This document shows positions 1 to 64,000 of a DNA stretch of 64,000 bases, piece after piece; positions within the stretch are counted from its first letter, which is position 1; every line of letters starts with the position of its first letter. This DNA comes from Synechococcus sp. M16.1 (GTDB taxonomy: Bacteria > Cyanobacteriota > Cyanobacteriia > PCC-6307 > Cyanobiaceae): positions 992,001-1,056,000 of the forward strand of contig NZ_CP047954.1 in assembly GCF_014279895.1 (NCBI RefSeq), written 5' to 3'. The translations under genes and the position numbers were made by a program. The notes beneath the pieces were generated by a model. It saw nothing but the letters and a program-made list of their open reading frames with translations, was not told where the DNA came from and ran no database searches.

Positions 1-42
1 TTGAAACTGTTCAAGCGCTGGGTTCTTGCTTGAAGTGCTCAT

Positions 43-72
43 CAAAAAAGCCCGGCATCGGCTGCCGGGCTT
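43..72 (-). terminator. Rho-independent terminator of rpe
   Basis: A perfect 9-bp stem (arms 49-57 and 63-71) with a 5-base loop is followed, on the reverse strand, by a run of six U (44-49). It lies 27 bases past the rpe stop codon, so it should end the rpe transcript. There is no T run on the other side, so it looks one-directional. Confidence 0.85.
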
Positions 73-98
73 GTGGCTGTCAGATGACGGTCTGTTGA

Positions 99-782
99 TC
101 AGGCAAGGACAGCTTCCTTGCTGCTGCTGTTGCGGATTCCCTTGATTGCTTCAGCGTAATCGGGCTGGTTGAACACACCGGAGCCGGACACAATCGCGTT
201 GGCACCTGCTTCGATCACCTTCCAAGCATTGCCGGCTTTGATGCCGCCATCCACTTCGATCCAGGGATCGAGACCCTTCTCGTCGCACATGCGGCGCAGG
301 TCGCGAATTTTCTGAACCTGGTTCTCAATGAAGCTCTGGCCCCCGAAACCGGGGTTCACGCTCATGATCAGCACCAGATCGCAGAGCTCGAGGCAGTATT
401 CGAGGGTGTCGATCGGTGTTGATGGGTTCAGAACTGCACCTGCTTTTTTGCCCAGGTCCTTGATCTGAGCCAGGTTGCGGTGCAGATGAGGGCAGGCTTC
501 AACCTGCACGGAAATGATGTCGGCACCGGCTTTGGCGAAGTCGGGGACGTACTTCTCCGGCTCAACGATCATCAGGTGAACGTCCAGGGGCTTCTGGGTC
601 ACCGGCCGCAGCGCCTCAACAATCAGCGGTCCAATGGTGATGTTCGGAACAAAGCGGCCGTCCATCACATCCACATGGATCCAATCCGCACCGGCTTCGT
701 CCACGGCTTTCACTTCTTCGCCGAGGCGTGCGAAGTCAGCCGACAGGATTGACGGCGAGATCACCAGGGGCTTGGTGCTCAT
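99..782 (-). CDS. rpe: Ribulose-phosphate 3-epimerase
   Basis: Interconverts ribulose 5-phosphate and xylulose 5-phosphate in the Calvin and pentose phosphate cycles, in the cytoplasm. The 227-residue protein has the family's TIM-barrel landmarks: [10 protein letters not shown] near the start, [12 protein letters not shown] with the metal and catalytic Asp, [16 protein letters not shown] and EVDGGI with the second catalytic Asp. The frame stays open upstream to 917, but the ATG at 782 (MSTKPLVIS) matches the usual family start. It is transcribed away from glpX, and the two form a divergent Calvin-cycle pair across about 150 bases. Confidence 0.96.
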
Positions 783-932
783 GGATGAGGAGCGCGAAGT
801 GCCGGGAGATTTTAGGGACTCCTGCAACCACTGATACAGTGAGCCGCGCTCAGACGTCGAGATCCACTGCGGCGACGGCCAACTGCCCGTCCAGGAGATC
901 TCGCCAACCCGTCCCACCTCATCCGGAGTCCC

Positions 933-1937
933 GTGGATCAGACCCTCATTCAGGAAATTCTCGAGATCGTCGAGCAGGCCGCCATCGCTTCCGCCTCGCT
1001 CTCCGGCAAAGGCCTGAAGGATGAAGCCGATGCATTGGCCGTTGATGCCATGCGCAAGCGCATGAATCAGATCCAGATGCAGGGCCGCATCGTGATCGGA
1101 GAGGGGGAACGTGATGAAGCCCCAATGCTTTACATCGGAGAAGAGGTCGGCACCGGCACCGGCCCCGGCGTTGACTTTGCTGTTGACCCTTGCGAAGGCA
1201 CCAACCTCTGCGCCTTCAACCAGCGCGGCTCCATGGCTGTTCTCGCCGCTTCCGACCGTGGCGGTCTGTTCAACGCCCCCGACTTCTACATGAAGAAGCT
1301 GGCTGCTCCTCCGGCAGCCAAGGGCAAGGTGGACATTCGCAAATCAGCCACTGAAAACATCAAGATCCTCAGCGAGTGTCTGGGTCTCCCCGTCGACGAG
1401 CTGAACATCGTGGTGATGGATCGCGCCCGTCACAAGGACCTGATCGCTGAGATCCGTGCCACCGGCGCTCGCATCCAGCCCATCTCCGATGGTGACGTTC
1501 AGGCCGCCATCGCCTGCGGTTTCGCTGGTACCGGAACCCACTGCCTGATGGGCATCGGTGCTGCCCCTGAAGGTGTGATCTCCGCCGCTGCCATGCGCGC
1601 TCTTGGTGGTCACTTCCAGGGCCAACTGGTGTATGACCCTGCGATTGCTCAGACCTCCGAGTGGGCTGACATGACCAAAGAGGGCAACCTGGCGCGTCTC
1701 GCTGAGATGGGCATCGCCGATCCCGACAAGGTCTATGAGGCTGAGGAGCTGGCCTGCGGCGAGCATGTTTGTTTCGCTGGCAGCGGCATCACGGATGGTC
1801 TGCTCTTTGATGGCGTTAAGTTCGAAAAGGACTGCACCCGCACAAGCAGCCTGGTGATCAGCAACCTGGACAACACCTGCCGCTTCACCAACACCGTGCA
1901 CATCAAAGACGGCGCCCAGAGCATTGCTCTGAGCTGA
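933..1937 (+). CDS. glpX: Class II fructose-1,6/sedoheptulose-1,7-bisphosphatase
   Basis: Dephosphorylates fructose 1,6- and sedoheptulose 1,7-bisphosphate; in cyanobacteria the GlpX-type enzyme serves both Calvin-cycle steps. The 334-residue product shows [18 protein letters not shown] (metal-binding acidic cluster), [18 protein letters not shown] and [16 protein letters not shown], all GlpX signatures, at the normal length. The start is GTG at 933 ([12 protein letters not shown]), which fits family N-termini. hemA follows after 31 bases, with a purine-rich ribosome site in between, so the two are probably cotranscribed. Confidence 0.97.
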
Positions 1938-1968
1938 TCGTCATCAACTGGTTGAGAGGAACGTCTTC

Positions 1969-3267
1969 ATGCATATCTCCGTCGTCGGCCTCAGTCATCG
2001 GACGGCACCGGTGGAGATCCGGGAACGGCTCAGCATCCCTGAGCAGACCATGGAGACGTCCCTTCAATCCCTCCGCGGCAACGAGCAGGTGCTCGAGGCA
2101 TCGATCCTCAGCACCTGCAACCGCCTTGAGATTTACACCTTGGTCCGCAATCCGGACCTCGGCGTGTCTGCTGTCAGCGACTTCCTCAGCAGCCACTCCG
2201 GTCTTGAAACAGGGGAGCTGACGCCCCACCTGTTCAGTTACCACCACGAAGACGCTGTCGACCACCTGATGCGGGTGGCAGCAGGTCTCGATAGCCTTGT
2301 GCTGGGGGAAGGTCAAATTCTCTCCCAGGTGAAAAAAATGATGCGGCTCGGCCAGGAGCACAAATCCCTGGGTCCGATCCTGAACCGCTTGCTCACCCAG
2401 GCTGTTTCCACCGGCAAACGGGTGCGCAGTGAAACCAACCTCGGAACGGGTGCTGTTTCGATCAGCTCAGCTGCCGTTGAGCTCGCCCAGCTCAAGCTCG
2501 GTCAATCCCGAGGTCTGGATCAACTGGTCACCCTGGAAAGCGAGCAGATCGCCGTTGTTGGTGCAGGGCGCATGAGCCGTCTGTTGCTCCAGCACCTTCA
2601 GGCCAAAGGTGCCTCGGGTGTTGTTCTGCTCAACCGCACCGTTGAACGGGCAGAGCATCTATCGGCTGATTTCCCTGATCTTCCTGTTCAGTGCAGGCCG
2701 CTTACGGATTTGGATCAGTACCTGAGCACCTGCTCGCTGATGTTCACCAGCACCGCCGCCGATGATCCGATCATTGATGCCGCACGTCTGGCTCCTCTGA
2801 ACCGGCGCAGCAAGCTGCGCTTGATTGATATCGGTGTGCCGCGCAACATCGCTGCGGATGCTGCCGATGTGGACGGCGTTGAATCCCACGATGTGGACGA
2901 CCTGCAAGAGGTCGTTGCCCGTAACCAGGAAGCCCGTCAGGCCATGGCCCGCGAGGCTGAGCAGTTGCTTCAGCAAGAAGCGCAGCAGTTCCTCGAGTGG
3001 TGGGACAGCCTTGAGGCTGTCCCGACCATCAACCAGCTGCGCTCGTCGATGGAGTCGATCCGTTCGGAGGAACTCCAGAAAGCCCTCAGCCGAATGGGGC
3101 CTGATTTCTCAGCCCGGGAACGCAAGGTTGTCGAAGCGTTGAGCAAGGGAATTATCAACAAAATCCTCCACACGCCGGTGACCCAGCTGCGGGCTCCCCA
3201 GACCCGTCAGGATCGCCAACAGGCCCTCCGAATTGTCGAACGACTGTTCGATTTGGAAGCTTCTTGA
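1969..3267 (+). CDS. hemA: Glutamyl-tRNA reductase
   Basis: Reduces glutamyl-tRNA(Glu) to glutamate-1-semialdehyde, the first committed step of haem and chlorophyll synthesis. The 432-residue protein begins MHISVVGLSHRTAPVE. It contains the catalytic Cys in LSTCNRLEIY, the dimer-region LVLGEGQILSQV, an NADPH-binding Rossmann segment (VVGAGRMSRLL) and the helical C-terminal dimerisation domain. AGAGGA lies about 10 bases before the ATG. Its place between Calvin-cycle and glycogen genes is typical of picocyanobacteria. Confidence 0.97.
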   Translation: MHISVVGLSHRTAPVEIRERLSIPEQTMETSLQSLRGNEQVLEASILSTCNRLEIYTLVRNPDLGVSAVSDFLSSHSGLETGELTPHLFSYHHEDAVDHLMRVAAGLDSLVLGEGQILSQVKKMMRLGQEHKSLGPILNRLLTQAVSTGKRVRSETNLGTGAVSISSAAVELAQLKLGQSRGLDQLVTLESEQIAVVGAGRMSRLLLQHLQAKGASGVVLLNRTVERAEHLSADFPDLPVQCRPLTDLDQYLSTCSLMFTSTAADDPIIDAARLAPLNRRSKLRLIDIGVPRNIAADAADVDGVESHDVDDLQEVVARNQEARQAMAREAEQLLQQEAQQFLEWWDSLEAVPTINQLRSSMESIRSEELQKALSRMGPDFSARERKVVEALSKGIINKILHTPVTQLRAPQTRQDRQQALRIVERLFDLEAS

Positions 3268-3277
3268 GCTGTTGAGC

Positions 3278-3298
3278 GATTCAGTCGCGATCTGAATC
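3278..3298 (+). other. Short hairpin after hemA
   Basis: Seven-base perfect arms (3278-3284 and 3292-3298) with a 7-base loop lie 10 bases past the hemA stop. No U-tract follows, so it is at best a weak terminator or a 3'-end stabiliser before the glgC leader (3299-3388), in which I see no gene. Confidence 0.3.
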
Positions 3299-3388
3299 CC
3301 AGTAATCTCGACTGATTCTTCCGAAAGACGGTTGCGAAGCCAAAAACTCCGGTAAGTTCTTGCGGCAACGCCGATTTGGGACAGCGGC

Positions 3389-4684
3389 ATGAAGCGGGTC
3401 TTGGCCATCATTCTGGGCGGCGGTGCAGGCACGCGCCTGTATCCGCTCACAAAAATGCGCGCCAAGCCGGCCGTCCCTCTGGCAGGCAAATATCGACTGA
3501 TTGATATTCCGATTAGCAACTGCATCAACTCCGACATCAACAAGATGTACGTGATGACGCAGTTCAACAGTGCGTCACTGAACCGTCACCTCAGTCAGAC
3601 CTACAACCTCAGTAATACCTTTGGTGGCGGTTTTGTTGAGGTGCTCGCAGCTCAGCAAACCCCCGACAGTCCCACTTGGTTTGAAGGCACTGCAGACGCT
3701 GTACGCAAATACCAGTGGTTGTTCCAGGAATGGGATGTTGATGAATACCTGATCCTTTCCGGCGACCAGCTCTACCGGATGGATTACAGCCTCTTCATCG
3801 AGCACCACCGCCGCTCAGGTGCTGATCTCACAGTCGCTGCCCTTCCCGTTGATCCCAAGCAGGCAGAGGCTTTCGGTCTGATGCGGACCGATGAAAACGG
3901 CTCGATCAAGGAGTTCCGCGAGAAGCCCAAGGGTGATTCCCTGCTGGAGATGGCTGTCGACACCTCTCGCTTCGGCCTGAGTGCCGATTCAGCCAAGGAA
4001 AGGCCCTATCTGGCCTCGATGGGCATTTACGTCTTCAGCCGTCAGACCCTCTTTGATTTGCTCGACAAGCATCCCGGGCACAAGGATTTCGGCAAGGAGA
4101 TCATTCCCGAGGCTCTAGCGCGGGGCGACAAGCTTCAGAGCTATGTGTTCGACGACTACTGGGAAGACATCGGCACCATCGGCGCGTTCTATGAAGCCAA
4201 CCTCGCGCTGACCCAACAACCCACGCCCCCCTTCAGCTTCTACGACGAGAAATTCCCCATCTACACCCGTCCTCGCTATCTGCCCCCCAGCAAGCTGGTT
4301 GACGCCCAGATCACCAACTCGATTGTTGGCGAAGGCTCAATCCTGAAGTCCTGCAGCATCCATCACTGTGTTCTCGGGGTGCGCAGTCGAATTGAAAGTG
4401 ATTGCGTGCTTCAAGACACGCTGGTGATGGGGGCCGACTTCTTCGAATCTCCAGACGAACGCGCTGTCTTGAAAGAACGCGGAGGCATTCCTCTCGGCGT
4501 GGGCAAGGGCACCACGGTGAAACGCGCCATCCTCGACAAGAACACCCGCATTGGTTCGGGTGTCTCGATCATCAACAAGGACAACGTGGAAGAAGCCGAC
4601 CGTTCCGATCAGGGCTTCTACATCCGCAACGGCATTGTGGTGGTTCAGAAAAACGCCACCATCGCTGATGGAACGGTGATCTGA
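3389..4684 (+). CDS. glgC: Glucose-1-phosphate adenylyltransferase
   Basis: Makes ADP-glucose from glucose 1-phosphate and ATP, the controlling step of glycogen synthesis. The 431-residue protein has the nucleotide-binding N-terminus [20 protein letters not shown], the substrate motif [18 protein letters not shown] and a C-terminal left-handed beta-helix. Length and N-terminus match cyanobacterial and plant subunits, which are activated by 3-phosphoglycerate and inhibited by phosphate. The last Lys-rich regulatory site is harder to place by eye. A strong hairpin follows the gene. Confidence 0.97.
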
Positions 4685-4700
4685 GGGCAGCATCCGTTTT

Positions 4701-4743
4701 CAGGAATGAGCTGATGTCTGCCTGAGCAGATGGCTCATTCCTG
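4701..4743 (+). terminator. Terminator after glgC
   Basis: Outer arms of 11 perfect base pairs (4701-4711 and 4733-4743) enclose a second hairpin (TCTGC/GCAGA, 4717-4721 and 4726-4730, tetraloop CTGA). The T-rich stretch ACATTTGTTGGTT follows. It separates glgC from gnd. Confidence 0.7.
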
Positions 4744-4820
4744 ACATTTGTTGGTTGATTTGCGGTCGAGACCAGCCGAGATCAACACACTGAGATCAGT
4801 CCTCAGTGGTTCTTCTGGCC

Positions 4821-6239
4821 ATGTCCAAGTCTCACTTCGGCCTCATCGGTCTTGGCGTGATGGGCGAGAACCTCGTCCTGAATGCGGAACGCAACGGTTT
4901 CTCCAGCGTTGTCTACAACCGCACCTACGCCAAAACCGAAGACTTCCTCCAGGGGCGTGGCAAGGACAAGAACATTCAGGGCGCCACTGACCTCGAAGAT
5001 TTCGTTGGCAAGTTGGAACGCCCCCGCCGGATTTTGATGATGGTGAAGGCGGGGCCTGCCGTCGATGCTGTTGTTGATCAGCTCTCCCCCTATCTCGAAG
5101 AAGGCGATCTGCTGATTGATGGAGGCAACTCCGACTACCACGACACCGAACGTCGGGTGAAGCAACTCGAGAGCAAGAGCTTCGGTTTCATCGGTATGGG
5201 TGTGTCCGGTGGCGCCAAAGGTGCCCTGGAGGGGCCGAGCATGATGCCCGGAGGAACCAAAACCTCCTATGAGGCCATCGAGGGCCTTGTGAACAAGATG
5301 GCGGCTCAGGTCGAAGACGGACCTTGCGTGACCTACATCGGTCCCGGCGGGTCAGGACACCTGGTGAAGACCGTCCACAACGGGATCGAATACGGCATTG
5401 AGCAGATCCTTGCCGAGGGCTACGACCTGATGAAGCGGGTCAAAGGAATGACCGGTGTGCAGATGGCCGATGTTCTCGGTCAATGGAACGCCACAGAAGA
5501 GTTGTCGTCGTATCTGGTTGAAATCACCGAGGTGTGTCTCCGCACCAAGGATCCCGTCGATGGCACTGATCTGGTGGAAAAAATCACCGATCAGGCTGGC
5601 CAGAAGGGCACGGGCCTTTGGACCGTGGTGACGGCGCTGCAGATGGGTGCCTCTGTTCCCACCATCTACGCCTCTCTCAATGCAAGGGTGATGAGCTCGA
5701 TGAAGCCCCAACGCGTGGCGGCCGAATCGATCCTCAAAGGACCAACCATCAAGGACTTTGACCTGGGAACGGCTGACGATGCCATGGCTCCGCTGATGGA
5801 TGCCACGGTGCTGAGCTGCATCGCCAGTTATGCCCAGGGCATGGAGCTTCTGCGAATCGCCTCCCAGGACCTCGACTATGAACTCCACATGCCGTCGATC
5901 GCTCAGATCTGGAAGGGTGGCTGCATCATTCGGGCCCGTCTGCTGAAGCGCATTCAGGATGCTTTCCACGCGGATCCCCAGCTGCCCAACCTGATGGTTG
6001 ATCCATGGTTCGCTGAACAGATCAACCGACGACTTCCCGGACTGGCTCAAGTGGTGGCCGGTGCCGCCGAGGCCGGCATTCCCGTTCCCTGCTTCAGCAG
6101 CACCCTCGACTACATCAACAGCTACCGCTCCGGTCGCCTTCCTCAGAACCTGGTTCAGGCGATGCGCGATTGCTTCGGCTCCCACACCTACCAAAGGGTC
6201 GACAAGGAGGGCACGTTCCACACCGAATGGCTCAGCTGA
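4821..6239 (+). CDS. gnd: 6-Phosphogluconate dehydrogenase, decarboxylating
   Basis: Oxidises 6-phosphogluconate to ribulose 5-phosphate, CO2 and NADPH in the oxidative pentose phosphate pathway, the cell's night-time NADPH source. The 472-residue protein has the NADP fold (FGLIGLGVMGENLVLN), the substrate motif FIGMGVSGGAKGALEGPS, catalytic Lys and Asn in GHLVKTVHNGIEYG, and the all-helical C-terminal domain. The ATG at 4821 is chosen over an upstream in-frame GTG at 4806 because MSKSHFGLIGLG fits the family. pgl follows after 11 bases, so consecutive pathway steps are linked. Confidence 0.97.
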   Translation: MSKSHFGLIGLGVMGENLVLNAERNGFSSVVYNRTYAKTEDFLQGRGKDKNIQGATDLEDFVGKLERPRRILMMVKAGPAVDAVVDQLSPYLEEGDLLIDGGNSDYHDTERRVKQLESKSFGFIGMGVSGGAKGALEGPSMMPGGTKTSYEAIEGLVNKMAAQVEDGPCVTYIGPGGSGHLVKTVHNGIEYGIEQILAEGYDLMKRVKGMTGVQMADVLGQWNATEELSSYLVEITEVCLRTKDPVDGTDLVEKITDQAGQKGTGLWTVVTALQMGASVPTIYASLNARVMSSMKPQRVAAESILKGPTIKDFDLGTADDAMAPLMDATVLSCIASYAQGMELLRIASQDLDYELHMPSIAQIWKGGCIIRARLLKRIQDAFHADPQLPNLMVDPWFAEQINRRLPGLAQVVAGAAEAGIPVPCFSSTLDYINSYRSGRLPQNLVQAMRDCFGSHTYQRVDKEGTFHTEWLS

Positions 6240-6250
6240 GTGGTTGAGCG

Positions 6251-6964
6251 ATGACCAACTACCGCATCGAGCGGGCGAAGGATCCTCAGGACCTCGCCCG
6301 TCAGGCCTGTGAAACTGTTGCTGCCCAAATTGATCTGGCCTTGGATCAACGGGACCGCTGCCAGATCGCTCTCTCCGGCGGGAGCACGCCCGCAAGCGCC
6401 TACTCCCTGCTCGGTCAGGAACGGTTGCCCTGGGACCGGGTGGACGTCGTGCTGGGTGACGAGCGCTGGGTGGCTGCCGACGATGCGTCCAGCAACGCCG
6501 GCATGCTGCGCCGCACCCTTCTCGCACCCGGGCCTGGAGCTTCAGCCGCTTTTCATCCCGTGCCTACCGTGGAACTGGAGAGCCCTGAGGCCAGTGCCCA
6601 GGCTTTTGCTGACCAGCTTTCTCAGCTGTGCTCAGGAGCACCACCGGTGTTCGATGTGATGCTGCTGGGCCTGGGGGATGACGGCCACACCGCATCCCTG
6701 TTCCCCGGCACCGAGGCACCAGCGGTGCTGGATCGCTGGACGACCATCGGGCGCGGCAAGGGGTTGGATCGCATCACCATGACGGCTCCTGTGCTCAGTG
6801 CCGCCCGTCAGGTGATCTTCCTCGTCAGTGGGGCCGGTAAGCAGGAGGCCCTCCGGCGACTGGTCGATCCCTCCGAATCCTCCGACCGCACTCCCGCTCG
6901 GCTGGTTCAACCTGCTAGTGATGTGCTGATCCTTGCTGATCAGGATGCAGCCGCCGGCCTCTGA
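6251..6964 (+). CDS. pgl: 6-Phosphogluconolactonase
   Basis: Hydrolyses 6-phosphogluconolactone to 6-phosphogluconate, the step before gnd. The 237-residue protein has ALSGGSTPASAY, GDERWVAADDASSN and LLGLGDDGHTASLFPG, diagnostic of the DevB/Pgl family. It begins just after gnd and its 3' end overlaps the start of the CIA30 gene, consistent with one transcript. Confidence 0.95.
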   Translation: MTNYRIERAKDPQDLARQACETVAAQIDLALDQRDRCQIALSGGSTPASAYSLLGQERLPWDRVDVVLGDERWVAADDASSNAGMLRRTLLAPGPGASAAFHPVPTVELESPEASAQAFADQLSQLCSGAPPVFDVMLLGLGDDGHTASLFPGTEAPAVLDRWTTIGRGKGLDRITMTAPVLSAARQVIFLVSGAGKQEALRRLVDPSESSDRTPARLVQPASDVLILADQDAAAGL

Positions 6965-7505
6965 ACAGATCCTTTTCCAGGGCAGCGACTTTGCTGACTG
7001 GGCCAGCCTGAACGACACGATCATGGGCGGCCGATCCCGTGCCGGTTGCCGCGTGACCCCCGACGGACTCGTGCTGGACGGGGAGCTGGTGGAGACCGGC
7101 GGTGGTTTCGTGAGCTGCCGCTCCCCTCGCCTGCAGCCCCCGCTCGATCTGTCCCCGTATGCAGCACTTCAGCTGGATGTTGAGGGTGAGGGACGCACCC
7201 TGAAGATTGCCCTTGGTTGCCGGGATGGAGCCATGGGACTCACGGAACTGATTCCCGGTGGTCTCCGCTGGGTGGTGGATGTTGCGACCAAACCGTCCGG
7301 TTTGACCCCTGTTGTGGTGCCATTCGCCGACCTCAGACCCACGGTGCGTGCCAAGCCCGTTGGCTTACCGCTGCGCTTCGATCCCAGTGGCATCACCCGC
7401 ATTCAGGTGTTGCACTCGAAATTCGGCGATGCTGGGGATCTCAATCCGGGGTTTCGCGCTGGGTCCATCCGGGTGCTGATCCGTTCAATCCGCGCCTTGC
7501 CCTGA
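6945..7505 (+). CDS. CIA30-family protein
   Basis: This resembles the NADH:ubiquinone oxidoreductase intermediate-associated protein 30 family, a galactose-binding-like beta-sandwich. Support comes from FADWASLNDTIMGGRS near the N-terminus and GGFVSCRSPRLQPPLDLS, then a pattern of short beta strands to residue about 186. In mitochondria CIA30 helps assemble complex I; the cyanobacterial role is not established. The ATG at 6945 lies 20 bases inside pgl; a TTG at 6933 is the alternative. Translational coupling to pgl is likely. Confidence 0.8.
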   Translation: MQPPASEQILFQGSDFADWASLNDTIMGGRSRAGCRVTPDGLVLDGELVETGGGFVSCRSPRLQPPLDLSPYAALQLDVEGEGRTLKIALGCRDGAMGLTELIPGGLRWVVDVATKPSGLTPVVVPFADLRPTVRAKPVGLPLRFDPSGITRIQVLHSKFGDAGDLNPGFRAGSIRVLIRSIRALP

Positions 7506-7509
7506 GTCC

Positions 7510-7878
7510 ATGGACCTTCTGGTGTTGATTGCCAAGGCGGCTGACGTTTGCCTCAAGCCCTGGAGCCATGCTGTTGTTCTGATCGATCCTTCGGCTCCAG
7601 AACAGATCGACGATCTGCACGTGCGGATTGAATGCCGTGATGGCGACGGCCAGCGTTGCTCCGATCAGGATCTTGAACTGGAGATCTATCGGAGTGGCGA
7701 TGAGATCAATCTGATGCTGAGCTGGTGGGACCAACCGGAACGTCCAATGCTCTGGCACGGGCGCCATCCGGTCTGGATGGACGGCGCATCGGGGCAGCGC
7801 TGTGCGGCACCGCAGGATGCCGCCCCGCTTGAAGCATTGGGTCGGCGCCTACGGGCTCTGGTGCAACCGGCTGTTTGA
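7510..7878 (+). CDS. Conserved-looking hypothetical protein, 122 aa
   Basis: I do not recognise a family. The product is soluble and acidic, with alternating strands (VRIECRDGDGQRC, LELEIYRSGDEINLMLSWW) suggesting a small beta-rich domain, and a basic tail. It starts 4 bases after the CIA30 stop, so it is probably the last gene of the gnd-pgl-CIA30 run. It ends 11 bases short of the convergent ilvD. Confidence 0.7.
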   Translation: MDLLVLIAKAADVCLKPWSHAVVLIDPSAPEQIDDLHVRIECRDGDGQRCSDQDLELEIYRSGDEINLMLSWWDQPERPMLWHGRHPVWMDGASGQRCAAPQDAAPLEALGRRLRALVQPAV

Positions 7879-7889
7879 TCGCGCCGAAT

Positions 7890-9563
7890 TCAATCGGCGT
7901 GGTCGGTGGTCGCACCCCGGCTTGAGCTGGAGACGAGCCGCGCGTACTTGCCGAGAATTCCGTTGCGGTAACGGGGTTCCGGCTTGCTCCATCCCGCCCG
8001 GCGGCGATCCAGTTCCGCGTCATCCACGTTGAGTTGGAGCAGCAGCTGATCGGCATCAACCGTGATGCTGTCGCCTTCTTGAACCAGCCCGATCGTTCCG
8101 CCAACGGCGGCTTCAGGAGCCACGTGACCCACCACCAGGCCATAGGTGCCGCCGCTGAAGCGGCCATCGGTGATCAGGGCGACCTTGTCCCCAAGGCCCT
8201 GACCAACGATCGCTGAGGTGGGAGCCAGCATCTCCCGCATGCCCGGTCCACCGACGGGACCCTCGTTGCGAACCACCACCACATCCCCGGCCTGGATCTT
8301 TTTGTCGAGGATGGCGGCAAGGCAGTCTTCCTCGCTTTCAAACAACCGCGCCGGGCCGGTGAGAACAGGTGTCTTCACACCGCTGATCTTGGCCACGCTT
8401 CCCTCGCTGGCGAGGTTGCCCTTCAGGATGGCGAGGTGCCCTTTGGCGTAAAGCGGATTGCTCAGGGGGCGGATCACGTCCTGCCCGGAGGGCGGCTCCG
8501 AGGGCACATCGGCGAGCAACTCCTTCAGGCTTTTGCCCTCCACCGTTCGGCAGTCGCCGTGCAGCAAGCCTGCATCCAGCAGCAGCTTCATCACCTGGGG
8601 AATGCCGCCGGCGTTGTGCAGATCAACGGTCACGTAGCGGCCGCTGGGCTTGAGATCACAGATCACCGGCACCCGCTGACGAATCCGTTCGAAGTCATCG
8701 ATGCTCAGATCAACGCCGGCGGTTCGGGCAATGGCCAGCAGGTGCAGCACCGCATTGGTGGAGCCACCCACCGCCATGATCACGCTGATGGCGTTCTCAA
8801 AGGCTTCCTTGGTGAGCAGATCCAGGGGGCGGATGTTGGCTTTCACGGCCTCCACCAGCACCTCGGCGGAGCGAGCGGCACTGTCAGCCTTTTCCTCGTC
8901 CTCGGCAGCCATCGTGGAGCTGTAGGGGAGGCTGAGACCCATCGTTTCGATGGCGGCACTCATGGTGTTGGCGGTGAACATGCCGCCGCAACTGCCAGCC
9001 CCAGGGCAGGCATTTTTCTCAACTGCGGTGAGCTGCTCTTCGTCGATCTTGCCGCTGGTCAGTTGGCCGACCGCTTCAAAAGCGCTCACCACCGTGAGAT
9101 CACAGCCGCCCAGCTTGCCCGGCTTGATCGTGCCGCCGTAGACGAACACCGAAGGGATGTTCATCCGCGCCATCGCGAGCATGGCGCCGGGCATGTTCTT
9201 GTCGCAGCCACCAACGGCCAGCACCCCATCCATGCTCTGGCCATTGCAGGCCGTTTCGATGGCGTCAGCGATCACTTCACGGCTCACCAGGGAGTACTTC
9301 ATCCCTTCGGTGCCCATGGAGATTCCATCACTCACGGTGATGGTTCCGAACATCTGTGGCATGCCTCCGGCCTGCCGGGCCGCTTCCTCAGCTCGTTTGG
9401 CGAGGTCGTTCAGCCCCACATTGCAGGGGGTGATGGTGCTGTAGCCGTTGGCGATGCCCAGGATGGGCTTGCCGAAATCGCTGTCTCCAAAACCCACGGC
9501 CCGCAACATGGCGCGGTTGGGAGACCGCTGAATCCCCTTGGTGACGGCGTCGGAGCGAAGCAT
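7890..9563 (-). CDS. ilvD: Dihydroxy-acid dehydratase
   Basis: Fe-S enzyme that dehydrates dihydroxyisovalerate and dihydroxymethylvalerate in valine, leucine and isoleucine synthesis. The 557-residue protein has cluster cysteines in [13 protein letters not shown] and [16 protein letters not shown], plus [20 protein letters not shown] near the C-terminus. The start is ATG at 9563 ([15 protein letters not shown]), the usual family start; nine more in-frame codons lie upstream. It is transcribed toward the gnd operon, with the stop codons only 11 bases apart. Confidence 0.97.
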
Positions 9564-9607
9564 GGAACGGAGCGGACCAGTGGCAATCAAGCCAACCTAC
9601 CGAGCGC

Positions 9608-9886
9608 TCATCCTTCGCTACCGAGTCCCTCGAGTTGGGCGCGAACGCGGGCGATTTCCGCGTTGAGTTTTTCCACCCGCTCCTCGAGGTGTCCGTTGCC
9701 TGCGCTGTCCAGCACTTCGGAACCGTCCTGCATCCGCGGTGCGTGCAACATCGACTTCTGCGCGCCGTAACGCCTGCGCCTGTCGGCTTCGTTGAGGAGC
9801 CACCAGGCCAGGCCTGCAGCACCGAGCACTGCTCCGGTGACCAGAGTTGCCAGGGTGCCTGAGCCCGTGTCGTGCTGCTGGGCCAT
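9608..9886 (-). CDS. Small membrane-anchored coiled-coil protein, 92 aa
   Basis: Not assigned to a family. One hydrophobic segment (LATLVTGAVLGAAGLAWWLL, about residues 11-30) is followed by a basic patch (EADRRRRYG) and a C-terminal heptad-like helix (LEERVEKLNAEIARVRAQLEGL). This suggests an anchored short coiled coil. The ATG at 9886 is preferred to a TTG four codons upstream. It precedes ilvD on the same strand. Confidence 0.7.
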   Translation of the reverse strand: MAQQHDTGSGTLATLVTGAVLGAAGLAWWLLNEADRRRRYGAQKSMLHAPRMQDGSEVLDSAGNGHLEERVEKLNAEIARVRAQLEGLGSEG

Positions 9887-9922
9887 GGGTGCATTCAACC
9901 TGCCTGAAGGTTAGTCATGCCC

Positions 9923-10528
9923 TCAAGATCTGAGGTTCAGCCGTCGCACAGGGTCACCGATTCCCGGACGAATCTCACCCTGCTCCCCCACGCCTTCGTC
10001 AATGCAGGCGGTGTGCAGCGTTAGGTCTGGAATCGCTTCACCCAACAGCTTCAGTCCAGGACTGGCGCACAGGGCAGTGATCAGCCGCAGCCGCCGACCA
10101 TCCACACCCTTGCTCTGGAGCTCCTGCAGAAGTTTGAGGGTGGCCTCACCATCACTGATCTGATCAACAAACAGAATCACCCCGGCGTTGGCTTCGATCT
10201 CCTGTGGGCACGACCCCAGGCAGAGGCAGGAATCGGGAAGGACGGATCGTCCTCCCTGCCAAAGCTCGAGGCCTGCTGGCAGCAATGGAATGGCGATCAG
10301 CGGTACCGATGCTTCAACGAGGGTGCCTTCGGTGTCCCCATGGAGTCCGGGCACCATCTCCCGGCGATGGGGCAGCCAGTCCCGCAGGGCTTCGTAGGTG
10401 AGCCACCGGCCCAGTTCCTGCAGGGCTGTGGCGTAGAGGGCCGCAGGGGTTTCCCGATGCCGAAGCATGGTCAGCCAATGGCCGATCAGGGGATGGGGTG
10501 GAACCAGCACCCGCAAGCTCATGGCCAT
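9923..10528 (-). CDS. upp: Uracil phosphoribosyltransferase-like protein
   Basis: The 201-residue protein aligns by eye with Upp over most of its length: the N-terminal PPHPLIGHWLTMLRHRETP, the flexible-loop region, and the C-terminal uracil-site motif IRPGIGDPVRRL. Upp makes UMP from uracil and PRPP. The PRPP-binding segment, usually DPMLATGGSA-like, here reads FVDQISDGEATLKLL, so catalytic competence is uncertain. A second ATG two codons in (10522) is an alternative start. It is divergent from the pentapeptide gene with about 55 bases between them. Confidence 0.8.
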   Translation of the reverse strand: MAMSLRVLVPPHPLIGHWLTMLRHRETPAALYATALQELGRWLTYEALRDWLPHRREMVPGLHGDTEGTLVEASVPLIAIPLLPAGLELWQGGRSVLPDSCLCLGSCPQEIEANAGVILFVDQISDGEATLKLLQELQSKGVDGRRLRLITALCASPGLKLLGEAIPDLTLHTACIDEGVGEQGEIRPGIGDPVRRLNLRS

Positions 10529-10583
10529 ATCGACTCGCTCCGCGGACAGTTGCCATAACGTGATTGCTCAAATTACCGGTCTC

Positions 10584-11093
10584 ATGGGCGCCCTTCGACG
10601 TATGGCCTCGCTGCTGGCGGTGATCACGCTGGCGTTCAGCACTGTTGTTTGGGCTGAATCAGTGCAGGCCATCACCGCTCCCGAGCTGCGTGGTCAGTTC
10701 GCAGTTCAGGAGATCAGCGCTGATATGCACGGTCTTGACCTCAAAGAAAAAGAGTTCCTCAAGGCCGATTTGCGCGAGGTGAATCTCAGCGGCACAGACC
10801 TGCGCGGCGCTGTGATCAACACCTCGCAACTACAGGGGGCCGATCTCCGGGATGCCGATCTCTCCGATGTTGTGGGCTTTGCCAGCCACTTCGAGGGCGC
10901 CGATCTCCGGGGGGCCAATTTCACCAACGCGATGATGATGCAGAGCCGTTTCACGGACGCGCAGATCGACGGTGCTGATTTCACCAACGCCGTGATCGAC
11001 CTTCCCCAACAGCGGGCCCTCTGCGCTCGGGCGGATGGATCCAATCCGATCAGTGGTGTCTCCACCCGTGAGAGCCTGGGCTGCCGCCCTTAA
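10584..11093 (+). CDS. Exported pentapeptide-repeat protein
   Basis: The 169-residue protein has a clear signal peptide (basic GALRR, hydrophobic SLLAVITLAFSTVV, cleavage near SVQA). From about residue 50 to 130 it has A(D/N)LxX repeats such as GADLRDADLSD, GADLRGANFTN and GADFTNAVI, which form a right-handed quadrilateral beta-helix. A thylakoid-lumen or periplasmic location is likely. A C-terminal pair of Cys might form a disulfide. The ATG at 10584 places the signal peptide at the N-terminus; the frame is open further upstream over the upp start. Confidence 0.88.
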   Translation: MGALRRMASLLAVITLAFSTVVWAESVQAITAPELRGQFAVQEISADMHGLDLKEKEFLKADLREVNLSGTDLRGAVINTSQLQGADLRDADLSDVVGFASHFEGADLRGANFTNAMMMQSRFTDAQIDGADFTNAVIDLPQQRALCARADGSNPISGVSTRESLGCRP

Positions 11094-11098
11094 TCGTC

Positions 11099-12220
11099 AT
11101 GGCTAAGCGTCTGCCGGTGACCGTGATCACCGGGTTTCTTGGGGCCGGCAAGACCACGGTGCTCCGCCATCTGCTCACCCGTGGCGGTCAGCGATTGGCT
11201 GTGATGGTCAACGAATTCGGCAGCGTTGGGCTTGATGGTGATCTGATTCGCAGCTGCGGGTTTTGTCCTGAGGAGGAGGTGGACGGCCGTTTGGTTGAGC
11301 TGAACAACGGCTGCCTCTGCTGCACGGTGCAGGACGACTTCCTGCCGACCATGGAGACGTTGCTGGAACGGGCGGATCAATTGGATGGGATCGTTGTTGA
11401 AACCAGCGGTCTCGCTTTGCCAAGGCCTCTGCTTCAGGCCCTGGATTGGCCGGCCATCCGCAGCCGCGTGCATGTGAATGGTGTGGTGACGCTGGTGGAT
11501 GGCGAAGCTTTGGCTGCAGGCAGCCCAGTGGCTGATGCTGAAGCGCTGGAGCGGCAACGGGCCGAGGATCCCAGCCTCGATCACCTCACAGCGATCGACG
11601 ACTTGTTTGAGGATCAACTCCAGGCCGCTGACCTGGTCTTGATCAGCCGGGCTGATTGCATGGATGCATCAGCGATGGCTGAGGTGCAGGGGCGTATCAA
11701 AGACAAAGTGCGCCCGGGTACCGCTCTGCTTCCTGTGTCTCAGGGACAGGTGGAGACATCCGTTGTGTTGGGCCTTGAGCACAAGCCCACCCCCCAGGAG
11801 GCCCACACCCACCACGACAACGACCACGACAACGACCACCACGACCACGACCATCACGACCACAGCCATGTCGACATGGTCGGCAGCAATGTTCGTGTTG
11901 AAGGGGCCTTGGACCGTCAGGCCCTCGAACAGCTGTTGCCCAGCCTCGTGAGCAATCTCCAGGTGGTTCGACTCAAGGGGCGTGTCTGGCTGCCCAGCAA
12001 AACGCTTCCGCTTCAGATCCAGATGGTGGGTCCGCGGTTGAACAGCTGGTTTGAAGCAGCTCCCAGCCATGCCTGGCGTCCCGATCAGGGCTGTGGTGCT
12101 GATCTGGTGGTGCTGGCTTTGAACGAGGCTGCAGCTCCGGCCCTGGAATCCGGCCTTCAGAGGCTGGTGCAGGCCACACCGGCCAAGGCCAGCCCCGCGG
12201 CAGCCACGCCGGAGAGCTGA
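11099..12220 (+). CDS. CobW/COG0523 GTPase with His-rich metal loop
   Basis: G3E-family P-loop GTPase, probably a metal (zinc or cobalt) chaperone. The 373-residue protein shows Walker A GFLGAGKTT (12-20), the metal-binding CxCC motif NNGCLCCTV (Cys 72, 74, 75), and a switch region VETSGLALP. Between the GTPase and C-terminal CobW domains, at residues about 236-258, is a run of His and Asp with more than ten histidines, encoded by a GAC/CAC-rich low-complexity tract. It starts 5 bases after the pentapeptide gene. Its last 64 bases overlap the convergent transporter gene. Confidence 0.92.
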   Translation: MAKRLPVTVITGFLGAGKTTVLRHLLTRGGQRLAVMVNEFGSVGLDGDLIRSCGFCPEEEVDGRLVELNNGCLCCTVQDDFLPTMETLLERADQLDGIVVETSGLALPRPLLQALDWPAIRSRVHVNGVVTLVDGEALAAGSPVADAEALERQRAEDPSLDHLTAIDDLFEDQLQAADLVLISRADCMDASAMAEVQGRIKDKVRPGTALLPVSQGQVETSVVLGLEHKPTPQEAHTHHDNDHDNDHHDHDHHDHSHVDMVGSNVRVEGALDRQALEQLLPSLVSNLQVVRLKGRVWLPSKTLPLQIQMVGPRLNSWFEAAPSHAWRPDQGCGADLVVLALNEAAAPALESGLQRLVQATPAKASPAAATPES

Positions 12221-13023
12221 ATCGGGTCTCCTTCTATTCGGCCTACAAAAAGAGCCATCACTGGTGCCGTGGCCATCAGGGTCACCCCTTCTCCAACGGG
12301 CATCGTTTGCAGCACCACCTGTTGCAACAGGATTCCCCCGTTGGTTCCGACCACGGTGGCAATCACAAGCTTCCATTGCTCCCGTTGCTTCAGCTTGGTC
12401 TGTCTCCAGATCCCTTTGAGGAAGGGAAGAAGACCAAGCCATCCGCCCAGCAGCCGGATCGATGCCGTCTGCAATGGGGTGAGGTCACTGTTGATCAGCA
12501 CGTGACGGGCCAGAAAGGCTCCGCTCAGGCCACAGACCACGGCAGTGAGTGCCAACAGCAGCCCGATGCCGAAGTCAGCAGCGTTGTCCCCCCGCTCCCC
12601 TTGGCTCGTCTCTTTCGCCTGCATGGCAATGAGAACCACCGCGCTTGAAACCAAAAGCGCGCCGAGACCGTTCTTCACGGCCAGGCTGTCCCCCATCACC
12701 AACACCCCAGCGATGCTGGCCAGCACCGGACCGCTGGCTTCCACGGTGAGGGTTCGTCGGGTGCCGAGTCGCCGCAACGCCCCGAGATAGAAGCTGTCTC
12801 CGGCCGCAATGCCGATCAAGCCGCTGATCAACAGCAGCAGAACAGCATGCACCTCGGTGTTGTGCGGAAGTGTGAGCAGAACAGGCAGAAACAGCAGGCT
12901 GGCCAAGCCGTTCTTCATGGCGTTGAGCCGGATCGCCGTGACTCGCCCTGATAGCGATCGCCAGAGTGCACTGGCTCCCGTCCAGGCCATGGCTGCTCCA
13001 AGGGCCGCCAGTACACCCGTCAT
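12157..13023 (-). CDS. EamA/DMT-family transporter
   Basis: A 288-residue inner-membrane protein with about ten hydrophobic helices in two homologous halves, as in EamA permeases. Segments include GVLAALGAAMAWTGASALW at the N-terminus, VLLLLISGLIGIAAGDSFYL, and MATAPVMALFVGRIEGDPI in the second half. The substrate is unknown; the family exports small metabolites or amino acids. The ATG at 13023 (MTGVLAALG) is chosen because the open frame upstream lacks membrane character. The 3' end overlaps cobW tail-to-tail by 64 bases. Confidence 0.88.
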   Translation of the reverse strand: MTGVLAALGAAMAWTGASALWRSLSGRVTAIRLNAMKNGLASLLFLPVLLTLPHNTEVHAVLLLLISGLIGIAAGDSFYLGALRRLGTRRTLTVEASGPVLASIAGVLVMGDSLAVKNGLGALLVSSAVVLIAMQAKETSQGERGDNAADFGIGLLLALTAVVCGLSGAFLARHVLINSDLTPLQTASIRLLGGWLGLLPFLKGIWRQTKLKQREQWKLVIATVVGTNGGILLQQVVLQTMPVGEGVTLMATAPVMALFVGRIEGDPIQLSGVAAAGLALAGVACTSL

Positions 13024-13109
13024 GGTCTGGTGTTGGTCGTTGTGCAGTCTGCTGCGCAGTCGAGAACTCTTCGCACAATTCAGGAATGTGAGGCCTGGAG
13101 ACGTGCACG

Positions 13110-14207
13110 GTGCTGGGGCAATTGCTGGAAACCTTGTCGGGGCATTGGGCGGTTCATCTTGAAAGTCGTGTTCCTCGCACGGAGCTTTATGAAGCGCGGA
13201 TCGCTTCATCCAAGCCATCGCTTGGTTTTTTCATTCTTCTGATCAGCTCTGCGGTGATTGCCAGCCTCGGGCTGATCTCCAACAGCACGGCGGTTGTGAT
13301 CGGGGCCATGATCGTCGCTCCGCTGATGGACCCCATCCTCAGCCTGGCTTTTGGCTTGGCCGTGAGCGATGGGAAATTGATCCGACGTTCCGCCGTCACC
13401 ATTGGCTTCGGCGTTCTGGCGGTGATTGCAACCGCGGCGTTGATCAGTTTGGGACTCGGCATCAGCCATGTGCAGTCGGAGATCACTGGCCGCACGTCTC
13501 CCAACCTGGTCGATCTGGGCATCGCCATCGTGGCGGCCGTTGCCGGGTCGTTCTCGATGACCCGCAAGCAATTGTCGAATTCGATTGCCGGAGTGGCGAT
13601 TGCTGTCGCCCTTGTGCCACCGCTCTGTGTCAGCGGCATCGGCCTCACGCTCGGCTCGGAAATGGTGGCTGTGTTTGGCCGTGGAACTGTGGCGGGTCTC
13701 ACCAACCAGATCGCGGAGGGATCGTTTCTAATTTTTCTGGCGAACCTGATCGGCATCACCGTCACCAGCCTTGTGGTGTTTTTGCTGCAGCGTTACGGCT
13801 CATTCCGCAGCTGTTGGCGCAATCTTCTGGTCTGGTTGGGATTGCTCGGGCTGTTGAGCCTGCCCTTGTCATCGGCATTGCATGACTTCAGTGTGCGGCA
13901 GCAGATGGATGCAGAATTTGGTCGCTTCAAAGCAGGACAACTCAAACGTGTAGCCCTCGCGCGAGGCAACCAGAGGTTGTGGTCAAAAGTTCGTCTGATG
14001 TACAGCAGCGTGAGTGTTGTTAACAACAAGGCAAGGCTGGATATTGTGCTCAATGCACCCGAAGACATCTTGGATCAATCCTTTATGAACGATGTCAATC
14101 AGCAGATGTTGAAACGAGCCAAAGACTTCGGTTTGGATGACCCTGATGTCAACATCAGTGTGATTCCCAACCGTGTGTACAAGTTTGACAATCAGTCAAT
14201 GAACTAA
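13110..14207 (+). CDS. DUF389 membrane protein
   Basis: A 365-residue protein with the DUF389 core: repeated GLISNSTAVVIGAMIVAPLM and AGVAIAVALVPPLCVSGIGL segments, about six or seven membrane helices in residues 35-255, and a soluble alpha/beta C-terminal domain (RLDIVLNAPEDILD). Function is unknown for the family. The start is GTG at 13110, since no ATG fits near the conserved N-terminus. It is head-to-head with the EamA gene, 86 bases apart. Confidence 0.88.
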   Translation: MLGQLLETLSGHWAVHLESRVPRTELYEARIASSKPSLGFFILLISSAVIASLGLISNSTAVVIGAMIVAPLMDPILSLAFGLAVSDGKLIRRSAVTIGFGVLAVIATAALISLGLGISHVQSEITGRTSPNLVDLGIAIVAAVAGSFSMTRKQLSNSIAGVAIAVALVPPLCVSGIGLTLGSEMVAVFGRGTVAGLTNQIAEGSFLIFLANLIGITVTSLVVFLLQRYGSFRSCWRNLLVWLGLLGLLSLPLSSALHDFSVRQQMDAEFGRFKAGQLKRVALARGNQRLWSKVRLMYSSVSVVNNKARLDIVLNAPEDILDQSFMNDVNQQMLKRAKDFGLDDPDVNISVIPNRVYKFDNQSMN

Positions 14208-14241
14208 CGCAATAGATGCTGGTTTGTGAACGGTTTGGCGA

Positions 14242-15195
14242 TCAGCGGGATGGCGTCAAAAAAGAGTTGATCAGATTGTTCGACAACATCCAGAGCATCG
14301 TCGCTGTGTCGCTGTTCTTCGCTTCCTCGGAGGGTTCCGTTGGTTTGAATTGATGCCGGCCAGGGCCCAACAGATCATTGCTCCAGTAGCTGAATCCCGG
14401 TTGATCAAGTTGTTCATCGATGAGCTGCACCAGCAGTGCCCCTGCCCGCTCAACGCTTTCCGTCAATCGCAAGAGATCCCGAGCGACCAACCCAAACAAG
14501 GCCTGCCCAAGTGGATTGGCTTGGCGACTGTTTCTGAAAAACCCCTCTGACGTGCGGGGAATCACCAGTCCCGGACTCCAGGCCACGACTGGTATGTCCG
14601 GACGCTGCTGGTGGATCTGCAGGGCCATCAGCAGATTGCAGAGCTTGCTGTCTTTGTAGGCCTTGTCTGCATTGAACGGACTTTCTCCATCCACCATCGG
14701 CGCCCCGGGGCCCTGGCGCAGTCCCTGTAGCGAGCCCAGCCCTGCAGGCTGGCCAACCCGTCCTCCACCGGTGGCTGGATTGTGCACCTCAGATGCGGTG
14801 ATCACGATGGCTTGGGTTTGCTCTATCAATCCTTCAGCCAGAAGTTGATGGGCCAGGTGGTTCACCGCAAAGGTGAGTTCAATGCCCTGTGCACTCCAAC
14901 GGGGGGAGCTGTGGCCGGCGTATTGCAACCCGGCATTGAGCACCAGTGCATCGAACGGCATCTCGTGATGGCGGAGTTGTTCGATCGCCTTGGCCACAGA
15001 CGCAAGGTCCGCCAGATCGGCAATGCAGATGTCAACGGAACATGACAGAGCCGTGCGGATTCGCTCGGCCCGTTCTGCATTGCGGCAAACAACGGTGAGT
15101 GCATCACCACGGGCCAGCAGGATTTTTGCCGCTTCAAGGCCAATGCCGCTGCTAGCACCGGTGATCAGAACGCGGCGCTGTTCAGCAGTCGTCAT
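14242..15195 (-). CDS. POR-like short-chain dehydrogenase
   Basis: The 317-residue protein is an SDR (ITGASSGIGLEAAK cofactor motif, VLNAG, YxxxK pair). It is closest by eye to light-dependent protochlorophyllide oxidoreductase: KAYKDSKLCNLL is nearly identical to POR, and both the WSND-type segment and the C-terminal MLWMLSNNLINS helix match. The POR loop that normally reads YPGC reads WSPGLV here, so the catalytic-site Cys (Cys226 in Synechocystis POR) is Leu. It is therefore probably a POR paralogue with another substrate rather than the main POR. Its ATG overlaps the upstream propeller gene by 14 bases. Confidence 0.82.
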   Translation of the reverse strand: MTTAEQRRVLITGASSGIGLEAAKILLARGDALTVVCRNAERAERIRTALSCSVDICIADLADLASVAKAIEQLRHHEMPFDALVLNAGLQYAGHSSPRWSAQGIELTFAVNHLAHQLLAEGLIEQTQAIVITASEVHNPATGGGRVGQPAGLGSLQGLRQGPGAPMVDGESPFNADKAYKDSKLCNLLMALQIHQQRPDIPVVAWSPGLVIPRTSEGFFRNSRQANPLGQALFGLVARDLLRLTESVERAGALLVQLIDEQLDQPGFSYWSNDLLGPGRHQFKPTEPSEEAKNSDTATMLWMLSNNLINSFLTPSR

Positions 15196-15994
15196 GGAGT
15201 TTGAACACGTAGAGATCAGCGTCTCGATCGCTCACCACGTACATCCTTTTCCGCCCGGGATCGATGGCAACACCCTCAGGTTTGCGGATTTGCTTTGGCT
15301 TGTCTCCCGTGCTGATGGTGAGATCGAGGCGCTGGAGAACAGTGTCGCCTGCCCAGTCGTACTGGAACAGGCACCGCCCCTTGTCGCTGACGATCCAGAG
15401 GGTGTCGCTGCTGCTGTCGTAGCTCAGGCCCGAGAAATCAAGCTTCTCGGCCTTCAGTTCGGGATGCATGAACCCTTGGCTGGCTTGCAGCACTCGTGTG
15501 GAGAGGATTGTGGTGAGTGTGGAATCCAGTTCGATCAGCAAACCGGGCTTGCGCTCTTTCACTACAACCACATGGTTGTTGCTGGTGTTCACAGTGATGC
15601 CCTCCAATCCGTTGTTGTCCGGAGGGTCTGGGAAGTGGTGCGCGATCGTGTCGTAGTTGGTCATGGCTGACAGCGGGCGCCGAGACCGTTCGCTCCGGCT
15701 GTTCAGATCCACCACCACCACAGAATTGCTCCGCTCCTGCACCACGAGTAGCTCGCTGTCATCGCCACGGAGTGCAATGCCTTCCAAGTCGTCGAGGCCG
15801 ATGAAGAACGAGTCGCTCACCGACACCCTGCCTTTGAGATCCAAACGAAAAATCACCTTGGTGTCATCACTGACGGTGTACAGCGCTGATCCATCCGAGT
15901 TCAGCGTCAGTCCGGATGGCTCATTCAGGCCGAGGCCTGGGTCTCGAATCCTGTGACGGCTCAGCAGCTCAAGGCGCATCGAGGTCATCCTCAT
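15182..15994 (-). CDS. SdiA-regulated-type beta-propeller protein
   Basis: The roughly 270-residue protein resembles the SdiA-regulated/YjiK family and related NHL-like propellers. It has repeated blade-like motifs: GLTLNSDGSALYTVSDD, LEGIALRGDDSELLVVQE, LSYDSSSDTLWIVSD and GVAIDPGRKRMYVVSDRD. No signal peptide is evident. The start is taken at ATG 15994 (MRMTSMRLELLS) with AGGA upstream; ATGs two and five codons later are possible. It overlaps the POR-like gene, so the pair is one transcript. A regulatory or binding role cannot be decided from sequence. Confidence 0.75.
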   Translation of the reverse strand: MRMTSMRLELLSRHRIRDPGLGLNEPSGLTLNSDGSALYTVSDDTKVIFRLDLKGRVSVSDSFFIGLDDLEGIALRGDDSELLVVQERSNSVVVVDLNSRSERSRRPLSAMTNYDTIAHHFPDPPDNNGLEGITVNTSNNHVVVVKERKPGLLIELDSTLTTILSTRVLQASQGFMHPELKAEKLDFSGLSYDSSSDTLWIVSDKGRCLFQYDWAGDTVLQRLDLTISTGDKPKQIRKPEGVAIDPGRKRMYVVSDRDADLYVFKLHDDC

Positions 15995-16080
15995 CGGGAC
16001 CCGTTCCTGGTGATTTTCGAGGCTTGGCTCGTTTTTGCCAGCCATCCCAGGTGAGGATGAATGGATCACGGCCAGGCGCC

Positions 16081-16623
16081 ATGAATCGAATCGCTGTGTA
16101 TTGCGGCTCCTCGAGCGGCGACTCGAGCCTGTTCAAGCTTGCTGCCACTGAGCTGGGTGCACTGATCGCTACCCAGGACATGGCCCTGGTTTACGGCGGC
16201 GCTCGCATTGGTTTGATGGGCGCTGTTGCTGATGCCGCTTTGGCGGCTGGAGGGGAGGTGATCGGGGTGATCCCCGAGGCGTTAACGCAGGATGAAGTGG
16301 TGCACACCGGTTTGACCCATCTCGAGGTTGTGGGATCGATGCATGAGCGCAAAGCGCGAATGCTCGATCTGGCCGATGCAGCCGTTGCCATGCCCGGGGG
16401 GCTGGGAACCCTCGACGAGTTGTTCGAAGCCTTGACCTGGGCTCAGCTTCGTTTTCATGCCAAGCCGATCGGCATGCTCAACATCGATGGCTACTTCGAT
16501 GGGTTGCTGAGCTTTTTGGATCAAAGCGTTTCGACGGGCTTTCTTTCGCAGCGAAATCGCCAGCTCCTCCTGGATGCAACAACGCCAGAATTGCTGATCG
16601 ATCGACTCCTCAACGCGTCCTGA
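16081..16623 (+). CDS. LOG-family nucleoside monophosphate phosphoribohydrolase
   Basis: The 180-residue protein starts MNRIAVYCGSSSGDSSLF and carries the family motif PGGLGTLDELFEALTWAQL, which includes the catalytic PGGxGTxxE. LOG proteins cleave ribose 5-phosphate from cytokinin riboside monophosphates or related nucleotides; the bacterial substrate varies. The in-frame region upstream to 15916 is not used, because it would overlap the divergent propeller gene. The next gene's ATG shares one base with this stop codon. Confidence 0.92.
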   Translation: MNRIAVYCGSSSGDSSLFKLAATELGALIATQDMALVYGGARIGLMGAVADAALAAGGEVIGVIPEALTQDEVVHTGLTHLEVVGSMHERKARMLDLADAAVAMPGGLGTLDELFEALTWAQLRFHAKPIGMLNIDGYFDGLLSFLDQSVSTGFLSQRNRQLLLDATTPELLIDRLLNAS

Positions 16624-17318
16624 TGCAACGCACGGTTTTGCTTACCGGAGCCAGTCGTGGCATCGGACGTTCCATTGCCAGACGGTTGCTCAAGGATGGT
16701 CACCGCCTCAGCCTTGGTCTGCGGGATCCGCAGGCTCTAAGGGGAACAGACCTGGACGTCGGTACGGTGTTGCATCACGCCTACGACGCCAACGACCCAG
16801 CCAGTGTTGAAGCCTGGGTTGACAGCACCGTTCGTCACTGGGGTGCCATCGACACCGTGATCCACTGCGCGGGGATTTTGCATCGAACCCCGTTGTTGTT
16901 TGCAGATGGCGATGAGCAGCAGCTTGATGAACTGTGGGCGATCAACGTGAAGGGGCCCTGGTGGCTGACCCGTGCGGCCTGGCCGTATCTGGTTACCAGT
17001 GGCCATGGACGAATCCAGGTGTTGGTGTCGATGAGTGGCAAACGCGTCAAAGGTCGAATGGCGGGTTATCCCGTGAGCAAATTCGCCTTGATGGGGCTCT
17101 GCCAGAGCATGCGCAATGAAGGGTGGGACAAGGGGATTCGGGTGACCGCCATCTGTCCCAGTTGGGTCAACACCGATATGGCTCGTGCGGTGACGGCCGT
17201 TGAACCTGCCGCGATGACCCAACCCGATGATCTTGCGTCTCTCTCGAGCAGCCTGTTGTCGATCCCCAACGCCGCCGTTCCGTTCGAGTTGGCGATGAAT
17301 TGCTCGCTCGAAACCTGA
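16623..17318 (+). CDS. SDR-family NAD(P)-dependent oxidoreductase
   Basis: A 231-residue classical short-chain dehydrogenase: cofactor motif LTGASRGIGRSIARRL, HCAG, active-site Ser in VLVSMSGKRV and YPVSK (YxxxK). The substrate cannot be assigned. The ATG overlaps the preceding LOG stop by one base, indicating translational coupling. Confidence 0.9.
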   Translation: MQRTVLLTGASRGIGRSIARRLLKDGHRLSLGLRDPQALRGTDLDVGTVLHHAYDANDPASVEAWVDSTVRHWGAIDTVIHCAGILHRTPLLFADGDEQQLDELWAINVKGPWWLTRAAWPYLVTSGHGRIQVLVSMSGKRVKGRMAGYPVSKFALMGLCQSMRNEGWDKGIRVTAICPSWVNTDMARAVTAVEPAAMTQPDDLASLSSSLLSIPNAAVPFELAMNCSLET

Positions 17319-17366
17319 ATCTTCCGGTGGGGATGATCTCCTCGCCTTCAGAAGACGTCGCTATGG

Positions 17367-17678
17367 ATGACCCTGCGTCCGTGCCTTGCGATGTGTCTTC
17401 TGGCGGCGATTGGCCTGCTGGCTCCACGCCTGGTTTTGGTGTTGATGTGGTTGATCAACAGCAGTTTTGTACTGCAGCCCTTCAGTGGCACCAGTGTTCC
17501 CAATCCGGTGCTTCCGATCCTGGGTCTGTTGTTTCTCCCCACCACGACCCTCGGCTATTGCTGGGCTGCGGCCTCGTTCGGAGGCGTGTCGTCGTTCAGT
17601 GGCCTGTTGGTGGTGTTGATCGGTTTGATCATCGACTTCGGCTTGATTGGTAATGGCCGTGGTGCTGTTCGTCGTTGA
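17367..17678 (+). CDS. Small membrane protein, 103 aa
   Basis: Unrecognised. About three hydrophobic stretches (LAMCLLAAIGLLAPRLVLVL, VLPILGLLFLPTTTLGYCW, GLLVVLIGLIIDFGLI) suggest an integral membrane protein with a short basic C-terminus. It lies 48 bases after the SDR gene and its stop codon overlaps the start of the HIT-like gene, suggesting an operon. Confidence 0.7.
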   Translation: MTLRPCLAMCLLAAIGLLAPRLVLVLMWLINSSFVLQPFSGTSVPNPVLPILGLLFLPTTTLGYCWAAASFGGVSSFSGLLVVLIGLIIDFGLIGNGRGAVRR

Positions 17679-18142
17679 AGATCATCCCCGTGGAAAACTG
17701 CGCCATCTGCCAGCTGCATCTCGATCCCACAGCGCAAGAGCGGTACGAGATTCAGCGCTCTGAACTCTGGGTTTTGCGGCATCACCCGGACCCAGCACCT
17801 CTGCCAGGTTGGCTTCTCTTGGATTCACGAAGGCACTGTTCTGGCCCCGTGGATTTCACGGTGGCCGAGGCTTCTGATTGGGGGTGCGCTGTTCGGGATG
17901 CCAGTGATCTCGTGAAACAGATCAGCGGATGTGAGCGCGTGTATGCAATTGCCTTTGGTGAGGGAGCCCAGCACCTTCATCTCCATCTCATCCCACGCCA
18001 TCTGAATGAACCGGCCTCCAAAGCGTGGGCGGTTGCCGACTTGTACCGGGACATGGATCGAGGCGATCGAGCCGCTGCTGATCCTGCCGTTGTGGCGGCG
18101 ATGGTGCAACGCTGTCGATCGTTGATCAGCGTCCCGGGTTGA
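17675..18142 (+). CDS. HIT-like protein
   Basis: The 155-residue protein has the histidine triad GAQHLHLHLIPRH (HxHxHxx) near residue 105 and a CxxC pair (CAICQLH) near the N-terminus, as in many HIT/GalT-superfamily nucleotide hydrolases. The usual N-terminal strands (WVLRHHPDPAPLPGWLLL) precede the triad. Start codon options are TTG 17675, overlapping the previous stop, and GTG 17690. It ends 17 bases into the convergent hypothetical gene. Confidence 0.82.
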   Translation: MKIIPVENCAICQLHLDPTAQERYEIQRSELWVLRHHPDPAPLPGWLLLDSRRHCSGPVDFTVAEASDWGCAVRDASDLVKQISGCERVYAIAFGEGAQHLHLHLIPRHLNEPASKAWAVADLYRDMDRGDRAAADPAVVAAMVQRCRSLISVPG

Positions 18143-18548
18143 AGCGTTTGCGCGTCTTGGTGCCGTTGGCGTATTGCTTGAGATTTCCCAAGGGCCAGCC
18201 GAGGTGCCTGAGATGGCTCACCGTGTTTGGCGATGCGTTGAAGCAGTTTTCGCTGTAGCTGCTGGCGATACCGATTTCTTTGAGGGTGAGTAACAGCAAC
18301 CTCTGCTCTCGGCGTGTACCCCGACGGCTCGCGAGCAGCACGAAGTCGCGTTCGCGAAGCTGTTCACCGATCGCATCGATGTTCTCGGAGTACCCCAAGG
18401 AGAGGGTTTGATCAATAGCGCGATAGGCGGTGTAGATCCGCCCCTCAGGATTGTTCTCGAGGGTTTGCACCCTTTCGCTCAGGGCAATCACGGCGTCCAT
18501 CACCGGAGCCTGAAGCGCTTGTTCGATCTGATCAAGCTGCACGATCAC
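18126..18548 (-). CDS. Hypothetical protein, 140 aa
   Basis: No family recognised. The N-terminal half is helical (VMDAVIALSERVQTLENNP), the middle contains YTAYRAIDQTLSLGYSEN, and the C-terminus is basic (LKQYANGTKTRKRFNPGR), so nucleic-acid binding is possible. Its ATG overlaps the stop of the upstream RHH-like gene by 4 bases, so the two are translationally coupled. Confidence 0.6.
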   Translation of the reverse strand: MIVQLDQIEQALQAPVMDAVIALSERVQTLENNPEGRIYTAYRAIDQTLSLGYSENIDAIGEQLRERDFVLLASRRGTRREQRLLLLTLKEIGIASSYSENCFNASPNTVSHLRHLGWPLGNLKQYANGTKTRKRFNPGR

Positions 18549-18781
18549 AACCCTCCCACAGCCAAACGTTCATCACAGGCAGCCTCATAGGCGCGGATGG
18601 CTGCGCTGGGAATGGAGCCATTGCTCTTGAGTTGGCGCACCGACAGCTCCACGCACTGAAGTACAACGCTGGTCAGCTCACGTCCTTCGCACAGGGCCCA
18701 GCCGCGAAGAAGCACATGAAGGCTCGGTGGAACGGAGACCGTGAGCTTCACCTGGGTCTCTCGGGTGGAGGTTTTGATCAT
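18545..18781 (-). CDS. Ribbon-helix-helix-like small protein, 78 aa
   Basis: Residues about 10-50 (VKLTVSVPPSLHVLLRGWAL then ELTSVVLQCVELSVRQL) have the strand-helix-helix pattern of MetJ/Arc/CopG DNA-binding proteins. No exact family is recognised. It is the first gene of a two-gene unit with the 140-aa protein. The layout resembles a small DNA-binding regulator plus partner, such as a toxin-antitoxin or accessory module, but no toxin fold is recognisable. A CCCTAGGG palindrome lies 23 bases upstream. Confidence 0.6.
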   Translation of the reverse strand: MIKTSTRETQVKLTVSVPPSLHVLLRGWALCEGRELTSVVLQCVELSVRQLKSNGSIPSAAIRAYEAACDERLAVGGL

Positions 18782-19092
18782 GACCCGTCTGCTGCCGGAG
18801 CATCCCTAGGGTAGCTCAAAAGACGCTGCGGAGCAACTCACGAGTACCTAAAGGGTGTCTTTGGAGTTGCTTCGGGGCTGCTCGTCGGCATTGCTCGGCC
18901 CTGTGGCGTGACAGCCAGGGTGCTGCTCGCATAGCTGATGCATGGGCCACCCCTTTGAGGCACCAGGCCTGAGCTGTCTGGCTGCAATTGTTGTGCCTCT
19001 ATGTCGTCAATTCAGCCCTATTTGGGCTGCCATCTTTCCTTATCCCGGTGATTCCAGGTGTCGATTGTTGAGCACCCAGGCGAAGTTTTTTT
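18782..19092. other. 311-base divergent intergenic region
   Basis: No gene is seen. It contains CCCTAGGG (18804-18811) near the reverse-strand gene and complementary 8-base arms AGCAACTC (18832-18839) and GAGTTGCT (18864-18871). A small hairpin with 6-base arms CAGCCC/GGGCTG (19013-19029) is followed by a weakly T-rich stretch. It should hold the divergent promoters of the flanking RHH-like genes. Confidence 0.5.
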
Positions 19093-19104
19093 ATGCAAAA
19101 TCTG

Positions 19105-19120
19105 CATATCCATGGATATG
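19105..19120. promoter_or_regulatory. Perfect 16-bp palindrome, possible operator
   Basis: CATATCCATGGATATG reads the same on both strands. It lies 26 bases before the likely start (19147) of a gene for an RHH-like protein. RHH proteins bind palindromic operators and often repress their own genes, so this is a reasonable autoregulatory site. That role is inference; the symmetry is observed. Confidence 0.5.
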
Positions 19121-19146
19121 ATGTTGGTGTGGATTCTTGGGAGCAG

Positions 19147-19542
19147 ATGAGTGCAACTTCGGTTCAGGCTGACAAGGTCGTCAACGTCAGAATGTCTGAA
19201 TCGGAGCACACTCTGTTGAAGGCCTACTGCGCTTCGTTGAACCGGAGCATGCAAGACGTGCTTCGTGATTTCGCGTTAATGCAAATCCAGAAGCAACGCT
19301 TTTGTTGCCGCCTTGTGCGCTCTCTGATGGATGAACATGGGATCGAGCAAGACCCCAGAGTTCGTAAGCCCTGTTTTGGTTATGCCTGTTATTACTGCCG
19401 CCATGCTGAGGCCTGCATGGCTGGTGAAACTGAATTGCTTTATATCCCCCGCCAGGAGATACGTGAACTCGTTTCTGAGGAAGCGGCCTATATCTTCGAC
19501 TTTGATGGCAGCAGCATCGAGGCCCCGGACCAACCGGGGTGA
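19147..19542 (+). CDS. RHH-like protein with Cys cluster, 131 aa
   Basis: Unrecognised as a whole. The N-terminal part (VVNVRMSESEHTLLKAYCAS, then RSMQDVLRDFALMQIQ) matches a ribbon-helix-helix. The C-terminal half holds CFGYACYYCRHAEAC, spacing C-x4-C-x2-C-x5-C, which could bind zinc or an Fe-S cluster. A CC pair lies between the two parts. The ATG at 19147 is preferred because GGGAG sits 4 bases upstream; an in-frame ATG at 19093 lacks a ribosome site and would place the palindrome inside the coding region. Confidence 0.65.
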   Translation: MSATSVQADKVVNVRMSESEHTLLKAYCASLNRSMQDVLRDFALMQIQKQRFCCRLVRSLMDEHGIEQDPRVRKPCFGYACYYCRHAEACMAGETELLYIPRQEIRELVSEEAAYIFDFDGSSIEAPDQPG

Positions 19543-19772
19543 TCGATTTCGACCCGCCAGTCACTTCACCCACAGACGCACCAGCCTTCACATCAAGAGT
19601 TCGATTGAGGCGGTCCTGGCAGGAATCACTTCGAGTCTTGGTTGCAATTTGTGGATGTCGAGAAATCCGAGCACAACCCCTTCAAAAATGCGGACGATTC
19701 GGCTCATAGTGATCCAGCCAAGTCGCTAATCGGGCTTGGAAGCCGGACAGAGCGATGTCCGACGCCCTGGTG

Positions 19773-19800
19773 TTTGACTCCTGCTTCGGCAGGAGTCAAA
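19773..19800 (+). terminator. 12-bp UUCG hairpin, likely terminator
   Basis: Perfect 12-bp arms (TTTGACTCCTGC and GCAGGAGTCAAA) close a TTCG tetraloop and are followed by T-rich TCCATTTGTTTCTT. The tail fits forward-strand termination. It is 230 bases past the Cys-cluster gene, so it may end a long 3' UTR or a separate small transcript. Confidence 0.65.
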
Positions 19801-19882
19801 TCCATTTGTTTCTTAAGAAATCTGGTTGTGTAGCCCCGCGAACAGATTTGTCCGTCAATGTATCGACGTGGTCGAATCGCTC

Positions 19883-19898
19883 CGGTGATGCATCACCG
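19883..19898. promoter_or_regulatory. Perfect 16-bp palindrome
   Basis: CGGTGATGCATCACCG is fully self-complementary. It lies 74 bases from the 3' end of tRNA-Ser in a non-coding stretch. It may be a protein-binding site; nothing in the sequence names the protein. Confidence 0.4.
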
Positions 19899-19971
19899 TC
19901 GGCCACACAACATGTCCTGATTCATTTCAAGACCAACGATCGTCTAGATCATTGGTTCAGGTCGTTCAAAA

Positions 19972-20058
19972 CGGAGAGGGTGGGATTCGAACCCACGGTG
20001 CCCGTGAAGACACGCTGGTTTTCAAGACCAGAGCCATAAACCACTCGACCACCTCTCC
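19972..20058 (-). tRNA. tRNA-Ser (TGA)
   Basis: On the reverse strand an 87-base cloverleaf is complete. It has a 7-bp acceptor (GGAGAGG/CCTCTCC), an anticodon stem CTGGT/ACCAG with loop CTTGAAA (anticodon TGA, complement of 20022-20024), and a long serine-type variable arm. The T-arm is GTGGG-TTCGAAT-CCCAC and the discriminator base is G. CCA is not encoded. Confidence 0.97.
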
Positions 20059-20061
20059 AGA

Positions 20062-20088
20062 GGGTGTCAGGTGCCCCGCGGGACACCC
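20062..20088 (-). other. Hairpin between nrdJ and tRNA-Ser
   Basis: Seven-base arms GGGTGTC/GACACCC (20062-20068 and 20082-20088) lie just past the nrdJ stop and 4 bases before the tRNA start. With no U-tract it may be a weak terminator or processing site. Confidence 0.35.
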
Positions 20089-20116
20089 GACAACTGTATC
20101 GGGACGTGCTCCCAGC

Positions 20117-22447
20117 TCAGTTTTCCGGCTTGGCCAGAGGCAGCAGACACTTATCGGAATCACATCCGGCCGGGCCTGCTTCCGTCAGCTCACCCTGGTC
20201 GTAACGCTGCAGTGCTTCGAAGAAATCACTGCTGACGCGTCGCTTCACCACAGCCGATTGCAGCTCCTCGTAGGTGGCTGCATCGATTGGCTCAAAGGGC
20301 AGGCGGGGGAAGGTGGCATTGGCATCGAAACGGGCCAGAAGAGCTGCTGAGATGTAGCCCTCGCCCTTCTCCATGGCTTGATGCAGAGCATCAGCCAAGG
20401 GTTCGATTTCGTGCTCGCGGAATTCGATGGTGGCGGAGGTGTTGTGGGCGGTGTAATGCCGCTGCACTTGCATGTAGAAATCGAATTGTGCCATCGCACT
20501 GAAGCCGTTGATGTCAACAGCATCAGCACCGGGCAGGTTGGCCCAGCTCACCTCGGTGGGAATCTCCACCAGCCATTCGGTGCAGCGGGGATCGAAGGGG
20601 TCATTCAGCAGACGGCCTTCCTCATCCTTGTCGGACTGGGAGGGAACGATGGTGTAGCCGTAGTCCATGCAGGCCATGGCCACGGGGTCGTTCTTGCGGA
20701 AGGTGATCCGGCGGATGAAGCGCTGGGCTTTGGGGGGATGCCAGCCGGGGGCGGCACCGGTGAGCAGGCTCTTGGTGCCTGCAGGCTGAACGGTGGTGCA
20801 GCGGTTGGGGCGACGCAGACCATGGCGGTCGCAGTAGTCCCAGACCGTTTGATTGACGATCTCCTTCCAGCGGCTCAGGTAAGCGGCTTCCTGCTCCTTG
20901 AAGCGAAGACCCTCCTCGGTTTCCGGGCGACCGGCTTCCCACCAGCTCAGCCATTCCGAGCCGAAGGCATGGACGAAGAAGTCGAACAGACCGGTGAAGC
21001 TGACGCCAACGATTGGGTCCCATTCACGGCTCTGGCGGTACCGCTCCACCTCAAAACGATGGTTGAGCAGGCAAGCAACCGAGAGGGCACCTGCACGGAA
21101 GGCATCGGCCTGTCCTTCCTCGTCGCTGGGGTCGATCTGGTTGAGGTGCACCTCGGCCAGATTGCAGTGGAAATCGGCGCCCAGGATCTCGCCGCAGGGA
21201 TTCAAGCCGTAACGGCTGAGGCGGTGCTCAAGCTCGTCGGCGCCAATGGGGCCATGGTTGTCGGACAGCCAACGCCCCGCTTCCTCACGACCCTGGTCGC
21301 AGTAGATCTCAATGAATTCCGTTCGCAGCTCAGGGGTGGTGAGCAGATCGGCATTGGAGCGAGCGATCGCTTCGGGAGCGAACTGGATCGCGCCTTCGCC
21401 GGAGTGAAACTGCTTGGTCACCGCTGCGTGCACAACGTCCTTGCTGGGACGGGTGTGATAAACGCGGGTGTGGTTGGCCATCCGCAATGCATCACGCTCG
21501 GGGTCGATCCTCCAGTTGCCCTCCTCGTCTTGCTGCCAGAGGTTGTCCTTGGAGGACGCAGCCGCCTGGTCGTCCGAAGCGAACTGGCGCATGCCGGCGC
21601 TGCGGCGGATGTTTCCAGCCACGATCGTGACGGCGGCTTCGTCGATCAGAAGGCAGCACTCGACTGAGGTGAGCCGACGGCCCTGGGCCTTGTTCAGCAG
21701 CCGAGCAACGCGCCCGTAGAGATCCTTCAGCTTGACGGGGTTGGCCATGCCGCCGAAACCCTTCAGCGTTTCCCCAACAGGCCGCACATCGCTGAGGTCC
21801 ACCTCGATCTGAATCGGACCTCCGTTGAACCGTTCATCGCTGCTGAGCTCGAGCATCAGCTGGTAGCTGTCCACCCAGCCGCGACGGGTGTCACCCACCT
21901 TGATGGTCACCTTGTTGCCATCAATGCTGTGGGTGCAGTCGTCCTGGCGCTCTGCGGCAGGAGTGATGCCGATTTCGCTGACGCTGAGAACTTCAAAGCT
22001 GTTGCGCACCACCGGAAGCCGGTCGATCAGGTGCGGCTCGATGATGGCGCCGGTGCCACAGCCCATCATCGCCAGGTCCATCATCAGACCAAAGGCTTGC
22101 CAATCCACCAGGTTGGTGGATGTGCAGTTGTAGGAACCCGAGAAGTTTTCGGGCTGCTCGATCCAGCGGGTGCCACCGATCCAGAGCCAGCGGCCGGAGG
22201 GAAGAGCTTTTTTCTCGGCCTGCATGCGAGCCAGCAGGGCAACTTCCGCATCGTTGAGGTTGCCCAATTGACGCAGGCCTTCCAGGTTTCGCGCGCCCAC
22301 CTGACTCCAGCTCTCACGGCCGCTGGGGGTTTTGCGGCTGTAGGTGCGATAGAAGACCGGGTTGGCAGCAGGAGCGGTTGCGGGGAAGTCGCCGAACCCG
22401 GCGACAGCTCCCGCAGAGGTCTCCACACGATTTGGAGTGAGGGTCAC
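20117..22447 (-). CDS. nrdJ: Adenosylcobalamin-dependent (class II) ribonucleotide reductase
   Basis: Reduces ribonucleoside triphosphates to deoxy forms using a B12 radical, with no need for oxygen or a second subunit. The 776-residue protein resembles the monomeric Lactobacillus-type enzyme. Features include the active-site Cys in SYNCTSTNL, the catalytic NPCGEI motif (radical Cys and Glu), PAGTKSLLTGAAPGWHPP, and a C-terminal redox pair in AGCDSDKC. The GTG at 22447 (VTLTPNRVET) is chosen; the frame stays open upstream to 22507. It is divergent from a methyltransferase gene. Confidence 0.95.
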   Translation of the reverse strand: MTLTPNRVETSAGAVAGFGDFPATAPAANPVFYRTYSRKTPSGRESWSQVGARNLEGLRQLGNLNDAEVALLARMQAEKKALPSGRWLWIGGTRWIEQPENFSGSYNCTSTNLVDWQAFGLMMDLAMMGCGTGAIIEPHLIDRLPVVRNSFEVLSVSEIGITPAAERQDDCTHSIDGNKVTIKVGDTRRGWVDSYQLMLELSSDERFNGGPIQIEVDLSDVRPVGETLKGFGGMANPVKLKDLYGRVARLLNKAQGRRLTSVECCLLIDEAAVTIVAGNIRRSAGMRQFASDDQAAASSKDNLWQQDEEGNWRIDPERDALRMANHTRVYHTRPSKDVVHAAVTKQFHSGEGAIQFAPEAIARSNADLLTTPELRTEFIEIYCDQGREEAGRWLSDNHGPIGADELEHRLSRYGLNPCGEILGADFHCNLAEVHLNQIDPSDEEGQADAFRAGALSVACLLNHRFEVERYRQSREWDPIVGVSFTGLFDFFVHAFGSEWLSWWEAGRPETEEGLRFKEQEAAYLSRWKEIVNQTVWDYCDRHGLRRPNRCTTVQPAGTKSLLTGAAPGWHPPKAQRFIRRITFRKNDPVAMACMDYGYTIVPSQSDKDEEGRLLNDPFDPRCTEWLVEIPTEVSWANLPGADAVDINGFSAMAQFDFYMQVQRHYTAHNTSATIEFREHEIEPLADALHQAMEKGEGYISAALLARFDANATFPRLPFEPIDAATYEELQSAVVKRRVSSDFFEALQRYDQGELTEAGPAGCDSDKCLLPLAKPEN

Positions 22448-22565
22448 GTGCGGTGCTGGGGCGAAGGACAAGTATCGAAACCCTAACGCCACAGATGGGG
22501 GTAGCAAGGTCTCTTTGCCACCATCAACAGTGTCCCGATCAAACTGCGCTCGGAATCGGCAGCAA

Positions 22566-23246
22566 ATGATGCAGCGGCGGCTGGAGCCTGAGTTGATGAA
22601 CGGCGATACGCAGGTGCAGGCCTATGCCGCTGCTGACTTCAGTTCCGGCGATCAAGCCACCATCGAAGCGATTCAGCGTCTCCTCTCACGCACATTGCCT
22701 TTGCCGCCTGATCCACTGGTGGTGGACCTGGGTTGTGGCCCGGGAAACATCACGCTTCGGTTGGCCGGCCTCTTCCCCAAGGCTCGGATCATCGGCATTG
22801 ACGGTGCCGAATCGATGCTGGCTGTTGCACGGGAGCGGGCCCAGCAGCATCAGCTGGAGATCTCGTTCCTTTGTCAGACCCTTCAGGAGGTGCTTCGAGG
22901 TGCTCTGCTTGGGCAGGCTGATCTGATCGTCAGCAACAGCCTTTTGCATCATCTGCACCAGCCTGATCTGCTCTGGATGGTCACCAGAGACTTGGCAGCA
23001 CCGGGTTGTCGCACCTTGCACCGGGATCTGCGGCGTCCTGCTTCCGACGCTGAGATTCAACAGCTGCTGCTCAAACACCTGCCATCGGCGCCAGAGGTGT
23101 TGCAGCACGATTTCGCGGCCTCGCTGGCGGCGGCCTTCGAACCTCAGGAGGTGACCGCAGAGCTCCACCGGCTTGATCTCAACCAGTTGACGGTGTCGGC
23201 GGAGGACGACCGTTATCTGGTGGTGTCAGGCTTGGTGAAGTCCTGA
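22566..23246 (+). CDS. SAM-dependent class I methyltransferase
   Basis: A 226-residue protein with SAM motif VVDLGCGPGNITLRLAGLFP (motif I), IIGIDGAESML (motif II) and IVSNSLLHHLHQPD. Trans-aconitate/UbiE-like methyltransferases are the nearest groups, but the substrate is unknown. Two adjacent ATGs (22566, 22569) are candidates. The upstream in-frame region overlaps nrdJ and looks non-coding. prfC begins 6 bases after the stop. Confidence 0.88.
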   Translation: MMQRRLEPELMNGDTQVQAYAAADFSSGDQATIEAIQRLLSRTLPLPPDPLVVDLGCGPGNITLRLAGLFPKARIIGIDGAESMLAVARERAQQHQLEISFLCQTLQEVLRGALLGQADLIVSNSLLHHLHQPDLLWMVTRDLAAPGCRTLHRDLRRPASDAEIQQLLLKHLPSAPEVLQHDFAASLAAAFEPQEVTAELHRLDLNQLTVSAEDDRYLVVSGLVKS

Positions 23247-23252
23247 AATCCG

Positions 23253-24899
23253 ATGAGCGGCAGTCAAGCGACCACTGATGGTGATCTGGCCCAGGTTTTG
23301 GCCTCGGCGGTGGATCGCCGTCGCAACTTTGCGATCATTTCCCACCCGGACGCGGGAAAAACAACCCTCACCGAGAAGTTGCTGCTCTACGGCGGCGCCA
23401 TTCAGCAGGCCGGTGCGGTGAAAGCCCGGGGTGAGCAGCGCAAGGTGACCTCCGACTGGATGGAGCTTGAAAAGCAGCGGGGCATTTCAATCACCTCCAC
23501 GGTGCTGCAGTTCGATTACGACGCCACCACGATCAACCTCCTGGACACCCCAGGTCACCAGGATTTTTCCGAAGACACCTATCGAACGCTGGCAGCGGCG
23601 GACAACGCCGTGATGCTGGAGGATGCCGCCAAGGGCCTGGAGCCTCAGACCCGGAAGCTGTTCGAGGTCTGCCGTATGCGTCAGATCCCGATCTTCACCT
23701 TCATCAACAAGATGGACCGCCCGGGGCGGGAACCGCTCACCCTGCTCGATGAAATCGAGTCGGAACTAGGCCTCACCCCCTGGGCGGTGAACTGGCCGAT
23801 CGGCAGTGGCGAGCAATTCCGAGGTGTGATCGATCGCCGCAGCAAGGAGGTGGTTCTGTTTAGCCGTGCTGAACGCGGCAAGCAGGCCAGTGAGCAACGC
23901 CTCTCGCTGGACGACCCTGCCCTGCGCGAGTTGGTGGAAGAGGACCTGCTGGATCTGGCCATTGAAGAAATGGAGTTCCTGGAGGCGGCTGGCGCCGAGC
24001 TGGACATCGAGATGGTCCATGCCGGTGAGCTCACCCCGGTGTTCTTCGGCTCGGCCATGACCAACTTCGGGGTCCGTCCCTTCCTCGATGCCTTCCTGGA
24101 GATGGCGCAACGGCCCATCGCCCGATCCAGCAGCGAAGGGCTGGTGGACCCGTTGCGTGAAGGCTTCAGCGGCTTCGTGTTCAAGCTTCAGGCCAACATG
24201 GACCCCAGGCACCGCGACAGGGTGGCCTTCGTCCGTGTCTGCAGCGGCCGCTTCGAAAAAGACATGACGGTGAAGCACGCCCGCACGGGCAAAGCGATCC
24301 GTCTCTCCCGCCCTCAAAAGCTGTTCGGTCAGGACCGAGCCGTGGTGGAAGACGCCTATCCGGGTGATGTGATCGGTCTCAACAACCCCGGCATGTTTTC
24401 CATTGGCGACACCCTTTATGTGGGTTCGAAAGTGGAATACGAAGGCATTCCCTGTTTCAGCCCGGAGATTTTCAGTTGGCTGCGCAACCCCAACCCTTCA
24501 GCCTTCAAGAACTTCCGCAAAGGGGTGAACGAATTGCGGGAAGAGGGAGCTGTGCAGATCCTTTATGACACCGACGAGAGCAAGCGGGATCCAATTCTGG
24601 CGGCCGTTGGACAACTCCAGCTTGAGGTGGTGCAGCACCGGCTTGAGAACGAATACGGCGTGGAAACCCGCCTTGAGCCCATGGGTTTCCAGGTTGCCCG
24701 TTGGATCAACGGCGGTTGGGCTGAACTCGAAAAGGTGGGCCGGATTTTCAATTGCAAGACTGTGCGTGATGCCTGGAATAGGCCTGTGCTGTTGTTCAAG
24801 AACGAGTGGAATCTCAACCAGCTTCGGGAAGACCACCCCGACCTTGAACTCAGCAGTGTTGCCCCGGTGGTGAGTGGAGTGGAGCCGATCAGTCTCTGA
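23253..24899 (+). CDS. prfC: Peptide chain release factor 3
   Basis: GTPase that recycles RF1/RF2 from the ribosome after termination. The 548-residue protein has all translational GTPase boxes: [16 protein letters not shown] (G1), RGISITSTV (G2), [15 protein letters not shown] (G3) and FINKMDR (G4). These are followed by beta-barrel domain II and the RF3-specific domain III. Length is normal. It is probably cotranscribed with the methyltransferase. Confidence 0.97.
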
Positions 24900-24968
24900 A
24901 CCGCGCCGATCACCCCATCCACACCTCCACGGCTCTCTCGCCAGAATCGTGACGCGCCTTCATCTTCC

Positions 24969-25190
24969 GTGAGTACGTTCTGGCTGCTGAGGAACAACGC
25001 TGACGGCGGCACCGAATACGTGTGTTTCCGTGGGGATGACGAATCGGTGGAAATGCTGGAGGGCTACCACCTTCCTCCGCAGATGCCGTTGATCAAGCGC
25101 CGCTCCTGGATGAACCGGGTGGATGCCCTCAGCTGCCGAAGCAGGCTGGAACGCAGCGAGGGTTTTCGTCACGGTGCGCCCCTCTTCTGA
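24969..25190 (+). CDS. Hypothetical protein, 73 aa
   Basis: Unrecognised small soluble protein beginning with GTG (MSTFWLLRNNADGGTEYVCF). It is rich in aromatic and basic residues, with an IKRRSW segment in the middle. Codon use matches its neighbours. It stands between prfC and the CPP1-like gene on the same strand, 42 bases before the latter. Confidence 0.65.
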   Translation: MSTFWLLRNNADGGTEYVCFRGDDESVEMLEGYHLPPQMPLIKRRSWMNRVDALSCRSRLERSEGFRHGAPLF

Positions 25191-25232
25191 ACAGGCCCCG
25201 ATACGCTCATCAAAAGGAACCCGATCGACGCA

Positions 25233-25928
25233 ATGGCAGCCCTGGGTGAATCAGGTCCCGATGCAAACGCAGATGATCCATTTGCCCGTCTAGGCCTGAG
25301 CCGTGATGCGGGCTTTGATCAGGTTCAGGCGGCCAAAGCACGCTGTCTCGCCGAGGTTTCCGGTGATGATCAGGCTCGAGCAAAGATCGAAGCGGCCTAC
25401 GACGCCGTCCTGATGGCTCGCCTGCGGGACCGGCAACAGGGTCAGGTGAGTGCTGCTGCAGCGACGGCATCGGAGCGGGAGGCCATGGCGGGATCCATGC
25501 CTTCTTCGCCAGCTCAGGCACCGATGGGCAACGTGTTGGCGAATCTCCGCAACAGGCTGCCCGATCCCTCCCCGACCCTCTCCGGCCTCAAGCCCGACTG
25601 GGCGCTGGTGGAAGGGCAGGGGCGTTCCGTTCGCCTGATTGCAGGGATCGTCGGCGTTGCTCTGTTGCTGATCTCGGCCGGGAGCATTCAGTTGGTGCTG
25701 GCCCTGGCAACCATCGGCGTTTTTCTCAGTCAGGTTCGCCGTGGTCGCCGCCCACTTGCATCCCTGGGCTGGACGTTGCTGGTGCTCATCCTGGGCTTGG
25801 CGGCAGGCTCTTTGCTGAACCTGGCGCTCTCCCCCACTGCTGTTGAACAGCTGGCTCTCAATCCTCTGCAGATCCAGGCTCTGCCTGCAGCTCTGCTGCT
25901 GTGGGCTGCAGCCCTGTTCCTGGCCTGA
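25233..25928 (+). CDS. CPP1-like (J-like) membrane protein
   Basis: The 231-residue protein has an N-terminal J-like domain without HPD (DPFARLGLSRDAGFDQVQAA, residues about 15-70), a linker, and three or four C-terminal membrane helices from residue about 130. This is the architecture of the CPP1 family (chaperone-like protein of POR1), which in plants stabilises protochlorophyllide oxidoreductase. A function in this organism is inferred from family only. Confidence 0.82.
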   Translation: MAALGESGPDANADDPFARLGLSRDAGFDQVQAAKARCLAEVSGDDQARAKIEAAYDAVLMARLRDRQQGQVSAAAATASEREAMAGSMPSSPAQAPMGNVLANLRNRLPDPSPTLSGLKPDWALVEGQGRSVRLIAGIVGVALLLISAGSIQLVLALATIGVFLSQVRRGRRPLASLGWTLLVLILGLAAGSLLNLALSPTAVEQLALNPLQIQALPAALLLWAAALFLA

Positions 25929-25931
25929 GCA

Positions 25932-26849
25932 TCAGGCCGCCGTCGGTAGGCCGTCAATCAGCTCCTGCAGCTCCGCAGCGCTCACGTCATAACTGTCGTT
26001 GCAGAAGTGGCAGGTCAGTTCCGCGCCACCGTCCTTGTCACGCATGTCGGTGAGTTCGTCCCTTCCCAGCAGGAGCAGTGCCGCTTTACTGCGTTCACGG
26101 CTGCAAGGACAGAAAAAACGAAGTTCCTGACTGGCCTCGGCATCGTCGAGGGGTTTGGGATCAAGGTCGGGGAAGACGTCCCGAAGCAGATCCTCCAGCT
26201 GGTCTCCACTTGCCGCCAGCCGCTGACTGAATCCAGTGATCTCGCGGCAACGCTGTTCAATCAGCTCCACCAGGGCCGGTTCTTCCGCTGCTTTTGGAAG
26301 GATTTGAACCAGGAGGCCACCGCTGGCATGGATGCCGGCGCTGTTCACTTGCTCACCCACAAACACGGCTGAAGGAGTCTGTTCGGAGTGGAGCAGATAG
26401 GAGGCCACATCCTCACCAATGCCTCCACTGACGAGTTCAACGGTGCTGTTGAAGGGCTCACCCTTGCCGTCATCACGCATCACGTGGAGGTAGCCGGTGC
26501 CAGCGGCCTCCTTGAAGTTGAAGCTGAAATGGCCTGCTTCATCCTGAATCGGGTCAAGTTCCAGGCCCGGCTCGCCCACGTAGCCACGAACGGTTCCGTT
26601 ACGGCCGGCATCCACCATCAAGTTCTTGATTGGTCCGTCGGAACCGAGGCGCAGGTTCACCCGGCCGTGCCGCACCTTCATCGAACTGGCCAGCATCAAT
26701 CCAGCGGCCATGGCTCGTCCGAGCATCACGCTGGTGAGGAACGACAGACCATGGCGCTCCCTCGCCTCACGCACGATGTTGGTTGTTGATACCGCCACCA
26801 ATCGGATGCCGCCCTCAGCGGCTGTTGCACGCACCAGCCGGTCGGCCAT
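25932..26849 (-). CDS. hslO: Redox-regulated chaperone Hsp33
   Basis: Holdase chaperone activated by oxidation and zinc release. The 305-residue protein carries the four switch cysteines near its C-terminus as FFCPCSRE (CxC) and [11 protein letters not shown] (CxxC). Upstream motifs such as [20 protein letters not shown] and [18 protein letters not shown] are typical. The reading frame is intact and of usual length. It is followed on the same side of the junction by an ABC ATPase gene 14 bases upstream of its start. Confidence 0.96.
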
Positions 26850-26863
26850 ATCCCCTCGGAAGT

Positions 26864-27502
26864 TCAGGGCAATGTAGTCATCGGTTCGAGCCGCCCGCCC
26901 TGCAAGCGCAGTCTTTGGCAGTCCCAGTCCTGAAACAGCTCGGGTTCATGGGTGACCACGATCAACACCTGCTCACGGGCGAGGCCGGCGAGCAGATCAA
27001 GCACGTCCCGTCGCACCGACCAATCCAAACCTGCGGTGGGTTCATCCAGGAGGAGCACTTCAGCGCCGCGGAGCATTTGCACGGCGAGGGCAAGCCGCCG
27101 TTGCTGCCCGCCGCTCAGCCGTTCTGGCGCCGTTGTGGAGGCGATGGTGTCGAGGCCAACCCGTTCGAGCACGCTCTGTTCGCGCTCATGACCGAGCCGC
27201 CGATGCCCCAGCCGCAGTTCCTGAGCCACGCTCAGCCCGAGGAAGTGGCGCTCAGGAAACTGGAAAACGATGCCGCAAAGCCAGCGCAGCTGCCGTCGTT
27301 TCACTGCGCTGCCGTTCCAGCGGATGCTGCCGGATGTGGCTGATGCCAGGCCACTGATGATTTCCAGTAGCGATGTCTTTCCGGATCCACTGGCGCCAGC
27401 AATCAGCAGCGGCCGTCCTTTCTGCGTCTGAAAACCGACGCCGTCGAGGATGGGGGCACCGGCAGTCGCAGGTGCATAGGTGATTCCTGAGAGCTCGAGC
27501 AT
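26864..27502 (-). CDS. ABC transporter ATP-binding protein
   Basis: A 212-residue stand-alone ATPase with Walker [15 protein letters not shown]-loop ([12 protein letters not shown]), signature [12 protein letters not shown] and Walker [13 protein letters not shown]. The FQFPE Q-loop resembles energy-coupling (CbiO/EcfA) ATPases. No permease is adjacent, so the substrate is unknown. It lies directly upstream of hslO on the same strand. Confidence 0.9.
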
Positions 27503-27543
27503 GCGTTCAGCTTGAACGATGATGACGGTGTCGCGATGGCCCC

Positions 27544-27993
27544 ATGGACATTCGTTTTCGTGAAGTCGATCCCTTCAATTGCTGGTTGTGGATCCGTTTT
27601 TCGGAACCCCCCAGTCAGGGGGAACGGAATTACGTCGATGGTGTCTTCGACAGCTGGTATGTGATCGGGCGTTTGGGCGGCTTCAACGCAGAAAACCTGC
27701 AGGTGCATGACGCGGGCTCCGATCTCAGTTGGATGACCTACGACAACGATGGGGCTGAGTCGGCGATGCCAGCCCTGATGCACAACATGGGGCAGCTCGA
27801 ATACCAGAACGACTGGGGACGTTGCTGGGTTGATCTCGGTACGTCGGATGGAGTTGCCATCGATGTTCTGATCAATGCCTTGCGTCAACTGGACTCCGAC
27901 GTGGTCCAGATCGAAGAGCTGGTCGTTGGTGGGGTCAATGAGAATTGGCCGGTTGAAGACCATCCCGACAGTGTTTTCCCTGCAGGTGGCTGA
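27544..27993 (+). CDS. DUF3531 family protein
   Basis: A 149-residue conserved cyanobacterial and plastid protein of unknown role. It is recognised by MDIRFREVDPFNCWLWIRF, FDSWYVIGRLGGFNAENLQ and DWGRCWVDLGTSD. It is soluble and rich in Trp. Its 3' end overlaps the rsmE start by 8 bases, implying coupling. Confidence 0.85.
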   Translation: MDIRFREVDPFNCWLWIRFSEPPSQGERNYVDGVFDSWYVIGRLGGFNAENLQVHDAGSDLSWMTYDNDGAESAMPALMHNMGQLEYQNDWGRCWVDLGTSDGVAIDVLINALRQLDSDVVQIEELVVGGVNENWPVEDHPDSVFPAGG

Positions 27994-28717
27994 ACGCCGG
28001 CGCTTGCTTCTGTCGTCGGATCGCCTGGAGCAGGGTGGATCGGTTCTGCTCAACTCCGAAGAGCAGCACTATCTGCGGAGAGTGTTGCGTCTGCGCTGTG
28101 GCGAGCAGGTGGATCTGATCGATGGTTGCGGCCGGCTCACGACCGCAACCCTGATGGAAGCCAAGCTGCTCGAGCTCGATCGGCCAGCGCAACTGATTGA
28201 GCCCCAGGCCCAACCTCAGCTGGGTCTGGCCGTGGCCTTGATGCGGCGTGGGATGGATGAGGTCGTCCGGATGGCCTGTGAGCTCGGGATTGATCGGATT
28301 CAGCCCCTGCGCTGCGATCGCTGTGTTCCCCAGGCCGACCACCGACCCGAGCGCTGGGCCACGATCATTCGTGAAGCGGTGGAGCAGTGCGAACGGTTGT
28401 GGACGCCACAGCTGCTCGATCTCAAAGACCTATCTCAATGGATGGGAGATGAGCGTGGCCAGCGTCTGGTGGGGGTGACCCGCGAGACGGCACCACCGGC
28501 CTTGGATCAATGGTTGCGTCATCAGGCCGATCCTGTTCAGCTCACATGGCTCATGGTCGGCCCGGAAGGGGGCTGGACCGAAGAGGAACTGAAGCAGTTC
28601 ACCCAAGCCCAGATTCAACCCGTCCAGATGGGATCAACCATCCTGCGCAGTTCGACGGCCGCGGTGGCTGGTGCCGTGGAACTGGTTCGTTGGCGTGATC
28701 GGCTGATCAGCTCTTGA
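27986..28717 (+). CDS. rsmE: 16S rRNA m3U1498 methyltransferase
   Basis: Methylates N3 of U1498 in 16S rRNA. The 243-residue SPOUT protein has an N-terminal PUA-like part (SVLLNSEEQHYLRRVLRLRC) and the knotted SAM-binding C-terminus (LMVGPEGGWTEEEL, LGSTILR-type motif as MGSTILRSSTAAVAG). GTG at 27986 gives the usual VAERRRLLL start, inside the previous gene's end; an ATG at 27938 is the alternative. It overlaps the convergent hypothetical by 11 bases. Confidence 0.93.
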   Translation: MAERRRLLLSSDRLEQGGSVLLNSEEQHYLRRVLRLRCGEQVDLIDGCGRLTTATLMEAKLLELDRPAQLIEPQAQPQLGLAVALMRRGMDEVVRMACELGIDRIQPLRCDRCVPQADHRPERWATIIREAVEQCERLWTPQLLDLKDLSQWMGDERGQRLVGVTRETAPPALDQWLRHQADPVQLTWLMVGPEGGWTEEELKQFTQAQIQPVQMGSTILRSSTAAVAGAVELVRWRDRLISS

Positions 28718-29123
28718 ACAGATCCTGAGCGATCCCCCGGAAGGATTTCAGAGCTGCTCCAGGCCGGCGGCTGCGCTGGCGCAGTCCGCCACCAGGCATG
28801 AGGTTGCTGGGGGCAAAGGTGGAGTAGGTCACCGCCGGGCGGGATGCCTCTGCTGCAGCCAGTTCAGCGGCGATCGCTTCTGCTGTGGTGAGTGAGGCTG
28901 CGGGCTGAGCGCTGGATGCAGCACTGGTTTCTGCAACGGTCTCTTCAACAGCGTCTGGGGCTGAAGGCTTGGCAACAACTGAAGGCTCTGAGGCTTCGAC
29001 GACAGCTGACTCGACCGGTGCATCTTCGGTTGCTGGAGCCTCTTGTTGAGGCAGCTCGAGGGTGGCCGGAGCGGCGGCGTCATCCAGGGTGAGGAAAAAG
29101 CCCTTGTTGCTGTTGAACACCAT
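28707..29123 (-). CDS. Low-complexity Ala/Glu-rich protein, 138 aa
   Basis: Unrecognised. The short N-terminal MVFNSNKGFFLTLDDAAAPA is followed by about 70 residues rich in Ala, Glu, Ser and Val, probably disordered. A conserved-looking tail follows (YSTFAPSNLMPGGGLRQRSR). An interaction or linker protein is plausible. It is convergent with rsmE and divergent from the DUF92 gene. Confidence 0.65.
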   Translation of the reverse strand: MVFNSNKGFFLTLDDAAAPATLELPQQEAPATEDAPVESAVVEASEPSVVAKPSAPDAVEETVAETSAASSAQPAASLTTAEAIAAELAAAEASRPAVTYSTFAPSNLMPGGGLRQRSRRPGAALKSFRGIAQDLFKS

Positions 29124-29182
29124 CCGGTCGACCAGAGAACGAACGCACCCGATTCTCCCTCTGCAATGGCCGCAGGCAGGAG

Positions 29183-29929
29183 ATGCTTAGGGCACTGCAA
29201 CACGGTGTGATGTCCGCACTCTGGATTCAGGCCCTGCTGGTGAACACGGTTTTGATTGCCCTGGCGCAGCGGACATCTGTTCTCACCCGCAGTGGTTGGG
29301 TCCATGCAGCTGCCTTGGGCACGATCCTCTGGGGGTGTTTGGGGTGGTCGGGCTGGTTGGCCGTGGTCGCCTATCTCTCTCTGGGAAGTCTGGTCACCAA
29401 GATCGGCTTTCAAAACAAGCAGAGCCGAGGACTTGCCGAAGCCCGCGGTGGGCAGCGCGGCCCTGAAAACGTCTGGGGTTCTGCGGCTGTTGGAGCATTC
29501 CTGGCACTGCTCATCGGTGCCGGTGTCGAGCCCCGTGAGCTGATGTTGGTTGGTTTTGCGGCGAGTTTTGCCGCCAAGTTGGCCGACACCTTCGGCAGTG
29601 AGATCGGCAAACGATTCGGGCGTACCACGGTGTTGATCACCAGCCTTCGGGTGGTTCCACCAGGAACCGAAGGGGCCATCAGCCTTGAGGGAACCCTGGC
29701 CAGTGCCGCCGGCAGCATCGCCATGACCCTGGTGATGCTGGCCCTGCAGCTGGTTCCTTCATGGCCTGTGGCAGTCCTGGTGATGCTGGTTGGCCTGGTG
29801 GCGACCCTCGGCGAAAGCCTGCTCGGTGCTCTGGTGCAGGATCGCGTGGCGTGGTTGAGCAATGAGTTGGTCAATGCTCTCCAGACCCTTTTGGCCGCAG
29901 TTCTGGCGATGCTGCTGATGGTGCTTTGA
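29183..29929 (+). CDS. DUF92 (VTE6-like) membrane protein
   Basis: A 248-residue protein with about six membrane helices and the family block KIGFQNKQSRGLAEARGGQR, plus LADTFGSEIGKRFGR. Plant and cyanobacterial homologues in this family include VTE6, a phytyl-phosphate kinase that recycles phytol for tocopherol and chlorophyll; that assignment is by family. The ATG at 29183 is used; an ATG nine codons later (29210) is possible. Confidence 0.85.
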   Translation: MLRALQHGVMSALWIQALLVNTVLIALAQRTSVLTRSGWVHAAALGTILWGCLGWSGWLAVVAYLSLGSLVTKIGFQNKQSRGLAEARGGQRGPENVWGSAAVGAFLALLIGAGVEPRELMLVGFAASFAAKLADTFGSEIGKRFGRTTVLITSLRVVPPGTEGAISLEGTLASAAGSIAMTLVMLALQLVPSWPVAVLVMLVGLVATLGESLLGALVQDRVAWLSNELVNALQTLLAAVLAMLLMVL

Positions 29930-30685
29930 TCAGCTGGTTTGGATGGGCATCAGACCATCGCGCTGGGCCAATTGCTGCAGCAGTTGAACGCCCTCATGGA
30001 GATGAAGGCGCAGGGATGAACGGCTGCAATTCATGGCCTGAGCCAGATCCTTGAGGGTCTGGCCTTCGATCAAGTGGGCTTGCAGCACCGTTCCGGCCAG
30101 GCCATCCACCTGGTGCAGCACGCTCTTCAGCCAGTCCAGGTGTTCATCCTCCACACTCGAGCTTGCTGGCTCCCCAGGGCTGGCAGACAGGTCGACGACC
30201 TGGCTGGCTCCATGGCTCTGAACGGCGGCAGCCCAGCGCTCTGGTCGAACCGAGAGTTCGGTAGCAAGATCCTGATCGCTGAGAAGCGGTTGCCGGTTCT
30301 GTTCGCGTTCCCGCTGGATCTTCATTCCGGCTGCCTAAAGATCACGCAGTCGCCAGGGAATCCGAATGGTGCGTGATCGATCGCGGCGGTAGTGGAGGAT
30401 TTGGCCGGTGGCTCGCGAGAGCAGATAGCTGCTGGGGCGGAGGCCTCGTTGTTGATCAAACCGTTCAAGGCCACGGATCAATCCAACCCTGGACTCCTGC
30501 AGAAGGTCGTCGAACTCTTCGGGGCCGCGCTGCTGTTGGCGACGGGCCGCGCAGTGCGCCAGGCCCAGGTGCTTGAGAGCCTGCTGATTGCGTCGTGCAA
30601 CGCAGGGCGGCAGTCCACGCCGGGACTCCTGGTGCAGGTGACGTTGAGAAATCAAGGGATCAGTGCAACTGATCCAACGGTTCAA
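29930..30685 (-). pseudogene. Sigma-70 family factor split by an in-frame TAG
   Basis: One continuous frame encodes a small group 3-like sigma factor. Residues 1-116 include region 2 (FDDLLQESRVGLIRGLERFD, then SYLLSRATGQILHYRRDRSR and RIPWRLRDL). An amber TAG follows at 30335-30337, then in the same frame AAGMKIQRERE, region 3 (LSDQDLATELSV) and region 4 with a helix-turn-helix (QTLKDLAQAMNCSRSSLRLH). One sense codon in place of TAG would give about 251 residues, a normal size. The start is TTG with GAGG upstream. It could be a true nonsense mutation, a sequencing error or readthrough. Confidence 0.85.
30335..30337 (-). other. In-frame amber codon in the sigma factor
   Basis: The reverse-strand TAG lies between CTT (Leu) and GCA (Ala), and both sides continue a sigma-70 alignment. 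One base change (for example from TAC, TAT or CAG) would restore the gene. An ATG four codons downstream could restart only the region 3-4 part. Confidence 0.8.
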
Positions 30686-30768
30686 CCCTCAGCCCCGAAG
30701 CGGTTGGCCCTTTGGTGCCGCAGATCGGCACTTTCGTGCCGGATCATGGGTGCAACGGTTTTGGATGG

Positions 30769-30933
30769 ATGGACTGGCAACCAGAAGCACTGGCAGCACT
30801 CAAGAAAGATGTTCCGTTCTTCGTACGGCCTGCTGTTCGTAAACGGGTTGAGGCGATGGCGGATTCAGACGGACGTTCCGACATCGACCTGGATTTCTAC
30901 AAATCCGCCAAGCAGGCCATGGCCCCGAGCTGA
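30769..30933 (+). CDS. PCP-reductase domain protein, 54 aa
   Basis: The small protein (MDWQPEALAALKKDVPFFVR, then IDLDFYKSAKQ) matches the PCP_red domain found at the C-terminus of ChlB, the dark-operative protochlorophyllide reductase subunit. Here it stands alone. The ATG at 30769 gives the domain alone; an upstream in-frame ATG-less stretch to 30712 looks non-coding and would overlap the sigma gene leader. It is divergent from the split sigma factor. Confidence 0.8.
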   Translation: MDWQPEALAALKKDVPFFVRPAVRKRVEAMADSDGRSDIDLDFYKSAKQAMAPS

Positions 30934-30936
30934 TCC

Positions 30937-31136
30937 TCAGGAGGGGTCGAGATCGCAGCGCTGCAGTTCCGGCTGGGTCAAGCGGTCAACGATGCGTGCC
31001 ATATCCAGGGCTGTGAGTTCACCGTTTTCGTCCCACTTGAGCGTGGTTTTGCGCTGGGCAGGGGGGTGGCCGGCAGCGCGTTGTGCAGAGCGGTCAGGTC
31101 CCAAGTCCGATCACCAATGTCAGGAGAGCCACACAT
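30937..31136 (-). pseudogene. Small gene with probable frameshift
   Basis: Two reverse-strand frames join into one plausible protein. From ATG 31136 the first frame reads MCGSPDIGDRTWDLTALHNA and continues LPATPLPSA. Near 31060-31070 a second frame takes over (QRKTTLKWDENGELTALDMA, then RIVDRLTQPELQRC) and stops at 30937. Each frame alone gives an unlikely product outside its segment. The junction is beside a run of six G on the forward strand, a common site for indels. I do not recognise the family; the joined length is about 68 residues. Confidence 0.45.
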
Positions 31137-31158
31137 TAGTCGCCGCTGCGGGTCTCGT

Positions 31159-31845
31159 TTACATGCTGATAGGTGTTGATGTGTTAAGCGCAGCGAGTCC
31201 GGCCCACTCCTGCAGAGGCGCCCATTGGCCTAAGCGCTGGTCGAGCCAGCGGTGGCCGTCGGCATTGAGATGGATCCCATCGGGTTCCATCCAGGTCAAC
31301 CAGTCGGGCTCCTCCTGCATCTCCTGATGCATGGACAGGAAGGGCACATCAGCCTCACGGCACTGTTCGGCCATCACGGCCTCCGTGGCCGCGATCTGGC
31401 TGTTCCCGTACCAGAGGCAGCCGGCAAAGGGCATCACGTGCTCATCCACCGCAGTGAGGCCCAGCACAAACACCTGCACCTCCTGGGTCATCTCATTGAG
31501 AAGTTGTCCCAGGCCGAACGAAAAGGCCTCCACATCCAGTTGGGGTCTGCCGTCGGTCCGACCAACGCGGGCGGTGTCATTCAGCCCGACACTGAGCAGA
31601 AGTCCGCCCGGCGTTTGGCGACGCAGTTCGCCGCGGCAGCTCCATTCGCTGCGCCAGCGGGCGGCCACGCGTTCCAGGCCATCCCCGCGGATGCCCAGGG
31701 GGTACACCACTGGAGCGCTGGGCAGGTTCATCCAGCGCAGGCGCAGTCGCTGGCACCAGCCACCCGCTTCACGGTCACCCCAACCATGCACGCCACTGTC
31801 CCCGAGCACGATCAGCTGACGGGGGGCGTCGTTCGCACCGCTCAT
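31159..31845 (-). CDS. SGNH/GDSL-type hydrolase
   Basis: The 228-residue protein has the four SGNH blocks: LIVLGDSGVHGWG (catalytic Ser in GDS), GIRGDG, VGLNDTARVG (block III Asn) and DGIHLNADGH (catalytic Asp and His). No signal peptide is seen. The substrate is unknown; the family includes esterases and lipases. Its ATG overlaps the permease stop by 4 bases, so it is the last gene of the transporter cluster. Confidence 0.88.
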   Translation of the reverse strand: MSGANDAPRQLIVLGDSGVHGWGDREAGGWCQRLRLRWMNLPSAPVVYPLGIRGDGLERVAARWRSEWSCRGELRRQTPGGLLLSVGLNDTARVGRTDGRPQLDVEAFSFGLGQLLNEMTQEVQVFVLGLTAVDEHVMPFAGCLWYGNSQIAATEAVMAEQCREADVPFLSMHQEMQEEPDWLTWMEPDGIHLNADGHRWLDQRLGQWAPLQEWAGLAALNTSTPISM

Positions 31846-33374
31846 AAGGCCATGGCCCGGCTGTTCCAGCTCCCCTGAAGTCGTTCCCCCAGGCTCTCAC
31901 CCAGGAGTGTGAGCACTGCGGAGATCAGCACGATCCAGAGCACCAACCACCAATGAAACGAGCTGAGGGCTTCCATCAGCTGCCAGCCCAGACCAGCTCC
32001 CCCCACCATGCCGATGATCGCGGTGTCGCGAAGGATCACATCCAATCGGTAGGTCGCATAGGTGAGGTAAGCGCGACTCACATCCGCTAGGGGGCCGTAA
32101 AGCCAGCTCACCCGGTTGGGGGCGCCGCAGGCCTTCATGGTCTGGGCGGAACGCACTCCCGTGCTGCGGATGTCGTCGATCAGCACCCGACCCATCACAC
32201 CGCCGTGGTGCAGCCCCAGGGCCAGCCCCGCCAGGGCCAGGCTTGGTTTGGCCAGCATCAGCAGCAGGAGTGCGGTGAGAGGGGCCGGGATCAGTCGCAA
32301 CGCCCCCCACACCACTCCCTGCAAACGCAGGCTGGCCTGGCTGGGCCAAACCAGCAGCAACAGCGGTGGAAGGCCGGTGGCAACACAAACGGCGATCAGG
32401 GTGATCCACACCGTGGCTCCAATCACCCCGGGCCAGGAGATCTCAAGGGCAGCATTGAATCCCTGGGATCCGTCGATGAGGTTGCCCATAACCATCGACC
32501 ACTCAGCCACTGGCCAGGTCAGCTGCAGATCCAGCTGTGTTCCCCAGCCGAGGGCTAGCCAGGGGCCGGCCATGGCCACGGGAAGAATCAGCATGCGTGA
32601 CCAGTTGCGCAGCGTTCGCAGCAGTCGGTCGAGCACCACCATGGCGATGGCCAGCAACCACAGGCCACTCCACAGCTCCTGAAATTGGAGTGATCGCAGG
32701 CTGAGGCTGAGGTCTGTCCCCAGTCCTCCGAGGCCGAAAACGCCCAGAATCAAGGCTGAACGAAGTGCGCAATCGAGGCGGTGGCCGATGTGGTCGCTGA
32801 TCGGCTCTGCCAGCGGTGGGACCAGCCCGGTGAGCATCACGGCCCATGGTGTGGCGCCGGCTCCCTTGAGGACGGGAATGGCCGGTGAAACGTGGCAATC
32901 CACCTGATCGGCGATCACCCGCGCCATTAGAACCGTGTAGGGAATCGCGATGGCGCAGATCGCAACCCAGCCATTCAGCCCGAACACCTGCAGCAGCAAC
33001 AGCCCCCAGATCAGTTCATGCACAGCGCGCAGGGGCGCCAGCCAACGGCGCAAGATCACGGCAGGCCAACGCACGCCCGCCTGGATTTCCCAGAAGGTGC
33101 TTGAGCTCAGGAGTCCGAGACCCACGCCGAGAACACTGCTGATGCCCCAGGACATCACGGCGATCACCAGGGTGATCTGGAGCCCATTAAGCAAGCTACC
33201 CAAAACGATGGGGTCGATGGAGGGCTTTACGGCCCCAGCCGCGAACTGTTGAAGAAGTGAAAGTCCGCCGCCGTGACCATCGCGCAACAGCACCCCAAGA
33301 ACGCCGAGCAGGCTGAGGCCCGGCAGCAATGGGATCAGCGGCAGGGCTGGCTTCAGGCCGATGCGTAGAGCCAT
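31842..33374 (-). CDS. Fused double permease of a PhnE-like ABC transporter
   Basis: The 510-residue protein carries two permease domains in one chain. Each has several membrane helices and an EAA-like loop, such as VLKGAGATPWAVMLTGLVPP in the first half and TMKACGAPNRVSWLYGPLAD in the second. PhnE permeases normally have one such domain and act as dimers, so this is a fusion or duplication that may supply the whole channel. It overlaps the ATPase gene by 22 bases and the SGNH gene by 4. Confidence 0.88.
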   Translation of the reverse strand: MALRIGLKPALPLIPLLPGLSLLGVLGVLLRDGHGGGLSLLQQFAAGAVKPSIDPIVLGSLLNGLQITLVIAVMSWGISSVLGVGLGLLSSSTFWEIQAGVRWPAVILRRWLAPLRAVHELIWGLLLLQVFGLNGWVAICAIAIPYTVLMARVIADQVDCHVSPAIPVLKGAGATPWAVMLTGLVPPLAEPISDHIGHRLDCALRSALILGVFGLGGLGTDLSLSLRSLQFQELWSGLWLLAIAMVVLDRLLRTLRNWSRMLILPVAMAGPWLALGWGTQLDLQLTWPVAEWSMVMGNLIDGSQGFNAALEISWPGVIGATVWITLIAVCVATGLPPLLLLVWPSQASLRLQGVVWGALRLIPAPLTALLLLMLAKPSLALAGLALGLHHGGVMGRVLIDDIRSTGVRSAQTMKACGAPNRVSWLYGPLADVSRAYLTYATYRLDVILRDTAIIGMVGGAGLGWQLMEALSSFHWWLVLWIVLISAVLTLLGESLGERLQGSWNSRAMAL

Positions 33375-34057
33375 TCCAGCTGATCCCGGTGAATGGTGTT
33401 TGGAGCCGCATCGATCACCAGGGCACCACCACGGAGCCCCAGAACCCGATCAAACCGATGAATCAGATCCGGCCGATGCAGGCTGATCAGACAGCCCGGC
33501 AAGAGAAGCAGGGTGTTGAGAACGTCTTCGGCGAGGCTGGGATCAAGGGCGGAGAGTGGTTCGTCCGCCAGCACGAGTTCAGGCCGCTGATGCAACAGAC
33601 GGCCCAGAGCCACCCGTTGGCGCTGCCCTCCGGAGAGCTCACGCACGGGCTGTTCAAGCAGATCCGCCTCCAGTTTCACCTGGTGCATCAGCTCCAGGCA
33701 GGTGTTTGGGTCCAGCGGACCCAACAGGTTTCGAATCGCCCAGAGCAGCCCATGGCGTCCCAGGGCACCGCTGTTGATGTTCTGGATCACACTCAGTTCC
33801 TCCACCAGGCGCAGGTCCTGCCAAAGCGTGCCGATCTGGCGACGTTGCCGGCGGGTGAGCTGCTGATGGGGGCGACCACACCAGTTCACGGTTCCTGCAT
33901 CGGGGGTTAAAGCCCCGTTGCAGAGCTTCAACAATGTGGTTTTGCCGGCGCCACTGGCACCGAGCAAAACCACACGCTGGTCCGCACGAAGGGTGAGGGT
34001 GATCGGTTGGAGCCGTTGCCCCAGGCAGACCTGGTGCAGCTCCAGCAGCGCCGTCAA
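33353..34057 (-). CDS. PhnC-like ABC transporter ATPase
   Basis: A 234-residue ATPase with Walker A LLGASGAGKTTLLKLCNGAL, signature ELSGGQRQRVALGRLL and Walker B LVLADEPLSALDPSL. Such ATPases pair with PhnD/PhnE for phosphonate or phosphite import. Its start overlaps the binding-protein stop by 4 bases. Confidence 0.9.
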   Translation of the reverse strand: MTALLELHQVCLGQRLQPITLTLRADQRVVLLGASGAGKTTLLKLCNGALTPDAGTVNWCGRPHQQLTRRQRRQIGTLWQDLRLVEELSVIQNINSGALGRHGLLWAIRNLLGPLDPNTCLELMHQVKLEADLLEQPVRELSGGQRQRVALGRLLHQRPELVLADEPLSALDPSLAEDVLNTLLLLPGCLISLHRPDLIHRFDRVLGLRGGALVIDAAPNTIHRDQLEWLYASA

Positions 34058-34977
34058 CGGATCTTTCCGAGTTGGCGACCCACCGTTTCGATCATCACGT
34101 AGTCCTCGTCCTTGGCGGGGATGAAGCGTTCGGCACCGAACAACTCGAGAATCGTGGCGCCGTTTTCCGTGTCTGCCGAAAGGTCCAGCAACGCGCTCTG
34201 GAGCTTGTCGGTGAAACCATCGCCAAAGCGATCATCCAGACCGGGTCGTACAACCCAGTGGTAATCCACGTAGGGCGGTGTCCTCCAGATCACCGACACC
34301 TTGTCGGGATCCACGCGGCCGTCCGCCACATTGCTGCGCCAGACCTGCTCGTTCAAGGCGCCCACCTCGTAGGCACCGCTCTTCACCACAGCAACGGTGG
34401 CGTCGTGGCTTCCGCTGAAGCCAGGGCCGCCCCCCGCCAGATCCTCAGGTTTCACGCCGTTTTCGCCCATAAAGAACTGGGGCATCAGGCGGCCGGAGGT
34501 GGAACTCTCCGAACCGAAGGCCAGTCGGCGTCCCTTCAGCTCAACCAGTTGGTCGGCACTGGTGAAGGGGCGCAAACCACTGGCGCCATTGGCGATGAAC
34601 ACACTGGTGAACTCTGCATCGATGTCCCGTTGCGCCAGCACCCGGGCTCCAGGCGTCTGCAGCCGGGCCTGCACACCGGTGAGTCCACCGAACCACACCA
34701 GATCAAGGCTGCCGGTGCGGAAGGCACTCACCGCAGCCGCGTAATTGCTCACCGGCGCATACCGCACGGGAACATCCAGCTTTTCGCTGAGTTCCGCAGA
34801 GAGCGTGCCGTAGAGGCGATTGAGTTTCTCGGGGTTCTGGTCGGGGATGGCACTGATCTGCAGAACGGCCTGTTTGGCGTCGTTCTGGGGTGCGCCGCAA
34901 CTGGAAACAGTGGCCGTGAGTGCGAGTCCGGCAATCAAACCGGTGGCCACCACGGCCCTGCGTTCTCGTACAGACAT
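34054..34977 (-). CDS. PhnD-like lipoprotein substrate-binding protein
   Basis: The 307-residue protein has a lipoprotein signal (hydrophobic TGLIAGLALTATV, lipobox VSSC at residue about 27). The PhnD fold motifs include AIPDQNPEKLNRLYG, GSLDLVWFGGLTGVQARLQ, AFGSESSTSGRLMPQFF and SGAYEVGALNEQVW. PhnD relatives bind phosphonates or phosphite; some similar proteins are annotated as selenate binding proteins. The ligand cannot be fixed by eye. It sits 27 bases after an aminotransferase gene and heads the transporter genes. Confidence 0.88.
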   Translation of the reverse strand: MSVRERRAVVATGLIAGLALTATVSSCGAPQNDAKQAVLQISAIPDQNPEKLNRLYGTLSAELSEKLDVPVRYAPVSNYAAAVSAFRTGSLDLVWFGGLTGVQARLQTPGARVLAQRDIDAEFTSVFIANGASGLRPFTSADQLVELKGRRLAFGSESSTSGRLMPQFFMGENGVKPEDLAGGGPGFSGSHDATVAVVKSGAYEVGALNEQVWRSNVADGRVDPDKVSVIWRTPPYVDYHWVVRPGLDDRFGDGFTDKLQSALLDLSADTENGATILELFGAERFIPAKDEDYVMIETVGRQLGKIR

Positions 34978-35004
34978 TCAGAAAAAGAGAGTGATGAGAA
35001 CGGA

Positions 35005-36183
35005 TCAGAAGGAACGAAGCAGCCGCTTAAGTCGCATCAGTCCATCGTTGATCGTCTCATCCGCCACGGCACAGGAGAGTCGAATGCAGCGGTCATCGCC
35101 GAAGGCCAGGCCCGGAACCACGGCCAGGCCTTCCTGTTCCAGGGCTTGCCGGCAGAACTCCATCGAATCGGGCAAGCCGTCCGGCAGGCGGGGAAAGGCG
35201 TAGAAGGCCCCTTGAGGGGGCGTCAGGGTGATGCCCTCCAGAGCCTGCAGCCCTTCAGTGAGCAGAGTTCGGCGGCGGTTGTAGCTGATGGCCATCTCGC
35301 GCACGCAATCTCGAGGCGCTTCGATCGCCGCCAGAGCACCCCGTTGAGCAAAGCTGCACACATTGCTGGTGCTCTGGCTCTGCAGGGCTGAAGCAGCCTT
35401 GATCACGCCAGCATCTCCAGCCAGATAACCGAGGCGCCAGCCGGTCATCGCCCAGCCTTTGGCAAAGCCGTTCACGGTGAAGCAGCGCGAGCGGATCTCT
35501 TCGGCAATGGCCGCAAAGCTGCAGTGCTGCTGACCATCGGCCAGGAGATATTCATAGATCTCATCGCTCATCACCATCAGCTGGGGGTTACGGGCCACCA
35601 GCGCGGCCAGGGCTTCCATTTCGGCCCGTGACATCACCTGGCCGCTGGGGTTGCCAGGGGAATTGATCACCAGCAGTCGGCTGCGTGGGGTGATCTGCTG
35701 CTCCAGCAGATCGAGGTCGAGACGGAAGCCTTCCTCCGCTTTGGTGGGGATGATCCTCGTGCTCGCCCCGGCCAGGGCCGCCATCTCGGGATAGCTCAGC
35801 CAGTAGGGCGCCGGCACGAGAACTTCGTCGCCGGGATTGAGCAGCACCTGGAACAGGTTGTAGATGGCTTGCTTGCCACCGTTGGTGACCAGCACCTGCT
35901 CGGGCTGAGTTGGAATCCCGTTTTCGACGCTCAGTTTGTGGGCCAGAGCCGCACGAAGATCGGGGTCCCCCGCGGCGGGGCCGTAGCGGGTGAAGCCGGA
36001 TCCCAGAGCATGCTGAGCCGCTTCAACGATGAATGCAGGCGTCGCAAAGTCCGGCTCACCGGCACTGAGGCTGCAGATGTCCTTACCGCTGTCGCGCAGT
36101 GCTTTGGCCTTGGCGCTGATCTCCAGCGTCAGCGACGGTTTGAGGGCGACAGCCCGGTCGGAAAGTTCTGGCGGGCGCGGCAT
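35005..36183 (-). CDS. Class I PLP-dependent aminotransferase (aspartate type)
   Basis: The 392-residue protein has fold-type I aminotransferase motifs: INSPGNPSGQVMSRAEM, SDEIYEYLL, the PLP Lys in NGFAKGWAMTGWRLGY and the C-terminal Arg in CIRLSCAV. Aspartate aminotransferase is the likely activity, supplying aspartate and oxaloacetate. Only 27 bases separate its stop from the phnD-like gene, so one transcript may carry both. A hairpin overlaps its ribosome site. Confidence 0.92.
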   Translation of the reverse strand: MPRPPELSDRAVALKPSLTLEISAKAKALRDSGKDICSLSAGEPDFATPAFIVEAAQHALGSGFTRYGPAAGDPDLRAALAHKLSVENGIPTQPEQVLVTNGGKQAIYNLFQVLLNPGDEVLVPAPYWLSYPEMAALAGASTRIIPTKAEEGFRLDLDLLEQQITPRSRLLVINSPGNPSGQVMSRAEMEALAALVARNPQLMVMSDEIYEYLLADGQQHCSFAAIAEEIRSRCFTVNGFAKGWAMTGWRLGYLAGDAGVIKAASALQSQSTSNVCSFAQRGALAAIEAPRDCVREMAISYNRRRTLLTEGLQALEGITLTPPQGAFYAFPRLPDGLPDSMEFCRQALEQEGLAVVPGLAFGDDRCIRLSCAVADETINDGLMRLKRLLRSF

Positions 36184-36187
36184 CGGT

Positions 36188-36210
36188 AACGCACCTCCCC
36201 GCGGTGCGTT
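36188..36210 (-). promoter_or_regulatory. Hairpin over the aminotransferase ribosome site
   Basis: Perfect 8-base arms AACGCACC/GGTGCGTT (36188-36195 and 36203-36210) with a 7-base loop lie 4 bases upstream of the ATG (36183). On the mRNA the likely Shine-Dalgarno GGGGAGG is partly in the loop and partly in the 3' arm. The structure could limit translation, for instance in response to temperature or a bound factor. Confidence 0.5.
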
Positions 36211-36269
36211 TAAAACTTCATCATCCTGCCTCAGATGGTGTCGCAGACAACCTTGATTTCTCAGCGCCC

Positions 36270-36671
36270 ATGAATGCGATACAGATCAGCTGGGTCTTGG
36301 CCGCAGAGGACAGCGCCAGATTGGCGACGTTCTACAGCGAGCTGTTTCAAGCCACGTTGAAGCCTGGGCTGGCGGAGCACCACTGCATCCTTCAATTCAG
36401 CGATGGCACCCAGCTGGAGATCTACAGGCCCTCACGCCGGCGCTCTTTTCCAGCCCGAGGGCGAGCGCTGGCGCCCTGCTTGCGGCTCTCCCCATCGCAG
36501 CAACCCCTGCCTGAACTGCAACGGCTGCTCAGCAACGCCCTGCAGCGTGGTGGATCGCTCCTCGAGGAGGCGCGGCTTGAGCCCTTTGGTGCTGAGGCCT
36601 GGATCCACGATCCGGAGGGCAATCCCCTGTTGCTCCTGGCTCCCCTGGCTTCCGTTGCTCCGACGTCATGA
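36270..36671 (+). CDS. VOC-superfamily (glyoxalase-like) protein
   Basis: A 133-residue protein with the vicinal-oxygen-chelate pattern: ARLATFYSELFQATLK near the N-terminus, QFSDGTQLEIYRP, and WIHDPEGNPLLLL at the C-terminus. The reaction is unknown. The ATG at 36270 fits the domain; the frame is open upstream to 36204. The stop overlaps the UDG start by 4 bases. Confidence 0.82.
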   Translation: MNAIQISWVLAAEDSARLATFYSELFQATLKPGLAEHHCILQFSDGTQLEIYRPSRRRSFPARGRALAPCLRLSPSQQPLPELQRLLSNALQRGGSLLEEARLEPFGAEAWIHDPEGNPLLLLAPLASVAPTS

Positions 36672-37231
36672 ACCTCTCCAGCCTGGAGGCCTGCAGTTCT
36701 TGCGCTGCCTGTGATCTGGCCAGCACGCGCCAGACCGTCGTGATCAGCCGCGGCAACCCCAAGGCGGATCTGATGCTGATCGGTGAAGCACCCGGAGCTC
36801 AGGAAGATGCTCAGGGCGTCCCGTTTGTCGGGCGTTCAGGACGTGCCCTCGACCAACTGCTGCGGGATGTGGATCTGGATCCCGAGCATGACCTCTACAT
36901 CTGCAACGCGATCAAATGCCGGCCGCCCAACAACCGACGGCCGAAAAAGGCTGAGTTGGCCGCCTGCCGGGCCTGGCTTGACCTGCAACTGGAGACCGTT
37001 GATCCCACGGTGATCGTGCTCACGGGAGCCACCGCTGTGGAGGCCATCCTTGGCATCAAGGGGGGCATGACCCAGCTTCGTGGTCAGTGGCAGAGCTGGA
37101 ATGGACGGGCGGTGATGCCGATTTTTCACCCCTCCTATCTGCTGCGCAATCCCTCCAAAGCAGCCGGCGCGCCCCTGGATCTGACACGGCAGGATCTCGA
37201 CGCGGTTCGGCGCAGGCTGTGCGAACGTTGA
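36668..37231 (+). CDS. Family 4 uracil-DNA glycosylase
   Basis: Removes uracil from DNA to start base-excision repair. The 187-residue protein has Fe-S cluster cysteines in CSSCAACDL and in the later CNAIKC / AACRAW pair, active-site [17 protein letters not shown], and the [10 protein letters not shown] motif of families 4 and 5. It lies between the VOC gene and ispG. Confidence 0.9.
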
Positions 37232-37251
37232 CGCGCTTCACCACCGGCCCC

Positions 37252-38448
37252 ATGACTGCCCTGGATCGGCGCTACGACACCCAGATCCACCGCCGAGTGA
37301 CCCGCACTGTGATGGTGGGTGATGTGCCCGTGGGCAGCGAGCACCCGATCGTGGTGCAGTCGATGATCAACGAGGACACCCTCGATATCGAGGCTGCTGT
37401 AGCCGGCATCATCCGCCTGGCGGAAGCGGGCAGTGAGATCGTGCGGGTGACGACCCCATCGATGGCCCACGCCAAAGCGATGGGACAGATCCGTCAGGAG
37501 CTTCGTCAGCGCGGCTGCACCGTTCCCCTGGTGGCGGATGTTCACCACAACGGCGTCAGGATCGCCCTGGAGGTCGCCCAGCACGTCGACAAAGTCCGGA
37601 TTAATCCCGGCCTCTTCATTTTTGATAAGCCAGATCCGAACCGCCAGGAATTCAGCCCCGAGGAATTTGCCGCCATCGGTCAGCGCATCCGTGAGACGTT
37701 CGAGCCCTTGGTGACCCTGCTACGAGATCAGAACAAGGCGCTTCGAATCGGTGTGAACCATGGCTCCCTGGCGGAGCGGATGCTGTTCACCTACGGCGAC
37801 ACCCCTGAGGGGATGGTCGAGTCAGCGATGGAATTCGTGCGCATCTGCCATGAGCTTGATTTCCACAACATCGTGATTTCGATGAAGGCCTCGCGGGCTC
37901 CGGTGATGCTCGCGGCCTACCGCCTGATGGCGGACACCATGGACAAGGAAGGTTTCAATTACCCACTCCACCTGGGCGTCACCGAAGCCGGTGATGGTGA
38001 TTACGGCCGGATCAAGAGCACCGCTGGCATCGCCACTCTGCTGGCCGATGGATTGGGAGACACCCTCCGGGTCTCACTGACGGAGGCCCCCGAAAAGGAA
38101 ATCCCCGTCTGCTACTCGATTCTTCAATCCCTGGGTCTGCGCAAGACCATGGTCGAGTACGTCGCCTGCCCCAGCTGCGGTCGCACCCTGTTCAATCTCG
38201 AGGAGGTGTTGCATAAGGTGCGCAACGCCACATCCCACCTCACGGGTCTGGACATTGCCGTGATGGGGTGCATCGTCAATGGTCCCGGCGAGATGGCTGA
38301 CGCCGATTACGGCTACGTCGGTAAAACCCCGGGCGTGATTTCGCTGTATCGCGGCCGTGATGAAATCCGCAAGGTGCCTGAAGCTGAGGGTGTTGAAGCC
38401 TTAATCCAGTTGATCAAAGAGGACGGTCGCTGGGTGGAGCCCGCCTGA
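37252..38448 (+). CDS. ispG: 4-hydroxy-3-methylbut-2-enyl-diphosphate synthase
   Basis: Fe-S enzyme of the MEP pathway, making HMBPP from MEcPP for isoprenoids such as carotenoids and phytol. The 398-residue protein starts [20 protein letters not shown] and has [28 protein letters not shown] and cluster cysteines in [14 protein letters not shown] and [11 protein letters not shown]. The ATG at 37252 is chosen over upstream in-frame codons that overlap the UDG gene. Confidence 0.96.
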
Positions 38449-38482
38449 TCTCGTTAGTCTGAAGAATCAGTCCTGAAGGGCC

Positions 38483-39832
38483 ATGGTTCGGAGTCAGCGC
38501 CTGCGTTCTTTGGTTGGGTCGACTCCGTTGCTGTTGATGCTGGGGGTTGGTGGTGTGGTCACCGCCCTGGGCATCAGCTCGCCAGGTCTTTCCCTGCCAT
38601 CGGCTTCCGGCGGATCGATTCACGACAGCCCCAAGGAGGTGATTGATCAGGTCTGGCAGATCGTTTATCGCGATTACCTGGATTCCACGGGCTCCTACGA
38701 CGAAAGAACGTGGCGCCAGTTGCGGAGCAATCTGCTGCGCAAGTCCTACGGGGGCAGCGCCGAGTCCTACGAGGCGATCCGGGGCATGCTGGCCAGCCTT
38801 GATGACCCCTACACGCGTTTCCTTGATCCGAAGGAGTTCAAGGAGATGCAGATCGACACCTCCGGGGAGTTGATGGGCGTGGGGATCCAGCTCAGTCTCG
38901 ACAAAGACACGAAAGAGCTGATTGTTGTCTCTCCGATTGAGGGCACCCCTGCATCCCGTGCGGGCGTTCAGCCCAAGGATGTGATCGTTTCCATCGATGG
39001 TGCCTCGACCAAAGGCATGACCACCGAGGACGCCGTCAAGTTGATCCGTGGTCCGGAAGGCACCGATGTGGTGCTGGGACTCAGGCGCCAGGGTCAGGTG
39101 CTGGATGTGCCCTTGAAACGGGCGCGCATTGAGATTCATGCCGTGAAGGCGATGCTCAACACGGCGCCCAATGGCCGCAAGGTGGGCTACATCCGTCTCA
39201 AGCAATTCAATGCCAACGCCACGCGTGAGATGCGTGCGGCCATCAAGGATCTGGAATCACAGGCTGCTGAGGGCTATGTGCTGGATCTACGCAGCAATCC
39301 CGGCGGCTTGCTTGAGGCCAGTGTGGACATCGCCCGCCAATGGCTCAACGAGGGCACCATCGTCAGCACCCGAACCCGCGCAGGAATCCGCGATGTGAGG
39401 CGCGCCACGGGTAGTGCAATCACCGATAAACCTCTGGTCGTGCTGATTGATCAGGGATCCGCCAGTGCCAGCGAAATACTTTCAGGGGCACTTCAGGACA
39501 ATTCCCGTGCCCAACTCGTTGGACAGAAGACCTTCGGCAAAGGGCTTGTCCAGGCCGTTCGCGGATTGGCCGATGGATCCGGTCTGACGGTCACCATCGC
39601 GAAGTATCTGACACCCAAGGGAACCGATATTCACAAGAACGGAATCCAACCGGACATCGAAGCTGCGATGTCGAAGCAGGAGATCAAAAACTTCTTGGTT
39701 GAAGACCTGGGAACCCAGAAAGACAGTCAGTACCTGACTGCTGAGGGGACCCTGATGAACAAATTGAGGAAGATTCAGGCAGGCACGACCTATCAACCCG
39801 GCCGGGCCAATCTCAGCTACGCGCTGCAGTAA
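38483..39832 (+). CDS. C-terminal processing (S41) peptidase
   Basis: The 449-residue protease has an N-terminal signal or anchor (TPLLLMLGVGGVVTALGI), a PDZ domain (residues about 125-210), and the Ser/Lys dyad in VLIDQGSASASEILSGAL and KTFGKGLVQ. Cyanobacterial Ctp proteases mature PsbA (D1) or process other lumenal and periplasmic proteins; which paralogue this is cannot be told by eye. It ends head-on with a small reverse-strand gene. Confidence 0.92.
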   Translation: MVRSQRLRSLVGSTPLLLMLGVGGVVTALGISSPGLSLPSASGGSIHDSPKEVIDQVWQIVYRDYLDSTGSYDERTWRQLRSNLLRKSYGGSAESYEAIRGMLASLDDPYTRFLDPKEFKEMQIDTSGELMGVGIQLSLDKDTKELIVVSPIEGTPASRAGVQPKDVIVSIDGASTKGMTTEDAVKLIRGPEGTDVVLGLRRQGQVLDVPLKRARIEIHAVKAMLNTAPNGRKVGYIRLKQFNANATREMRAAIKDLESQAAEGYVLDLRSNPGGLLEASVDIARQWLNEGTIVSTRTRAGIRDVRRATGSAITDKPLVVLIDQGSASASEILSGALQDNSRAQLVGQKTFGKGLVQAVRGLADGSGLTVTIAKYLTPKGTDIHKNGIQPDIEAAMSKQEIKNFLVEDLGTQKDSQYLTAEGTLMNKLRKIQAGTTYQPGRANLSYALQ

Positions 39833-39833
39833 C

Positions 39834-40001
39834 TCAGGAGATCGGCTGCATCAGTCCGCCGCCACCACCACCGTTGGAGTCGTCATCGTCTGAAGCGCCG
39901 GGCTGGAACAGGGCATACACACCAAGCGCGGTGGCACAGAAAACGCCGCTGATCAGTTCCAGAGAGACGCCACTAGCACCGATCTCGACGAATTCACCCA
40001 T
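39834..40001 (-). CDS. Small membrane protein with acidic Gly-rich tail, 55 aa
   Basis: The reading frame gives MGEFVEIGASGVSLELISGV, one hydrophobic helix (ELISGVFCATALGVYALF), then GASDDDD and six Gly before LMQPIS. It resembles the small single-helix proteins of photosynthetic complexes in size and shape, but I cannot match a named subunit. The stop lies 1 base after the protease stop on the other strand. Confidence 0.65.
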   Translation of the reverse strand: MGEFVEIGASGVSLELISGVFCATALGVYALFQPGASDDDDSNGGGGGGLMQPIS

Positions 40002-40080
40002 GACCAACGGATTTCGCTGGAACCAATGTAACGAAGAATTGCGTGGTTGGTAACGTTTTTCTCAGAATTGGTTTCAGGCT

Positions 40081-43000
40081 TCAGACCTGAACAACCTCTG
40101 CATTCTTGGCACGCAGCTCTTCCTGGCGCTGTGCCTCCGTTTTGCCATCGGCATCGGGAATCTGGGCTGCCATCAAACGCAGCCATTCCATCAGCTGTTC
40201 CAGTTGCTTCTCCATGGGGAGAACACCAAGACCGCGGGCCATCACCTTGTGCTGGATGCCGCTGCCGGCCTGATACACCAAACGGCCATGCAGATGCTGG
40301 GGCAACCCCTGGCGCAGCAAACGGAACGCCGGTTCCTCCATGGGAGTTTCAAGCACGATGTTGGGCTTCTCCGGCTTGATCCTGGAGAAGCCGCACCGCT
40401 TCGCCAGCAGTTTGAGTTCCATCAGCTGCAGAAGCGACACCACGGCAGCGGGCAGCGCTCCGTAGCGATCGGCCCAACCCGCAGCCAGCTCCACCAGGGC
40501 CTCGGCGGTGAGGCAGTCGGCGGCAGCCCGGTAGGCCGCGATCTTCTCATCCGGATCAGTGATCCAGTCCGCAGGCACGAAGGCCGTGACGGGGAGGTCC
40601 ACCTGGGTGTCTTCAACGCTGGGGATGTCTTGACCCTGAATTTCCGCCAGGGATTCCTGCAGCATCTCCATGTAGAGGTCAAAGCCGATGGTTTCCATCT
40701 GGCCGCTCTGCTGCACGCCGAGGAGATTGCCCACTCCACGGATCTCCATATCCCGCATGGCGAGCTGGTATCCACTGCCCAGTTGGGCGAACTCCTGAAT
40801 GGCGCGCAGCCGCTGACGGGCGGTGTCGCTCAGCGATGCGTTGCCCGGATAGAACAACCAGGCATGGGCCTGAATCCCACTGCGACCGACCCGTCCCCGC
40901 AATTGGTACAGCTGGGCCAGGCCAAAGCGGTGGGCGTCCTCAATCAGGATCGTGTTGACACGAGGAATGTCCAGGCCGCTTTCCACAATCGTGGTGCAGA
41001 GCATCACGTCGGCTTCACCGGCGTTGAACGCCACCATGGCGTTCTCCAGTTCGCCCTCGGCCATCTGACCGTGAGCCACCAAAAGCTTCAGGCCTGGCAG
41101 CATTTCCCGTAGGCCTGCAGCCACCTCCTCGATTCCTTCCACCCGGGGAACCACATAAAACACCTGGCCCCCACGATCCAGTTCCTGGCGGATGGCGCTG
41201 CGCACCGCCTCCGGATCCAGAGAAGCCAGGTGCGTCTTGATCGGACGGCGCAGTGGCGGTGGTGTGGTGATCAGGCTCATCTCCCGCACCCCCGAAAGGC
41301 TCATGTAGAGCGTTCTGGGAATCGGCGTTGCCGACAGGGTCAGCACGTCGACGTCCTTCCGCAGCACTTTGATCTTTTCCTTCTGCTTCACACCGAAGCG
41401 CTGTTCTTCATCCACCACCAACAGACCAAGCTCTTGGAACGACGCTCCTTTGCTGAGCAGCTGGTGGGTTCCCACCACGGCGTCGATGGTTCCCTGCTTC
41501 AGTCCATCGAGAATGGATTTGCGTTCCGACGCCGTCCGGAAACGATTCAGCAGAGCCACCTTGATCGGATATGGCGCGAAGCGTTCCGAGAGCGTGCGCC
41601 AGTGCTGCTGAGCCAACACCGTGGTTGGGGCCAGCATCGCCACTTGCTTCCCAGCGGTGATGGCTTTGAAGATGGCGCGGATCGCAACTTCGGTCTTGCC
41701 GAAGCCAACGTCCCCGCACACCAGTCGGTCCATCGGCTCCTGTCGTTCCATGTCCCGCTTCACGTCGGCCGTGGCCTTCAGTTGATCCGGCGTCGGGTCA
41801 TAGGGGAACGACTCCTCCATTTCCACCTGCCAGGGGCCGTCGGAGGGGAAGGCAAAGCCTGCGGCCTGTTGCCGTTCTGCGTACAGCTTCACCAGATCAA
41901 GGGCAACCTTGCGAACCGCCTTCTTGGCCCGTTCCTTGGCCTTGTTCCAGGCCATGCCACCCATACGGTTGAGCTGCGGGGGTGTTTCACTCGTGGCCCG
42001 ATAACGCCCAAGGCTGCCGAGTTGATCGGCGGCAACCCGAAGGATTCCATCGGCGTACTGCACCACGAGGTAGTCGCGGATGTCGCCTGACATCGCGAGT
42101 TTTTCCATGGCTTTGAAGCGGCCGATGCCATGGTTCCGATGCACCACGAAATCGCCCGGGCGCATCTTGTTGGGATCCACCGTGCGGCTGGCGGCCTTGC
42201 GGCGACGGCGCACATAGCCACTGGAACTGAGGCTCTGCTGGCCAAAGAATTCACGGTCGGTGACCAGAGCAATCCGCCAAGCCGGCAGCTGCAAACCCTC
42301 AAGTTCGGCCGTGCCCCTCACCTTCAGGGCGACGGGGGTGTTCTGCTCAATCAGACGGGAAATGGCATTGCTGTCTCCCGCGTTCGGCACAAACCGACTG
42401 ATGCAGTCGTGCTCCTCCAGCAGCGCAACCGCTCGGCTGGGTTGTGCAGACACCAACCAAACCGCCGTGCGTTCGGTTTGAAATCCCTTGATCAGTTCCC
42501 CGAGTTTTCCGAATTGGTTGGGGTAGGCCGCAACAGGGCGGCTGGCGAGGTCAAAGCTGTTGGGGTGCTGGTCGACTTCGAGCAGTTCTGCCATATCAAA
42601 GCCATGGAAGACCTCCGTCAGGGCATAGGCGGCTTCAATCTCACGGTGCAGAACCGCTGGCCAGAGCCGATCACGATCGCCCTCGTCCAGACCCGCCTCA
42701 GCAGCCATGTCGTGGTGATGTTCCTCCACATGGCTGAGCCACTGTTGTCCGTGGGCCAAGCCCTGGCGTCGCTCATCGATCACCACTGTTGTGGAGTCCG
42801 GCAGGTAGTCGAGAAGCGAGGCGGGTTGCTCCCAGGCGAGCCCCATCAGCCGGCGCATGCCTTCCGGGGTCCCGCCGTTCAAAAGCTGCTCTGTGCCCTC
42901 GCTACCAAGCAATTGCTCCAGTCCATCGGGCATCGTCTCCCTGAGCTGGTCCGCAATCAGAGGCCCAAACCCTGTTGGTGTGAGTCGAAGCGCATCGACG

Positions 43001-43659
43001 GGGTCCAGTGAGCGTTGGCTGGCGGGATCGAATTCCCGCAGCTTGTCGAGCTCCTCTCCGAAGAATTCGAGTCGAACAGGCAGCTCACTGCTCACCGGGA
43101 AGATGTCGACGATGTCGCCGCGACGGCTCCAGCTCCCCTCCTGCTCAATGGTGGTGACCCGCTCGTAGCCAAGTTGGGACAGCGTCTCGCCCAGTGCCCC
43201 TAGATCAACCTCATCCCCTTTGCGCAAGGTGCGCGTTTTTGTTATCAGAACATCCGGCGGGGGGAGATGGGGCTGCAAACAACGTTCCGTGGCAACGATG
43301 GCCCAGGACGCCGCGTTGGGTTCCCCCAGCAGGTCACTCAGAACCTGAAGTTGCCCCCAGGTGATTTCACTTGTGGGATCGAAGGGTTCATAGGGAGAGC
43401 CTTCGCTGGTGGGGTACAGGCTGGCCTGGCTCCATCCCATTAATTCCAACAGCGCTGTCCAGCGTCCCGCTTCCTCAAGCGTTGGCACCACCACGAGCAG
43501 AGGTGCGCCCCGCCGCTGTGAGAGCGCGCTGGCCACCAGAGCTCGGCTGCAACGACCAGCCCCGCGCATCAACAAACGTTCGGGGCGGCTTGAGCGCTCA
43601 TCAAGCTCACCGGTGAGTGCAGTTTCCTGCAACTTGGTCACCAGGGAACGGAGCGGCAT
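40081..43659 (-). CDS. mfd: Transcription-repair coupling factor
   Basis: Translocase that removes stalled RNA polymerase at lesions and recruits UvrA. The 1192-residue protein has the UvrB-like N-terminal half, the RNA polymerase interaction domain (DFVVHRNHGIGRF), helicase motifs GDVGFGKTEVAIRA (Walker A) and VVDEEQRFGVKQ (DEEQ), and the TRG/C-terminal domain. ATG 43659 (MPLRSLVTK) is the chosen start. Full length, no break seen. Confidence 0.96.
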   Translation of the reverse strand: MPLRSLVTKLQETALTGELDERSSRPERLLMRGAGRCSRALVASALSQRRGAPLLVVVPTLEEAGRWTALLELMGWSQASLYPTSEGSPYEPFDPTSEITWGQLQVLSDLLGEPNAASWAIVATERCLQPHLPPPDVLITKTRTLRKGDEVDLGALGETLSQLGYERVTTIEQEGSWSRRGDIVDIFPVSSELPVRLEFFGEELDKLREFDPASQRSLDPVDALRLTPTGFGPLIADQLRETMPDGLEQLLGSEGTEQLLNGGTPEGMRRLMGLAWEQPASLLDYLPDSTTVVIDERRQGLAHGQQWLSHVEEHHHDMAAEAGLDEGDRDRLWPAVLHREIEAAYALTEVFHGFDMAELLEVDQHPNSFDLASRPVAAYPNQFGKLGELIKGFQTERTAVWLVSAQPSRAVALLEEHDCISRFVPNAGDSNAISRLIEQNTPVALKVRGTAELEGLQLPAWRIALVTDREFFGQQSLSSSGYVRRRRKAASRTVDPNKMRPGDFVVHRNHGIGRFKAMEKLAMSGDIRDYLVVQYADGILRVAADQLGSLGRYRATSETPPQLNRMGGMAWNKAKERAKKAVRKVALDLVKLYAERQQAAGFAFPSDGPWQVEMEESFPYDPTPDQLKATADVKRDMERQEPMDRLVCGDVGFGKTEVAIRAIFKAITAGKQVAMLAPTTVLAQQHWRTLSERFAPYPIKVALLNRFRTASERKSILDGLKQGTIDAVVGTHQLLSKGASFQELGLLVVDEEQRFGVKQKEKIKVLRKDVDVLTLSATPIPRTLYMSLSGVREMSLITTPPPLRRPIKTHLASLDPEAVRSAIRQELDRGGQVFYVVPRVEGIEEVAAGLREMLPGLKLLVAHGQMAEGELENAMVAFNAGEADVMLCTTIVESGLDIPRVNTILIEDAHRFGLAQLYQLRGRVGRSGIQAHAWLFYPGNASLSDTARQRLRAIQEFAQLGSGYQLAMRDMEIRGVGNLLGVQQSGQMETIGFDLYMEMLQESLAEIQGQDIPSVEDTQVDLPVTAFVPADWITDPDEKIAAYRAAADCLTAEALVELAAGWADRYGALPAAVVSLLQLMELKLLAKRCGFSRIKPEKPNIVLETPMEEPAFRLLRQGLPQHLHGRLVYQAGSGIQHKVMARGLGVLPMEKQLEQLMEWLRLMAAQIPDADGKTEAQRQEELRAKNAEVVQV

Positions 43660-43723
43660 GGAGCAGGCGTCGGCAATCCATGATCTTCGCAATAAGGTGC
43701 CAGCAGCTGCGTTTCACCGGTCG

Positions 43724-43960
43724 ATGCCGCGCTACCGCTGCCCCTCCTGCTGTTGCGGCCCGGCCTTGGTGTTGCATCTACCCAAGGGGGTTGTTCCGCT
43801 CTGCTCCAGCTGTGCGACACCGTTGCAGCGTCAGCCCCTGGTCCGGCCCATTCCGCTGCTGGTGTTGCTGACTGTGGGCGGCGTGCTGGTTGCTTCCTCG
43901 ATCCCCATCCTGTTCACCCCCGAACCAGCCCCCAGCTCAAGGCGCGAAAAACTGGCCTAA
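43724..43960 (+). CDS. Zinc-ribbon plus membrane helix, 78 aa
   Basis: Unrecognised. The N-terminus has CPSCCC and later CSSC, a treble-clef or zinc-ribbon pattern (MPRYRCPSCCCGPALVLHLP, then VVPLCSSC). One hydrophobic segment follows (IPLLVLLTVGGVLVASSIPI). The ATG at 43724 is used; longer in-frame starts overlap mfd. It is divergent from mfd. Confidence 0.65.
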   Translation: MPRYRCPSCCCGPALVLHLPKGVVPLCSSCATPLQRQPLVRPIPLLVLLTVGGVLVASSIPILFTPEPAPSSRREKLA

Positions 43961-44000
43961 GGCGGGGTTTTCGGTTCAATACGTCGGTATTGGTGCCTTC

Positions 44001-44135
44001 ATGACCCTCGGCCGTTTTCTTATTTTCTTCGTGATCGGGCTTGTGCTCGCCCTCACCATTCCTCAGTTGACCTGGTTGCTTTGGCCCCTGGCAGCTTCAG
44101 CACTTTTTGTTGTTGTTCAACTGATCCGCCCCTGA
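44001..44135 (+). CDS. Small hydrophobic protein, 44 aa
   Basis: Two hydrophobic stretches (LGRFLIFFVIGLVLALTIPQ and LLWPLAASALFVVVQLI) make up nearly the whole product. Too short for family assignment. It follows the zinc-ribbon gene by 40 bases on the same strand. Confidence 0.55.
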   Translation: MTLGRFLIFFVIGLVLALTIPQLTWLLWPLAASALFVVVQLIRP

Positions 44136-44174
44136 ATGCCGGTGCGTTTAAGGCCGAACCGGCGCTCAAGACAA

Positions 44175-44672
44175 TCAGCAGGCATCCACAGAAAAGGTGA
44201 GCACGTCGTGGGCATCACGATGGTCTCCCGACGTAATGGCAACACAGGCCAGCTGACCATCCTCAAAACAAGTTTTCGACTTGAGCACAAATTTGGCGGC
44301 GTCACTGTGGGACCAGACCGCTAGACCCTGTTGTTGGGCTTCGTCGTTGTAGATGTCCCAGAGCTCGGAGAAGCGATCTGCCTCCGGTCCCTGCAGAAAT
44401 TCACCGAGGGCTTCATCAGCACCAACTTCACGGAAGCGATCCAGAAAAGACCGCATCAAGGGATCATCGATCACGTTGCTGGTGGCGATGGCACCAGTGA
44501 TGCCGCGAACTGAGGTACGAACTACCCGGTTGGGTTCGGTACGTGCATCAATGATGACGACGGGGCATTGGAGATCCCAAGTGCTGCGATTTCTGAGTTC
44601 ACGGCCCGCTTCGGACATGTCATCCCGAAGCTCATTGATCAGTTGCCGTACAACAAAGGTCGGGTCATCCAT
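44175..44672 (-). CDS. Hypothetical protein, 165 aa
   Basis: Unrecognised soluble protein (MDDPTFVVRQLINELRDDMS; VVIIDARTEPNRVVRTSVRG; AVWSHSDAAKFVLKSKTC). Alpha/beta content is mixed. It is convergent with the 44-aa gene and has 232 bases upstream before the next gene. Confidence 0.65.
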   Translation of the reverse strand: MDDPTFVVRQLINELRDDMSEAGRELRNRSTWDLQCPVVIIDARTEPNRVVRTSVRGITGAIATSNVIDDPLMRSFLDRFREVGADEALGEFLQGPEADRFSELWDIYNDEAQQQGLAVWSHSDAAKFVLKSKTCFEDGQLACVAITSGDHRDAHDVLTFSVDAC

Positions 44673-44904
44673 GACTGACCTTATCGCAAGTGCAGCTGGT
44701 GAATTAGGCAGGTTAAAGATTCAAAACGTTGATATATCAAGTGGCATTCAGGCCAAAAACGCTCGCTAGGAGCATCCGCCTCAGCTGGTTATCGATTCCT
44801 CGCGGTTTGCTCAATCGCCTTGGTCTAAAACGCGTTCACGGGATTGCAGACCTCAAGTAATTTATCTGCACTGAAAAGCATGCTGTACAATAAATGCAGC
44901 GGAA

Positions 44905-45156
44905 GTGAAGTCCATCACAACGGCAATATCTTCAAAGGCATCAAGCCAGAAATCTGATTATTTGGCTAAAGCTGCGGAGTACTACTCACGAGCAAAGCAA
45001 TTGATCGAAGTCGATCAAGACTGGCAGGCTTCGGGCTCCATGATCCTCAAAGCGCTTGCCGAGGAGAGGAAGTCTGAAAATACTGGTCTTCAGGTGATGA
45101 ATGTGATCAAGTACCAAAAGCCCAAAACAAAGCTGGAGTTCAACTTCCGCAGTTGA
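44905..45156 (+). CDS. Hypothetical protein, 83 aa
   Basis: A GTG-start frame (MKSITTAISSKASSQKSDYL, then AAEYYSRAKQLIEVDQDWQA), Lys-rich and helical. Base composition upstream is more AT-rich than the neighbours. A TACAAT box lies at 44886-44891, 13 bases before the start. Reality of the gene is moderately supported. Confidence 0.5.
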   Translation: MKSITTAISSKASSQKSDYLAKAAEYYSRAKQLIEVDQDWQASGSMILKALAEERKSENTGLQVMNVIKYQKPKTKLEFNFRS

Positions 45157-45370
45157 GTTATCAGCTGATCCACTCCTCGCGACAGAGCTCTGATCTCATT
45201 ACCGCCCCATAGGGGCCATTCCCCCCTTCAGGAAAGAAGCGGAGGGAACGACCTGGCTGCGCAGAGTGTGTAGACGATTCACCCTGCTGCAATCGGCATG
45301 GACGCCGTATCAGTCCCTGCCGCAAACCCGTTGTAGGCCACTAGCCCCGACCATTCCTGAGTTTTAATGC
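45157..45370. other. 214-base gap with no gene seen
   Basis: Nothing coding is recognised between the 83-aa gene and the convergent reverse gene. A 10-base palindrome ATCAGCTGAT (45162-45171) lies near its start. Confidence 0.4.
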
Positions 45371-46126
45371 CTATTTGGCCTGGCTGAGTGTCTGCTCCTC
45401 CAGCAGCATGTTGAACTGCAGTAGCTGTTCATCACTGAGTTGTTGACGACTGGTCGCCCCCAGTTGTTGTTGGAGAAAGGTCCTGGCTTGATCGGAGCTC
45501 CAACCAAGCTGCTTCAACATTGCATCTCCTTGTTGAAGCAGATCACCACGACGGATGGGTGCTGGTGCGGTGGACGCGTCGTCGTTGGCTTGGATCAACT
45601 TCAACTGACGCAGATAGGCCACCAGATCGGCATAGCGCGTGAGCTTGTGGCGGCTGCCGAGCGCGAAGGCCCGGGTCAAATACTCCTGCTCCTGCTCTCG
45701 AGACCAACCAATGCGTCTGATTTCCATATCGATGGCGGTCAGCTCATCACTCCAGTCGTCAGGATCCGTTGGTGTTTCAGAGGGGGCATTGTCAGCAGGG
45801 GTGGCTGGGACCTGATCGGTGGCAGGGGTGGGTGGAGCAGACGAGGGCTGGGGCTGCTCAAGTTTTCTCGGCCGCTCCACGGGCACCTGCTTCGGATTTG
45901 GCTCATCCACCCGGGGGGCTTCAGGGCGAGCTGAATTCAGGGGCTGTTGTGGCCCCTCAGTGGACCCCAGCCTGGAGTTCAGGCGTCGCAATGCTCTCTC
46001 CTCAGCCTCTTCAGCAGTGGCGGCTTCACCCAGGGCGCTGCCCTGCAGAGAACCGTCGAGCCAGGCCTCGACCCGCACGATGCATCTCAGGGTGTCGACG
46101 TGACACAGCTCGGCCCGGATCTGCAT
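45371..46126 (-). CDS. Protein with duplicated GWS..Q...YL C-terminal modules, 251 aa
   Basis: Residues 1-52 form a small alpha/beta domain (IVRVEAWLDGSLQGSALGEA) resembling segments of Rad52-type annealing proteins. Residues 55-125 are Pro-rich and likely disordered. Two similar modules follow at 133-177 and 201-244: each has GWS-x2-Q-x3-(Y/F)L, then SR, then L. A DNA-repair accessory role is a guess from that resemblance; I do not recognise a named family. Confidence 0.6.
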   Translation of the reverse strand: MQIRAELCHVDTLRCIVRVEAWLDGSLQGSALGEAATAEEAEERALRRLNSRLGSTEGPQQPLNSARPEAPRVDEPNPKQVPVERPRKLEQPQPSSAPPTPATDQVPATPADNAPSETPTDPDDWSDELTAIDMEIRRIGWSREQEQEYLTRAFALGSRHKLTRYADLVAYLRQLKLIQANDDASTAPAPIRRGDLLQQGDAMLKQLGWSSDQARTFLQQQLGATSRQQLSDEQLLQFNMLLEEQTLSQAK

Positions 46127-46164
46127 CGCAATGGAACAGCGCTTGCACTTTCTAGGCTGCCGCG

Positions 46165-46902
46165 ATGGACATCACTTCGCTTCCCTCACTGTCGGATTTC
46201 TTCGAAGGTGCCGATCAATGGGGTGAGGTTTTGGCCCTGCTGCCTGTTCTGGTACTGCTGGAGCTGATCCTGTCGGCTGACAATGCCGTGGCCCTCGCGG
46301 CCATCGCCCGCAGCAGCCGCCAACCGGAGCGGGAAGGCCTTGCCCTCAACCTGGGCATTGGCATTGCACTGGTCTTGCGGATCGCCTTGATCGTTGTGGC
46401 CCAGTGGGTGTTGCAAAACGCCTGGGTGCAACTCCTCGCTGCGGCCTATCTGGTTTGGCTCGTGGTTGATCACTTCAACAACCGATCAGGCGATGATGCC
46501 GAGTCCAGCGAAGGACATGAATCAAACGGTCTGTCTCGCCCGTTTCTGAACACGGTTTTGCTGCTGGCTTTCACAGATCTGGCCTTCTCCATCGATAGCG
46601 TCGCCGCAGCCGTGGCCATCAGTGATCAGATTGTGTTGATCAGCACAGGTGCCTTCATCGGCATCGTGGCACTGCGTTTTACATCCGCCCTGTTCATCCG
46701 CTGGCTTGATCTGTATCCACGGCTTGAAACGGCTGGGTTTCTCGCCGTTGCTTTCGTGGCGCTGCGCTTGATTGTTCATGTTGTCGTGCCCAGCCTCAAT
46801 CAACCCGATTGGCTCACCTTGGTGGTGGTGCTGTTGCTGTTTGCCTGGGGAATGTCGATCCGCAGCAAGGAACTCGATCAGGACGAAGGCCATGCTTGTT
46901 GA
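46165..46902 (+). CDS. TerC-family membrane protein
   Basis: A 245-residue protein with about seven membrane helices and the family acidic motifs LELILSADNAVALAAIA and FTDLAFSIDSVAAAVAIS, where the Asp residues probably bind metal. TerC relatives export Mn or protect metalloproteins; plant TerC is needed for thylakoid biogenesis. The next gene starts within its last codons. Confidence 0.9.
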   Translation: MDITSLPSLSDFFEGADQWGEVLALLPVLVLLELILSADNAVALAAIARSSRQPEREGLALNLGIGIALVLRIALIVVAQWVLQNAWVQLLAAAYLVWLVVDHFNNRSGDDAESSEGHESNGLSRPFLNTVLLLAFTDLAFSIDSVAAAVAISDQIVLISTGAFIGIVALRFTSALFIRWLDLYPRLETAGFLAVAFVALRLIVHVVVPSLNQPDWLTLVVVLLLFAWGMSIRSKELDQDEGHAC

Positions 46903-47230
46903 ACTTCGCCATATCAGTGGAGACCGTTTGCTCCATCGCGTTGATCTTGAGGATCCGCCACAACCGGGGCGATGGCTTGTTGTGGAACAGCAATCCTTCC
47001 TTGTGATGCAACGTCGTCACCGTTACGCCCTTCGCAACGGTCGCTATGTGATGGCCTCAGTGGCCTTGTTGGTGAAACCCCAGACGCGTCCCGCCGATGC
47101 AACACCCTGGAGAAATGGCTGGGTGATCGGTGATCCCAATTGTCGTTTCAATGCCCGTAGTCCTTTGCTCCGCTGTGCTGTGTGGCCGGAAGGCCCCTGC
47201 GAGAACTGCAGCCACCGTGAACTTCGCTGA
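46892..47230 (+). CDS. DUF6464-type protein, 112 aa
   Basis: Identified by the C-terminal Cys pattern PLLRCAVWPEGPCENCSHRE (three Cys, possible metal site) and N-terminal beta strands. Function unknown. The ATG at 46892 overlaps the TerC stop by 11 bases, so the two are coupled. Confidence 0.75.
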   Translation: MLVELRHISGDRLLHRVDLEDPPQPGRWLVVEQQSFLVMQRRHRYALRNGRYVMASVALLVKPQTRPADATPWRNGWVIGDPNCRFNARSPLLRCAVWPEGPCENCSHRELR

Positions 47231-47233
47231 TTG

Positions 47234-47884
47234 ATGAAACCGGACTGGCTCACTGGGCGACTCTGTGCTGGCCATGGCGTCGCCTCCGGAACAAGCAACG
47301 ATTCACCGTATCCGGATGGCACAATTCGAATGCAATTCCCCGTGTTCCAGTCCTTAGGGCTGGACCTTTCGGGCTGTTACTTCGGCACGCTAAATCTCGA
47401 CTTTGCCCCCCTCGAGGTTTCACTTTCAAATCCAGATCACCTGTTTGAAAAGGTGCGATGGACCGACCTCCACCCCCCCGAAACGTTCTCGTTCTGGAGT
47501 GTTCAGATCAAGTCGCCCCAAAGTGAGGTTGTGAACGGCTGGATTTATTACCCCCACCCCGAAACCAAGTTGCGTCATTGGCAACCGCCGACAACGTTGG
47601 AATTGCTTGCACCTCGATTATGCGGAGTGGAAACAGGCGGCACCATTCATCTCTGTGATCAAGGCCAACGGATCAAACTCATCGATACGGTTCGCTTGCG
47701 CGCAAGGTTGCTGGAATTTCTCAAATTCAGAGTTCTGGCTTCGCAGCAAACATTTTTTGAAGCCGACACCCTGTTGAAGCGCCAACAATGGCTTTCGACG
47801 ATGTTCCCGGAAGCTCTTCAGCTTTCCGAGCAGGATCTCGATCGGGTTTGGTCACAAGCGCGGATGTTGTACACGGAATCCTGA
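47234..47884 (+). CDS. Hypothetical protein, 216 aa
   Basis: Unrecognised soluble protein. It contains GLDLSGCYFGTLNLDFAPL, then FWSVQIKSPQSEVVNGWIYY and YPHPETKLRHWQPP, and a helical C-terminus. The central beta-rich part recalls small-molecule-binding beta barrels, but this is only shape. ATG 47234 is used; a TTG at 47231 precedes it. Its stop is 1 base from the convergent fmt. Confidence 0.7.
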   Translation: MKPDWLTGRLCAGHGVASGTSNDSPYPDGTIRMQFPVFQSLGLDLSGCYFGTLNLDFAPLEVSLSNPDHLFEKVRWTDLHPPETFSFWSVQIKSPQSEVVNGWIYYPHPETKLRHWQPPTTLELLAPRLCGVETGGTIHLCDQGQRIKLIDTVRLRARLLEFLKFRVLASQQTFFEADTLLKRQQWLSTMFPEALQLSEQDLDRVWSQARMLYTES

Positions 47885-47885
47885 A

Positions 47886-48902
47886 TCAACCTTCGCCCAA
47901 TCGATCTCCGGGAGTGGCGTTGAGTTGCTGCAACAGAACGGGGGCTGTGCTGCGTGCTTTCCCTTCCAGCTGTGCCTCCCGGATCAGAAGGGGGCAGCCT
48001 GAACTGCTCACCACAAGCCCCAGATCTTCAATCACTGCAAGGATCGTCCCTGGGGGATGCCCGCCGGTGGGCCATTGGCCCACGAGGTTGCGTCCCTCAG
48101 GACTGAGTTGATCCTGCAGGCGCTCGATCAACGGCTCCGTGCGCAACACCTTCAGGCGTTTGCTCTGCCACTGGGTGAACGCTCCGGGATGAAGCCCCAT
48201 CACCTTGCGATGAATGCTGAGAGCAGGGGCAGACCAATCCAATTGGAAATCCTGCTTCTCCAGCATGCGGGCATAGGTCGACCCCTCGGCCTGAACCCGC
48301 ACGTTGAGCCTTGCCAATCTCTCGACTTCTGGACCCGGTCCCGCCGCTTCAATCAGTGGCATCGCCTGAACCATCAGCTCTGCAGTGAGAGCACTGAGCC
48401 GTTCGGCCAAGGCGACGGAAGGTTCCAGCAGCTGGATCGGGGTGCGTTGCTCGAGCAGAACCGGACCAGTATCGAGCCCTTCTTCCATGGCCATGATCCC
48501 AACACCCGTTTCCTGATCCCCTTCGAGCAGGGACCACTGGATGGGACCAGCACCGCGCCAACGCGGTAGTAGTGATCCGTGGCCGTTCCAGCAGCCCAGG
48601 GGAGGCTGCTCCAACACATCCTTGGGAAGGATCTGTCCGAAGGCCACGACCACAGAGGCATCAGCACCGAGTGCAGCGATCTTGGCTTTGCAATCGTCAT
48701 CCCGTCGGATCCGTTCAGGTGTGAACACAGGAAGACCGAGTTCTTCCGCCCTCGCCTTCACCGGTGATGGAACAAGCTGTTTGCCTCGACCCCGCCGACG
48801 ATCCGGCTGCGTGACGACCCCAACGATGGTGTGGCCCGCATCATGCAGTGCATTAAGGGTTGGCACCGCATAGACCGGTGTCCCCCAGAACAGAATCTTC
48901 AA
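47886..48902 (-). CDS. fmt: Methionyl-tRNA formyltransferase
   Basis: Formylates initiator Met-tRNA for translation start. The 338-residue protein begins with TTG as MKILFWGTPVYAVPTL; this codon is 2 bases past the pmbA stop, and any earlier start would overlap pmbA. Motifs: NGHGSLLPRWRGAGPIQ (usual consensus NVHASLLPRWRG; catalytic Asn and His kept) and GVGIMAMEEGLDTG with the catalytic Asp. Confidence 0.95.
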   Translation of the reverse strand: MKILFWGTPVYAVPTLNALHDAGHTIVGVVTQPDRRRGRGKQLVPSPVKARAEELGLPVFTPERIRRDDDCKAKIAALGADASVVVAFGQILPKDVLEQPPLGCWNGHGSLLPRWRGAGPIQWSLLEGDQETGVGIMAMEEGLDTGPVLLEQRTPIQLLEPSVALAERLSALTAELMVQAMPLIEAAGPGPEVERLARLNVRVQAEGSTYARMLEKQDFQLDWSAPALSIHRKVMGLHPGAFTQWQSKRLKVLRTEPLIERLQDQLSPEGRNLVGQWPTGGHPPGTILAVIEDLGLVVSSSGCPLLIREAQLEGKARSTAPVLLQQLNATPGDRLGEG

Positions 48903-48904
48903 CG

Positions 48905-50278
48905 TCAGGCTTCGCCGGTGATGGAGAGTCCATCCACCCAAACATGAGGGGAAACGCCTCGGTGGGTGATTTCAGAATCAGCTTCCAGATGAGCAATGCC
49001 GTTGAGAACAGAGCGGATGTCACCGGCAACCGTTGCTGCTTCAACGGAGACCCGTTCGCCGTTGTTCACCAACCATCCATCGAAGGGCAAGGAGAAGGAT
49101 CCCTGGGTGGCTTTCACACCGGCGTGAAGCGCTGACAGATCCTCAATCAGCACGAAGGGGCCTGACTCGGTGCGGTGGTTGAGGCTGTTACCGCTGCTCA
49201 CCTGCGGGTTGGAACCAACCACGAACCAGTCTGGACCCACCGAAACCTTGGCTCCAAGTCCAGCGTGGCCGGTGGGTTGAACACCGAAGGCTCGAGCCGT
49301 GGCTTCCGAGTGAAGGAAATTCCGCAGGGTTCCGCCCTCAATCAAGGAGAGACGTCGGGTTGGTGTTCCCTCGCCATCGAAGGCTGCCGCACTGATGTGT
49401 CCGGGGTGGAGGCCGTCATCGTGGAGGTTGAAGAAGGGAACCGCCACATCGGATCCAATCGAATCACGCTGGCTCAAGCTCACCCCATCGAGCACCGAAC
49501 GCGCATTGAACATGCTGCTGAAGGCACCAAGCAGTGAGAGAAAGGCCTCGGGGGTGAAGCAAACCCGGTAGCTCCCGGTTTCGATCGGTCGATAATCCAG
49601 ATGGCTGACGGTGCGATCAACAGCCTCGCTGATGCAGCCTTGAACATCCAGTTCGCTGCTGCCAAGACCCAAACGAACAGCTCCTCCACTGCGGGGCTTA
49701 CGACCTGTTTCTTCCGCCCTCGCGTAGAGATACAGGCTGGCTTGGGTGCGCTCCATTTGGCGCAGTGCTCCCTCACTGTTGAGATAGAGGCTCTGGGACA
49801 GGGATTCCGCCAGTCCGTTGTAGGGGACGGTCTGGATCGCAGGGTGACGACCCAACAGATCGGCTTCCGCATCCCGAAGGGTGTCCAGCAGGGGGAGGAT
49901 TCCTTGGCGTGGTTGAAGCGGGCGATCGAGCTCGGGGAGTGGAGCTGTGGCCAGGGGGGAGAACTCAGGGATGTCCTCGGGATTGCCAAAACGGCTGGCC
50001 GTATGGGCTCCAACCAGGGCTTGTTCCAAGCCGCTATCGGAGAGGTCGGTGGTGCTGGTGATGCCTACCAGGCCATCGCTGTTCCAAACCCGGACGGTGA
50101 TGGAGCTCCGCTGCGAAGCCTTGAGTTGTTTGGCTTCACCACGATCCACCTGAACGGAGCAATCGTCACTGCAGGCGGCACCAAGATCCCAACGACGAAT
50201 GCCTTCACGCGAGGCGAGGGTCTGAAGGCGATCCCTGAGATCCGATGCGTTGAGGCTGTTGTTGCTGCTCATCATCAA
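48905..50278 (-). CDS. pmbA: PmbA/TldE-family protein
   Basis: The 457-residue protein is the non-catalytic partner of TldD: similar fold (FDGEGTPTRRLSLIEGGTLR, NPQVSSGNSLNHRTESGPFV) but no HExxxH metal site. The TldD/PmbA complex cleaves unfolded or modified peptides. Its ATG overlaps the tldD stop by 4 bases. Confidence 0.92.
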   Translation of the reverse strand: MMMSSNNSLNASDLRDRLQTLASREGIRRWDLGAACSDDCSVQVDRGEAKQLKASQRSSITVRVWNSDGLVGITSTTDLSDSGLEQALVGAHTASRFGNPEDIPEFSPLATAPLPELDRPLQPRQGILPLLDTLRDAEADLLGRHPAIQTVPYNGLAESLSQSLYLNSEGALRQMERTQASLYLYARAEETGRKPRSGGAVRLGLGSSELDVQGCISEAVDRTVSHLDYRPIETGSYRVCFTPEAFLSLLGAFSSMFNARSVLDGVSLSQRDSIGSDVAVPFFNLHDDGLHPGHISAAAFDGEGTPTRRLSLIEGGTLRNFLHSEATARAFGVQPTGHAGLGAKVSVGPDWFVVGSNPQVSSGNSLNHRTESGPFVLIEDLSALHAGVKATQGSFSLPFDGWLVNNGERVSVEAATVAGDIRSVLNGIAHLEADSEITHRGVSPHVWVDGLSITGEA

Positions 50279-51684
50279 CGGCCCCCCACCGTGATCGAAT
50301 CAACTTTGATGTGGGGTTGGCCCACTGTGACGAAAACACTTCCACTCACGGATCCGCAGAACCCGGCAGCCAGTTCCAGATCGTTGGCGCACATCGAAAT
50401 GCGTGGCATCACCTCCTTGGCATCACCGATCAACGTCGCCCCTTTCACCGGTTTGGTGAGTTTGCCGTTCTCAATCAGATACCCCTCTTCTACGGAGAAA
50501 TTGAACTGACCTGTCGGGCCGACGCTTCCCCCACCCATGGCCTTGCAGTACAGGCCTTGATCGACGGATTCAATCAACTGTTCAGGGGTATGCGGACCGG
50601 CGTCGATGAAGGTGTTTCGCATCCGGCTCGCAGCTGCAAAGGCATGGCTCTGACGCCGGCCGCTTCCGGTGCGTTTGTGGCCCGTGCGCAGTTCACCGGC
50701 CCGGTCACTGATGAAGCGTTGGAGCACCCCGTCTTTGATCAGCACGGTGCGCTCAGGTTCCATCCCTTCGTCATCCATCGAGATGGAACCGAAGGATCCA
50801 CCACTCAGCCCTTCATCGATGGCGGTGACTGCAGGGTGAGCGATCAGTTCACCAACCCGATCCGCGAAGGGCGTGGTGCCTCGTTCAATCTGGGTTGTTT
50901 CGAGCAGGTGACCACAGGCCTCGTGGAAAATCACGCCACCAAACCGGTTGGCGAGAACAGCCGGCATCTGTCCGGCATCCACGTAGTCGGCCCGCAACAT
51001 CGTTCCAGCGCTGTTGCACACTTCAGCTGCACTGGCTTCGGCATCCCAGTCGCGAAGATCGTCCGGACGATCGGAACTGCCATAGCGGCGGCCAATGCTG
51101 GATCGGTGATCGCCGTCGGCGGCAAGAACGGAGAGACCGGTCGACTGATGCAGGCGGATGTCGCGGGCAAAAGTGCCATCGGATGCAGCCACCAGCACTT
51201 CCTGCCAGTCGCGGGCGTAACTGCCACGGCGCACCTGCAAGTGCTGACCAAGACGATTGAGATGGTCTGTGCCTTTGAGCAGGCACTGGCTGGCCTGATC
51301 CAGGGAGGGGCAGCGTTCCAACCAGTCGGCTTTGTTCAAGCCGTGGTCGGTCAGCTTCTTCAACCCTTCAAAAGCTGAAGGGGACGTGAGATGTTGCGCC
51401 TCGAGACCGAGCATGGCGAGGGCCTGATCGAGGGCGCGCTGGAGGCCGGCTTCGCTGAGATCGTTGGTGCTGACGAAGCCATCACGGCCATCACGGAACA
51501 CCCTCAGGCCAGCTCCACGGGCGAACGACGGATTCACACTGGTGATCCGATCTTGTTCGGCAAGCAAACCGATGTGGTCGGTGCGCTCAAGAAACACCTC
51601 CACCAGGTCGGCTCCTGCGGAGCTGCCACGGTGCAGCAAGGACTCCAAGAGTCCTTGCCACTGATTCGAAAAGGCGTTGGTCAA
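50275..51684 (-). CDS. tldD: TldD metalloprotease
   Basis: The 469-residue zinc protease has the HExxxH metal motif in GVIFHEACGHLLE, and the C-terminal region (AAGFCGSVSGSVFVTVGQPH) typical of the family. With PmbA it forms a heterodimer. Its start is 32 bases past the acsF stop, so acsF, tldD, pmbA and fmt may form one reverse-strand operon. Confidence 0.94.
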   Translation of the reverse strand: MTNAFSNQWQGLLESLLHRGSSAGADLVEVFLERTDHIGLLAEQDRITSVNPSFARGAGLRVFRDGRDGFVSTNDLSEAGLQRALDQALAMLGLEAQHLTSPSAFEGLKKLTDHGLNKADWLERCPSLDQASQCLLKGTDHLNRLGQHLQVRRGSYARDWQEVLVAASDGTFARDIRLHQSTGLSVLAADGDHRSSIGRRYGSSDRPDDLRDWDAEASAAEVCNSAGTMLRADYVDAGQMPAVLANRFGGVIFHEACGHLLETTQIERGTTPFADRVGELIAHPAVTAIDEGLSGGSFGSISMDDEGMEPERTVLIKDGVLQRFISDRAGELRTGHKRTGSGRRQSHAFAAASRMRNTFIDAGPHTPEQLIESVDQGLYCKAMGGGSVGPTGQFNFSVEEGYLIENGKLTKPVKGATLIGDAKEVMPRISMCANDLELAAGFCGSVSGSVFVTVGQPHIKVDSITVGGR

Positions 51685-51716
51685 GAAATCTCCTCGATTG
51701 GGCCGGGGGAGTCCCC

Positions 51717-52787
51717 TCAGCGCACAGCTGGCTGGAAACGATCGCTGTCGATCGCTGGCATCAGGAACAACTTGGCCATCTCGGCACCGTTTCCGATCCA
51801 GAAGGGCAGCTTGCGAAGCACTTTCAGAGGAGCGATGGAATCGCTTGCATCAGCCTTTTCCAATGCGGCGTTGTTGGCCACCAGCCGTTCGAGGCGTGTC
51901 CAGAACTTGTCGTTGTTCACATCAAGAACAACGGGGAAAACGCGCGCAGACGTTTCGTTGGTCTTCTCGATCACCATCTTGTCGTAGGTGCGAGCATCCA
52001 ATCCGAGAGCCTCGTAGAACTCTTTGCGGGCCACGTCGCGCACATACATGGTGGCGAACACCGCCAACAGGAAGAAGCGGCACCAGAGTTTGGCGATGGG
52101 CCCACGAACCGTGTCCGGTTGGGCCTTCATCAGGGCATCAAAGAAATCACCATGTCGGTTTTCGTCCTGACACCAGTTCTCAAAGAAGTTGAAGATCGGG
52201 AAGATCTTGCTGTCGGGGTTCTTTTCGAGGTGGCGGTAAATGGCGATGTAACGCCAGTAGCCGATCTTTTCAGACAGGTAGGTGGCGTAGAAGATGAATT
52301 TCGGCTTGAAGAACGTGTAGTCCTTGTTCGCGGTCAGGAAGCCGAGATCCAGCTGCATGCCGAAATCACTCATCGACTTGTTGAGGAAGCCGGCGTGGCG
52401 AGCTTCATCCCGAGCCATGTGAGCAAAGCACTCGGCCAGAAGAGGGTTCTTCGCCTTAATGCGGCGGCTCAGTTCCTTGTAGAGCAGGAATCCTGAAAAT
52501 TCCGATGTGCAGCTCTGCTCAAGGAATTCGATAAACACCTTGCGGGTTTCAGGATCCAGCTTGTCCGCAGCACCCTCGAACTCCTCGTTACGAACGAAGT
52601 GGTGGCGGTTGTAATCCTTCCTGAACTCTTCACAGATGGCTTCAAGTTCAGCCTCATTGGGCTGAAGGTCCATTGCCGCCATCGCTTCGAAATCGGTGGT
52701 GTAGAAGCGAGGGGTCAGGATTGTGTCCTTGACAGGATCCTTGATGGCTACAGCGCTGCCTTCGGCCACGGCGGTGGGAGGGACCAT
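51717..52787 (-). CDS. acsF: Mg-protoporphyrin IX monomethyl ester oxidative cyclase
   Basis: Diiron enzyme closing ring E of chlorophyll with O2. The 356-residue protein has the diiron-ligand segments [11 protein letters not shown] and [10 protein letters not shown] (EExxH/DENRH type), with [11 protein letters not shown] upstream. The ATG at 52787 ([10 protein letters not shown]) is chosen; the open frame upstream is non-conserved. The aerobic form fits an oxygenic phototroph. Confidence 0.96.
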
Positions 52788-52853
52788 CAGTTGCGGTTCA
52801 CGATCCTGCCAATGTAGGCGTGTCAGCCCAACCCCCGAGGCCAATGCGGGCGG

Positions 52854-53291
52854 TTAGTTACCTCCCAGCCACTTTTGGCCGTTGAGCCGTTGCAAGAGAC
52901 GGGAAACGAGAAGGGCCAAAGACATCCGCTTCTCATCGATCAGAAAGCTCTCCAGCAGCGTTGGCTCGCTGCCGGCATCAGCCAGGGCAATCACTTTGGC
53001 GCTGTTGATGTCGGCCTTGGAGAAGCAGACCCAGAAGCGGCGCCCCCCTGGAAGCTCACCAACCACCATTGGACATTCACCACCGACGACGGGACGCTGC
53101 CCATCCACTCGCTCGAGCCGATCAGCGGTGATGTCATGTTCGGCCAACTGTTTGGCGACGGCCGGCAAAAACAGTGTGTCGATGAATTCAGGGAAGGGCT
53201 TGTCCTCCGGCTTGGGCGGCTTCGCTTTCGGCGCCGCTTTGGCAGGGGCCTCTTGACCTGAAGACTGCTTCTCGACTGGGGTTTCGCTCAC
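52854..53291 (-). CDS. DUF2996 family protein
   Basis: A 145-residue protein: N-terminal Ala/Lys/Pro-rich stretch (AKAAPKAKPPKPEDKPFPEF), then the conserved domain (FLPAVAKQLAEHDITADRLE; GGRRFWVCFSKADINSAK; LLVSRLLQRLNGQKWLGGN). Found in cyanobacteria and plastids; role unknown. It lies 66 bases upstream of acsF on the same strand. Confidence 0.85.
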   Translation of the reverse strand: MSETPVEKQSSGQEAPAKAAPKAKPPKPEDKPFPEFIDTLFLPAVAKQLAEHDITADRLERVDGQRPVVGGECPMVVGELPGGRRFWVCFSKADINSAKVIALADAGSEPTLLESFLIDEKRMSLALLVSRLLQRLNGQKWLGGN

Positions 53292-53336
53292 CGATCCAGC
53301 ATTGCTGGCGCAACTGTAAGCAGCTTGGTGCGTTGC

Positions 53337-53822
53337 TTACCAGTTCGCCTCCGGATCATCTCCCCAATCACTTAACTCCTGAGAAGGAGAGCCCACGGCT
53401 GAAGTGCCTGATGAAGTGTCCGACTGCGGGGGGACTGACGAACGGCGTTGAATCACGCGGTAGGCCACAGACACCGTTGGAGCCGGTTCTCTCACATCTC
53501 TTTCGGGGCCTGGGTTTGTGCTGGATCTGGGTGTCGGTTCGTAGTTGGTGTAGCCCCTCTCCTCAAACTCCGGTTGAACAGGGGAACGCCTCTGGCGACT
53601 CAGAGGACGCTCCACTGGGGAGAGCAAAACCGCTGCGACAGCGGCTGCGGCCGCACCACCAACGCCAGCCAGCGCTGTCCACGCCCCAACGGGGAGCGGA
53701 GGTGTTGTCCAAACCAGCAGACGGATCCGGGTCTTGTCTCCGACATTGGTGGCCGAAAGAACCAGCAACACCAGCAGTGGCGCCAGGCAGGGAATCAGCA
53801 GCAACCGCTGAAACATGCTCAT
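53337..53822 (-). CDS. Two-helix membrane protein, 161 aa
   Basis: Unrecognised. Two hydrophobic segments (LLLIPCLAPLLVLLVLSATN and AWTALAGVGGAAAAAVAAVL) with a short cytoplasmic linker, LapA-like in layout, then a long Pro/Ser-rich tail. Its ATG overlaps the ubiX stop by 4 bases. Confidence 0.65.
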   Translation of the reverse strand: MSMFQRLLLIPCLAPLLVLLVLSATNVGDKTRIRLLVWTTPPLPVGAWTALAGVGGAAAAAVAAVLLSPVERPLSRQRRSPVQPEFEERGYTNYEPTPRSSTNPGPERDVREPAPTVSVAYRVIQRRSSVPPQSDTSSGTSAVGSPSQELSDWGDDPEANW

Positions 53823-54430
53823 TCCAGGGGGCCCTGCCAGCGCTTCAGGGGTGCAAGGTCCTCCTCCAGGCCGTCGAACAGGCGCACCACCAGGAAGTCC
53901 ACCATCTCCTCCAAGGAATCGGGCCGGGTATACCAGGCCGGAATGGGAGCGGCAATGGTGGCTCCAGCTTCAGCGAGGCCGGTGAGGTTGCGGAGGTGAA
54001 TCAGGTTGAAAGGCATCTCCCGGGGAGCAATCACCAGGGGCCGACGCTCCTTGAGATGCACATCCGCACAACGTTCGATCAGATCTGCGGCGATACCGGC
54101 ATGGATCCGCCCGACGGTTCCCATGCTGCAGGGAACGATGACCATCGCCCGGGTTCTGTAGCTGCCACTGGCAATGCAGGCAGCCTGATCATTCCAGCGA
54201 TGACAGGTGAGCTCGCCATCCTCCACCGACAGCCTCTCTCGCCAGAACGCACGTTGTTTCAGGGGATCAACAGGAATCGTCAGGCCCTGTTCCGCACGAA
54301 ACACCTCATGGGCACCATGGCTGAGCACAAGATGCACCGAGCGCCCGCGCTGCAGCAGCAGCTGTAGGGCACGCTCGGCCAGGGGTTGAGCGGATGCACC
54401 GGTGACTGCCAGAACGTAGGGATGCATCAC
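53819..54430 (-). CDS. ubiX: Flavin prenyltransferase
   Basis: Makes prenylated FMN, the cofactor of UbiD decarboxylases. The 203-residue protein has LAVTGASAQPLAERALQLLL, VIVPCSMGTVGRIHAGIAADLIERCADVHLKERRPLVIAPRE-type motifs (start VIVPCSMGTVGRIHAG) and NLIHLRNLTGLAEAGATI. Its start is adjacent to the ribonuclease-like gene stop. Confidence 0.92.
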   Translation of the reverse strand: MMHPYVLAVTGASAQPLAERALQLLLQRGRSVHLVLSHGAHEVFRAEQGLTIPVDPLKQRAFWRERLSVEDGELTCHRWNDQAACIASGSYRTRAMVIVPCSMGTVGRIHAGIAADLIERCADVHLKERRPLVIAPREMPFNLIHLRNLTGLAEAGATIAAPIPAWYTRPDSLEEMVDFLVVRLFDGLEEDLAPLKRWQGPLE

Positions 54431-56767
54431 TCAGCGCTCGCTGAGGGCAACGGGCAGCGGCTCCGAGGATTCAGGCGCTGAGGATTCAGGTTCCGTGGAG
54501 CCATTGGAACCCTGGCTGATGACCTCAAGGTCGATCTGGTTGCGCAGAACATCCACATTGATCACGCGCACCTGTACGGCGTCGCCAAGTTGATAGGTCT
54601 GACGGTTCTTGCGCCCGACCAAGCGATTCTGGCGTGATCTGTATTCGTACCAGTCATCGTTGAGGGAGCTCACATGCACCAGCCCTTCAACGCGACTTTC
54701 ACCAACTTCCACGAAAAAGCCATAGCTCTGCACACCACTGATGCGCCCTTCCACCTGTTCGCCGATCAGGGGTTGGGCTGAACGGGCCTGGATCATCGAA
54801 AGCAGATCCTTTTCCAGTTCCAACACCTGACGCCGTCGCGTGTTGAGCCGCTGCACGGTGCGCTCGTTCACCAATCCGTTCAACTTCTCGTCCTGGGATG
54901 CGGTGAACAGGGGCCACGTGAGATCAGCACCGGCACCCTTGAGGCCAAGCTTCAGACGGGTCTTGTGACGGACGGTTGGACGATCCTTGGCATCGGTCAG
55001 CAGCGCAACGATCACCTGTTGGTTCACCAGGTGGGCGTAGTGCTGGGTGGCACAGGTCCATGGGGTCAGTGAGCTGTTCCGGCTTGACGCAGCAACCTCG
55101 TCCCCATCGGAATCTGCTGCCGCAGGGGGGGCCTCTGTGGATGCCACAAGGGTGAGAGGTGGCAGAGCGTGACTGAGTTGTTGTTCCAGCACACGGCGCT
55201 GACTGCTGTCTTTGAACACCTGAACCAGCTCCGAAGCTGATGGACAGCCGTCGTCATCCAGTTCAAGGGGAAGATCCAGGGCAATGGCTGTCTTTGCCAC
55301 ATCGGTGAGCACGCTGCCATCGGGTTCATCCGCCTCAACGGTGATGCCCGGCAGTTGGAGCTCGAGTCGTTGTGCGGTCCACGCACGGTCGGCGGCCCTC
55401 AACAGAGGCTGAAGGAACGCATGGGGGTCGACCGGGTTGAACGCATCAACCCAGCGATGCCGCAACCCGCAGGGATCTGCGCTGCAGAGGTCACCAAGGG
55501 CCTCCAGCTGTGGAGGGCAGAGATCGAGTTGCACAACCCCGTTGGCACGCTCCTGCTCCAACAACAGCGTGCTGCAGAAGCGCAGGGTCTCCAGCTGACC
55601 GAGTTGGTCTTTGATCGGCTTGAGGGCGGTCGGGACGCTGCGCGCCTTGGGTTTGCGTTCCGCCAGGGCGACCAACTGATCGGCGCTCACCTCGGCGACG
55701 GGGCGCACTGTGCTGAGCATGAACTCCCAGTCGCTCACCTCACCGTTGGCAGAGACGTCGAGCCGAACGCTGATGGCATCAGCCTCGGACCCGGCCGAGA
55801 AGCTGGTGGCCTTGTGGAGGGCCGGAGTGAGAAGAGGTTGCCAGACTTCACCGAGGCAAAGGGCTTCACCGCGGTCGCGCAGGCAGGCATCGAGGCTGTT
55901 GCCCAGACCGATCCGCTCGCCCACGCTTGGCGCATGGACCCAGAGGCGACAACCGCCGTCCCTCGCTTCAACGTGCACGGCAGGTAACCCCGGTGCATCG
56001 TCCTGACTCCATCCTTTGAGAAGCAGCGACGGTTGTGCGGTGAGATCGATCCGGCCTTTGGACGCAGGGGTTTTGCCAGAGCTCCTGGGTGCCGTTGGAC
56101 GGTCCTGGAGACCAACCTTGGTCAGCAGCAGGTCCCGGTCGGCTGCTGGTCCGCCATTGAGCGGGAGAGATCGCACAACGTGGCCGGCCGCAGGATGCTG
56201 AGCCACGGGATAGCGATCGATGCGCACCTCAACAACGCTGGAGACCTCATCACCGGGCAGATGCTTGGAATCTTCAGCTGGCAGCTCAATGCCGGCAAGC
56301 ACTCTGTCGTCCAAGGGGGAGGCGAGCAGCTGGTCGCTCTGCTGCTCCACCTGAGCCAGGAGAGATTGCGTGGCCCGTTCCAGGATGCATTGCACACCTC
56401 CTTCAGGAGAGCGGCGGCGTCCGCCCTCCCGCGTCACCCGCACCAGCACACGATCGCCATTCCAGGCGTGGTTCAGCTGATGGTCACGGATGTAGATGTC
56501 CTCGCCGCTGTCATCGCGAATGGCGAAGCAGAAGCCTTTGCTGCTGCAACGCAGGCGAGCATCAATCAGATCACTCTCCTGGGGCCGTGTGAGACCACCC
56601 TCACTGGTCTTTTCGATCACACCGATTTTCATCAGTGATGAAACGGCAAGCTCAAGCGCCGCTTTATCCGTCTTGTTGCTGAGCTTGAGGATCTTGGCCA
56701 GTTGGTCGGGCTCAGAGAAGTGCTCCGTTGAGAGCTGATCCAGCAGATCGGCAACCGTAAATTTCAT
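54431..56767 (-). CDS. RNase R/II-like protein with degenerate catalytic site
   Basis: The 778-residue protein has the RNase R layout: N-terminal helical region, cold-shock domain (SSKGFCFAIRDDSGEDIYI), RNB region, and C-terminal S1 domain (VEGRISGVQSYGFFVEVGES). The RNB catalytic block, usually TIDGEDARDFDDA with four Asp, reads LLLKGWSQDDAPGLPA here. The SPIRRY block reads WTCATQHYAHLVNQQ, losing the Arg pair. It is likely inactive as a nuclease, perhaps an RNA-binding protein, unless residues elsewhere compensate. Confidence 0.85.
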   Translation of the reverse strand: MKFTVADLLDQLSTEHFSEPDQLAKILKLSNKTDKAALELAVSSLMKIGVIEKTSEGGLTRPQESDLIDARLRCSSKGFCFAIRDDSGEDIYIRDHQLNHAWNGDRVLVRVTREGGRRRSPEGGVQCILERATQSLLAQVEQQSDQLLASPLDDRVLAGIELPAEDSKHLPGDEVSSVVEVRIDRYPVAQHPAAGHVVRSLPLNGGPAADRDLLLTKVGLQDRPTAPRSSGKTPASKGRIDLTAQPSLLLKGWSQDDAPGLPAVHVEARDGGCRLWVHAPSVGERIGLGNSLDACLRDRGEALCLGEVWQPLLTPALHKATSFSAGSEADAISVRLDVSANGEVSDWEFMLSTVRPVAEVSADQLVALAERKPKARSVPTALKPIKDQLGQLETLRFCSTLLLEQERANGVVQLDLCPPQLEALGDLCSADPCGLRHRWVDAFNPVDPHAFLQPLLRAADRAWTAQRLELQLPGITVEADEPDGSVLTDVAKTAIALDLPLELDDDGCPSASELVQVFKDSSQRRVLEQQLSHALPPLTLVASTEAPPAAADSDGDEVAASSRNSSLTPWTCATQHYAHLVNQQVIVALLTDAKDRPTVRHKTRLKLGLKGAGADLTWPLFTASQDEKLNGLVNERTVQRLNTRRRQVLELEKDLLSMIQARSAQPLIGEQVEGRISGVQSYGFFVEVGESRVEGLVHVSSLNDDWYEYRSRQNRLVGRKNRQTYQLGDAVQVRVINVDVLRNQIDLEVISQGSNGSTEPESSAPESSEPLPVALSER

Positions 56768-56867
56768 CGTGGCGTGCGCAGAAACCGACCATCAGGGCCG
56801 GGAGAGAGGGAAGGGGTGGTCGACGCTCTTCAGCAGGCCGTGCAGAGTCAGCCCTTCAAAGATCACT

Positions 56868-57185
56868 TTAGGACTCAGAAGTTTGATCCCCGTCCGAGTT
56901 GGCTTCACCATCACGGACGAGAGGAACCAGCAAGCGGCCACCGATCACGAGGAAACCAACGGAAGCCAGCAGTTGAAGCAGATCGCTGGGAATCACGGTT
57001 GCAACGGAACCACCGGCGAAGGCCCCCAGCAAACTGGCCAGAACCAACGCCGATGATGAGCCGAGAAACACGGCCAGGGGGCGATTGGACGTGCCACTGA
57101 TTGCAACAGTGGCGAGTTGGGTCTTGTCACCGAGTTCGGCCAGGAACACGGTCAAGAACGTGGAGATCAGAAGGGGAAAATCCAT
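56868..57185 (-). CDS. GDT1/UPF0016 half-size transporter, copy 1
   Basis: A 105-residue three-helix protein with the motif FLAELGDKTQLATVAIS, which provides the Glu and Asp of the ExGD(K/R)(T/S) cation site. GDT1-family proteins move Mn or Ca. Full-length members have two such motifs; here each half is a separate gene, so a heterodimer is likely. ATG 57185 is 2 bases past the next gene's stop. Confidence 0.88.
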   Translation of the reverse strand: MDFPLLISTFLTVFLAELGDKTQLATVAISGTSNRPLAVFLGSSSALVLASLLGAFAGGSVATVIPSDLLQLLASVGFLVIGGRLLVPLVRDGEANSDGDQTSES

Positions 57186-57187
57186 CG

Positions 57188-57520
57188 TCAGCTCGCTGCA
57201 TTGAGCCAAAGGGAGCTGGCGGCCTGAAGACCGAGCCAGATGCCGAGCGCCACCATCAGCACCCCAGCCATCAGTTCAAGACGCTCAGGCGGAAGGGTTT
57301 TGGCCAACCATTGACCGACGAGAACGCCCACAAGGCTGGATGAAATCAACGCCAGCGCGGCACCGATGAACACCAGAACAGGAGAGCCGGACTGGGCCGA
57401 GAGCAACAGCGTTGCCAACTGGGTTTTGTCGCCCAGTTCAGCCACAAACACTGTGGTGAAGGTGCTGAACAGCACGGCAGCAAAGCTGCGCGACTCAGGG
57501 CTTGTTTGCTCTCTCGTCAA
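57188..57520 (-). CDS. GDT1/UPF0016 half-size transporter, copy 2
   Basis: The 110-residue partner: FVAELGDKTQLATLLLS near residue 30 and three hydrophobic helices. TTG start with a strong GGGAGG five bases upstream. Adjacent to copy 1 on the same strand; the pair probably forms one Mn or Ca transporter, relevant to photosystem II in cyanobacteria. Its start overlaps the YkgJ gene by 26 bases. Confidence 0.88.
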   Translation of the reverse strand: MTREQTSPESRSFAAVLFSTFTTVFVAELGDKTQLATLLLSAQSGSPVLVFIGAALALISSSLVGVLVGQWLAKTLPPERLELMAGVLMVALGIWLGLQAASSLWLNAAS

Positions 57521-57884
57521 CAGAACCTCCCGCGGTCTGAGCGTGCTTGAACCTACGCATCACGCCACTGCGGCCGCCATAGGTGCTACGGATCTGTTGT
57601 TGGCAACAGGTGATGGCGAAGGCATCGAACTGATCATCGGGAACGTCAAAAAGACGGCCTAGACCACTGACACGACAAAAATCAGGACGCTCCTCATAAA
57701 TCGTGCAGCGCTGACTGCCCGTGTCGTAGTGGATGCACCAGCCGTCAGGGCCAACCATGGCCAGATAGGTGCGTTGTTGCTCTTCGTTCAAGGCCGCCAG
57801 GGCATCAGCCCGTTCCTCCGGAGCGAGTCGGCAACAGGCTCCACAGTGTTTGATGCAGGACCATTGCGGCGTTTCTCGGCTCAT
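57495..57884 (-). CDS. YkgJ-family Cys-cluster protein
   Basis: A 129-residue protein with CIKHCGACCRLAP near the N-terminus, plus GWCIHYDTGSQRCTIYEERP and FCRVSG, the zinc- or iron-binding Cys pattern of YkgJ (UPF0153). Function is not established. First gene of the reverse-strand run with the two GDT1 halves. Confidence 0.88.
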   Translation of the reverse strand: MSRETPQWSCIKHCGACCRLAPEERADALAALNEEQQRTYLAMVGPDGWCIHYDTGSQRCTIYEERPDFCRVSGLGRLFDVPDDQFDAFAITCCQQQIRSTYGGRSGVMRRFKHAQTAGGSVDERANKP

Positions 57885-57992
57885 GATTGAAGCTGTGACA
57901 AGCCATCACAGAGATCAGAACCAATCCGTCGCTCTTGGGACAGAGCCCCGTAGCCTGGGAGGCGTAACGATTTTGGACAGCGCTGCATCGCC

Positions 57993-58100
57993 ATGGGCTT
58001 TGACATTCACCTGATCGCCAACTTTGCCGCCCTGGCGATGATCACCATTGCCGGTCCCGCTGTCATCTTCATCCTCTTCTACCGCCGCGGCGCACTCTGA
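57993..58100 (+). CDS. psb30: Photosystem II protein Psb30 (Ycf12)
   Basis: The 35-residue product ([20 protein letters not shown], ending FYRRGAL) is a single transmembrane helix matching Psb30, a peripheral photosystem II subunit near cytochrome b559. Too short for standard gene callers. It is divergent from ykgJ and convergent with recJ. Confidence 0.92.
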
Positions 58101-58110
58101 TCGCCTCGTT

Positions 58111-60009
58111 TTAAGGACGTAGCCCCAACCCGAGGCAGGCTTCCTCGATCAACTGAATCACCCGCTGATCCCTCGCCAGATCGTTGTCGCTGGTGAGGGA
58201 TTGTTCTTGTTGAATGTTCGCCTGAATCGTCTCACCCTCGCCATTGGTGAGCTTCAGCCCTGAGGTTTCCGTCAACTGGGCGGTGTACTGCCGTGTGCCG
58301 CGGTCGATCAACACCAACGCCGTATGGGCACGGATGGCCTTGAGCTCCAGCTGCAGACGCTGTTCACCCTGCCAACGGTTGATCGAAATGCTGTAAGCCA
58401 CGTCACAACATGCGGGAACAGGCGCCGCTGGATCCCATCGCCAGGCGATGGCGCGACGCTCACTTTCACCCTGGCGCAGCGTCAGGGCCAGGTGTCCTCC
58501 TTTGAGGTCGCGCCGATCCTCAACGCTCACCCCCCGTGACCAGAACAGCGGTTTGGGATGACCGATGCCGAAGGGGGCCAGGGATTGCAGGTGGCGCCAC
58601 AGATCCCAGTTCACATCCTGCAACTGCAGCAGAGCGTCGGGTTGCACGGGACGCCCCTGGGCCTGGGTCATCAACCAGCCATCGGCTTCGGCGCAGAGGC
58701 GCTCATGCAGGGCATGCACGAATTCCGCTTTAACGGTGAATCCCCCGGCAGCGGGATGGCCTCCAAAGCGGGTTAGCAGATCACTGCAATGGGAGAGGGC
58801 ACGATCCACCGCGAAGCCGATGGGTCCCCGTACCGAAGCCCGCAGACTTCCATCTCCATCTCCGGCCAGAAGAGCGGTTGGGCGGTGATAGCGCTCCATC
58901 AGCCGCGCAGCAACAATGCCAATCACCCCGTGGTGCCAGTGGCTTTGCGCCAACAGCAGGAATGAGGGGAGAGCGTCACTGGACTCCGCTTCCACCAGCG
59001 CCACGGCCTCCGCTTCAATCGCGTCGCAGAGATCCCGTCGCTGGCGGTTGTAATCATCACAACGGCGTGCGAGGGCCATCGCTGAATCAGGATCTTCAGC
59101 CGTGAGCAGATCCACCACAAGCCTCGGTTCCCCAAGGCGGCCCACTGCATTGATGCGCGGTGCAAGCTGAAACCCGATGTCTTCTGCCGTCAGCGGACGT
59201 TCCCCGAGACCCGCCAGGCGCTGAAGCGCTTGCACGCCCTTGCACTCGGAACGATGCAGGTGGTTCAGCCCCTCCAGCAACCAACTGCGGTTGGCCCCCA
59301 CCAGAGGAGCCATATCGGCCACCGTGCCGATGCAAAACAGATCCCGGGCCACGCGGATCGCTTCTGGTTTGTTCAGCACATCGGCAACGGCATGGGCCAG
59401 CACATAGGCCAGCCCCACTCCGGCGAGTCCGCGGTAAGGCGAGCCGTCCGGGGTGGTGGCCGGGTGAATGAGCGCGGTCATGGGCGGCCGTTGCGCCGGG
59501 ATCGTGTGGTGATCGGTCACGATCACCTGCATCGACAAAGTTGCGGCCAGTTCGAGGGCTTCCCTCGCGGCAACACCGTTATCAACGGTGACCAGCAGCC
59601 GCACGCCATCGTCGAAGAGCCGCTGCACCATGGCGGGATTGAGGCCATATCCCTCCTCCATCCGCGAGGGGATGGCGGGTTCCGGCTCAGCACCCAACGG
59701 GGCCAACGCCCGCAACAGCAAGGCTGTGCTCGTCATCCCATCGGCGTCGTAATCACCACAGATGGCAATGCGTTCACGGGAACGGCAGGCCGCTACCAAG
59801 CGCGTACAGGCCTGCTCGAGATCGGGGAAATGATCACGTGTGGGCGGTAGATCACCAGGGGAGAGAAAGCTCTCTGCCTCGGATGTGGAGCTGAATCCCC
59901 TGCGCCGCAGCACACAGCGCAGCGACAGCGGCAAATTAAGCCCTTGCAATGGCGATGGTTCCACCACGGCTGGAAGGGACCAAGACCAATGCAGCGGAAC
60001 AGCCGGCAA
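58111..60009 (-). CDS. recJ: Single-stranded-DNA exonuclease RecJ
   Basis: A 632-residue DHH-family 5'-3' exonuclease used in recombination and repair. Motifs: ICGDYDADGMTSTALLLRAL (DHH motif I), VTVDNGV, VIVTDHHTIP (motif III), and GFAVDRALSHC with RFGGHPAAGGFT (DHHA1). Full length. Confidence 0.95.
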   Translation of the reverse strand: MPAVPLHWSWSLPAVVEPSPLQGLNLPLSLRCVLRRRGFSSTSEAESFLSPGDLPPTRDHFPDLEQACTRLVAACRSRERIAICGDYDADGMTSTALLLRALAPLGAEPEPAIPSRMEEGYGLNPAMVQRLFDDGVRLLVTVDNGVAAREALELAATLSMQVIVTDHHTIPAQRPPMTALIHPATTPDGSPYRGLAGVGLAYVLAHAVADVLNKPEAIRVARDLFCIGTVADMAPLVGANRSWLLEGLNHLHRSECKGVQALQRLAGLGERPLTAEDIGFQLAPRINAVGRLGEPRLVVDLLTAEDPDSAMALARRCDDYNRQRRDLCDAIEAEAVALVEAESSDALPSFLLLAQSHWHHGVIGIVAARLMERYHRPTALLAGDGDGSLRASVRGPIGFAVDRALSHCSDLLTRFGGHPAAGGFTVKAEFVHALHERLCAEADGWLMTQAQGRPVQPDALLQLQDVNWDLWRHLQSLAPFGIGHPKPLFWSRGVSVEDRRDLKGGHLALTLRQGESERRAIAWRWDPAAPVPACCDVAYSISINRWQGEQRLQLELKAIRAHTALVLIDRGTRQYTAQLTETSGLKLTNGEGETIQANIQQEQSLTSDNDLARDQRVIQLIEEACLGLGLRP

Positions 60010-60041
60010 GGGAACGCAACAGGCGGTGATGTCCCAGCATT

Positions 60042-60821
60042 GTGCCGTTGCTGCTCCTCAAGGTGAACAGGCTTTCAGCGGTCTTCTGGGATGTGGATGG
60101 CACCTTGGCCGACACGGAAATGGACGGTCATCGACCGGCCTTCAACATGGCCTTCCAGGAACTGGATCTTCCCTTTGTTTGGGATGAAGCGCTCTACAAC
60201 AGGCTGCTGGCGATTCCTGGCGGGCTGCGCAGGGTGAAACTCCACGCTGAAACATGCGGGGTGCATCTCAGCCAGAACCAACTGGACCAGGTGCGTGATC
60301 GCAAACGCGTCCATTACCTGGAACGGGTCCGCCAAGGACATGTGCATCTCCGTCCCGGAGTGAAGAGGCTTTTGCAGGAGTTGAACAGGGCCGGCGTGCA
60401 GCAGTGGATCGTCACCTCCAGCGGATCGGCCTCGGTGATGGCTCTGCTGGAACAGATCCAGAAGCAAATCCCCAGCTTCGATGGGGTGGTGACATCGGAT
60501 GACGTTGCTTCGGGAAAGCCAGCACCGGACGGCTACCGACTCGCTCTCGAACGCAGTGGGGCCAACAGTGCTGCCAGCCTTGCCGTCGAAGATTCTGCAG
60601 CAGGTCTTTCGGCGGCAAGAGCCGCAGGTCTGCGTTGTCTGCTGACCCCTTCCCCCTGGGATGCCGATGCTCTGCGTGAGTCCGGAGGCGAGGCTGCTGC
60701 GGTGTTGAATCACCTGGGGGACCCTGGACAGCCAGCAACCGTGCTTTCCGGTGCCTCTTGCCAGGAGGGGGCAGTAACGCTGAAGTATCTGGAGTACCTG
60801 CTGTCGGTGCCGGATCGATGA
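60042..60821 (+). CDS. CbbY-like HAD phosphatase
   Basis: A 259-residue HAD subfamily IA enzyme: AVFWDVDGTLADTE (nucleophile Asp), VTSSGSASVMALLEQ and KPAPDGYRLALERSG, and the acidic AVEDSAAGLSAA motif. CbbY-type phosphatases remove xylulose-1,5-bisphosphate, a Rubisco inhibitor; the substrate here is inferred. GTG start; GTG 60063 is an alternative. The stop overlaps the ycf20-like start by 4 bases. Confidence 0.88.
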   Translation: MPLLLLKVNRLSAVFWDVDGTLADTEMDGHRPAFNMAFQELDLPFVWDEALYNRLLAIPGGLRRVKLHAETCGVHLSQNQLDQVRDRKRVHYLERVRQGHVHLRPGVKRLLQELNRAGVQQWIVTSSGSASVMALLEQIQKQIPSFDGVVTSDDVASGKPAPDGYRLALERSGANSAASLAVEDSAAGLSAARAAGLRCLLTPSPWDADALRESGGEAAAVLNHLGDPGQPATVLSGASCQEGAVTLKYLEYLLSVPDR

Positions 60822-61129
60822 GCTCAATCCAGCGCACACGTCTGGCGGGGCTTCAGAACGCGTGGGGCGCTGGGATCCGGCGGTACTGGTCTGGCCCCTG
60901 GTGGCGTCGCAGCGCTTCGTTGCTGCTGCTGCTGTTCGGATTTTTCATCGGCAGCAACCTTCCCGTCTACATCCTGGATGCTGTTGAACTCAGGACGTAC
61001 ACGGCGTTCTATGCCCTCATCGCCTGTGAATTGATGGTTCTTGGGCGCCGTCGTCTTCCCTGGCTGGACAACCTCCGGCTTGGATTTGTTTACGCCGTTG
61101 TTCTGGAGGCGTTCAAAGTTGGATCCTGA
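60818..61129 (+). CDS. DUF565 (Ycf20) membrane protein
   Basis: A 103-residue protein with the family segment LLFGFFIGSNLPVYILDAVE and YTAFYALIACELMVLGRRR, two or three membrane helices. Plastid ycf20 relatives affect photosynthetic energy dissipation. ATGA overlap with the HAD gene and with the next gene's start indicates coupling. Confidence 0.85.
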   Translation: MSSIQRTRLAGLQNAWGAGIRRYWSGPWWRRSASLLLLLFGFFIGSNLPVYILDAVELRTYTAFYALIACELMVLGRRRLPWLDNLRLGFVYAVVLEAFKVGS

Positions 61130-62096
61130 GGGCCAACGCGTCATCCCCAGCAAGGATCAGCAGCGGTTGCTGCAGCATCTCGAGTTGGGCGACCTTCCGA
61201 GTTGGTCTGCACTGCAGCGCAACTCTGGGTGGCATCGGGTCGCCATCGATCACTGGCATCCTCAGGCGACACCGGATTGGCTCTGGTCTGTTGGTCTGCC
61301 GCTTCTGAACCTGGGCCAGCAATGGCAGGGACAACGCCGACTGCTCGGATTCAGTGCTTTGCCGGGTTGCGGGAAAACCACCCTGGGGCAGTGGATTGAA
61401 GCTGCCGCACGGGCACTTCACCTCTCGATCCAGGTGGTTTCGCTCGATGACTTTTATTTCGAGGCGGAACGGCTTGATGCGGCGATGCAGGGCAACCCCT
61501 GGGGTGTGCCTCGTGCGCTTCCTGGCAGCCATGACCTGGAGCTCCTGCAGGAGTGTCTTCAGAAATGGCGACAGGGTGAGAACGTTCTGATGCCCTGCTT
61601 CGACAAAGCCAAACGCCATGGCCGAGGAGATCGAAGCGGTTGGCGCCGCTGCGATGCCGACTTGCTGATTTTTGAGGGGTGGTTTGTGGGCTGCAGCCCA
61701 AATGCCGACGCAACTGCGGATGAGCCCCATCTCGAGAGCCCCCTAACGGCGCAGGAGTTGGAGTGGCGCCTGAAGCTGCAACCCGTGCTCGCCCACTACG
61801 AACCCACCTGGAGGTGTTTCGATCAACTCTGGCAACTGCGAGCAACCGACTTCAACGCGCCTTGGCGATGGAAGCGCCAACAGGAAGCCACCCTTGAAGC
61901 GGAACGCGGTGCGTCGCTGTCGAATGCCGACTTGGATCGTTTTATCCGCATGATTCTCTGCTCGCTTCCATCGAGCAGTTTTCACACCATGCGAGCGGAT
62001 GTTGTTGTGGAGGTGGATCCGGATCGAACTCTGCGGCGGATCCACCTCCCGAGTTCGACTCAGGATTCGCCGTCTTCGGACTCACTCACCGGATAA
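61119..62096 (+). CDS. D-glycerate 3-kinase-like protein
   Basis: A 325-residue P-loop kinase: [20 protein letters not shown] (Walker A), [16 protein letters not shown] and [10 protein letters not shown]. It resembles plant GLYK, which returns photorespiratory glycerate to 3-phosphoglycerate; the fit with a CbbY-like neighbour is notable. Start chosen at TTG 61119 with GGAGG upstream, inside the ycf20-like end; no ATG fits. The 3' end overlaps rpmF by 37 bases. Confidence 0.8.
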
Positions 62097-62236
62097 ACAA
62101 AACCCTGGGCGCGGCCACTCAGCACAGACTTGCCGATGGACATGGCGCGCTGGGCGGCAACGGCTGCCTTGGCCTTCCAGGTGGCGCTGCGCTGGTTGCG
62201 CTTGGCCTTGGATGTTTTCTTCTTCGGGACGGCCAT
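62060..62236 (-). CDS. rpmF: 50S ribosomal protein L32
   Basis: The 58-residue product starts [20 protein letters not shown], the L32 signature. Its acidic tail ([10 protein letters not shown]) lies in the convergent overlap with the glycerate kinase gene. Lacks the zinc Cys of some L32 forms. Confidence 0.95.
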
Positions 62237-62305
62237 TGCGCCTGGTGAATTTCCAAACCGAGATTGTCTCGTTTGGAACCCCCTTGCGTCAAATCGCTAG
62301 GCTCC

Positions 62306-64000
62306 GTGCAGCGCAATGAAGACGTGGCACCAGGTTCGGACGACTCCAGTGGTTCCGCGGCCCCTCAGAAGGCTCAACCTTCTTCGATTCAGGGTTTTTG
62401 GACGAAGCAGGACACGGTGAGTTACTCCACCCTGCTGAGAGATATCGATGCGAAAGAGATCAAACAGTTGGATCTTGTGCCCGGTCGTCGGGAGGTAAGA
62501 GTCCAATACAACGATGGCCGACGGGTCACCGTTCCTGTTTTCGCCAACGACAACCAAATTCTTCGGGCCGCTGAAAGCTCTGGCACGCCCCTGACGGTTG
62601 TTGACATCCGCCGCGAACAAGCAGGACGCGAACTGGCGGGAACCCTGATGTTGGTTCTGCTGGTGGTGGTCGGCTTGTCGTTTCTGTTGAAGCGGTCAGC
62701 TCAAATGGCGAACAGAGCTCTTGGGTTTGGGCGCAGTCAACCTCGGTTGAAACCCCAGGAAGACCTTCAGCTTCGTTTTGAGGATGTTGCCGGCATCAAC
62801 GATGCGCGGCTGGAACTTGAGGAGGTGGTCACCTTTCTCAAGCAGCCCGAGGCCTTCATCCGCTTGGGCGCGAAGATTCCGCGGGGAGTGCTGCTGGTCG
62901 GCCCCCCTGGAACCGGGAAAACGCTTCTTGCCAAGGCGATTGCAGGCGAGGCGGGCGTGCCGTTCTTCTCCATCGCGGCCTCTGAGTTTGTTGAGCTGTT
63001 CGTTGGTGTTGGTGCGAGCAGGGTTCGCGATCTGTTCCGCCAAGCCAAGGAAAAGTCCCCCTGCATCGTTTTCATTGACGAAATCGACGCTGTGGGTCGC
63101 CAGCGGGGTGCTGGTATCGGTGGCGGCAACGATGAACGGGAGCAGACCCTCAACCAACTCCTGACAGAGATGGACGGCTTTGAGGAGAACTCCGGTGTGA
63201 TTCTGCTGGCGGCCACAAACCGTGCCGACGTGCTCGACGCCGCACTGTTGCGTCCAGGACGCTTCGACCGGCGCATTGATGTGGGCCTTCCCGATCGCCG
63301 AGGTCGCGAGGCAATTCTCGCCGTTCATGCGAGAACTCGTCCCCTCGATGACGCGGTCTCGCTATCGGATTGGGCGAGCCGCACGCCGGGTTTTTCCGGG
63401 GCTGACCTCGCCAATCTTCTCAACGAAGCGGCCATCCTTACGGCCCGCCAGAACATGCTCCGCATCGGTCAGTTCCAGCTGGAGGGGGCCTTGGAGCGGA
63501 TCACCATGGGGCTGAGCAATCGTCCCTTGCAGGACAGCGCTAAAAAACGGCTCATCGCTTATCACGAGGTGGGTCATGCCCTGGTGGCCAGTCTTCTTCC
63601 AGCGGCCAACGCGGTGGACAAGGTCACGATTCTTCCCCGGGGAGGAGCCGGTGGTTACACCCGCTTCATGCCTGACGAGGAGGTGCTTGATTCCGGGTTG
63701 ATCACCCGCTCCTCCTGCCTCGCTGATCTGGTGGTGGCCCTGGGGGGACGAGCAGCTGAGCAAGTGGTTTTCGGGTCGCTCGAGATCACCCAGGGAGCCA
63801 GTGGAGACCTCCAGATGGTGGCGCAACTCGCACGGGAGATGGTCACGCGCTTTGGCTTTTCCAGCCTCGGACCGATGGCCCTCGAGGGTCCGGGTACGGA
63901 GGTTTTTCTGGGGCGCGACTGGTTCAACCAACGGCCGGGATACGCCGAATCCACTGGCCAGGCCATTGACGCTCAAATCCGCCAGCTCGCCAAGAGTGCT
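62306..64000 (+). CDS. ftsH: FtsH ATP-dependent zinc metalloprotease (partial)
   Basis: The frame runs to the window end, giving 565 residues of a longer protein. Features: [17 protein letters not shown]-like N-terminal domain, one membrane helix ([20 protein letters not shown], 109-128), AAA module with [15 protein letters not shown] (198-212) and [13 protein letters not shown], and zinc motif HEVGH (420-424). No N-terminal membrane helix precedes the first domain, unlike typical two-helix FtsH. Start GTG 62306; the frame has no ATG upstream before a stop at 62246. Confidence 0.93.

Follow-up and report, generated by a model that had tools for sequence, protein, structure and literature searches.

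In Synechocystis and Nostoc punctiforme, SigF is a cyanobacterial group 3 sigma factor that regulates pilA (PMC7690835, PMC2758279). PMC7125226 links SigF2 of Synechococcus elongatus PCC 7942 to competence and to dprA. Marine Synechococcus has lost its type IV pilus apparatus in a patchy way, with pilB, pilC, and pilQ absent or partial in some strains (PMC7994388), and such loss recurs in the genomes considered here; the term SigF is absent from the main text of that paper. Nonsense pseudogenes and recurrent gene loss are well-known kinds of event, and what is new beside the known loss of the pilus is the parallel decay of sigma factor genes. A search by title and abstract opening, with most subscription journals outside its scope, returned no published account of the decay of the sigma factor that we describe.

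The window, by which we mean the whole 64-kb stretch of DNA analyzed, covers bases 992001-1056000 of a one-contig genome (G000; 2,112,236 bases, 99.99% complete). Among named relatives, the nearest five (L032-L036) are either marine Synechococcus or MAGs of Synechococcus.

An interrupted SigF-like gene

A sequence-only reading of this DNA had placed sigma factor regions 2 and 3-4 in a single frame, parted only by a TAG, and both the open reading frames and our reading of the frame bear this out. The gene is on the minus strand, which that reading did not give, and runs from 30685 to 29930 as 251 codons plus a final stop, with a TTG start at 30685-30683 and a TGA stop at 29932-29930. Its sole internal stop is the TAG at 30337-30335 (codon 117), which falls after region 2 and before regions 3-4. 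The upstream open reading frame (30335-30685, minus strand) encodes 116 amino acids and carries region 2, matched by Pfam Sigma70_r2 (PF04542) over residues 39-106, or 30368-30571 after conversion to window coordinates, with 51.4 bits against a cut-off of 24 (E = 9e-14). The downstream open reading frame (29930-30325, minus strand) encodes 131 amino acids from a first ATG 9 nt past the TAG, and carries a weak match to the region 4 helix-turn-helix (Sigma70_r4, PF04545; residues 199-237, 29975-30091; 16.8 bits against a cut-off of 24.1, E = 0.005). A TIGR02937 match spans residues 32-238 with 67.4 bits, above its cut-off of 42.9. Since the seven nearest relatives with an open frame (G029, G010, G003, G026, G020, G009, and G005) align end to end across codon 117, at 77-94% identity, the 251-codon frame is not a product of chance. 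WH7803 also encodes a relative, at 39% identity.

The top NCBIfam model for the gene was SigF (NF005644), at 92.0 bits, far under the curated cut-off of 261 bits. With the same model, four relatives scored 96.5, 95.9, 103.3, and 86.5 bits and a relative of the same class (G040) scored 399.2 bits; we therefore call the window gene a divergent SigF-like gene, not SigF. It also differs from SigF in its upstream region: a search of 25 genomes, covering the 140 bases ahead of the matched start, found no SigF-type promoter, defined as TAGGC or TGGGC, 13-17 bases, and GGTAA (core motifs from PMC2758279).

The gene lies tail-to-tail with a DUF92 membrane protein gene (29183-29929, plus strand), which served as the control gene in our genus comparison, and is divergent from a gene for a small PCP_red-domain protein (30763-30933, plus strand), which served as a synteny marker. 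Between the sigma gene and the PCP_red gene is a palindrome, GGCAC-N4-GTGCC (30727-30740), which lies 55 to 42 bases upstream of the start of the sigma gene. It was present in 16 of 25 upstream regions (once as GGTAC), with the loop altered in the distant ones, and occurs as a single copy in the window; it is a candidate regulator site or RNA hairpin.

Codon 117 and other lesions across the genus

The sequence-only reading had proposed an alignment to related Synechococcus, and in that alignment the near homologues carried Tyr at codon 117 and G022 carried His, with no stop there. The window gene stops at codon 117 of 251, well before the conserved end, and none of the 22 other sequences in the 23-sequence alignment does so; their residues are Tyr (14), His (1, G022), Phe (2), Ala (4), and Thr (1). 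A separate alignment gave Tyr in G032 and G006 as well. The codon itself is TAC in G032, G029, G003, G010, G026, and G020, and CAT in G022. Because the nearest relatives carry TAC, one base change accounts for the TAG. A tree of the Mfd gene (30 rows) places G032 as sister to G000 (support 100/99), and because G032 has TAC, the TAG most simply postdates the split between the two. These sense codons, including the Tyr in the sister genome, support the suggestion of a recent nonsense mutation or strain-specific loss; the stress role that the sequence-only reading gave the factor is conjectural.

We then compared the locus across the genus, which comprises 34 genomes. The 28 that carry the flanking DUF92 gene were scored, and the six that were dropped (G011, G013, G019, G025, G028, and G031) are fragmentary assemblies that are at most 77% complete. 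The sigma frame was open in 18 genomes, counting G002 (on another contig), G012 (a partial-length match), and G018 (some N), and was broken or gone in 10. Nine genomes of the genus besides the window's own have thus broken or lost the gene through other lesions, which again fits the proposed strain-specific loss. The DUF92 neighbor was open in all 28 (Fisher p = 0.0007 against the sigma gene).

The set of lesions differed in each of the ten genomes, sisters G000/G032 and G006/G015 included (positions are codons in G029 numbering unless otherwise stated). Single nonsense codons were present in G000 (TAG117), G022 (TGA150), and G015 (TAA197, own numbering). G032 has two 1-base deletions (124 and 198) plus TAG185; G030 has deletions of 1 base (108), 2 bases (115), and 1 base (247) as well as TAG185; and G014 has TGA7, three 1-base indels, and two further stops (216 and 218). 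A 1-base deletion was seen in G006 (128, relative to G004) and three 1-base deletions in G017 (relative to G007). G001 has lost 705 bases from within the sigma gene and keeps an in-frame stub of 16 codons (L074:1448-1497), and in G008, the 1,400 bases beside DUF92 hold no trace of the sigma gene, nor of PCP_red.

One stop was common to two genomes, TAG185 in G030 and G032, where near relatives have TGG (Trp), and this rules out the statement that no two genomes share a lesion. Around the stop, G030 and G032 are alike at 35 of 45 bases, while G030 is nearest G003 (42/45) and G032 is nearest G010 (40/45). Because the local sequences differ and each is nearer another genome, TAG185 looks like the same change made twice, not one inherited lesion; a very short exchange may alternatively have carried it.

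Parsimony on the Mfd tree gave at least seven changes of sigma state. As a control, Mfd itself was disrupted at 2 of 30 loci, both in fragmentary assemblies (a stop in G014, two pieces in G002), so some of the sigma lesions in G014, and perhaps in G017, may be sequence errors. When these two genomes were left out, the sigma gene was broken or gone in 8 of 26. Repeated inactivation in marine Synechococcus suggests that the gene is dispensable, or selected against, in the lineages that lose it.

With no stop at codon 117 in any homologue examined, 10 of 28 copies broken or gone, and the DUF92 neighbor always open, we consider it highly likely that the window gene is a recent nonsense pseudogene. 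A TAC (Tyr) codon of a SigF-like alternative sigma factor would have become TAG, most simply through one base change, after the window lineage parted from that of G032. The product, if made, would end after region 2 and could not be expected to act as a normal sigma factor.

We also examined the gene for signs of selection. In six pairs with both copies open (G010-G020, G009-G005, G029-G003, G029-G010, G029-G026, and G009-G010), Nei-Gojobori dN/dS was 0.15-0.29, indicating purifying selection. The value for G000 against the intact G029 copy was 0.27, which falls within the range of the intact pairs, so relaxation is not visible in G000; either the stop arose too recently to have shifted dN/dS visibly, or the gene is not in decay. 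Compared with its near relatives, G000 has few changes of its own, with nonsynonymous:synonymous counts of 1:4 before the stop and 4:3 after it; in the G029 control, the corresponding counts were 0:0 and 3:5. Several private changes after the stop, R237Q and W239L among them, had been candidates for decay, and this idea was dropped, as residues 237 and 239 are shared with open copies of distant relatives.

The sigma gene does not follow the Mfd tree. Its dS is 0.12 between G000 and G029 and 0.26 between G000 and G032, which places G000 nearer G029, contrary to that tree. Recombination has therefore probably moved the sigma gene, and the event counts given above are approximate. In its second half, the G032 sigma gene (L034, L099) looks more like those of G010/G020 than like that of the sister genome G000, a pattern suggestive of recombination.

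Alternative explanations for the stop

A sequencing or assembly error, which would mean that codon 117 is really a sense codon and the gene unbroken, is improbable. Every close relative that keeps codon 117 has a sense codon there, and the dN/dS of the G000 copy resembles that of intact copies, as an error would predict. Against this, the genome is a single, nearly complete contig, the change is a substitution and not a homopolymer indel, and the gene is also broken or lost in other genomes assembled into one or two contigs (G001, G006, G008, G015, G022, and G030).

SigO-RsoA of Bacillus subtilis is a two-subunit sigma factor, a stable arrangement in which one polypeptide carries region 2 and another carries region 4. 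By analogy, the window gene might yield region 2 and regions 3-4 as separate chains that act together, with translation of the second chain re-initiated at the ATG 9 nt past the TAG. The stop does sit between the domain matches, and the C-to-G change that made it also creates an AGG that lies 8 nt ahead of the codon 121 ATG. Both halves look constrained, with G000-G029 dN/dS of 0.04 and 0.41 (0.21-0.41 in the second half of intact pairs), although a young pseudogene would look alike. In contrast to SigO-RsoA, the split is confined to one genome: of the 23 aligned sequences, just the window's own is split at this place, so the split is not conserved, and the other nine lost or damaged copies have their lesions elsewhere, with frameshifts or deletions in seven of them. 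We regard such a two-piece factor as very unlikely; if it were real, one base change would have produced coupled termination and re-initiation, and the window would hold a natural SigO-RsoA-like factor caught at birth.

Least credible of all is the amber readthrough raised by the sequence-only reading, in which the TAG is decoded as an amino acid and a full-length sigma factor is made: the frame is open on either side of the TAG, TAG is rare as a stop in G000 (8 of 149 sampled genes), and G030 and G032 carry a TAG at a different codon, 185, but none of the homologues examined stops at codon 117, other genomes carry TGA150 or TAA197, G030 and G032 also have frameshifts, and a scan of the 64-kb window found no suppressor tRNA. 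The notion of amber recoding had also arisen from a set of 28 hand-picked window genes, none ending in TAG, and was rejected on the wider sample. TAG ends genes in G000 at a rate similar to that in seven relatives without this TAG (11 of 132), so that it is a normal though rare stop. Stop usage in the G000 sample is skewed to TGA (125 genes, against 16 for TAA). Special decoding is further disfavored because G000, G022, and G015 carry three different stops at three places. As several relatives have broken or lost the gene each in its own way, the locus looks like a dispensable gene under loss, not a novel reading of the genetic code.

The pilBTC locus and a second SigF-like gene

The window genome has lost its pilB-pilT-pilC locus. 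Codons 1-55 of PilB are joined straight to residues 254-419 of PilC (G000:C1:20317-20959; L174:4318-4960), a deletion of ~3.5 kb relative to the intact G029 locus that took out pilT entirely, along with the remainder of pilB and the leading portion of pilC; PilQ in G000 is a fragment. The breakpoints differ in G032 (PilB to about 155, PilC from 340) and in G001 (PilB to about 229 with a frameshift, PilC from 333). A further PilB/PilT/PilC set, pilus or type II secretion-like, occurs apart from the usual pilBTC in G010, G014, G015, G016, G023, and G028.

We scored pilBTC by hand, with a residue-level check in nine genomes, leaving out G012 and G023 because of contig ends. Where the sigma gene was broken, pilBTC was broken in nine genomes and intact in one (G022); where it was open, pilBTC was broken in three (G003, G020, and G033) and intact in 13. 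Loss of the sigma gene thus goes with loss of pilBTC (9/10 vs. 3/16; Fisher p = 0.0008). The association gave p = 0.0028 without G004 and G026, which were scored intact but have pil genes that run off contigs, and p = 0.0062 when G014 and G017 were removed too. Among six phylogenetically independent pairs, 4.1 changed in the same direction and 0.1 in the opposite one, which is not significant (median p = 0.125); without those four genomes, the counts were 1.3 and 0.1 of three pairs.

Other comparisons bear on how specific this association is. PhoX, a control unrelated to pili, also tracked the sigma gene (Fisher p = 0.0095, with 2.5 pairs in the same direction and 0 in the opposite one) as well as pilBTC (p = 0.036), and genomes with a broken sigma gene were smaller (p = 0.043, 19 near-complete genomes). 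In contrast, neither PilQ (p = 0.68) nor ComEC (p = 0.23 under one scoring rule and 0.68 under another) was associated with the sigma gene. Gene-poor lineages may therefore just shed many accessory genes. Other results against a pilus role are G022, with its broken sigma gene beside an intact pilBTC, and the lack of a SigF-type promoter ahead of the gene in 25 genomes. With these results and the weak phylogenetic pairs, we treat a pilus role of the sigma factor as a lead, possible but somewhat doubtful. More tentatively, then, the factor may act on type IV pilus or competence genes, in the manner of SigF and SigF2 in model cyanobacteria, and its gene may decay after the pilus machine has been lost.

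A second SigF-like gene is located ~59 kb from the first (G000:C1:1080821-1081507) and scores 133 bits to NF005644. There is a TGA at the very start of the match in G000, and the start codon is ambiguous. The second gene is open in G000 and broken in G032, G030, G001, G003, G020, G014, and probably G022. Its loss tracks that of pilBTC (p = 0.012 for 24 genomes; p = 0.017 for 20 genomes under strict scoring) and is less clearly related to loss of the first sigma gene (p = 0.095 and 0.062); all four values come from hand scoring and ignore descent. Genomes of the genus often have two SigF-like genes, which recalls PCC 7942 with its SigF2, and both decay in the window's clade. The likeness to SigF2 is tentative, and the second gene is nearer the SigF model than the window gene is.

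A single nonsense pseudogene is ordinary; what is useful is the pattern, with 10 of 28 genomes affected, seven or more state changes, and a neighbor that is open throughout. The broken copies and their intact sister strains form a natural knock-out series for a sigma factor that is apparently unstudied in marine Synechococcus, and its regulon could be read from transcriptomes. The series also offers a testable idea, namely that loss of the regulator follows loss of the pilus that the regulator may serve.
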